Origin: Labilibaculum sp.
GTDB lineage: Bacteria > Bacteroidota > Bacteroidia > Bacteroidales > Marinifilaceae
Assembly: GCA_016760525.1 (NCBI GenBank)
Contig: JAESUW010000122.1
Coordinates: 1 to 38,944 of the forward strand
Direction: 5' to 3'
DNA: 38,944 nucleotides
The position numbers were made by a program, and so were the translations under genes. The notes beneath the pieces are model-generated. The model was not told where the DNA came from. It ran no database searches and worked only from the letters and a program-made list of their open reading frames with translations. Positions 1 to 38,944 of the stretch are shown piece by piece; position 1 is the first letter of the stretch; each line of letters opens with the position of its first letter.

Positions 1-379
1 CCAAAAAATAATCTTTTATAGGCTCTATTTTTTTCAGCAAAAAATTAGCCATTACCCTAAACTCAGGACGAACCGTACAAATTAGCTTAATAAGAATTAG
101 GCCATCGATACCACCAAAAGGGTGATTTGATATCGTAATAAACGGTCCTTCTTTAGGTATTCGCTTTAATTCTTCCTCATCAAATTCGAACTTAATCCCC
201 AGATCATCGAGCAATGCATCTATAAACTCAATTCCATCCTTGTAACAATTTGCAGAATACAAATCATTTAATTTATTCAATCGAAGAATATACATCAATA
301 GCTTCGCAAAGCTTTCGCCTCCAAACCAATTTAAACTCTCACTGGCTTTTAATAAATCTTTTGGATCAACCAACTTCAT
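1..379 (-). CDS. Partial lysophospholipid acyltransferase / hemolysin-like protein (N-terminal part, runs off the window edge)
   Basis: Reverse-strand translation starting at 379 reads MKLVDPKDLLKASESLNWFGG...EEELKRIPKEGPFITISNHPFGGIDGLILIKLICTVRPEFRVMANFLL. The NHPFGGIDG segment resembles the acyltransferase HX4D-type motif. Not in the supplied ORF track because it lacks a stop. Confidence 0.75.
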   Translation of the reverse strand, partial: MKLVDPKDLLKASESLNWFGGESFAKLLMYILRLNKLNDLYSANCYKDGIEFIDALLDDLGIKFEFDEEELKRIPKEGPFITISNHPFGGIDGLILIKLICTVRPEFRVMANFLLKKIEPIKDYFL

Positions 380-642
380 ATATTATACTTTCTTATAAGA
401 TTGTCCCGAATAATCCCGGGAGTAACAAACTAAATCAATTGGTATCTCAAACAAACCTTAAAATGACTTAGTATATATCTATAGTTTTTTCATTTAAAAT
501 ATTTCTTTTCCCGTAAAAGGCAACAACATTAAGATATACCAATCAAAATAAAAGTTGCAGACCTTTTCATTTGCATAAAAATAGTATTATTTATCAATAC
601 TCCAGTCCAATATTCGATTAAAAAAACAATAATTACTGTTAA

Positions 643-1485
643 TTACAAAGGCTGATCATGCCAGCCTCCATCTGCAAAAACACAAACTGATTCAAACCCA
701 ATAGTTTTAAGCAACTTACAAACAGAATCGAAACCTAAGACTAATTCATCTACGTGATGCGCATCACTGCTGATAGTAACTGGTATTGCCTTTTTTTTAC
801 ATTCTTTCAGAAAATAAACATCGGGAAAAAAAGAATCAGATTTATTCTTATAAAACCCTCTGGTATTAACTTCAACGATAGTACCCGAATTCTTAATCAC
901 CTCAATTGTTTTGTCCAGTAAAGCAACATACCATTTGTCATCTTCCGAAAAGAAACGGCCCTTATTGTTAATTTTAACCTTATCTACATGCCCTACTACA
1001 TCCGGCTTTTGAGATTCAATCATCTCAATTATTTGATGATAATAAGCAGTCACAGCCTTTTTCACATCCCCATCAAACAAAACCTCAATACCATGAATGT
1101 AATTTGTATCCGACCCGGCGAATAACCAAAACTCCGATTCAGACTTTGCTTTCACCAAATGAACTGAACCAATCGTGTAATCTAAATTAGATTCGCTGTT
1201 GAATTCGTCAAAAGATCTTGTAACTCCTGGAATATAATCGATCTCAAGAGACACATAAACCTGTATCTGCGATTTATATTTTTGTTTCAAGCCTTGCACT
1301 TCGGCAATATAATCTTCCAGCCTATCCAATGACATACTCCAGGCTTCCTTTTTAGGCAATGGAGCATGCGAAGAAAATCCAATTGCGGTAAGACCAAGCT
1401 CAATAGCTCTTACTACCAATTCTTCTGCAGTACTTTTACCATCACAATATTGAGTGTGGGTATGATATGAAAAATAATTCATCAT
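643..1485 (-). CDS. PHP-domain histidinol-phosphatase family protein
   Basis: YHTHTQYCDGKST at the N-terminus (PHP HxHxxxCDG motif), GHVDKVKI, SSDAHHVDELVLGFD. Confidence 0.85.
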   Translation of the reverse strand: MMNYFSYHTHTQYCDGKSTAEELVVRAIELGLTAIGFSSHAPLPKKEAWSMSLDRLEDYIAEVQGLKQKYKSQIQVYVSLEIDYIPGVTRSFDEFNSESNLDYTIGSVHLVKAKSESEFWLFAGSDTNYIHGIEVLFDGDVKKAVTAYYHQIIEMIESQKPDVVGHVDKVKINNKGRFFSEDDKWYVALLDKTIEVIKNSGTIVEVNTRGFYKNKSDSFFPDVYFLKECKKKAIPVTISSDAHHVDELVLGFDSVCKLLKTIGFESVCVFADGGWHDQPL

Positions 1486-1686
1486 TCTAATTTAGTAAAA
1501 CAAAGATACTCCAAGCTATCAATATCACAAAGCCATTTACCGCCAGGCATGCATTCCTCAGCCGAAATAGAACAGCAAAATAAGTTTATTATTGTTTGGA
1601 ATCTATTTTATTTATCCGAACGATGAAAAATCCTTCTTTAAAATATTTTTAAATAATGCTATCTTTGCAGTAATTACAATGCTTAT

Positions 1687-3522
1687 ATGACAGATAACAA
1701 CAAACTACACATAAATAAATGGCTTCCTACATCCGCTAAGGAAGTAAAAGAAAGAGACTGGGAAGATTTAGATGTAATTCTATTTAGTGGTGATGCCTAC
1801 ATTGATCATCCATCATTTGGTGCTTCTGTTATTGGAAGAGTTCTTGAAAAAGAAGGACTTAAGGTTGCTATTGTACCACAGCCTAACTGGCGCGACGACT
1901 TGCGTGATTTTAAAAAATTAGGTAAGCCCAGACTTTTCTTTGCGGTAACTGCCGGCAATATGGATTCAATGGTAAATCATTATACTGCAAACAGAAGATT
2001 GCGACATGATGATGCTTACACCCCGGATGGAAGACATGGACAACGACCAGATCGTCCGACAATTGTGTATTCTCAAATTCTTAAAGATTTATATCCAGAC
2101 ACACCCATCGTAATTGGAGGAATAGAAGCATCACTAAGAAGATTGACTCATTACGATTACTGGGCAGATGAACTAAAACCAAGTATACTATGCGAAAGCA
2201 AGGCTGATTTATTGGTTTATGGAATGGGAGAAAAGCCATTAAAGGAAATTGTTCGGTTAACAAAAAAAGGAGTTCCATTTTATTCTTTAACCAACATCCC
2301 ACAAACGTCATTCTTGGTTTCAAAAGATGAAACTTATCCAACAAAAAAGCAATGGCAAGATCAGGAGTTGTATTCGCATGAAGATTGCCTGGATGACAAA
2401 AAAAAATTCGCAAGTAATTTCCGTTACATTGAAATGGAATCGAATGCCATGATGGCAAAAAAATTGACTCAAGACTATAAAGATCAAAGCATTATTGTAA
2501 ATCCCCCATATCCAGTTATGAATGAAAAGGAAATGGATGAAATTTATGATTTACCGTATACCCGATTGCCGCATCCTCGATATAAAAACAAGAAAATCCC
2601 GGCTTTCGATATGATTAAATTCTCTGTAAACATGCACCGGGGATGTTTTGGTGGTTGTTCGTTTTGTACCATTTCTGCACATCAAGGAAAATTCATTGCA
2701 AATCGCTCAGAAAAGTCGATACTGAAAGAGGTAGAAAACATTACAAAAATGCCTGATTTCAAAGGATATTTATCTGATCTTGGAGGTCCTTCGGCCAATA
2801 TGTATCAAATGAAAGGTATTTTCGAATCCATCTGCAAAACGTGTAGAAGACCATCTTGCATACATCCAAATATTTGTCCAAACCTAAATACGAACCATCA
2901 GGCGATGCTTGATATTTACAAAAAGGTAGACAAGGTTCCCGGAATAAAAAAATCTTTTATTGGTAGTGGGATTCGCTATGACTTAATGCTTCATAAAACA
3001 AAAGATGATAAAATCAACCAATCGAATAAAGAGTATGCAACCGAACTGATTAAAAATCACGTATCGGGAAGATTAAAAGTTGCACCTGAACACACTTCTG
3101 ATGATGTATTAGAAATAATGAGAAAACCATCTTTTAATTTATTTTACAAGCTAAAGGCATTGTTCGATGATATCAATAAAAAAGAAGGATTAAATCAACA
3201 ATTAATACCTTATTTCATCTCTAGTCACCCGGGAAGTCGCGGAGCTGATATGGCAGACCTCGCTATAAAAACGAAGGAACTTGACTTTAAATTAGAGCAG
3301 GTACAGGATTTTACACCAACTCCTATGACGGTTGCAACTGTAATTTACTACTCTGGCTATCATCCATACACATTAAAAAAGGTATTTACTGCCAAGGATA
3401 AAAAAGAGAAACTATCGCAGCAAAAATTCTTATTCTGGTACAAAAAAGAGTATAGAGAAGCTATTAAAACCGAATTAATTAAAATGGGCAAAAAAGACAT
3501 GTTAACCAAACTTTTTAAATAG
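1687..3522 (+). CDS. YgiQ family radical SAM protein
   Basis: N-terminal WLPTSAKEVKERDWEDLDVILFSGDAYIDHPSFG; radical SAM motif HRGCFGGCSFCTISAHQGKFI. Confidence 0.93.
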   Translation: MTDNNKLHINKWLPTSAKEVKERDWEDLDVILFSGDAYIDHPSFGASVIGRVLEKEGLKVAIVPQPNWRDDLRDFKKLGKPRLFFAVTAGNMDSMVNHYTANRRLRHDDAYTPDGRHGQRPDRPTIVYSQILKDLYPDTPIVIGGIEASLRRLTHYDYWADELKPSILCESKADLLVYGMGEKPLKEIVRLTKKGVPFYSLTNIPQTSFLVSKDETYPTKKQWQDQELYSHEDCLDDKKKFASNFRYIEMESNAMMAKKLTQDYKDQSIIVNPPYPVMNEKEMDEIYDLPYTRLPHPRYKNKKIPAFDMIKFSVNMHRGCFGGCSFCTISAHQGKFIANRSEKSILKEVENITKMPDFKGYLSDLGGPSANMYQMKGIFESICKTCRRPSCIHPNICPNLNTNHQAMLDIYKKVDKVPGIKKSFIGSGIRYDLMLHKTKDDKINQSNKEYATELIKNHVSGRLKVAPEHTSDDVLEIMRKPSFNLFYKLKALFDDINKKEGLNQQLIPYFISSHPGSRGADMADLAIKTKELDFKLEQVQDFTPTPMTVATVIYYSGYHPYTLKKVFTAKDKKEKLSQQKFLFWYKKEYREAIKTELIKMGKKDMLTKLFK

Positions 3523-3559
3523 TTAAACAACTAAAAACAGCATTCTATAACAATATTAG

Positions 3560-3583
3560 GAGGTTTGAAAACCTCTTTTATTT
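3560..3583 (+). terminator. Intrinsic terminator after the YgiQ gene
   Basis: GAGGTTT-GA-AAACCTC hairpin followed by TTTTATTTATTT. It overlaps the 5' end of the ORF-track call at 3565, supporting the later start at 3625. Confidence 0.7.
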
Positions 3584-3624
3584 ATTTGCGTATATTAGGG
3601 GAGCCAACTCTTAACTACATTTAC

Positions 3625-4353
3625 ATGACTAAATTTTACTTACAGACTACTACGATTGTATTGCTTATTGTTCTCGTTTTTGTTATGTTCGGATGTAATA
3701 AATCACACGAAGACAGGGTAAATGAGAACGCCATTGAACTAATGGAGAAGCATAAATACACTGAAGCAATAAAAGAACTCACCACAATTGTAAAAGGAGA
3801 TAAAAACTATCTGCCTGCCTATTACAACAGAGCAATTTGCTACTCTTTCCTTGATAAGAACAGGGAGGCAATCAATGACCTGAATTTTGTAATTGCAAAA
3901 CAAAAGTTCGAAGAAGAAGCATATTTGAACAGAGCAATTCTATTTGAGAATCAGAAAAATTATCAGTTAGCCATTAAAGATTATTCTCACTTGCTTTCGA
4001 TTAATCCCAGAAACATAAAAGCACTTCATTTTCGAGGTATCTGTAAGTATTACATGAAAGATTATGCCGGAGCCGTTACTGACTATGGCCAATCTATTAA
4101 ATACGGCTTGAACTCTTCCGGCGTATACTACAATAAGGCTGTTGCTTTAGATTGTTTGGAAAAATATTCCAATGCGATAAAATACTACGACAAAGCACTA
4201 AAAATTGATAAAAAATTAAAACGAGCTTACTTTGCAAGAGGAATTGCAAATTTAAAAAACGGCAATAAAGAAGCGGCTATTTCTGACATTAAGAAATCAG
4301 AAAAATTAGGGTTTAAAAAAGCGAAGAATGTTCTTAAAGAGATTATCGGCTAA
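3625..4353 (+). CDS. TPR-repeat lipoprotein (ORF track starts at 3565; 3625 preferred)
   Basis: MTKFYLQTTTIVLLIVLVFVMFGCNKS is a lipoprotein-type signal with lipobox cysteine, followed by repeated TPR motifs (AYFARGIANLKNGNKEAAISDIKKSEKLG). Confidence 0.8.
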   Translation: MTKFYLQTTTIVLLIVLVFVMFGCNKSHEDRVNENAIELMEKHKYTEAIKELTTIVKGDKNYLPAYYNRAICYSFLDKNREAINDLNFVIAKQKFEEEAYLNRAILFENQKNYQLAIKDYSHLLSINPRNIKALHFRGICKYYMKDYAGAVTDYGQSIKYGLNSSGVYYNKAVALDCLEKYSNAIKYYDKALKIDKKLKRAYFARGIANLKNGNKEAAISDIKKSEKLGFKKAKNVLKEIIG

Positions 4354-5307
4354 TTACACAATTGCCTCAAATAATTTCCCTTGCCAAGTGTCCCTTTCAA
4401 CCAATTTTTTGTCAAGTTTAGCCACAAACTCGAAATTCTTAATGCCCCATTTCGGAGCTATCAACCAACCTTTGGGTGCCTGATTAATAAAGCGCTCCAA
4501 GCTTACTTTTGGGTTTATCCTCTCAATCACATCCACAACAAAATCCAAATATTCTTCCATTTCAAATAAGTAAAACTTCTCTGGCTCTACCTCATATTCT
4601 TTGGCCATTGTTGTATTATTGAGAATTTGCAACTGATGCATCTTAAGCGTATCAATTGGCAAATTACACAAGTTTACAGCATGCTCAATCATCATTTGCG
4701 GAGTATCGAACGGGAGCCCGTTTACCAAGTGTGCACCAATATGAATTCCACGATTAGCAGTTTTAAGTATGGTTTTCTCAGCTTCCTGATAGGTGTGCCC
4801 ACGATTTATCGATTCCAAAGCATTGTTATTTAAAGATTCTACTCCGTACTCAATACTGATGTAATACTCTTTTGCCAATTCTTCCAAATAAACTAAAAGA
4901 GAATCGGAAACACAATCGGGTCTGGTTCCTATTACCAAGCCAATCACTTTTTCATGAGACAAAGCCTCTTCGTAAATTTGCTTTAAGTGCTCAATTGGAC
5001 CATAGGTATTCGAATAAGCCTGAAAATAAGCAAGATAATGCTGCGCTTTGTATTTAGTGTTGAAGAAATCAATACCTAGAAAAATTTGCTCTGTAATTGT
5101 TTTTCTGGGACTACAATAGGCCGGATTAAAACTATTATTATTACAATAAGTACAACCCCCAACTCCTTTACTCCCATCCCGGTTAGGACATGTAAAGCCT
5201 GCATCTATAGAAATCTTTTGAACTCTTTCTGAGAATCTTCTTTTAAATGAACTTGGGAAATCATTATACCTCTTATTGTTCCCCCACTGAAATTGCTTAT
5301 CCGTCAT
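4354..5307 (-). CDS. TIGR01212 family radical SAM protein (YhcC-like)
   Basis: KRFSERVQKISIDAGFTCPNRDGSKGVGGCTYCNNNSFNP and KAQHYLAYFQAYSNTYGPIEHLKQIYEEAL. Start placed at MTDKQFQWGNNKRYN (5307) rather than the ORF-track start at 5397. Confidence 0.88.
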   Translation of the reverse strand: MTDKQFQWGNNKRYNDFPSSFKRRFSERVQKISIDAGFTCPNRDGSKGVGGCTYCNNNSFNPAYCSPRKTITEQIFLGIDFFNTKYKAQHYLAYFQAYSNTYGPIEHLKQIYEEALSHEKVIGLVIGTRPDCVSDSLLVYLEELAKEYYISIEYGVESLNNNALESINRGHTYQEAEKTILKTANRGIHIGAHLVNGLPFDTPQMMIEHAVNLCNLPIDTLKMHQLQILNNTTMAKEYEVEPEKFYLFEMEEYLDFVVDVIERINPKVSLERFINQAPKGWLIAPKWGIKNFEFVAKLDKKLVERDTWQGKLFEAIV

Positions 5308-5583
5308 ACTTTTCCCTCTTTGGAACAAAAATACGAAAGAAATCGATTCTATTGAGTTAACAGGCATAAATTGGAATTCATCAAGATAAATTAACATCGA
5401 TGGTGGTCCTTGAAAACAAAGTGATAAAATACAAACAACTATCTTTTTATATATTATTGTACTGGTTTAATGAATATCCGCAATGCATTGCATAACTATT
5501 TTTTTTTATTTAATAGAAAGAGCGTTTCATTTATTGAAAGTATTCTTTATATTGCCTCAAACACTTTATTAAAACTTTAATAC

Positions 5584-7140
5584 ATGTTTTCAAAACAAGA
5601 TCAATCTCAATTCAAGGCCAAAGCCATTGATATTAAAACCATTGAAGATCAACTCAACAACTTCAAAACCGGTTTCCCTAAAATAAAATTGAAGAAGCCT
5701 GCCACAATTGATGACGGAATTTCACAAATTGGGGAGGATGAACAGGAAATTTATCAGGAAGTATTTACAGCACATGCAAAGAAGCTTTCATTACTAAAAT
5801 TTGTTCCTGCGTCGGGTGCTGCTACCAGAATGTTTAAATCATTATACGATTTTCTGAACACCTATCAGGACACTGAAGACGAATACCTTAAACTCCTTTG
5901 CAACAAAGGACCGGAAACCATGTTTAACTTTTTTGACAGAATTGATGATTTCGCTTTTTATGGTGATCTTAGAAATATTATTACCGAAAATAAAATGGAT
6001 TTGGAAAAAATGCTTGACAAGAATAAATTCAAGCAGATTCTAGCCATGTTATTAACACGAAAAGGTCTTAACTATGCCAATCTTCCAAAAGGATTACTAA
6101 AATTTCACCGATACAAGCATTATTCCAGAACCAGTTTTGAGGAGCATTTGGTAGAGACTCTTAATTATACTAAAAACGTAAAAGGAGATGCTCAAATTCA
6201 CCTTACTGTTTCGGATGATCACAAAGAATTATTCGAAGACCGTTTAAATAAAACAAAAGCGACATTCGAGGATAAATATAACGGCAAACTAAATGTTGCT
6301 TACTCTGTACAAAAATCATCAACCGACACAATTGCAGTTGATATAAATAATGAGCCTTTCCGAAACGAAGATGGAACAATTCTATTTCGTCCGGGTGGTC
6401 ACGGTGCTTTAATTGAAAATTTAAATGAGCTGAATGCTGATGTTATTTTCATTAAAAATATAGACAATGTTGTTCCGGATCGTTTGAAGGAAACAACTTA
6501 CAAATTCAAAAAAGTTTTAGCTGGTATTCTGTTAGAATGCCAATCATTTCTTTTCGACTATTTAAAAATTCTTGAAGAGGATAAAAATATTTCGCAGGAT
6601 ACACTGACCGAAATGCTCACCTTTTTAGAAGAAAAACTTTGCACAAAAGCTCCTGCAAACCTAAAAGTTGAAGATCCTGAAAAACTAAAGAAATACCTGT
6701 TCTCCAAATTTAACCGTCCTATTCGTGTCTGTGGTATGGTTAAAAACGAAGGTGAACCTGGAGGCGGACCTTTCTGGTCGAGAAACTCCGATGGTTCTGT
6801 TTCACTTCAAATTATTGAAGGATCGCAAATTGATAAAAAAGACGTTAGACAAACAAATATTTTTGAACGTGCAACTCACTTTAATCCTGTGGATTTGATT
6901 TGTGGTATTAAAGATTACAAAGGTGACAAATTCAATTTGCCTAAATTTATAGATAAACAAACTGGTTTTATTTCTCTAAAATCACACAACGGAAGCGATT
7001 TGAAAGCTATGGAATTACCAGGATTGTGGAATGGAGCAATGTCAGATTGGAATTCTGTATTTGTGGAAGTTCCAATAATTACTTTTAATCCTGTGAAAAC
7101 AGTATTTGATTTATTAAGAATTGAACATCGAAATTTATAA
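5584..7140 (+). CDS. DUF4301 family protein
   Basis: 518 aa with FVPASGAATRMFKSLYDFL, FRPGGHGALIENLN and GEPGGGPFWS, recognised as the Bacteroidota DUF4301 family. Confidence 0.8.
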   Translation: MFSKQDQSQFKAKAIDIKTIEDQLNNFKTGFPKIKLKKPATIDDGISQIGEDEQEIYQEVFTAHAKKLSLLKFVPASGAATRMFKSLYDFLNTYQDTEDEYLKLLCNKGPETMFNFFDRIDDFAFYGDLRNIITENKMDLEKMLDKNKFKQILAMLLTRKGLNYANLPKGLLKFHRYKHYSRTSFEEHLVETLNYTKNVKGDAQIHLTVSDDHKELFEDRLNKTKATFEDKYNGKLNVAYSVQKSSTDTIAVDINNEPFRNEDGTILFRPGGHGALIENLNELNADVIFIKNIDNVVPDRLKETTYKFKKVLAGILLECQSFLFDYLKILEEDKNISQDTLTEMLTFLEEKLCTKAPANLKVEDPEKLKKYLFSKFNRPIRVCGMVKNEGEPGGGPFWSRNSDGSVSLQIIEGSQIDKKDVRQTNIFERATHFNPVDLICGIKDYKGDKFNLPKFIDKQTGFISLKSHNGSDLKAMELPGLWNGAMSDWNSVFVEVPIITFNPVKTVFDLLRIEHRNL

Positions 7141-7145
7141 TTAAC

Positions 7146-7179
7146 AAGCGGCCTCATTAAATAAGGCCGCTTATTTTTA
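7146..7179 (+). terminator. Rho-independent terminator after the DUF4301 gene
   Basis: AAGCGGCCT-cattaaata-AGGCCGCTT followed by ATTTTT. Confidence 0.88.
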
Positions 7180-7234
7180 AGGAATATACTTGAAAGACAA
7201 AAAAATGGATTAACTTTTGTTAATATATTCTAAC

Positions 7235-7264
7235 TTGAATATTTTAAAATTAATCCTACTTTTG
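7235..7264 (+). promoter_or_regulatory. Bacteroidota-type promoter upstream of the TPR gene
   Basis: TTG at 7235-7237, 19-bp spacer, TACTTTTG (TAnnTTTG) at 7257-7264. Confidence 0.6.
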
Positions 7265-7292
7265 CAGTGCAATAATCATTTTAATTTGATAG

Positions 7293-8696
7293 ATGATAGA
7301 TAATACAGAAAACTATCTTGATGATGATGCGCTTACTTCGGTAAGCCGGTTCGAGGAAATGATTAAAGCTAAGACGCTTTACTATTTCGATGTTCATGAA
7401 TTTGAAAGCATCATTGATCACTATATTGAGAAAAGCAATCTTCCAGAAGCGGTTAAAGTTTCGAACATTGCTAATCGACAGCACCCGGGTGCCATTTCTC
7501 TTCAAATTAAAAAAGCTCAGATTCTAGTTGATCGTGAGCAACATCTTGAAGCGCTTGCTATTTTAAAAAGCATACAAAAAATTGAAGCTACCAACAAGGA
7601 GATACTACTACTCGAAGGTAACATCTACAATCATTTAGGGAAATTCGACCTTGCAAAGGAACAGTTTGACGAAGCCTTACAAATCAGCTTCGAGAATCGT
7701 GAAGATTTACTTTTCAGAATAGCACTTGCTTTTGAGCAATTGGCTCAATACGACACAGCCATTGAATATTTGGAAGAAGCCCTGGAAATGGATGAGGAAG
7801 ATTCGGAAGTTCTTTTTGAATTGGGATATTGTTATGAGAGAATTGGCAATGATGAGCAAAGTATTATTGCTTACGAGCAATTTTTAGAGCTTAACCCTTT
7901 CTCGGATAATGCCTGGTACAACATAGGTATCGTTTTTAACCGTTTAGGTAATTTTACAAAAGCTGTTGAAGCATACGAATATACTCTTGCTGTAAACGAC
8001 CAACACAGCAAGGCTTATTTTAATAAAGCCAATGCCCTTGCTAATCAGGGACTTTTTGAAGATGCTGTTAAATGCTACACGGAATACCTTGAGTTTGATG
8101 ATAATCATGCTTCGACCTATTCATACATTGGAGAATGTTTTGAAAAAATGGGGGAACACGAACAAGCATTAATCAACTACGAAACAGCTATTAAAGCTGA
8201 TGAGGATTTAGCCGATCCTTGGTTCGGAATGGGTCTGGTACTCCTGTATCAGGATAAAATAGATGAATGTTTGGTTTATCTTGAAAAAGCGAAAAAATTG
8301 GATGATACGAATTCTGATTATTGGTTTGCCTTAGGATCAGCTTATGCAAGAGCCAATTCTCCTCAAAAAGCCGTTCAGGCATTTAGAGAAGCTATTGATC
8401 TTGATCCTTTCGACACCACCTATCCAATTACTCTTGCCGAATATTATCATCAGAATGAAAATGAAGAAACGGCTATTGATGTATTATTGGAAAGTCTTAG
8501 CCAAACGCCAAATTGTCCGCAATTACTAAGCAATTTAGCTGCTTATTACGCAATAACAGGTGATATTAGTGCTTCTGAGCACTACATTCGTAAAGCAATT
8601 GATATCGATTCGGAGAACATAAATGATATCTTTATTCAATTTCCTGAATTAAAAGAAAACACACACTTTACTAAATTGATTCAAACAAATTTATAA
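7293..8696 (+). CDS. Tetratricopeptide repeat protein
   Basis: 467 aa dominated by TPR units (AWYNIGIVFNRLGNFTKAVEAYEYTLAVN; AYFNKANALANQGLFEDAVKCYTEYLEFD). Confidence 0.9.
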   Translation: MIDNTENYLDDDALTSVSRFEEMIKAKTLYYFDVHEFESIIDHYIEKSNLPEAVKVSNIANRQHPGAISLQIKKAQILVDREQHLEALAILKSIQKIEATNKEILLLEGNIYNHLGKFDLAKEQFDEALQISFENREDLLFRIALAFEQLAQYDTAIEYLEEALEMDEEDSEVLFELGYCYERIGNDEQSIIAYEQFLELNPFSDNAWYNIGIVFNRLGNFTKAVEAYEYTLAVNDQHSKAYFNKANALANQGLFEDAVKCYTEYLEFDDNHASTYSYIGECFEKMGEHEQALINYETAIKADEDLADPWFGMGLVLLYQDKIDECLVYLEKAKKLDDTNSDYWFALGSAYARANSPQKAVQAFREAIDLDPFDTTYPITLAEYYHQNENEETAIDVLLESLSQTPNCPQLLSNLAAYYAITGDISASEHYIRKAIDIDSENINDIFIQFPELKENTHFTKLIQTNL

Positions 8697-8737
8697 TTGA
8701 ATTTGAATCAGGCAAAGCGATCTCAACAAAATATACT

Positions 8738-9676
8738 ATGCCCAGAAAAATAAAAGACTACCTTCTTATTGCCTTAAAAGGAATTGGAATGGGAGCCGCC
8801 GATGTTGTACCTGGAGTTTCAGGTGGAACAATTGCCTTTATCACTGGCATTTACGAGGAATTAATCAACAGCCTTAAGTCCATTAATGGAAGTGCTGCTA
8901 AACTTCTCTTTCAATTTAAACTGAAGGAATTCTGGCAATCAATTAACGGAAATTTTCTGTTAACCTTACTATTCGGAATCTTCTTAAGTTTTTTATCTCT
9001 GGCAAAACTGATTAAGTATTTTCTTGCCGAACAACCGATTTTAATCTGGTCGTTCTTCTTTGGATTAATTGTTGCCTCGGCTATTGTAATTGCCCGTAAA
9101 ATTACGGAGTGGAAATTACGCACTATTATTGCCATGATTATTGGTGTAGGGATCGCCTATATGGTAACAGTGATCACTCCTGCAGAAACACCTACCTCCT
9201 ATTGGTTTCTATTTCTTTCGGGAGCATTAGCAATTTGTGCTATGATTTTACCTGGAATATCCGGAGCTTTCATTTTACTTTTACTGGGAAAATACGAGTA
9301 CATACTGAATGCAGTAAGCACTTTTAAATTAGATGTTATTGCTGTTGTTGGTGCTGGTGCAGTTGTTGGACTTTTGAGTTTTTCAAACTTACTTAGCTGG
9401 CTTTTGAAGAAATACCACAACATGACTATTGGCTTGCTTGCCGGATTCATGATTGGATCTTTGAATAAAGTATGGCCCTGGAAAAATACAGTCTCAACAT
9501 TTATTGACAGACATGGTGTAGAAAAACCTCTGCTTCAGGAAAATATTCTACCTACTGCTTTTGATAAGATCATTGGCCAAGAGTCACAATTGATGTTTGC
9601 AATTCTTTTGGCCATTGCCGGATTTCTGCTAATTTGGATGATGGAAAAATTCTCACCTGAATCAAAAACAAAATAA
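8738..9676 (+). CDS. DUF368 domain membrane protein (family linked to undecaprenyl-phosphate translocation)
   Basis: GIGMGAADVVPGVSGGTIAFITGIYEELINSLKSI and ILPGISGAFILLLLGKYEYIL; multiple transmembrane segments. Confidence 0.9.
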   Translation: MPRKIKDYLLIALKGIGMGAADVVPGVSGGTIAFITGIYEELINSLKSINGSAAKLLFQFKLKEFWQSINGNFLLTLLFGIFLSFLSLAKLIKYFLAEQPILIWSFFFGLIVASAIVIARKITEWKLRTIIAMIIGVGIAYMVTVITPAETPTSYWFLFLSGALAICAMILPGISGAFILLLLGKYEYILNAVSTFKLDVIAVVGAGAVVGLLSFSNLLSWLLKKYHNMTIGLLAGFMIGSLNKVWPWKNTVSTFIDRHGVEKPLLQENILPTAFDKIIGQESQLMFAILLAIAGFLLIWMMEKFSPESKTK

Positions 9677-9677
9677 A

Positions 9678-10418
9678 ATGGATACATTCGGAATTATTGG
9701 TTTCCCATTGGGGCATTCTTTTTCAAAAAAATACTTTACGGATAAGTTTACTGAAGAAAACATAGATGCTTCTTTTTTAAATTTTGAACTTTCGAGCATT
9801 CAGGATTTTACGAACGTATTGGAGCAACAAGCCGATTTAAAAGGATTCTGTGTTACCATTCCATACAAACAAGATGTAATTCAATTTTTAGATGAAATTG
9901 ATCCACTAGCTGAAAGAATTGGTGCTGTTAATTCCGTTCATATTATCCGTGAAAACAAACAAATAAAACTGGTTGGCTACAATACAGATATTCATGGATT
10001 TACCGAATCGCTGCGTATTTTTCTTAGTGAAACGAAACCAAAAGCATTAATTCTTGGAACAGGGGGAGTTTCGAAAGCTGTAGCCACAGGTTTGGAAGAA
10101 ATGGGAATTGAATACCAATTCGTATCCAGAACTGCTTCCCACAAATGCATAAGCTATGAAATGCTTTCCCCGGAACTAATGAGCAATTACCACTTGATTG
10201 TGAACTGTACTCCTTTGGGAACCTTTCCTAAAGATGATGCCTGTCCGGATATTCCGTACGAACAGCTCACAAAAGATCATTTTTTATATGATGTAGTTTA
10301 CAATCCTGCAGAGACTCTTTTCATGAAAAAAGGTGCAGAGCAAGGTGCTAAAACACACAACGGATTAAAAATGCTTCACCTGCAAGCAGAAAAAAACTGG
10401 GAAATCTGGAATAAATAA
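9678..10418 (+). CDS. aroE: Shikimate dehydrogenase
   Basis: FGIIGFPLGHSFSKKYFTDKF, VTIPYKQDVIQFLDEIDPLAERIGAVNSV, LGTGGVSKAVATGL, NCTPLGTFP, NGLKMLHLQAEKNWEIW. Confidence 0.93.
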   Translation: MDTFGIIGFPLGHSFSKKYFTDKFTEENIDASFLNFELSSIQDFTNVLEQQADLKGFCVTIPYKQDVIQFLDEIDPLAERIGAVNSVHIIRENKQIKLVGYNTDIHGFTESLRIFLSETKPKALILGTGGVSKAVATGLEEMGIEYQFVSRTASHKCISYEMLSPELMSNYHLIVNCTPLGTFPKDDACPDIPYEQLTKDHFLYDVVYNPAETLFMKKGAEQGAKTHNGLKMLHLQAEKNWEIWNK

Positions 10419-10766
10419 TTCCTCTTTCGAATCAAAAAATAATAATTTAAAATTCGGCGTACTAATACCTTCATTCAATAGTCTGAAACTCCTGTTAACA
10501 GCTCACAATTCCAGTTCAGCCAAATTGATATTTAATTCGAAACACATTAAGATCTATTCAATAAATTTGAAATTATAGTCAAATAGAGTTTCAGATTCCC
10601 AATTTACGTAATGATGTATTTTGTTTGCTAGAATGCTTTTTATAAATTCACAAGCTAAAGCAAACAATTCCTTTTATTAGAGAAACCAGAGTTTTCTGAT
10701 TTCCAATTTTGGATATTAACAAATCAACCAGGAATTTTATTTACAGTTACTTAGGAAGTAGATCAT

Positions 10767-13139
10767 ATGTCAGACAATAAGGACAAAATTAATCAGCTCT
10801 TCGAGATACAAGAAAATCTGTGGGAAAAACAAGAAGCTCTATCGAATGAGATTAGTGAATTACGACATGAAATAATTCGCTTAAAAAATACCGAAGCAAA
10901 ACCTCTGGCTGAAGAAAACAAAACTGAAATTTTGAATGAAGCTCTTCTTGATGACCTAAAAAATATAGCGTCCCCAATAAAACAGGAAGAACACAAACTT
11001 GAAACGACAAGTGCAATAGCTGCAACACCTCCGAAAGCAAAGAAAGCTCCGAAAGCTCCGAAAGCAAAATCTGATATTGAGAAATTTATTGGTGAAAATC
11101 TGATTAATAAAATTGGTATTGCAATTACCATTATTGGAGTGGCAATTGGTGCAAAATACTCTATTGACAACGATCTTATAAGTCCATTAACCAGAATAAT
11201 TCTGGCTTATTTAACTGGAATTGGACTATTGGGTTTCGGAATAAAATTAAAGCGAAAATATGAAAGCTTTAGCGCCGTTCTGGTTAGTGGAGCCATAGCA
11301 ATCCTATATTTCATCACCTTTATGGCCTATGATTTTTACGGATTATTTCCGCAGGTAATTGCTTTTATCCTCATGCTGATCTTAACTGTATTCACAATTA
11401 TTGCAGCAATCAACTACAACAAACAAGTAATTGCACATATCGGTTTGGTTGGTGCATATGCGGTTCCCTTCCTGTTAAGTGACGGTTCCGGAAAAGTAGT
11501 CGTACTCTTTACTTACATGACAATTATTAATCTGGGTATTCTAATTATCGCATTTAAGAAATACTGGAAAGAATTGCACTACACATCCTTTTCTCTCACT
11601 TGGTTGATCTTCTATTCTTGGTTCAGTGATAAATACGAAACAAGCGAACACTTAGTGATAGGAAGTATTTTTCTAATCGTATTTTTTGCAATCTTTTATT
11701 TACTATTTCTAGCCTATAAATTAGTTCGAAAGGAAAAATTCAACAAAGGCAATTCTCTGCTGCTCATATCCAATTCTTTTATCTTTTTTGGCTTGGGATA
11801 CTCCATCTTATCTCTTCACGATACAGGAGAACATTTATTAGGATTATTTACCCTTATTAATGCGATAATTCACAGTATCGTAAGTATAATCATCTACAAA
11901 CAAAAACTTGCCGATAAGAATATTTTCTATTTGATATCAGGTTTAGTTCTCATATTTATAACCATTGCCTTTCCTATTCAGTTAGACGGAAATTGGGTAA
12001 CTTTATTGTGGGTAAGTGAAGCGGCTCTACTCTTTTGGATCGGAAGAACGAAAAAAGTTTCCATTTACGAAGCCATGTCTTACCCCTTAATGGTACTTGC
12101 GTTCTTTAGTATTTTGCAAGATTGGACCACATTGTATAACACCTACATTGTGGAAGATCCGGAAACAAAAATCACTCTTTTTCTGAATGTTAATTTTCTA
12201 AGCTCGATACTCTTTGTTGCGTCTTTTGGACTCATCAACAGGTTGAATAATAATTCGAAATATCCAAGCTCATTTGGTTCCTGGATTAAAATCACACGAA
12301 TATTATCCTATACAATCCCCGCAATTCTTGTGTTTACATTGTACTATTCTTTCCAATTGGAAATTGGAAACTATTGGAATCAGATAATTAAGGATTCGGC
12401 AATAAGCATTCAGGCAATCGGTGAAGATTACTCGAACTACTATAAAAATTACGACTTAAAAGAGTTTAAAACAATTTGGATTATTAATTATTCTTTACTG
12501 TTTTTCTCTATTCTTTCTTTTGTGAATATCAAGAAATTGAAAAACAAAAAACTGGGCTTTGCAAGTATTGTATTAAGCACAATTACTCTTATCATATTTT
12601 TAACCCAAGGTTTGTATTCACTCAGTGAATTACGAGAAAGCTATATCAATCAAACTTTGTCCGAATATTATCATCGCGGATCTTTCAATATCATTATAAG
12701 ATACGTGGCATTGGCTTTTGCCGGCTTATCCCTTACAGCCATTTACCTGCATATTAATAAGGAATTTAACACCAGAAAATATAAAAAAGCTTTTGAGTTC
12801 TTATTAACTACTTCTATTTTATGGATACTTAGCAGTGAATTGCTTAACTGGATGGACATAAGCGGATCAACACAATCCTACAAGCTTGGACTAAGCATAC
12901 TTTGGGGCTCATATTCCCTACTCCTAATTGCTTATGGCATTTGGAAAAACAAAAAACACATACGAATTGGTGCAATAGGTTTGTTTGCATTAACATTAGC
13001 TAAACTATTCTTTTACGACATCTCTCATTTGAGTACAATTGCAAAAACCATTGTGTTTGTTTCATTAGGAATACTTCTTTTAATCATATCATTCCTGTAC
13101 AACAAATACAAGAGTAATATCTCTGAAGAAGAAGTATAA
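10767..13139 (+). CDS. DUF2339 family multi-pass membrane protein
   Basis: N-terminal coiled coil and KAPKAPKAK linker, then IEKFIGENLINKIGIAITIIGVAIGAKYSIDNDLISPLTRIILAYLTG and many transmembrane helices. Confidence 0.85.
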   Translation: MSDNKDKINQLFEIQENLWEKQEALSNEISELRHEIIRLKNTEAKPLAEENKTEILNEALLDDLKNIASPIKQEEHKLETTSAIAATPPKAKKAPKAPKAKSDIEKFIGENLINKIGIAITIIGVAIGAKYSIDNDLISPLTRIILAYLTGIGLLGFGIKLKRKYESFSAVLVSGAIAILYFITFMAYDFYGLFPQVIAFILMLILTVFTIIAAINYNKQVIAHIGLVGAYAVPFLLSDGSGKVVVLFTYMTIINLGILIIAFKKYWKELHYTSFSLTWLIFYSWFSDKYETSEHLVIGSIFLIVFFAIFYLLFLAYKLVRKEKFNKGNSLLLISNSFIFFGLGYSILSLHDTGEHLLGLFTLINAIIHSIVSIIIYKQKLADKNIFYLISGLVLIFITIAFPIQLDGNWVTLLWVSEAALLFWIGRTKKVSIYEAMSYPLMVLAFFSILQDWTTLYNTYIVEDPETKITLFLNVNFLSSILFVASFGLINRLNNNSKYPSSFGSWIKITRILSYTIPAILVFTLYYSFQLEIGNYWNQIIKDSAISIQAIGEDYSNYYKNYDLKEFKTIWIINYSLLFFSILSFVNIKKLKNKKLGFASIVLSTITLIIFLTQGLYSLSELRESYINQTLSEYYHRGSFNIIIRYVALAFAGLSLTAIYLHINKEFNTRKYKKAFEFLLTTSILWILSSELLNWMDISGSTQSYKLGLSILWGSYSLLLIAYGIWKNKKHIRIGAIGLFALTLAKLFFYDISHLSTIAKTIVFVSLGILLLIISFLYNKYKSNISEEEV

Positions 13140-13158
13140 ATTTAACACATCACTATTT

Positions 13159-13178
13159 TGGCTGGTTTCGACCAGCCA
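13159..13178 (+). terminator. Intercistronic hairpin between the DUF2339 and DUF3999-like genes
   Basis: TGGCTGGT-TTCG-ACCAGCCA, perfect 8-bp stem. No clear U-tract, so possibly RNA-stabilising rather than terminating. Confidence 0.5.
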
Positions 13179-13197
13179 TACTATTAAACCAATTCTC

Positions 13198-14433
13198 ATG
13201 AAAATTAAGTTCTGTTTTTTCCTACTCCTTTTTATAGGTAGCAATTCCTATGCACAGAAAAATAATTTCAAGTATAAAAGAGAAATTATTGGTATAACCG
13301 ATCAATGGCACAAACTCGAATTATCGAATGAAATTATTGCTAAGCTTTCCTCCCAACTGCAAGATGTAAGAATAATTGGAATTTCTGAGCAAAACGACAC
13401 AATTGAGGCGCCGTACATTCTTCATTCTACCGAAGATGTAAGCAAAAATACAGATGTTGATTTCAAATTATTGAATCAGTCGCGAAATAAAAATGACCAT
13501 TACTTCACATTTAAGCTTCCCACATCAAATTCAATTAATCAAATTCAATTAAATTTCGAACAGCAAAATTTCGATTGGAAAATTACTCTTGAAGGAAGTC
13601 AAAATCAACAAAACTGGTATACTCTTATCGAGGATTACCGAATACTATCCATTAATAATAAGCATACAGACTATCAGTTTACAAAACTTAATTTTCCAAT
13701 TGCAAATTATTCGTTTTATAGAATAGTAATCCGCAACGAGGAAAAACCGAAGTTCGAAAGTGCTCAATTATCTCTGAAAGAGATTGTGAAAGGAAAATCA
13801 AGAGCTTACAAAACAAGAAAAATAAATACACAGGAAAACAAAATACTTCAACAAACCGAAGTTGATATTGATCTGGGCTCACCTGTTCTGATCAATAATC
13901 TTACAATCAACATCAATGATTCATTTGATTTCTACCGGCCAATTCGCATTCAGTATGTTACCGACAGTACCAAAACAGATCTTGGTTGGAAATACAATTA
14001 CCAAACTCTTACTACAGGCACATTAAACTCGATCGAAAAAAATGAATTTACCTTCAGCAACACAAGCGTTCAACATGTAAAAGTTATCATTAAAAACTAC
14101 GATAATGAAGCATTAACGATTCGTGACATTAAAGTACAAGGCTCCATATATGAATTATTGGTTCGGTTTTCGAAACCAGCCAAATATTTCTTATGCTACG
14201 GAAACGAGCACATACGAAAACCGAATTACGACATCACTCGTTTTACCGAGAATGTACCAAAATCAATAAGTACGCTTGGCTTAGGCGATGAAGAAAGCCT
14301 AAGGAAAAAAGAATCACCCAAAACAGAACCACTTTTTGCAAATGAAAAATGGCTGTGGGCAGTAATGGCACTAATCATATTGATTCTTGGAGGCTTCACT
14401 CTAAAAATGATTAAAAAAACGGACGAAAGATAA
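13198..14433 (+). CDS. DUF3999-like secreted/membrane-anchored protein
   Basis: Signal peptide MKIKFCFFLLLFIGSNSYAQ, beta-rich body, C-terminal TM (LWAVMALIILILGGFTLKMI); adjacency to DUF2339 is typical. Confidence 0.65.
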   Translation: MKIKFCFFLLLFIGSNSYAQKNNFKYKREIIGITDQWHKLELSNEIIAKLSSQLQDVRIIGISEQNDTIEAPYILHSTEDVSKNTDVDFKLLNQSRNKNDHYFTFKLPTSNSINQIQLNFEQQNFDWKITLEGSQNQQNWYTLIEDYRILSINNKHTDYQFTKLNFPIANYSFYRIVIRNEEKPKFESAQLSLKEIVKGKSRAYKTRKINTQENKILQQTEVDIDLGSPVLINNLTININDSFDFYRPIRIQYVTDSTKTDLGWKYNYQTLTTGTLNSIEKNEFTFSNTSVQHVKVIIKNYDNEALTIRDIKVQGSIYELLVRFSKPAKYFLCYGNEHIRKPNYDITRFTENVPKSISTLGLGDEESLRKKESPKTEPLFANEKWLWAVMALIILILGGFTLKMIKKTDER

Positions 14434-14447
14434 GTTTAAATTTCATG

Positions 14448-14469
14448 TGCCCATAAAGCTTTTTGGGCA
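14448..14469 (+). terminator. Probable hairpin downstream of the DUF3999-like gene
   Basis: TGCCCATAAAGCTTTTTGGGCA imperfect palindrome. Confidence 0.4.
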
Positions 14470-14567
14470 TTTCGAAAAAAACAAGCTCCTTCCCTAGCTA
14501 TTCATACAAAACACAAAGGCTTACATATTTTCTTTTTCTAAAAAATAAACTTTACTGCAGGTATCTT

Positions 14568-14597
14568 TTGTTAATCTGCGTACCTTTCATAACTTTG
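14568..14597 (+). promoter_or_regulatory. Bacteroidota-type promoter for the S8 peptidase gene
   Basis: TTG at 14568-14570, 19-bp spacer, TAACTTTG (TAnnTTTG) at 14590-14597, 38 bp before the ATG. Confidence 0.65.
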
Positions 14598-14635
14598 GAA
14601 ACGCAGTATAAAAAATTCCCCAAAGTCTAACGACC

Positions 14636-17263
14636 ATGGCAGATAACAATAAACCACATTTACTACTAAAAAACCAAATACGAACAATTGAAAGGTTTCC
14701 TAAAAGAGGAATGGTTGTATCGAAGAAGAAAAATGATGAAGAGGAAGAAGAAATTGAGATAAAACCCTATGAATCCAAGAAAAAAACGTTACGAAACAAC
14801 CTTCGAAGTTTTAATAGACATATTTTAGAAAGGCATCAGAATCGAACAATCGATATTCCAGCGCATATTGATTACGTAAAATTATACACTCATGGTGTAT
14901 TCAATGCTAATCTTCAAAAAAAATTCAGAACCACCTATGGTTTATCTGCTGTTAAATTTGAATATTTTAATAAGGTTGTCCTTTGTGCAATTGTAGATGA
15001 AAATGCATTTGAAATATTTAAAGAACATATTAGATTCTTTATTGACACAGAAGCCAATTTTAATCCCCTTCAGACAGATTATTATTTATTAGTTCACATT
15101 GATCGATTTGAATTACTAAGTTCTGATAGAATACTTGAATTTACACGCAATGAAGAAGCTATTGCTGAAATCATTAGCAATACTGAGCTCCCAAATAAAT
15201 CAGACAATATAGAAAAAGCTCTAAATGAATTCCTTAGACAAGAAAAGTTGTTAAGAATTGAATTTGATTATGAAATTAAACTTGATTATTCACTTTTAGT
15301 CTTAAAAAACACGACTGAAGAATTAAACAAACAAATTGTCGACAACTTTGATGTAATATACAAAGTTCAAAGTCACACCTACAAAACAGGTCCTAATCGA
15401 TATGGTTGGCAAAAAAGAAGACCCGATTTTGAAATATTCCCAATTGAAAATACAACGTTAGTAGGAATAATTGATACAGGAATTCAGCAAAATTCACCTC
15501 TACGGAACATTATAGAAAACTTGCAATACGACATTACCAGCGTTGATAATCCATTACCCATCCTGGATAATGAAGGTCATGGAACAGGTATTGCTATGTT
15601 AGCCGCATTGGGAACAGAATACTATGAAAACGAAACAAATAATTTTCATTCTCCAATAAAACTTGTTCCAATTAAGGTCTTAGAAAATTCAAACGGAAAC
15701 TATAGCCTTATTGATTTTGAGAAAGTAATAAGAGAAGCCAATGCGATTGGAGTTCGTATTTTCAACTTATCAATTACTGATTCTAATTGCAAGTTATATA
15801 ATGAAACTGTATCTAAACAAGCTTTTCTTCTTGATAAATTGTCATTTGAACTAGATATCTTATTCATTATAGCAACAGGCAATTTGAGTCCAGATGATAT
15901 AGAATATATGAGAGATAATCCGAATAGCTTACATGATTATCCCAATCATTTTTTTAATCCATATAAGGAGTCGGAACAACATTGTTGTGTTGGAACTAAT
16001 ATACATTCACCGTCAGAATCATATAACAATATCGCTGTTGGAGCAATAGCTGAAAATCTAAATGATAATGAAAGTGATTTAACGTATGCCAAAGAATTAC
16101 CTGCTTATTACTCGAAGAAATTTCATTTGAATTTCGCTGAAAAGGTAAATGGTGTATTCCTTTCGCAGTCTCTTATGAATAAAAACTTTTTTAAACCTGA
16201 TTTGGTAGCTCCTGGAGGTGATGCGATTGCAAGTTTAGCAGGCATGGAAGTTCTTTCAACAAGAGCTGGTCAATTAACAGAATTATCACATGGTACCAGT
16301 AATGCCGCACCATTGGTTGCAAATATTGCTGCTCGTATCTTGAATAAATATCCAGAGTTAAAAGCTCAATCCATAAAGGCTCTCTTAATTAATTCGGCGG
16401 GATTATCTTATAACTCGAACTTTCTGGATGAACCTATTATTAATATAAAAGATGATTTTGCAAGAGAGGAATTTAAAAAGTCAATAGAAGAACTAAACAA
16501 CTCCGAGAGAAACAAATTATCGCGAATTATTAGTAAAGACAGATTATTTAAATACCTAACCGGTCACGGTTTACCAGATCAAACAAAAGCACTCTATTCA
16601 AATGAAAACTCTGCCACTCTTGTGGTAGAAGAATCGATTAAAGTCGATTGCCATAAGGGATTAATTTTAAAAATTCCGAAATATCTTAATAAGCTTTCAA
16701 ATCAAGAAAAAAAATCAGTTGCAAACATTACTGCAACTTTATGCTATAGTTTCGATCCAATTTTCAATAATTTCCTGGCCTATAATCCAATCCATATAAG
16801 CTTTGCATTTTTTAATCCTGTTGATGATGACTTATCAAAAAGTATAGATTTAATCGCAGGTTACACAAGTCAACAAAAAGATCGAGATCCAAACCTAAAG
16901 AACCGTGTGGAAGAAGCAAACACTAACCGTAAATTTAAAACTGGAATAACCTGGTCAGAAGACTATTCTCCAATTGGTTCAAAAATGTTTTCTAATACCC
17001 AAAAACTATACATACCATTTCGAATTAAAGATTTAAACAAAATCAAAAACGAGTTGAATATTGTGGTTCGATGCACCTGTAAAAAAGATATAGATCCAGA
17101 AATATTAAACCGAATTAAATTAAATCCACATCCATTTTCATTAGTAATAAGAATTGAGGAGAAAAAAGTTAACAACACCCTATCAGGACATCTTTACCAT
17201 AAACTTGATGCAATAAATACCCTCGAAGTAATAGCAGAAGTAGACCTCGAAGCAGAAGTTTAG
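14636..17263 (+). CDS. S8 family subtilisin-like serine protease, no signal peptide (IetS-like)
   Basis: Catalytic triad motifs: VGIIDTGIQ (Asp), DNEGHGTGIAMLAA (His), LSHGTSNAAPLVANIAARIL (Ser). Long N-terminal cytosolic domain; partnered with an AAA ATPase. Confidence 0.88.
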   Translation: MADNNKPHLLLKNQIRTIERFPKRGMVVSKKKNDEEEEEIEIKPYESKKKTLRNNLRSFNRHILERHQNRTIDIPAHIDYVKLYTHGVFNANLQKKFRTTYGLSAVKFEYFNKVVLCAIVDENAFEIFKEHIRFFIDTEANFNPLQTDYYLLVHIDRFELLSSDRILEFTRNEEAIAEIISNTELPNKSDNIEKALNEFLRQEKLLRIEFDYEIKLDYSLLVLKNTTEELNKQIVDNFDVIYKVQSHTYKTGPNRYGWQKRRPDFEIFPIENTTLVGIIDTGIQQNSPLRNIIENLQYDITSVDNPLPILDNEGHGTGIAMLAALGTEYYENETNNFHSPIKLVPIKVLENSNGNYSLIDFEKVIREANAIGVRIFNLSITDSNCKLYNETVSKQAFLLDKLSFELDILFIIATGNLSPDDIEYMRDNPNSLHDYPNHFFNPYKESEQHCCVGTNIHSPSESYNNIAVGAIAENLNDNESDLTYAKELPAYYSKKFHLNFAEKVNGVFLSQSLMNKNFFKPDLVAPGGDAIASLAGMEVLSTRAGQLTELSHGTSNAAPLVANIAARILNKYPELKAQSIKALLINSAGLSYNSNFLDEPIINIKDDFAREEFKKSIEELNNSERNKLSRIISKDRLFKYLTGHGLPDQTKALYSNENSATLVVEESIKVDCHKGLILKIPKYLNKLSNQEKKSVANITATLCYSFDPIFNNFLAYNPIHISFAFFNPVDDDLSKSIDLIAGYTSQQKDRDPNLKNRVEEANTNRKFKTGITWSEDYSPIGSKMFSNTQKLYIPFRIKDLNKIKNELNIVVRCTCKKDIDPEILNRIKLNPHPFSLVIRIEEKKVNNTLSGHLYHKLDAINTLEVIAEVDLEAEV

Positions 17264-18270
17264 ACTTTTTCTTTTAAGATTAACTCTTTTAAAATTGCAG
17301 AATCAAGGTATAGATTAGGTTTTTCTACATCCTTTAAACCAAACAGTGTTCTTTTGATAGCTGTTATGATTGATCTTTGAATCAAATAAAAGGATAATCC
17401 TTCGGATAACTTAATAATTTCAGCCAGTTCCTTTTTGGCACGAAATTTAAAAGGTGATTTAGTCAAAGTTTTTTCAATCAACTCTTGTATCTGAGAATTG
17501 CTTGGCAAACCCAAATTAATCGTCATGTCAAACCTGCGCAATAAAGCTTCATCAATCATTTGCATCTGATTGGTCGCAGCAATAACAATACTATTCTGAG
17601 GTAAATAATCAAAGAGCTGAAGAATAGTGTTAACTACACGTTTCATTTCGCCATGATCCTGACTATAATCCCTTACTTTACCAATAGAATCAAACTCATC
17701 GAAGAAAATAATGCAATTTTCACTGGCCGCTTGTCTGAATAATTTCGATAGATTCTTACTGGTTTCACCCAATTTTGAAGAAACAATGGCACCTAAATTC
17801 ACCACATACATCATCATATCCAACTCGCCGGCTAGTACGTATGAAGCCAATGTTTTTCCACAACCCGATGGGCCATGAAAAAGAATACGGTTTGAAACAG
17901 GTAAATCGAATTTGTTTAGCAATTCAATATCACGATGCTCTTGCACGAAATAAGTTAATTCCTCTTTGATGCCAGCAGAACAAACCAAATTTTCAAAAGA
18001 ATAATCTGAAGTGAGTTTTTCAATGATCAATTCATTTAATGCACGATCATCTTCTTTTAAATAATATTTTTTGGATCCTACAGTCGCTAAACCCTTAGTT
18101 TGTTGTGCGCGTAACCCTTCCTTTAGTATCGATTGTAACTGTAAAGCCAGGTTCACTTTTTTAGTTTGCCGTGAATGCTCTATCAATTTACTCAATACTT
18201 CCAAAAGTTGATCTTGATCATTCTCAAGACCAAACCTTGCAATATCCTTTATGTAATCAGCTTGACTCAT
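17260..18270 (-). CDS. AAA family ATPase (IetA-like partner of the S8 peptidase)
   Basis: Walker A FHGPSGCGKTLASYVL, Walker B CIIFFDEFDSIG, sensor IVIAATNQ, arginine finger region EALLRRFDMTINLGLP. Confidence 0.9.
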   Translation of the reverse strand: MSQADYIKDIARFGLENDQDQLLEVLSKLIEHSRQTKKVNLALQLQSILKEGLRAQQTKGLATVGSKKYYLKEDDRALNELIIEKLTSDYSFENLVCSAGIKEELTYFVQEHRDIELLNKFDLPVSNRILFHGPSGCGKTLASYVLAGELDMMMYVVNLGAIVSSKLGETSKNLSKLFRQAASENCIIFFDEFDSIGKVRDYSQDHGEMKRVVNTILQLFDYLPQNSIVIAATNQMQMIDEALLRRFDMTINLGLPSNSQIQELIEKTLTKSPFKFRAKKELAEIIKLSEGLSFYLIQRSIITAIKRTLFGLKDVEKPNLYLDSAILKELILKEKV

Positions 18271-18286
18271 TTTGTTCTTCTATCAG

Positions 18287-18294
18287 CAAATTTA
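18287..18294 (-). promoter_or_regulatory. Possible -7 element for the AAA ATPase gene
   Basis: Reverse strand reads TAAATTTG (TAnnTTTG); the -33 TTG is not well formed. Confidence 0.35.
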
Positions 18295-18607
18295 GTCAAT
18301 TATCTTGATTCTGGAAATCCTAATCAAATAAAACTATGATACTATCGTCGGCATGGAAAAATAGTTTAAGTTCGTAAAAAATATGATTAAAATTTACCGT
18401 AACTAAAAATAAAAAAACACTTTGATGAATAAAGCCTAATCAAGCAAACTCCCACCAGCTACTTCACCTACCACACATTCTAGTCGGTAAAATTAGAAAC
18501 ATTACTCATTTTTTGGAAGACTAGCCAAGACCAAAGATCACCCCGAGTAGTCTTTGTTTATACCCCACACTCTCTCCTCTCAAATACAAGAAAAATGTAA
18601 CCAATCC

Positions 18608-19096
18608 CTAGATCTCATGAGTCCGCAACGTAGCTCTCGAAGCTCGGTCAACCAAGGTAAACAGCCTGTCTATATCATTTTTCTGACTAGACACTTTATG
18701 CCCGCTCACTTTTACAAATTCACATTTTAAAGTATCGGTAAGCCGGTAAAATTCCTGATATAATTTTTGGTTGGCTATGAGTTTGCCATTCTTGGAGCGA
18801 TAGTCATTTTTTTCAAAACGCCCTCTCCTCTTTGGCAAACCTATAATATTTTGAGAATCAGTATAAACAATTACCTTACAATTATCCGGTTTTATTTCAT
18901 TCAATGCAATCAATAAAGTCTGCAATTCCAATTTTGTAGAAGAAGTATTTTCAAAACGATTTACGATCACAAGATGCTTGGCTTCCTCCAACGAAATACG
19001 AAGAGACGATACAGCAAGAAAAGCTCCGTATCCTATTTTTAATTGTGGATTTGCACTTCCATCAGTAAATACAAACAGCTCGTTAATCATCTTCAA
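18608..19096 (-). CDS. Ribonuclease H-like protein
   Basis: LFVFTDGSANPQLKIGYGAFL, STKLELQTLLIALNEI, VIVYTDSQNIIGL, RLFTLVDRASR: RNase H acidic motif layout. Start overlaps the truA stop. Confidence 0.72.
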   Translation of the reverse strand: MKMINELFVFTDGSANPQLKIGYGAFLAVSSLRISLEEAKHLVIVNRFENTSSTKLELQTLLIALNEIKPDNCKVIVYTDSQNIIGLPKRRGRFEKNDYRSKNGKLIANQKLYQEFYRLTDTLKCEFVKVSGHKVSSQKNDIDRLFTLVDRASRATLRTHEI

Positions 19097-19847
19097 TTCT
19101 TAAATCAGCAGGATATTCAATTTTTGAGAGGAATAATCCATGTCCAGGCACAGAAGAACCTGCATTTGAACGATTCTTGCTTTCAATCACCTGTCGAAAT
19201 CCATCCAAATCCATTTTTCCCCGACCAACTTCAACCAAAGTTCCAACAATGGCACGAACCATATTGCGAAGAAATCGATCTGCCTTAATCGTGAATACCA
19301 ATTCATCATCCGTTTCAGTCCATTCTGCTTTCGATATTTTGCAGTTGTTGGTTTTCACATCTGTATGCAACTTACTAAAGCTTGTAAAATCAATATACTC
19401 CAAAAGAATTTTGGAGGCCTCGTTCATCGCAAAAACATCCAATTTATATTGAATTTTCCAGTGAGACTCCATACGAAACGGATTTTTATACTTGGTAATC
19501 TTATAATCGTATGTTCTCGAAATAGCATCGAAACGTGTATGCGCATCCAATTTTACTCTAAACACATCAATAATGGCAATGTCATGCGGCAAAAAGCGAT
19601 TCAACTTAAAAGCCAATTTTTCGCAATCAGACGGAAAGCTTTCACCCAGCTCGAAATGAGCCATAAAATCACATGCATGAACTCCCGTATCAGTTCTACC
19701 ACAACCGACTACATTTATAGTCTGATTTAAAATAGTAGATAAAGCCTTATTTAGCTCTTCCTGAACGGTAATAGCATTCGGCTGAATTTGCCAACCATGA
19801 TAGTTACTACCTTTATAACTTAAGCGTATAAAATATCGTTTCTTCAA
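19083..19847 (-). CDS. truA: tRNA pseudouridine(38-40) synthase TruA
   Basis: IRLSYKGSNYHGWQIQPNAITVQEELNKAL, VVGCGRTDTGVHACDFMAHFE, RFLRNMVRAIVGTLVEVGRGKM. Confidence 0.95.
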   Translation of the reverse strand: MKKRYFIRLSYKGSNYHGWQIQPNAITVQEELNKALSTILNQTINVVGCGRTDTGVHACDFMAHFELGESFPSDCEKLAFKLNRFLPHDIAIIDVFRVKLDAHTRFDAISRTYDYKITKYKNPFRMESHWKIQYKLDVFAMNEASKILLEYIDFTSFSKLHTDVKTNNCKISKAEWTETDDELVFTIKADRFLRNMVRAIVGTLVEVGRGKMDLDGFRQVIESKNRSNAGSSVPGHGLFLSKIEYPADLRIEDD

Positions 19848-20054
19848 TTCAAAAATTATTATAAAAACTCTGTGATCACTGGATTCTTCACAAAAGTAAA
19901 TAATTCATATCAACTTGTGCCTATTTCTTTTGAACTTCCGAATCAAAAACGTAATTTCGAACACACTTCAAGAAAAATATTCACCATAATATCTTCTTAC
20001 TAAATCATTAACAATTTTTAACGGGTCAGCATTTTCATAAAACGCTCAAACGTT

Positions 20055-20062
20055 TATCTTTG
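20055..20062 (+). promoter_or_regulatory. Probable -7 element for the moxR/bat operon
   Basis: TATCTTTG (TAnnTTTG), 65 bp upstream of the MoxR start; -33 box not clear. Confidence 0.45.
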
Positions 20063-20127
20063 TAAAGGTTTTTTGAAAACCCAGATTCTTTTTATGTAAA
20101 TATTTCAAGTAATTAAATATATTTCTA

Positions 20128-21123
20128 ATGATCCAAACAGTTGATATCAAAGAACTAAATGAACGTATCCAAAGAGAAAGTTCCTTTGTGGATATGATTT
20201 CTATGGAAATGAACAAAGTTATTGTTGGTCAAAAGCACCTTGTTGAAAGCTTATTGATCGGATTACTTTCAAATGGTCATATATTATTAGAAGGTGTTCC
20301 CGGACTAGCAAAAACACTTGCAATCAGCACACTTGCAACTACCATAGAGGCTAAATTTAGTCGTATTCAGTTTACTCCTGACTTGTTACCTGCCGATTTG
20401 TTAGGTACCATGATTTACTCTCAGAAAAAAGAAGAATTTGTAGTAAAAAAAGGCCCCCTTTTCGCCAACTTTATTCTTGCAGATGAGATTAACCGTGCTC
20501 CTGCTAAAGTTCAGGCCGCTTTATTGGAAGCCATGCAGGAACGACAAATTACCATTGGCGACACCACTTATAAATTAGAAGAACCATTCCTGGTAATGGC
20601 AACTCAGAATCCAATTGAACAGGAAGGTACTTATCCTTTACCAGAGGCACAGGTTGACCGTTTTATGCTTAAAGTGGTAATTAATTACCCGAAGAAAGAG
20701 GACGAGCGAATAATTATGCGTCAGAATCTTTTAAAAGTATTTCCAAAAGCAAGTCAAATCTTAACAACTGAGGACATCAACAAAGCACGAGACGTAGTGA
20801 AAGATGTTTACATGGATGAAAAAATTGAAAAATATATTGTCGACATCATTTTTGCAACTCGTTTCCCTTCCGATTACGGATTGGATCAATTCAAAGATAT
20901 GATCGCATTTGGTGGATCTCCTCGTGCCAGTATTAGTTTGGCATTAGCAGCTAAAGCCTATGCTTTTATTAAGCGAAGAGGTTATGTAATTCCTGAAGAT
21001 ATTCGTGCTGTTTGTCATGATGTGTTGCGTCACAGAATTGGATTAACATACGAAGCTGAGGCAAACAATATCACCAGCGAGAACATCATTAGTGAAATTC
21101 TGAATACCATTGAAGTTCCTTAA
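20128..21123 (+). CDS. MoxR family AAA ATPase
   Basis: NGHILLEGVPGLAKTLAISTLA, FILADEINRAPAKVQAALLEAMQERQITIG, MATQNPIEQEGTYPLPEAQVDRFMLKV. Confidence 0.96.
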   Translation: MIQTVDIKELNERIQRESSFVDMISMEMNKVIVGQKHLVESLLIGLLSNGHILLEGVPGLAKTLAISTLATTIEAKFSRIQFTPDLLPADLLGTMIYSQKKEEFVVKKGPLFANFILADEINRAPAKVQAALLEAMQERQITIGDTTYKLEEPFLVMATQNPIEQEGTYPLPEAQVDRFMLKVVINYPKKEDERIIMRQNLLKVFPKASQILTTEDINKARDVVKDVYMDEKIEKYIVDIIFATRFPSDYGLDQFKDMIAFGGSPRASISLALAAKAYAFIKRRGYVIPEDIRAVCHDVLRHRIGLTYEAEANNITSENIISEILNTIEVP

Positions 21124-21204
21124 ATAGTGAATGAGTAAATATGTGAATGAGGATAATCTTGATCTCCTTCTCATATCTCAAATCTAAAATCTCATTTCTA
21201 CAAA

Positions 21205-22074
21205 ATGGAAACAAGTGAATTATTAAAACGTGTCAGGCAAATTGAGATCAAAACCAAAGGTCTTTCCCGAAATATTTTTGCCGGGGAGTATCATTCTGCG
21301 TTCAAAGGGCGTGGTATGACTTTCAGCGAAGTTCGGGAATACCAATATGGCGATGATATCAGAAATATTGACTGGAATGTTACGGCTCGTTACAATCAAC
21401 CTTACGTAAAACTTTTTGAAGAAGAACGTGAGTTGACAGTAATGCTGATGATTGATGTGAGTGGATCCCGTGAATTTGGAACCATCTCTAAATTAAAGAA
21501 AAATCAGATTACAGAAATTGCTGCGGTTTTGGCCTTTTCAGCCATTCAAAACAACGACAAAATTGGGCTTATCTTCTTTTCAGATAAAATTGAAAAGTTT
21601 TTCCCGCCTAAAAAGGGGAAGTCCCATATTCTGAGAATTATTCGTGAATTAATCGATTTCAAACCGGAACATCGAAATACGGATATTAGTAGTGCATTGC
21701 GCTACCTTACTCAGGTAATAAAAAAACGGTGTACCACTTTCCTGATATCTGATTTTATTGATGATGATTTCGAAAATGCCTTAACCATTGCCAACAAAAA
21801 GCATGATGTTGTGGCGCTTAAAATTTTCGATAAACGGGAACAAGAGATTCCTTCAATTGGCTTGATAAAACTTAAAGATGCCGAAACAGGAGAATACAGT
21901 TGGATAGATACTTCAAATAAAAAGGTAAGAGAAAACTACGCCAAATGGTGGCGTAATAATGATAAGCTGGTTACAGAAATGTTTAAAAAATCGGGCGTAG
22001 ATGTAGCAAACATTCGAACAGATCAGGATTATGTGAGGTCTTTAATTGCCTTATTTAAACGAAGAGGACACTAA
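21205..22074 (+). CDS. DUF58 domain protein
   Basis: FKGRGMTFSEVREYQYGDDIRNIDWNVTARYNQPYVKLFEEERELTVMLMIDVSGS. Confidence 0.95.
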   Translation: METSELLKRVRQIEIKTKGLSRNIFAGEYHSAFKGRGMTFSEVREYQYGDDIRNIDWNVTARYNQPYVKLFEEERELTVMLMIDVSGSREFGTISKLKKNQITEIAAVLAFSAIQNNDKIGLIFFSDKIEKFFPPKKGKSHILRIIRELIDFKPEHRNTDISSALRYLTQVIKKRCTTFLISDFIDDDFENALTIANKKHDVVALKIFDKREQEIPSIGLIKLKDAETGEYSWIDTSNKKVRENYAKWWRNNDKLVTEMFKKSGVDVANIRTDQDYVRSLIALFKRRGH

Positions 22075-22093
22075 TTTTAAGAAGCAGACAACT

Positions 22094-23122
22094 ATGACAA
22101 ATATAATTGACATCCCTGCTAAATATATTGCAAAAGTGCTTTTCGCCTTTGCAATTGTATTTGGGGTTGCTTTTTCCTCCTTCTCATCTTTAGCTCAAGA
22201 GGAAGAAAAAGGAATTAACTACAGCGCACAGCTCGACACCAATGTTATTATGATTGGTGACCAAATCAATCTTTTACTTTCGGTCGAACAGCCAAAAGGT
22301 CTTCGGATAGAGTTTCCTGTTTTTATGGATAGCATTGGTTCCGGAGTAGAGATTATTAAACAATCTCTACAGGACACAATCCCTCTTGAGAATGGAATTA
22401 TAAAAGTGAATAAAAACTTTTTAATTACTTCCTTTGATGATGGTGTTCATAAAATGAATCCTTTTGAATTCAAGATTCATGATGAAAATTTGTTGAATAT
22501 TATAAGAACAGATACTCTTTTTTTAGGAGTAAAAACTTTCGATATTGATACCAGTAAGGCTAATTTTGATATCATAATGCCAATTAACACACCAATTGCT
22601 TTTACAGAAATAGCACCTTGGGTATTTGGAGGATTGATTGTTGCTGCACTAATCGTATTATTGCTTTTATATCTGCGTAAGCGCAAGAAGAATCAACCTT
22701 TATTTAGAAAAGTTAAACCTACTGAACCTGCTCATGTTATTGCCTTGCGTAAACTAGATGAAATCAAACAACAAAGGCTTTGGGAAATTGGAAAAGTAAA
22801 ACAATTTCATTCAGAATTATCTGATACGATTCGACTGTATATGGATGAACGTTTTCAACTATCGACACAAGAATCGACAACTGATGAAATTTTGAAAGCT
22901 GTAAATTCGGTTGATGTAAACTCCGATTGGCATGCTAAATTGAAGGAAGTTCTGGAACGTGCAGATTTAGCCAAATTCGCTAAGTATACACCACTACAGG
23001 ATGAAAATGAACTAAGCCTGAAATTTGCTTACAAAATTATTGAGACAACCATTGTAGAAGAAGCTCCTCCTAAAGAGGAAGAACTTCCTGCATTGGAAGA
23101 GGTTAAAAAGGAAGAAAAGTAA
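22094..23122 (+). CDS. Bat-operon membrane protein of unknown function (ORF track start 22046; 22094 preferred)
   Basis: Signal/TM N-terminus, beta-rich ectodomain, TM WVFGGLIVAALIVLLLLYLRKRKK, cytosolic helical tail; located between DUF58 and VWA genes. Confidence 0.75.
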   Translation: MTNIIDIPAKYIAKVLFAFAIVFGVAFSSFSSLAQEEEKGINYSAQLDTNVIMIGDQINLLLSVEQPKGLRIEFPVFMDSIGSGVEIIKQSLQDTIPLENGIIKVNKNFLITSFDDGVHKMNPFEFKIHDENLLNIIRTDTLFLGVKTFDIDTSKANFDIIMPINTPIAFTEIAPWVFGGLIVAALIVLLLLYLRKRKKNQPLFRKVKPTEPAHVIALRKLDEIKQQRLWEIGKVKQFHSELSDTIRLYMDERFQLSTQESTTDEILKAVNSVDVNSDWHAKLKEVLERADLAKFAKYTPLQDENELSLKFAYKIIETTIVEEAPPKEEELPALEEVKKEEK

Positions 23123-23125
23123 ACT

Positions 23126-24133
23126 TTGAAAATACAAAGTATGAGTTCTATACAATTTGCAAATCCTGAATATTTTTACTTGCTGATCCTTTTGATACCA
23201 CTTATTGCGTGGTACATTTTAAAGGACAAAAATGCTCATGCAAGTATTCAGGTATCAACTTTAAAAGGCTTTCATTCAAGTGCCAGAACATACAAATACT
23301 ACTTACGACATGCATTATTTGTATTTCGTGTTTTAGCTATTGTATTTTTAGTTGCAGCTATTGCCCGGCCACAATCAAGTAATAACTGGGAAAACGTTAC
23401 TACTGAAGGTATCGATATAGTAATGTCGCTTGATATTTCGAGTAGTATGCTTGCGCGTGATTTTGAACCTGATAGATTGGAAGCAGCTAAAGAAGTAGCT
23501 GTTAATTTTATTACCGGCCGGCAAGAGGATAAAATAGGATTGGTAATTTTTAGCGGCGAAAGTTTCACACAATGCCCTTTAACAACCGATCATGCCGTTT
23601 TAATCAACTTATTCAAAGACATTCACAGTGGAATGATTAAAGATGGTACTGCAATCGGTCTTGGATTAGCCAATGCTGTTAATCGACTTAAGGATAGTAA
23701 ATCCAAATCGAAAGTTGCAATTCTTTTAACTGATGGTGTAAACAACCAAGGTGAGATTGCTCCTATTACGGCAGCCGAATTGGCAAAAACCTTTGGTATT
23801 AGAGTTTATACTATTGGTATCGGAACTATGGGAACTGCTCCCTATCCTATTCAAACGGCCTTTGGCATCAGCATGCGAAATATGCCTGTAAAAATTGACG
23901 AAGAAGTATTGCGGCAAATTGCCGAGATGACCGGTGGTCAATACTTCAGGGCAACCGACAATAATAAACTAAAAGCAATTTACGAACAAATTGACAAGTT
24001 AGAGAAGAGTAAAATTGAGGTAAAACAATACAGTACAAAAAGTGAAGAATATTTAATTTTCGCTCTGTTGGCGGCCCTCTTTTTACTTTTGGAAATTACT
24101 TTGCGTAATTCAATATTGCGGAACATTCCGTAA
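23126..24133 (+). CDS. batA: VWA domain protein BatA
   Basis: GIDIVMSLDISSSMLARDFEPDRLEAAKEVAVNFI (MIDAS DxSxS), IALLTDGVNNQGEI-type motif, flanking TMs. Start may be 23141. Confidence 0.9.
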   Translation: MKIQSMSSIQFANPEYFYLLILLIPLIAWYILKDKNAHASIQVSTLKGFHSSARTYKYYLRHALFVFRVLAIVFLVAAIARPQSSNNWENVTTEGIDIVMSLDISSSMLARDFEPDRLEAAKEVAVNFITGRQEDKIGLVIFSGESFTQCPLTTDHAVLINLFKDIHSGMIKDGTAIGLGLANAVNRLKDSKSKSKVAILLTDGVNNQGEIAPITAAELAKTFGIRVYTIGIGTMGTAPYPIQTAFGISMRNMPVKIDEEVLRQIAEMTGGQYFRATDNNKLKAIYEQIDKLEKSKIEVKQYSTKSEEYLIFALLAALFLLLEITLRNSILRNIP

Positions 24134-24166
24134 TTGATATTAATTGAACACAGAAAATCATTAACA

Positions 24167-25204
24167 ATGAATCAATTTCGTTTTGATCATCCGGACTTTC
24201 TATATTTATTTCTGATTCTTCCAATTCTTGGAATTTTATATTGGATCAGTTATTCAAGGAAACAGAAAGCCCTGGCTGAGTTTGGAGAGATGAATATTAT
24301 CTCTCAACTGATGCCTTATGCTTCTTTTACCCGACCGTTTTACAAGTTTGGTATTCTATTGCTGGCACTTAGTTTTATCATTATTGGTATTGCCGGACCA
24401 CAATTTGGTTCAAAACTTCAAACCATTAAAAGAAAAGGTGTCGAAATTATCATTGCTTTGGATGTGTCCAATTCAATGATGGCTCAAGATATACAACCAA
24501 ACCGTTTGGAACGTGCAAAACGTGCCATTTCTAAAATGGTCGACAAATTGAATAATGATAAAATTGGATTGATCGTTTTTGCAGGAGAAGCATATACTCA
24601 ATTACCAATTACAACAGATTACGCTTCGGCGAAACTATTCCTATCATCAATTAGTACCGATATTGTTCCCATTCAAGGAACTGCAATTGGCGCGGCAATA
24701 AACTTGTCAACCAAGAGCTTTACTCCTGACAGCGAAGCAAGCAAAGCAATAATCGTTATTACTGATGGAGAAAACCATGAGGATGATGCAATTACTGCAG
24801 CTAAATCGGCTTTAGAACAGGGAATTATTGTACACACCATTGCAATGGGACTGCCCGAAGGTGCTCCAATACCAGTGAGCATTGGCTCTCGCGATTTCAG
24901 AAGAGATGAGAACGGTGATATTGTAATTTCTAAACTAGATCAGCAAATGATTGAACAAATTGCAAGTGCAGGAGGAGGAAAACCTGTAATTGCAAACAAT
25001 ACAACGACTGGTTTAAACGCTCTTTTTAATGAGATTAATAAGATGAGCAAAACAGAATTAGAACAAAGGGTATATGCAGCCTACGATGAAAAATTTCAAT
25101 TATTTATTGTGATTGGATTGCTGCTACTCTTCCTTGAATTTCTAGTTTTGGAACGTAAAAACCGCCATTTAAAGGATATTAATTTGTTTAAACCATCGAA
25201 ATAG
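24167..25204 (+). CDS. batB: VWA domain protein BatB (ORF track start 24134; 24167 preferred)
   Basis: MNQFRFDHPDFLYLFLILPILGILYW, VEIIIALDVSNSMMAQDIQPNRLERAKRAI, IIVITDGENHEDDA. Confidence 0.9.
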   Translation: MNQFRFDHPDFLYLFLILPILGILYWISYSRKQKALAEFGEMNIISQLMPYASFTRPFYKFGILLLALSFIIIGIAGPQFGSKLQTIKRKGVEIIIALDVSNSMMAQDIQPNRLERAKRAISKMVDKLNNDKIGLIVFAGEAYTQLPITTDYASAKLFLSSISTDIVPIQGTAIGAAINLSTKSFTPDSEASKAIIVITDGENHEDDAITAAKSALEQGIIVHTIAMGLPEGAPIPVSIGSRDFRRDENGDIVISKLDQQMIEQIASAGGGKPVIANNTTTGLNALFNEINKMSKTELEQRVYAAYDEKFQLFIVIGLLLLFLEFLVLERKNRHLKDINLFKPSK

Positions 25205-25222
25205 AACACAATTCTGATTATT

Positions 25223-25972
25223 ATGAGCAAATATACAGCATTATTCATTGGCTTACTTTGCCTCTTTAGTTTAGATGCATTGGCACAAAAAGAGAGGAAA
25301 TTCATCCGAAAAGGAAATGGACTCTTTGAAGGAAATGAATATGAGAACTCTGAGGTAGAATACCGTAAAGCTCTTGATAAAAAAATCAACTCGTTTGAAG
25401 CTGGTTTTAACTTAGGAGATGCTTTGTACAAGCAAAAAAAATACGATGAAGCATTGAAACAATATCAGGCTTTAACAGTAACAGAGCAGAATCCAAAGAA
25501 ATTAGGAGACATTTATCACAATATTGGAAATACTCTTTTAATGAATCGGAAAATTGATGAAAGTATAGAGGCCTATAAAGAATCTCTGCGTTATTTCCCA
25601 AATTCGAAAGAAACCAAATACAATTTGGAATATGCCCGAAGAATGAAGCAGAAAGAGGAAGAAGAAAAAAAGAAACAAGATCAAAATAAGGATCAAAAGA
25701 ACAAAGATCAGGATAAGAAAGACCAGGATAAAAAGGATCAAGACAAAAAGGACAAGGATAAAAAGGATCAGGAAGATCAAAAAAACAAGCCTGGAGATCA
25801 GGATAAAAAGAAAGATGAACCTGAAAAACAGCAAAATAAAATTTCTAAACAAGATGCTAATCGTTTATTAAAAGCTCTGGAAAATGATGAAAAGAAAGTT
25901 CAGGAAAAAGTTCAAAAAGCAAAAGCGAAAGCTCAAAAAGCAAAACGTACTAAAATCAAGAAGGATTGGTAA
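25223..25972 (+). CDS. batC: TPR protein BatC with K/D/Q-rich low-complexity tail
   Basis: Signal peptide, TPR units (DIYHNIGNTLLMNRKIDESIEAYKESLRYFPNSKETKYNLEYA), then KDQDKKDQDKKDQDKKDKDKK tract; syntenic position. Confidence 0.85.
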   Translation: MSKYTALFIGLLCLFSLDALAQKERKFIRKGNGLFEGNEYENSEVEYRKALDKKINSFEAGFNLGDALYKQKKYDEALKQYQALTVTEQNPKKLGDIYHNIGNTLLMNRKIDESIEAYKESLRYFPNSKETKYNLEYARRMKQKEEEEKKKQDQNKDQKNKDQDKKDQDKKDQDKKDKDKKDQEDQKNKPGDQDKKKDEPEKQQNKISKQDANRLLKALENDEKKVQEKVQKAKAKAQKAKRTKIKKDW

Positions 25973-26082
25973 TTGATTTTATCAAATTGATTATTCCTAA
26001 ATGATAAATCAGTAAATTTGTACGAATCTATTAGCAGACTTATTATTTACAATTATAACATCTGAAACACAACTATATACAG

Positions 26083-27894
26083 ATGAAGAAAATACTTCTC
26101 TCTTTATTTACAGTTATTTTAATTACAACATCGGTATTTGCTGATAAAATTAAATTTACTGTCTCAGCACCCAATGTGGTGGAACTTGGCGAACAATTTC
26201 GTTTAACTTATTCCTTAAACAAGAAAGGAAAAAGCATTAAACTTCCCGCTCTTGATGGCTTTAGGGTTCTTATGGGTCCTTCTACCTCAAGTAATATGAG
26301 TACCCAAATTATAAATGGAAAGGTAACTTCTAACTCTTCCTACTCATACACTTATGTGCTTTTGGCCGAAAAGGAAGGTAAATTTAATATCAAACCCGCA
26401 ATAATTTCGGTAGGTAATGAAACTAAAACATCCAATACTCTTAGTATTGAAGTTGTAAAAGTGAATAAAAACCCGCATAATTCAGGCTCAAACCAAACTA
26501 ATAACTCTTCTTCGAATCAGAAAATCACTGAAAATAATTTATTTGTTAAAGTAAAATTAGATCGAAAGAGTGTTTACATGGGCGAGCACATTGTTGCTAC
26601 AATCAAAGTATACACAAGACTTACTATTGCCGGATTTGGCGATTCCAAATTCCCATCGTTTGATGGATTTTTAAGTCAGGAAGTACCAACTCCAGGTCAA
26701 ATTACGTTGGAAAGAGAAAATATTAATGGAACAATTTACAATACCGGAATCATCAGGAAATTAATTCTTTTTCCTCAACATACCGGAGAAATCACTATTG
26801 ATCCTTTTGAATTAGAAGTGATTATTCGTCAGGCCAAAGCAAAAAGACGAAATGGGTTTTTCGATGATTTCTTTGACAATTATCAGGATATCAGGGTTCC
26901 CAGAAGAAGTAAACCTATAAAAATAAGGGTAAAAGATTTCCCTTCAAACAAACCAGCTAATTTTGATGGTGCCGTTGGAAATTTTAAATTGACTACAACA
27001 ATCGATAAAGATTCGGTTAAAGCCAATGATGCAATTACCATGCGGGTAAAAGTAGCAGGAAACGGAAACTTAAAGCTGATTAAACCCTTGGAATTTAATT
27101 TCCCTGCGGATTTTGAAGTTTATGATCCTAAAACTTCTCAAAATTTAAAAAACTCGGAAGCTGGAATGACTGGTTCAACCACCTTCGAATACTTAATTAT
27201 TCCCCGCCATGGCGGAGAATATGAGATTCCTGCGGTCGACTTTTGTTTCTTCGATCCTAAAGCAAGAATATTTAGAACACGCTCTACCAAAAAATTTACG
27301 ATTAAAGTAGCCAAAGGTGAAGGTGATGGTTCCGGAACTATCATCAGCTCATTTTCCAAAGAGAAAGTAAAATTTCTCGGAAAAGATATCCGTTTTATTA
27401 AAACCAATGATTTTAGTCCTCAACTTAAAGGTGAAGTTTTCTTTGGAACGACAAATTTCTATTTGATATATACAATTCCTTTCTTCCTGTTTATTTTAGC
27501 ATTTGTATTCAACAGAAAGCGAATTAGAGAAAATGCGGATACTGCAAAACTAAAGAATAAACGTGCCAACCGTGTTGCTATGAAAAGATTAAAGGTAGCT
27601 TCGGGAAGCCTAAAGGCTAAACAAAAGGAGCAATTTTACAATGAAATTCTTAAAGCAATTTGGGGATACACTTCAGATAAATTGAGTTTACCCCTGGAGA
27701 ACCTGAACAAAGAAAACATTACCGAAATATTGCTTAGCAAAGGCGTTGAGCAAGAACTAAATGATGAATTCCTTAGTATTTTAGACACCTGCGAATTTGC
27801 ACAGTACTCTCCATCATCCGGATCTTCAGAAATGGATGAATTGTATCAAAAAAGTATGGATACTATTACCAAATTGGAGAAAAATATCAAATAG
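26083..27894 (+). CDS. batD: BatD family protein
   Basis: KIKFTVSAPNVVELGEQFRLTYSLN, FLSQEVPTPGQITLERENINGTIY, ECFD-type beta sandwich modules, C-terminal TM; syntenic position. Confidence 0.9.
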   Translation: MKKILLSLFTVILITTSVFADKIKFTVSAPNVVELGEQFRLTYSLNKKGKSIKLPALDGFRVLMGPSTSSNMSTQIINGKVTSNSSYSYTYVLLAEKEGKFNIKPAIISVGNETKTSNTLSIEVVKVNKNPHNSGSNQTNNSSSNQKITENNLFVKVKLDRKSVYMGEHIVATIKVYTRLTIAGFGDSKFPSFDGFLSQEVPTPGQITLERENINGTIYNTGIIRKLILFPQHTGEITIDPFELEVIIRQAKAKRRNGFFDDFFDNYQDIRVPRRSKPIKIRVKDFPSNKPANFDGAVGNFKLTTTIDKDSVKANDAITMRVKVAGNGNLKLIKPLEFNFPADFEVYDPKTSQNLKNSEAGMTGSTTFEYLIIPRHGGEYEIPAVDFCFFDPKARIFRTRSTKKFTIKVAKGEGDGSGTIISSFSKEKVKFLGKDIRFIKTNDFSPQLKGEVFFGTTNFYLIYTIPFFLFILAFVFNRKRIRENADTAKLKNKRANRVAMKRLKVASGSLKAKQKEQFYNEILKAIWGYTSDKLSLPLENLNKENITEILLSKGVEQELNDEFLSILDTCEFAQYSPSSGSSEMDELYQKSMDTITKLEKNIK

Positions 27895-27923
27895 ATTAGT
27901 GGTTGTATAATATCGAATTAAAC

Positions 27924-27993
27924 ATGAAACGAGCATGATTATTTAATCATGGTAAGTTCCATCTGACAACTGCATGAAAATTATAAACTGATG
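27924..27993 (+). repeat. Dispersed repeat, copy A (ATGAAACGAGC...AAACTG-ATGAAA), ending on the batE start codon
   Basis: GAGCATGATTATTTA-ATCATGGTAAGTTCCATCTGACAACTGCATGAAAATTATAAACTGATGAAA is near-identical (about 63/67 positions by eye) to 34008-34073. Contains perfect hairpin CATGATTA-TT-TAATCATG. Confidence 0.85.
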
Positions 27994-28740
27994 AAAAAAG
28001 CATTACAATTTATACTTGCCATATTTCTAAGTACTCAGGCTTGGGCTCAAATCAACCCAATTTCGGAGGCCAACGAAATGTATAAAAAAGGAGAATACGA
28101 GAAATCAATTCAAGCATACGAGTTTGTATTAGATACACATCTGGAAGCTCCTGAAATTTATTTTAATCTGGGAAATGCCTACTATAAAACAGGCGAAATA
28201 TCGTCGGCAATCTTAAATTTCGAACGAGCCTTACTACTCTCTCCTGATGATAAGGATATTCATTACAATTTAGACTTAGCCCGTAAACACGTTTTAGACA
28301 AGTTTGAAGTTTTACCGGAACTATTTATAAAAAGATGGTTTTCTGGAATTAGAAATAGTTTTTCTGCTGATTGGTGGTCTTATTTTTCAATTCTATTCTT
28401 CTTTTCAGCACTCGTTTTTGCAAGTTTTTACTTGTACAGTAATAAAAGTGGATTGAAAAAAATTGGGTTCTTTTTATCCTTTTTTGCTATTGCAATTTCA
28501 ATAATGACTTATTCTTTTGCTTCGAAAAAAACAGATGAAATCAATATTCGGGTGCATGCCATTATTGTTAGCCCAAGTGTAACCATAAAAGGCTCTCCGG
28601 ATAAAAGTGGTACCGAATTGTTTTTATTGCACGAAGGAACAAAAGTTAAGGTATTAGGTGAACTGCAGGATTGGAGAAATATTCAGCTAAGTGATGGAAA
28701 CGAAGGTTGGCTGAAAAAGGAAGATATTGAGATGATATAA
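27991..28740 (+). CDS. batE: BatE: TPR plus SH3-like domain membrane protein
   Basis: TPR motif APEIYFNLGNAYYKTGEISSAILNFERALLLSPDDKDIHYNLDLA, two TMs, SH3-like tail GTKVKVLGELQDWRNIQLSDGNEGWLKKEDIE. Confidence 0.88.
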   Translation: MKKALQFILAIFLSTQAWAQINPISEANEMYKKGEYEKSIQAYEFVLDTHLEAPEIYFNLGNAYYKTGEISSAILNFERALLLSPDDKDIHYNLDLARKHVLDKFEVLPELFIKRWFSGIRNSFSADWWSYFSILFFFSALVFASFYLYSNKSGLKKIGFFLSFFAIAISIMTYSFASKKTDEINIRVHAIIVSPSVTIKGSPDKSGTELFLLHEGTKVKVLGELQDWRNIQLSDGNEGWLKKEDIEMI

Positions 28741-28788
28741 AACAATCCTTTTTTTCTATACTACAAACACACGAATTACACGAGCAAA

Positions 28789-29667
28789 ATGAAATACAGC
28801 ATACAAAACAATTTATTTCAAATCGAAGTAAAAGAAAAAGGAGCCGAACTTTGCAGCATCAAATCCTTATCAACAAATCAGGAATTTATGTGGCAGGCAA
28901 ATCCTGAAATATGGGGAAGCCACGCACCCAACCTGTTTCCTGTTATTGGTTGTTTAAAAAACGATGGTTTTATTCATGATGATGTTGAATATCCTATGAC
29001 CAAACATGGCTTTATTCGCAATAATGAAGATATTAAATTACACAGCAAATCTGAAAATGAGCTTTGTTTCGTGTTAAAATCAAACGAAAACACACGCAAA
29101 CTCTACCCTTTCGAATTTGAATTCTATATTCACTACATCCTGAAAGGAAATACGCTGCATGTAAAACACGATGTTATTAATACAGATCAAAACAAGCTAT
29201 ACTTTTGTCTGGGTGGGCATCCTGCCTTTACTTGTCCTTTAAAAGATGATGAGAACTACACCGATTATTATCTTAAATTTGAGCAAAAAGAAACCGCTAA
29301 TACATGGCTGATTGTTGACAACGGGCTAATTGGAGAAAAAGGAGAATTGATTTTAGATGAAAGTGATCGAATTGAACTTACTCCTGATCTTTTCGCAAAA
29401 GATGCACTAATTTTCAAGAATTTAAAATCATCCTTTGTAGAACTGAAGAATAAGAATTCAAATTTCTCATTGAAAGTTAGTTTTAAGGATTTTCCATATC
29501 TAGGTTTATGGGCAAAACCAAATGCACCCTATGTTTGTATAGAGCCTTGGATTGGTATTGCCGACAGTTATGACTCAAACCGGGAATTATCAGAAAAAGA
29601 AATTATTCAATCTCTCGATCCGGAAAAAACATTTTGTGCAACTTACACAATAAAAATCACCGAATAA
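28789..29667 (+). CDS. Aldose 1-epimerase family protein (galactose mutarotase-like)
   Basis: EFMWQANPEIWGSHAPNLFPVIGCLKN, MTKHGFIRN, FCLGGHPAFTCPL, YVCIEPWIGIADS. Confidence 0.88.
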   Translation: MKYSIQNNLFQIEVKEKGAELCSIKSLSTNQEFMWQANPEIWGSHAPNLFPVIGCLKNDGFIHDDVEYPMTKHGFIRNNEDIKLHSKSENELCFVLKSNENTRKLYPFEFEFYIHYILKGNTLHVKHDVINTDQNKLYFCLGGHPAFTCPLKDDENYTDYYLKFEQKETANTWLIVDNGLIGEKGELILDESDRIELTPDLFAKDALIFKNLKSSFVELKNKNSNFSLKVSFKDFPYLGLWAKPNAPYVCIEPWIGIADSYDSNRELSEKEIIQSLDPEKTFCATYTIKITE

Positions 29668-29670
29668 CAC

Positions 29671-29821
29671 AAAAGAACCTGTCTAAAAAGGAAGTTTTCA
29701 ATATTTAAATGTCATGTTGATCCCAATAACAATCGGGACAAAATATCTCATATTTAATAATGCCGATTCTTCGGCTTCGCTCAGAATGACAATTATCCAG
29801 TCTATTTTGACAGGCTCTTTT
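29671..29821 (+). repeat. MITE-like intergenic element with about 20-bp inverted ends; 3' end plus T-run may act as terminator
   Basis: AAAAGAACCTGTCTAAAAAG (29671-29690) versus reverse complement of CTATTTTGACAGGCTCTTTT (29802-29821) = AAAAGAGCCTGTCAAAATAG. Internal TGTCAT/ATGACA and GCCGA-TTCT-TCGGC hairpins. Confidence 0.7.
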
Positions 29822-29995
29822 TTTTGTCTTCATCAAAATTAAAGACTTCCCTGTCTCCTTTTTCGGTTTTATTACTTATTTCTTCGCTCAAAAAACTAAA
29901 TTTGTAGTAAACTTCTTTACTAATTTGCATAACCACAATAGAACCAGCAAGTTAATTTACACAAGGAGCACAACTATTTAATCAATTTTTCGCGA

Positions 29996-31141
29996 ATGCA
30001 TATTGAAACTCTTCTTGCCCATTTGGCTGAGGAAGGTGGCGTACACGATCCATACGGAGCGTCGCACCTACCCATTTATCAAACAGCTACCTTTGACCTA
30101 AAAAAACAATCGGGATCGAAAATATACGACTATACCCGTTCAGATAATCCAACCAGAGATGCTTTGGAAACGGTTTTTGCAAAAGCTGAAAATGGAGCAA
30201 CTTGTTCATGCACACATACCGGGATAGGCGCAATTGCTCTGCTTTTTGAAACAACATTACGAGCAAATAGTAAAATTCTGGTCGAAAAGGATTGTTATGG
30301 CGGCACTTACCGACTTTTACAAGTTTACAAAGACAAATACAATGTAGAAGTTTTCTTTGCTGATTTTACGGATCTTTTAAAAATTCAAAACTTATTAGAA
30401 ACAGAAAACTTTGATTTGGTTCTTTGTGAATCTCCCACCAATCCGGGAATGAAAATTATTGATTTAAGAGAATTAGCAAAGCTAGCCAAAAGCAACGGAA
30501 GCAAGTTTGCGGTGGATAACAGCCTCGCCACATTTGCTTCTCAAAAACCACTCGATTTAGGAGCTGATTTTTCTGTTTTCAGTGCAACAAAGTACATTTC
30601 AGGACATGGAAGTACTGTAGCGGGTGCATTGGTATCAAAATCGGAAGAAGATGGTGAAAAGGTGGCCTACTTTGCCAATGCGGAAGGTCGATCGCAAAAT
30701 CCTTTTGATGTTTTTCTCATCTCACTGGGAGTCCCTACTCTGCCCTTGCGACTAAAGCATCACGAGCAGAGTGCGATTCAGGTTGCTGCATATTTGGAGA
30801 AACACTCAAAAGTAAAAAAGCTTGTTTACCCTGGCTCCAAAAATCATCCGCAACACGAGCTGGCTAAATCTCAAATGAAAATTTTCCCAGGCGTGCTAAC
30901 CGTTCATCTTCAAGATGTAAAAACTGCCGAGAAATTGGTGGCCTCAACTCGTTGGTTTGGAGAAAAAGCCTCGTTCGGAACCGCTGATTCCCGAATTGAA
31001 ATTCCAGCTAAAATTAGTCATGCATCTTTTTCTGAAGAGGATTTATTGGCGATTGGTATCTTCCCATCAACCGTTCGATTGTCCATTGGCTTGGAACACA
31101 TCGATGATCTTCTTGAAGATTTAGAAAATGCACTTAAATAA
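29996..31141 (+). CDS. Cys/Met metabolism PLP-dependent enzyme (cystathionine gamma-synthase-like)
   Basis: YQTATFDLKKQSGSKIYDYTRSDNPTRDALETVFAKAENG, CESPTNPGMKIIDL, FSATKYISGHGSTVAGALV, RLSIGLEHIDDLLEDLENAL. Confidence 0.92.
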   Translation: MHIETLLAHLAEEGGVHDPYGASHLPIYQTATFDLKKQSGSKIYDYTRSDNPTRDALETVFAKAENGATCSCTHTGIGAIALLFETTLRANSKILVEKDCYGGTYRLLQVYKDKYNVEVFFADFTDLLKIQNLLETENFDLVLCESPTNPGMKIIDLRELAKLAKSNGSKFAVDNSLATFASQKPLDLGADFSVFSATKYISGHGSTVAGALVSKSEEDGEKVAYFANAEGRSQNPFDVFLISLGVPTLPLRLKHHEQSAIQVAAYLEKHSKVKKLVYPGSKNHPQHELAKSQMKIFPGVLTVHLQDVKTAEKLVASTRWFGEKASFGTADSRIEIPAKISHASFSEEDLLAIGIFPSTVRLSIGLEHIDDLLEDLENALK

Positions 31142-31157
31142 TTCAACAGCAAAAAAC

Positions 31158-32663
31158 ATGACAGAAAACCCGTACCGAAATATAGCTTGCGGAAAATCCA
31201 TTCCACCCAACAATGTTCACGCCATTTCTGTTAGTCTTCCAACTATTCAGGATGTATATTCCTATGAAGAAAATAAGAATAACTGGCGGAATTGTATGGA
31301 AACAGGTTATCCACGCTTTTTTTGTCATCCATACGAGACTATGCTTATTGATCATTTTAAAACCCATTTCTCAATTAGCAAAGAAAAATCACTACTTCTA
31401 TTTCCTTCAAAATCTTCTTGCCAACTCGTAATTAACTTTTTTGATCTTGATTTAGAAAAATATGAGCTAAACGGAATTTTTGCACTAGTTGTTGATTCAA
31501 AAAATAAAATCTATAAAAAGATCTGTGACTTTATTCAACACACTGGATACAAAGTCTTTTCCAGACAACTAGAAGATCTCCTACTTAATTTAAAGCTCGT
31601 AAACAATCCACAAAAAGAAGAATTGTTTTCTGATCAGCCGGAAGAGCATGTAAAAAAAGAACTTCAAAAACAATTCCAACTTAAGGACAATAAGAACATT
31701 GAGCTGTTTTCGAGTGGAATGAATGCCATATACTCTATTTTTGAAGGCATAAATAAGATTCAGAAAGAAAAAAATGCAACTATTCTGATTCAGTACGGTT
31801 GGCTGTACTCCGACACCATAAATATTCTAAAAAAATACAGCGAATCTTATTTTGAAATAATATCTGTTTACGATGAAAAAGAATTACTATCGATAATAGA
31901 AGCTAACAAAGGAAGAATCGCAGCTGTATTTACTGAAATTCCCACAAATCCGTTTCTACACACGCCCAACTTAGCATTTCTTTATTCCCGTTTAAGTGAA
32001 CTTGATATCCCATTAATTGTTGATGGCACCATTGGTACATGCGTGAATATGAATTATCTGCCTTACTGTGATTTTGCCGTGGAGAGTCTTACTAAATTTG
32101 CATCGGGAATGGCTGATGTGATGGCTGGCTGTGTTGTTACTAATCCCGACTCCAACTGGATAAAGAACAACTCTATTAATTTAAAACCTTATCAGCAAAA
32201 ATTGTACGTGAAAGATTTGGAAAGAATTGCATTCCAAATTTCAGGAATGGAATCAAGAGTTCAATCCATTCGAAAAAATGCATACGAATTAGCTCAATTT
32301 TTCGAGAATCATCCTGCTGTAAAGACAGTAAATTGGTCGCACAATGAAAAAAACAAGGCTAATTATTCGATAATTGAGAAGGAGGAAAATAATTATTCAG
32401 GCTTAATTTCAATTGAGTTTGATGGTTCAATCGAAAAATTCTATAATGCTCTTGAACTTCCTAAAGGGCCAAGTCTGGGTACTGAATTTACTCTTGTGAT
32501 GCCCTATTTTTATTTAGCCCATTACGAGCTTGTTAAATCTGAAGAAGGACGAAAAATTTTAAGCGAGAAAAATATCAATTGGGAGTTGATTCGCATATCG
32601 GTGGGTACCGAGCCCATTAAAGAACTAATCAATATTTTCGAAAAAGCTTTGGATAAAAGTTAA
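31158..32663 (+). CDS. Second Cys/Met PLP-dependent enzyme, long variant resembling fungal-type cystathionine gamma-synthase (ORF track start 31128; 31158 preferred)
   Basis: FTEIPTNPFLHTPNLAFLYSRLSELDIPLIVDGTIGTCVNMNYLPYCDFAVESLTKFASGMADVMAGCVVTNP (Schiff-base Lys in SLTK), C-terminal IRISVGTEPIKELINIFEKAL; about 500 aa. Confidence 0.8.
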   Translation: MTENPYRNIACGKSIPPNNVHAISVSLPTIQDVYSYEENKNNWRNCMETGYPRFFCHPYETMLIDHFKTHFSISKEKSLLLFPSKSSCQLVINFFDLDLEKYELNGIFALVVDSKNKIYKKICDFIQHTGYKVFSRQLEDLLLNLKLVNNPQKEELFSDQPEEHVKKELQKQFQLKDNKNIELFSSGMNAIYSIFEGINKIQKEKNATILIQYGWLYSDTINILKKYSESYFEIISVYDEKELLSIIEANKGRIAAVFTEIPTNPFLHTPNLAFLYSRLSELDIPLIVDGTIGTCVNMNYLPYCDFAVESLTKFASGMADVMAGCVVTNPDSNWIKNNSINLKPYQQKLYVKDLERIAFQISGMESRVQSIRKNAYELAQFFENHPAVKTVNWSHNEKNKANYSIIEKEENNYSGLISIEFDGSIEKFYNALELPKGPSLGTEFTLVMPYFYLAHYELVKSEEGRKILSEKNINWELIRISVGTEPIKELINIFEKALDKS

Positions 32664-32691
32664 AAAGCTCCGAATATCATTCGAAGCTTTT
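32663..32691. terminator. Bidirectional terminator between convergent genes
   Basis: AAAAGCTCCGAA-tatca-TTCGAAGCTTTT hairpin, A/T-tracts on both sides. Confidence 0.65.
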
Positions 32692-32701
32692 CAATTTGTA
32701 T

Positions 32702-33787
32702 TTATTTTAGACTTGGATAATCTGTGTATCCAAGTTCGTTACCTCCATAAAAGGTTTCCTGATTAGCTGCATTCAGCTCGGCTGCTTGTTCAAAACGTTT
32801 TTCCAAATCAGGATTGGCCAAATAAGGCACACCAAAAGATACCAGTTCTGCTTTTTTCGAAGCAATTGCCTCATGGCCGGTTTCTCTGGTAAACCCTCCA
32901 TTCACCATTCGCACTCCTTTGTATTGCTTACCGTAATAGTCACCAACATCTTTAATCATCTGTGGTAGTTCATCAATCGGCACTAAAGGTTCAATCAAAT
33001 GCAAATAAGAAAGATCATAAGCATTCAATTTATCAATTACATAATTAAAGATCGACGTCGGATTAGAATCTCCCATATCATTAAACAAACCACTAGGTGA
33101 CAATCGAATACCTACCTCCGATGCATCCCAAATTTGAAGTACAGCCTCTAAAACTTCAAACAAAAAACGAGCACGATTCTCCACCGATCCACCATATTTA
33201 TCGGTTCGAAGATTTGTTTTATCTACCAAAAACTGATCAATTAAATACCCATTGGCCGCATGAATTTCAATACCATCAAAACCAGCGTCTTTGGCATTTT
33301 TTGCTGCATTTTTATAATCCTCTACAATAGATTCGACCTCCTCTGTCTCCAATGCTCTCGGACTTACAAAATCTTTCAAACCTTCGTAAGTAAATGCTTG
33401 CCCTGCAGGTCGAACTGCCGAAGGCGAAACAGGCAAAGCTCCATTGTGAAAATCCGGATGTGAAATTCGTCCCACATGCCAAAGCTGAATGAATATCTTT
33501 CCCTTTTTAGCATGAACAGCCTCTGTAACTTGTTTCCACCCTTCCACCTGTTCTTTGCTGTAAATTCCCGGAGTTGCCGGATAGCCCATTCCCTGAGATG
33601 AAATTTGACTTGCCTCAGTAATAATCAATCCCGCTCCTGCCCTTTGTTTATAATATTCAGTCATTAATTTGGTAGGAATATTTCCTTCTCCAGCTCTGTT
33701 TCTGGTCATTGGAGCCATTACCATTCTATTCTCCAGTTCGATTTTACCAATCGTAAATGGAGTTAATAATGTATTTTTATTCATCAT
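32702..33787 (-). CDS. Alkene reductase / Old Yellow Enzyme family (N-ethylmaleimide reductase-like)
   Basis: LLTPFTIGKIELENRMVMAPMTRNRA, FIQLWHVGRISHPDF, GFDGIEIHAANGYLIDQFL, NLRTDKYGGSVENRARFLFEVLEAV. Confidence 0.95.
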   Translation of the reverse strand: MMNKNTLLTPFTIGKIELENRMVMAPMTRNRAGEGNIPTKLMTEYYKQRAGAGLIITEASQISSQGMGYPATPGIYSKEQVEGWKQVTEAVHAKKGKIFIQLWHVGRISHPDFHNGALPVSPSAVRPAGQAFTYEGLKDFVSPRALETEEVESIVEDYKNAAKNAKDAGFDGIEIHAANGYLIDQFLVDKTNLRTDKYGGSVENRARFLFEVLEAVLQIWDASEVGIRLSPSGLFNDMGDSNPTSIFNYVIDKLNAYDLSYLHLIEPLVPIDELPQMIKDVGDYYGKQYKGVRMVNGGFTRETGHEAIASKKAELVSFGVPYLANPDLEKRFEQAAELNAANQETFYGGNELGYTDYPSLK

Positions 33788-33967
33788 TTTTTCGTTATTT
33801 TTATTCAGTCAAGATATAAATAAGATTTCAATTTCTAAAAAAAGAAATTTTAGAGAAAAGCATAAATTGATTTATAGCATATGATTCAGTCAAATTCAAA
33901 AACAATAGTATTGAATTTCTATTGATCTCAACATTGCTTCGTATCTTCGTAGAAAATTTGAAAAGAA

Positions 33968-34157
33968 TGAAACGTCCATGATTAAATAATTTTTAACTCA
34001 TATCATGAGCATGATTATTTAGATCAAAGTAAGTTCCATCTGACAACTGCATGAAAATTATAAACAGATGAAACGAGCCATAAGAAAAAGTTCTCACATA
34101 CGAGAATAACTATTTGGCGAGTTCCATGTGACATCTTTGAACAATTTTAGACACATG
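33968..34157 (+). repeat. Cluster of start-codon-associated repeats: near-identical copy B (34008-34073) and diverged copy C (ending at about 34161), plus a degenerate 5' partial (33968-33990)
   Basis: AAGTTCCATCTGACAACTGCATGAAAATTATAAACAGATGAAAC (B) and AGTTCCATGTGACATCTTTGAACAATTTTAGACACATGAAAC (C) align to copy A near batE. Confidence 0.8.
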
Positions 34158-35975
34158 AAACAAGTTGAACTTTTAGCTCCTGCCAAAAATCTGGAAACGG
34201 GAATGGCTGCTATTAATTACGGAGCTGATGCAATATATATTGGAGCTCCAAAATTTGGAGCCCGCTCTGCCGCCGGCAATACTCTCGAAGATATTGGTAA
34301 GTTAATTAAATATGCTCATAAATACTGGGCAAAAGTATTCATTACGATGAATACTATTCTGTATGACAATGAATTAAAAGAGGCAGAAGAGCTCATTCAT
34401 CAACTCTACAAACTTGGTGCCGATGCTTTAATTGTTCAAGATATGGGCGTTTTAGAAATGGATCTTCCTCCTATCGAACTTCATGCAAGCACACAAACTC
34501 ATAATTACGACCTGGATCGAATCAAATTTTTGGAACAAGTCGGATTTAAAAGAATAATTCTTGCGCGAGAACTTTCTCTTGAACAAATTAAAGAGATTAG
34601 AAAAAACACTAGCGTCGAACTTGAATATTTTATTCATGGTGCTTTATGTGTTTCACTAAGTGGTCAGTGTTATTTCTCGCATGCCATTGGTGGCCGATCT
34701 GCCAACCGCGGGGAATGTAGTCAAGCTTGCCGTATGAAATACGATTTGGTTGACGAGGAAGGTAAAGTAATTGCCAAAGATAAACACCTGCTTTCTTTAA
34801 AAGACTTGAATCTTTCGGGTCACATGAAAGAATTGGTAGAAAGTGGAATCTGTTCTCTAAAAATTGAGGGGCGTTTAAAAGACAGCTCCTACCTCAAAAA
34901 TGTAACCAGTTATTACCGACAGGAATTAGATGATGTGTTTGAAAAGAAAAAAGAATATAGAAAAGCATCATCAGGAAATGTAGAACCAAACTTTGTGCCC
35001 GATTTAGAGAAAACTTTTAACAGAGGATTTACCAACTACTTTTTTACCGGAAGAATTCCGGAAATAGCTAATTTCCACACTCCAAAATCCTTAGGAAAGG
35101 AAATTGGTAAAATTGTGGCTGTTCGAAAAGATCATTTTATTATTGACACCAAATTTGAAATTCATAATGGAGATGGCCTTTGCTTTTTTAATCGCAGTAA
35201 GCTGTTAAAGGGAATTCAAGTAAATGGAGTTAAAGGGAAACAGGTTTTCCCAAATGAAATGAACATGCTGGTAGAAGGTGCTGTTTTGTATCGGAATAAC
35301 GATCACGAATTCGCAAAAACACTAAAAAGAGATAGCTCTATTCGAAGAATATCGGTCGAACTTTTTCTGGAATTTAAAGAAAACATTCTAACTCTTTTTG
35401 CTGCTGATGAAGATGGAATGAGCGCGTCGACTCAATTGAAGCAAGAATTTGAATTGGCTCGAAATACTGAAATGGCAATTACAAATTTAAAAAAGCAATT
35501 GTCGAAATCAGGAGATTCTATTTACTCTATCAATTCCATAGAGATTAATTTTACCGAGGCTCCATTTGTACAGGCTAAAGTATTAAATGAATTACGAAGA
35601 AAAGTGCTTAACTCGTTAACCGAAAATAGAATTGAAGCATTTCAACAACCAAAAACACAATCTTTAATCCAACATCCTAAATACAGCACCAAAAACCTAA
35701 ATTATATGGGTAATGTTGTGAACTGTAAGGCTGAAGATTTTTATCACAAATGTGGTGTCGAAAAAATTGAAAAAGGCTTTGAGTTGCAATCGAATTTCAC
35801 AGGAAAAACAATCATGACTACCAAACATTGTTTACGTCATGAATTTGGCCTTTGCAACAAAGAGGTTAGCACTGGCAAAAAAGTAAATCAGCCCTTGTAT
35901 TTGGTGGATAATAAAAATCGTTACAAACTTGAATTTCAGTGTCAGCGCTGCGAAATGAAAATCATTTTTGAATAG
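34155..35975 (+). CDS. U32 family peptidase, long form (ORF track begins at a GTG, 34128; ATG at 34155 preferred)
   Basis: MKQVELLAPAKNLETGMAAINYGADAIYIGAPKFGARSAAGN, LHASTQTHNYDLDRIKFLEQVGFKRIILARELSLEQIKEI, FIHGALCVSLSGQCYFSHAIGGRSANRGECSQACRMKY. Confidence 0.95.
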   Translation: MKQVELLAPAKNLETGMAAINYGADAIYIGAPKFGARSAAGNTLEDIGKLIKYAHKYWAKVFITMNTILYDNELKEAEELIHQLYKLGADALIVQDMGVLEMDLPPIELHASTQTHNYDLDRIKFLEQVGFKRIILARELSLEQIKEIRKNTSVELEYFIHGALCVSLSGQCYFSHAIGGRSANRGECSQACRMKYDLVDEEGKVIAKDKHLLSLKDLNLSGHMKELVESGICSLKIEGRLKDSSYLKNVTSYYRQELDDVFEKKKEYRKASSGNVEPNFVPDLEKTFNRGFTNYFFTGRIPEIANFHTPKSLGKEIGKIVAVRKDHFIIDTKFEIHNGDGLCFFNRSKLLKGIQVNGVKGKQVFPNEMNMLVEGAVLYRNNDHEFAKTLKRDSSIRRISVELFLEFKENILTLFAADEDGMSASTQLKQEFELARNTEMAITNLKKQLSKSGDSIYSINSIEINFTEAPFVQAKVLNELRRKVLNSLTENRIEAFQQPKTQSLIQHPKYSTKNLNYMGNVVNCKAEDFYHKCGVEKIEKGFELQSNFTGKTIMTTKHCLRHEFGLCNKEVSTGKKVNQPLYLVDNKNRYKLEFQCQRCEMKIIFE

Positions 35976-36015
35976 AATTAACTCAGGATACGAACCCTAT
36001 TTAAAAATCTTAGCT

Positions 36016-36663
36016 ATGGTTCTCTATATAGAAAAACTAATTTGTGAGGGTGAACATCAGCAACAGGATTTTAAATTCTGTATTACTGATTCCAGAAAAA
36101 TTGCCAAATCATTGTCTGCTTTTGCCAATACCAATGGAGGCAAATTACTTATTGGAGTGAAAGACAATGGTAAAATTGCCGGAGCAAAAGTGGAAGAAGA
36201 ATTCCATATGATAAAAGCCGCGGCTGAAATGTACAGCCGTCCCAAAATAGCCTTTGATAGCAAAGTATGGCAGGTGAATGGGAAAAATGTTTTAGAAATT
36301 ACCATTGCCCCTTCTGAAAACATGCCCCATTACGCTCAGAATGAAAATGGCAAATGGTTGGCATACCTTCGCAGAGAAGATGAGAACCTACTGGCAAATA
36401 AAATACTTCTTGAAGTTTGGAAACGAAAGAATAAACCTACCGGTACCTATTTAGAGTATACGGAAACTGAGACTGAACTGATGGATTTCCTGAATGATAA
36501 TGAAGAAATTAGTTTAAAGCAATTTTGTAAAATTGCTCAAATAGGTCGCTTTAAGGCAGAACGCATTTTGGTAAAACTAATTTGCTGGAATGTAATTGAG
36601 ATTAAATTTTCGGATATGGGTACGAGATACTCCATTAAACAGGAAATAAATTCAAAAACATAA
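36016..36663 (+). CDS. AlbA_2 / Schlafen-type putative DNA-binding (divergent AAA-4) protein with C-terminal winged-helix-like region (ORF track start 35968; 36016 preferred)
   Basis: EGEHQQQDFKFCITDSRKIAKSLSAFANTNGGKLLIGVKDNGKIAGAKVEEE is the AlbA_2 ExxxxEFK...AFANTxGGxLxIGVxDxG signature. Confidence 0.82.
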   Translation: MVLYIEKLICEGEHQQQDFKFCITDSRKIAKSLSAFANTNGGKLLIGVKDNGKIAGAKVEEEFHMIKAAAEMYSRPKIAFDSKVWQVNGKNVLEITIAPSENMPHYAQNENGKWLAYLRREDENLLANKILLEVWKRKNKPTGTYLEYTETETELMDFLNDNEEISLKQFCKIAQIGRFKAERILVKLICWNVIEIKFSDMGTRYSIKQEINSKT

Positions 36664-36731
36664 GACATCAAACAAAACCACTTACTCATTGTTAACCTGA
36701 AGCTTACAAGCTTAACACATTCAAAAAAAAG

Positions 36732-36918
36732 GGCATAAAAAAACCGCACTAATTAATTGGATTTTAAACTCCTGAATGACAGGATTTGAGTGCCAGCCTG
36801 ATCAAGTTTCCCCTGTGCCGAAACAACCCGAAGGTTGGGGCCTGCTTTAACAAGCTTGTAGCTTTCTCGGTATCTTATAAATGTTGAGTTTAACAATCGA
36901 TAATTAATGCGGTATGCT
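36732..36918. repeat. Structured MITE-like element with about 28-bp imperfect terminal inverted repeats
   Basis: ACCGCACTAATTAATTGGATTTTAAACTC (36743-36771) versus reverse complement of 36886-36913 = ACCGCATTAATTATCGATTGTTAAACTC; outer GCAT/ATGC. Internal CAACC-CGAA-GGTTG, CCTG-AATGA-CAGG and ACAAGCTTGT palindromes. Confidence 0.7.
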
Positions 36919-37337
36919 ATATCTTTTATGCAAAGAACGTTCTCTTATTACTTGCAAGCTAAGGAAGAATCTCTGCTTTTGCAAGGCTTACGCTGAATTT
37001 TTTATTCTAAATTAAATATTTTCACACTTCCTTTATCTCAAAGTGCAAGCAATTAAATCATTATAAACAATACATTTTTCACTTCAAGCTAATAATTTGC
37101 ATCAATCATCAATATCTGTATTTTCGCGCAAAAAAAAATTAAGATGTTTCCAGGAAGAGCAAATATTGGAGCATCAAACTCTGTTCTGTAGGTATCTATG
37201 CATGAATTATTATATTTATTGATACGGCTTCTGCTATAAACAGATTAGAAATTTCAGCCTCAAATACCGCAGCTGTTGCAATCACCAAAATTGAGCTGGA
37301 TCGAATGACAGAAACACCTCTTCTCATCCATGAATAA

Positions 37338-37623
37338 ATCTTCCAAAAACAATTACAGACAGCAGAGAAGTATAGTAAGCCCGTAATTATTAATTGTGTA
37401 AAGTGTTATTTAGAAATACGTAACATTTGTAAAAAATAAATTTCAAACGAGTTTCTTAGTATTTCAAAGCATTCCATTGGATAAAATATTTTTGGAGACA
37501 GATGACCGCGACGTAGAAATAGAAGACATATACCTAAAGGCTGCAAAAATAAAAAACCTTGATATAGAGGAACTAAAAAAAGAATTGCATTCAAATTTCA
37601 AGACCTTTTTCAACAGATTATGA
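37338..37623 (+). pseudogene. tatD-family hydrolase remnant (frameshifted, 5' truncated)
   Basis: Frame 1: IFQKQLQTAEKYSKPVIINCVKCYLEIRNICKK*. Second frame: VFQSIPLDKIFLETDDRDVEIEDIYLKAAKIKNLDIEELKKELHSNFKTFFNRL*. Both match TatD C-terminal motifs (KPVIIHCVKAY; IPLDKIFLETDD). Confidence 0.82.
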
Positions 37624-37740
37624 GTACAGAATGGCTAAACAGAACTGCTTCCTGGGAATGAAAAATTAGAGCAGCTGAAAAACTCACATGTACTAATTGT
37701 TGGACTAGGCGGTGTGGGAGCTATTGTACTTTCAGAGAGT
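37620..37740 (+). pseudogene. tcdA (tRNA threonylcarbamoyladenosine dehydratase, ThiF/HesA/MoeB family) N-terminal remnant
   Basis: MSTEWLNRTASWE* then, after a frameshift, LLPGNEKLEQLKNSHVLIVGLGGVGAIVLSE, the ThiF-type GxGGVG nucleotide-binding start; no downstream body. Confidence 0.82.
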
Positions 37741-37939
37741 AAAAATAAAATGCAGGTACAATTTCATGCATATCACCTTTATTCAGATATTTTTGTTCTT
37801 CGGTTGTAATAAACTAATTACCCGCTCAGTAATTTAATTTATTTTAACAGAACAACGCGCAAGCTATGGACTATGATTCTTAATTAAATCATTACATTGT
37901 ACTCGACTTGAGCGACTTTCGTTTTCTAAAAAGCCTACT

Positions 37940-38446
37940 ATGATTTACTATGATATTCTTCCATCTCCGGTGGGTAATTTGCTATTAGTTGCTACCGATG
38001 GTGGTCTAAAACAAATTCTATTTGAAGATAAAAATCAATTAGAAAACATTAAAGATAATTGGAGTAAAGAACCTATTAAACTAAAGCCTGTTGCCGATCA
38101 ATTAATATCATATTTTAATAAAGAAAGAACAACATTTGAAGTGAAACTTTCACCGGAAGGAACTGCTTTCCAACAACAAATTTGGAATCAACTTTCAGAG
38201 ATTCCATATGGACAAACACGTTCTTATCAGGATATTGCCTTAGCAATAAACAAACCTTCTGCCTGTAGAGCTATTGGCATGGCCAATTCTAAAAACCCAA
38301 TTCCTATTATAATTCCTTGTCACAGGGTTATCGGGAAAAATGGGAAACTTACAGGTTATGCAGGTGGACTGGAAACTAAAGCTAAATTACTGGAAATTGA
38401 AAACATTGATTTGACTCCATCGAAGGAGCAATTACAGTTATTCTAA
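37940..38446 (+). CDS. ogt: Methylated-DNA--[protein]-cysteine S-methyltransferase
   Basis: GTAFQQQIWNQLSEIPYGQTRSYQDIALAINKPSACRAIGMANSKNPIPIIIPCHRVIGKNGKLTGYAGGLETKAKLLEIE (PCHRV active site). Confidence 0.95.
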   Translation: MIYYDILPSPVGNLLLVATDGGLKQILFEDKNQLENIKDNWSKEPIKLKPVADQLISYFNKERTTFEVKLSPEGTAFQQQIWNQLSEIPYGQTRSYQDIALAINKPSACRAIGMANSKNPIPIIIPCHRVIGKNGKLTGYAGGLETKAKLLEIENIDLTPSKEQLQLF

Positions 38447-38654
38447 TTACTATATTTTTTTTGTAAACTACACCTGTTTTTGTCTTATTCATATTTTATC
38501 AAATTCCCCTGAATAAGAATTATAAATACATAAAATAGCTTTGATATCATTGACAAATGGCTAACTTGCGCATTGCATTTTTATAGCTGAGCACCTTTGT
38601 TTTAGCTAGTCAATTTTGTAAAAAAAAACATCATTAAAATCAATAAATAATTAC

Positions 38655-38944
38655 ATGAGTAAAATTTTAGGACATAGTTTCCACATCCCTGTTATGGGAA
38701 CCGGATTTACGGTGGATACTCCTGTAAAAGTGGCTCATTTAGGAATTTCATCAGTAATTTCAATCGTTGATGATTTTCTACTTGAAAAAATGAGAGAGTT
38801 GTACTGTAAAAAACTCAGCTTACCATTTTTGCCAATTTCGGAGAAGACCAAAGATTTTCGTGCAGAAAGAATAACATCTTACCTTAATTTGATGGATAAG
38901 ATTGTGAAAGAGAAATATGAAGATCTAAAGACGTCCGTTCAGGA
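38655..38944 (+). CDS. Partial conserved hypothetical protein (runs off the window edge)
   Basis: Open frame from ATG 38655: MSKILGHSFHIPVMGTGFTVDTPVKVAHLGISSVISIVDDFLLEKMRELYCKKLSLPFLPISEKTKDFRAERITSYLNLMDKIVKEKYEDLKTSVQ... Confidence 0.75.
   Translation, partial: MSKILGHSFHIPVMGTGFTVDTPVKVAHLGISSVISIVDDFLLEKMRELYCKKLSLPFLPISEKTKDFRAERITSYLNLMDKIVKEKYEDLKTSVQ

Follow-up and report, generated by a model that had tools for sequence, protein, structure and literature searches.

A convergent subtype of the IetAS protease–ATPase pair in Labilibaculum

What does a subtilisin-like protease do when its gene ends in that of an AAA ATPase, tail to tail, in the midst of housekeeping genes? A preliminary description of the window (the whole stretch of DNA analysed, 38,944 nucleotides; contig C85 of a Labilibaculum genome that is 63% complete) had read such a pair as an acquired chromosomal relative of the IetAS module. 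The pair comprises the following elements:

14636–17263, + strand: ietS-like S8 protease, 875 aa, with an N-terminal region (1–270), a subtilase domain (273–592) and a C-terminal region running into a helix and acidic tail
15473–15475, + strand: codon of catalytic Asp280, invariant in 15 relatives
15578–15580, + strand: codon of catalytic His315, likewise invariant
16298–16300, + strand: codon of catalytic Ser555, likewise invariant
17243–17260, + strand: acidic C-terminal tail of the protease (DLEAEV), which doubles as the 3′ exchange junction with genome G003
17260–17263, both strands: 4-bp overlap of the stop codons (TTAG / CTAA), which leaves a terminator no room between the genes
17260–18270, − strand: ietA-like AAA ATPase, 336 aa, with an N-terminal three-helix bundle (3–57) and an AAA module
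17851–17874, − strand: Walker A, GPSGCGKT (residues 133–140), intact
17689–17712, − strand: Walker B, IIFFDEFD (residues 187–194; IIFFDEFDS in its longer form), intact
17533–17538, − strand: arginine-finger residues R245–R246 (RRFD), intact
17773–17775, − strand: codon of Lys166, which in pore loop 1 takes the place of the F or Y of most tandem IetAs

Pfam identifies the protease as a Peptidase_S8 (PF00082, 3.2e-34, residues 273–592) and the ATPase as an AAA protein (PF00004, 7e-32, residues 129–254). The triad residues D280, H315 and S555, together with N416, are preserved here and do not vary among the 15 convergent relatives, the protease N-terminus as read from the sequence has no hydrophobic signal-like stretch, and the Walker and arginine-finger motifs of the ATPase are confirmed. 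About the two genes, their motifs and the lack of a signal peptide the preliminary description was correct, as it was about the housekeeping flanks: DUF2339 and DUF3999 adjoin the pair at one end, RNase H and TruA at the opposite end. The modelled ATPase (pLDDT 82) has a three-helix bundle at its N-terminus; the modelled protease (pLDDT 71) has its last helix at residues 853–874 and drops to low confidence in its final ten residues. The ATPase fold matches the AAA modules of p97, PAN, FtsH and Vps4-like proteins; a PDB sequence search returned no IetAS structure, and fold searches gave generic subtilisins and AAA modules.

The proposed IetAS identity stood when tested with the PADLOC profiles and fell short of the NCBIfam thresholds. 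The protease matches the PADLOC IetS model (PDLC02198, 8.9e-36, residues 213–767) and the ATPase the IetA model (PDLC02196, 1.3e-72, residues 4–320), over most of both proteins. The NCBIfam scores, 87 bits for IteS (NF042956, equivalog cut-off 900) and 201 bits for IteA (NF042959, cut-off 510), lie far under the cut-offs, so that the pair is divergent and is not filed as IteA/IteS proper. Like IetAS, exemplified by ietA-ietS of pTiC58, the pair joins an AAA ATPase to a cytosolic S8 protease of similar size, with adjacent genes, intact catalytic and ATPase motifs and a mobile, patchy distribution. Unlike IetAS, it has its ATPase only about 31–36% identical to the family's (about 31–34% to plasmid IetAs of the kind that has been tested), with a lysine in pore loop 1, and its protease has an acidic tail and an acidic N-terminal linker. 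Moreover, while every other sampled member is a one-strand operon with the ATPase gene ahead of the protease gene, the window pair is convergent and is therefore filed as a separate IetAS subtype.

IetAS has been catalogued widely, and our literature searches found no paper on its mechanism among those they covered. The role best tested among homologues is that of a toxin–antitoxin pair: in the tandem pairs Mycoplasma TA132/133 (PMC8562856) and S026-S025 of SGI1 (PMC5006074) the ATPase, as antitoxin, relieves the toxicity of the protease, a role that the preliminary description did not state. Both protein families are common to these pairs and ours; however, the former are operons with the antitoxin gene first, whereas each gene of the convergent pair has a promoter-like site of its own.

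Is the tail-to-tail layout, which had been called unusual, peculiar to this locus? IetA-like proteins were sampled first from 396 genomes of the phylum and then at class and order level and from viral contigs, and S8 partners were located in the fetched neighbourhoods by an iterated profile; a scan of genome contigs with the protease alone had matched only Labilibaculum manganireducens, so profile searches were needed. All 15 pairs with an ATPase near that of the window (about 420–715 bits) are convergent, with stop overlaps of 4–6 bp in seven and gaps of 0–33 bp in eight, whereas all 34 remaining pairs (about 104–162 bits; 28 Bacteroidota genome loci and six viral contigs) are tandem with the ATPase first. 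The tandem order also holds for the plasmid pairs of Pseudomonas, Nitrosospira and Agrobacterium (3/3). The maximum-likelihood tree unites the convergent ATPases in a single clade (97/90), which sits on a long stem and which two phage proteins join (100/100). Convergent IetAS is a distinct subtype, and its layout, which is clade-wide, shows that a two-gene IetAS can persist without an operon. Since the convergent pairs all belong to one lineage, traits linked to the layout are not mutually independent. As an IetAS relative the window pair is ordinary; what is new is the convergent subtype, its exchangeable proteases and the orphan ATPases carried by phages.

Two further convergent loci have neighbours of their own. 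Genome G002 holds a second convergent locus, whose IetAS pair has diverged (L049:6344-10272), next to HNH nuclease and Vsr endonuclease genes, and the convergent pair of G683 is flanked, judged by eye, by two genes that look like AbiEi/AbiEii and by a gene for a 1705-aa protein (L169:1848-3439 and 7498-12615).

How the pair came to lie between housekeeping genes was addressed by comparing the same site in related genomes:

14434–18607, both strands: hotspot whose content varies, between DUF3999 and rnh-truA; it has counterparts in L047, L048 and L050-L054
14530–18559, both strands: mobile cassette

The pair is present at this site in G000, G003 and G005 and absent in G004, G006, G007, G008 and, as far as this site is concerned, G002, so that it varies between constant flanks, the comparison that the preliminary description had proposed. 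In G004 the site is empty, with 245 bp only; G006 and G002 carry an HTH/beta-lactamase-like/AraC/hydrolase block, G005, of the same genus, carries that block plus the pair, G008 a TIR-domain protein and G007 a SIR2-STAND-type protein. The hotspot alternates defence-type with other cargo. The cassette is a recent horizontal acquisition as a two-gene unit, because the block is 97.2% identical to that of G005 whereas its flanks are only 78–81% identical. The acquisition that had been proposed is therefore upheld on these grounds, while the argument first offered for it, an AT-rich flank, was rejected: 18290–18600 is indeed non-coding, but its GC content of 30–33% is ordinary here and no AT-richer than the surrounding genes. 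In substance the earlier reading is supported. In two congeners the TIR and SIR2 cargo genes are adjoined by a protein of 330–331 aa without a Pfam match (L053:3883-4878, L054:7279-8271).

Upstream of each gene lies a promoter-like site:

14567–14597, + strand: predicted Bacteroidota-type protease promoter, TTTG (14567–14570), 19 nt, TAACTTTG (14590–14597), with the ATG 38 nt on
18287–18317, − strand: weaker promoter-like site of the ATPase, TTTC, 19 nt, TAAATTTG, with the ATG 16 nt on

The predicted protease promoter, TTTG-N19-TANNTTTG, has 10/10 consensus letters, a match reached by 0.05% of shuffled upstream sequences, while the ATPase site has 9/10, which 20% of shuffles reach and which is therefore weak alone. 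Both sites recur in G005 and G003; the Labilibaculum cassettes are the only convergent loci in which the consensus stands out clearly. Scans for sigma-70 promoters and terminators gave nothing beyond chance, including a terminator-like hairpin at 16738–16717 (− strand), which was rejected as within chance. As the terminator scan found no terminator-like site at the gene junction, the protease and ATPase transcripts probably overlap at their 3′ ends, an arrangement of bacterial transcription that has been reviewed (PMC7154746), and the two genes may be coupled through these overlapping ends.

The proteins of the convergent clade have features of their own. The last 15 residues carry a net charge of −4 to −7 in 15/15 convergent proteases, whereas 33 tandem proteases average −0.9, and an acidic N-terminal linker and a KPHLxF-like start are common to the convergent proteases. 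In pore loop 1 (GAIVSSKLGET) the lysine is found in all 15 convergent ATPases, where tandem IetAs mostly have F or Y and some L. The idea that this lysine marks convergent pairs alone was rejected, since the residue also occurs in the two phage orphans and in 7/7 solo ATPases. The latter are short AAA ATPases (243–248 aa) that are widespread in the Marinifilaceae and occur across Labilibaculum and its relatives (for instance L056:3454-4188, G000 contig C138; L022-L027). They share the SKLGET pore loop with the window ATPase, and the AAA modules of the convergent ATPases and of these solo ATPases group together, apart from those of all tandem IetAs (100/100), in an alignment whose shorter length leaves the convergent group itself not resolved as one clade. 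The convergent ATPases may thus be of different AAA ancestry, or both groups may have kept different ancestral states, and the mechanism may differ from that of tandem IetAs. The window ATPase does not itself fall in the solo class: unlike these proteins, which have neither an N-terminal helical domain nor a protease partner, it is 336 aa long, carries the N-terminal bundle and has a protease partner that is conserved.

Taken together, the pair is rather probably an acquired chromosomal IetAS module of the convergent subtype, in which the protease would be the toxin and the ATPase the antitoxin of a defence system. The toxin and antitoxin roles are assigned by analogy with the tested homologues, and the family, the neighbourhood and the transfer of the pair suggest the role in defence. 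The cytosolic IetS-like protease would most likely be held inactive by binding of the IetA-like ATPase; phage invasion or loss of the element would upset the balance between the two and free the protease, which would then cleave proteins of the cell or the invader and stop the infected cell. Several points speak against this explanation: identity to the plasmid IetAs is low and the NCBIfam cut-offs lie far off, the AAA module groups with the short solo ATPases and not with tandem IetAs, and toxin and antitoxin are transcribed separately, which is odd for such a pair.

The ATPase might instead activate the protease rather than restrain it, acting as an unfoldase that feeds it phage or damaged proteins like a split FtsH- or PAN-like machine. 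Although the AAA fold matches and the intact Walker motifs and arginine fingers would suit such a task, the aromatic residue commonly used for threading is replaced by lysine in pore loop 1 throughout the clade, phages carry the ATPase alone, and the homologous ATPase relieves the toxicity of its protease (PMC8562856, PMC5006074); we regard this alternative as unlikely. That the two genes are mere chance neighbours with no joint function, as their opposite strands and separate promoter-like sites might suggest, is highly improbable, given that 15/15 loci from many Bacteroidota families retain the pairing, with an overlap or a short gap, and that the genes moved together.

The module could also serve mainly to stabilise its own mobile element by addiction; defence against phages would then be secondary, if it occurs at all. 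Such a role in stability is described for the island pair of SGI1 (PMC5006074) and, in PMC8562856, which cites Yamamoto 2009, for the plasmid pair of pTiC58, and some convergent pairs adjoin genes that by eye look like tyrosine recombinases (L119, L134, L135). The window cassette, however, is a bare two-gene unit without an integrase, at a site that in other congeners is taken by defence-type genes (TIR, SIR2), and we consider addiction as the main function to be distinctly unlikely.

If the ATPase is an antitoxin, as we favour, which parts of the protease does it need? G003 has the same site and the same protease promoter region, and its ATPase is 99.1% identical to that of the window at the amino acid level, whereas the proteases share 33.7% identity and their interiors only about 33%; at the base level, identity is kept in the first about 9 and the last about 6 protease codons and from there on through the ATPase gene. 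The ATPase tree groups the window with G005 and G003 (100/99), a grouping that the protease data reject (log-likelihood 103 lower, AU p about 1e-127). One ATPase allele has thus stood beside two very different proteases: the exchange swapped the protease as a whole and left its promoter and the neighbouring ATPase allele in place. Across the clade, ATPases that are 60–70% identical pair with proteases that are 35% identical on average, versus 53% for tandem pairs in the same ATPase range, in which only four pairs fall. The replacement points to the two ends of the protease as the parts that the ATPase needs. The conserved ends, the KPHLxF-like start and the C-terminal helix with its acidic tail, would fit a docking surface common to the proteases, on which the ATPase may dock.

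A full-length ATPase of the convergent lineage, 52–54% identical to the window ATPase, is also encoded on each of two related phage contigs (52.5 and 50.6 kb), whose tail genes include one for the tape measure. Searches over the whole of both contigs, which may be incomplete, with the clade profile and the Pfam model found no S8 protease. The dN/dS between the two phage ATPases is about 0.11, which indicates purifying selection and thus a gene whose product is still functional. Other systems provide examples of antitoxin mimics in phages; DarTG, for example, is countered by one (PMC11481870), and here too a phage bears a lone relative of a putative host antitoxin. By analogy with such mimics, and because the ATPase is the antitoxin in the tested homologues (PMC8562856, PMC5006074), it is a reasonable hypothesis that the orphan ATPases are antitoxin mimics; they may otherwise serve an unrelated role. 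They offer a direct test of counter-defence. On a broader and more tentative reading, convergent IetAS might be a lineage of toxin–antitoxin-type defence whose ATPase holds interchangeable, fast-diverging proteases by their ends, and tailed phages might have captured this ATPase by itself as a mimic that disarms the lineage. In both IMG/VR phage contigs the orphan gene (L136:6001-6999 and L137:6001-7002) lies close to the tape-measure gene.
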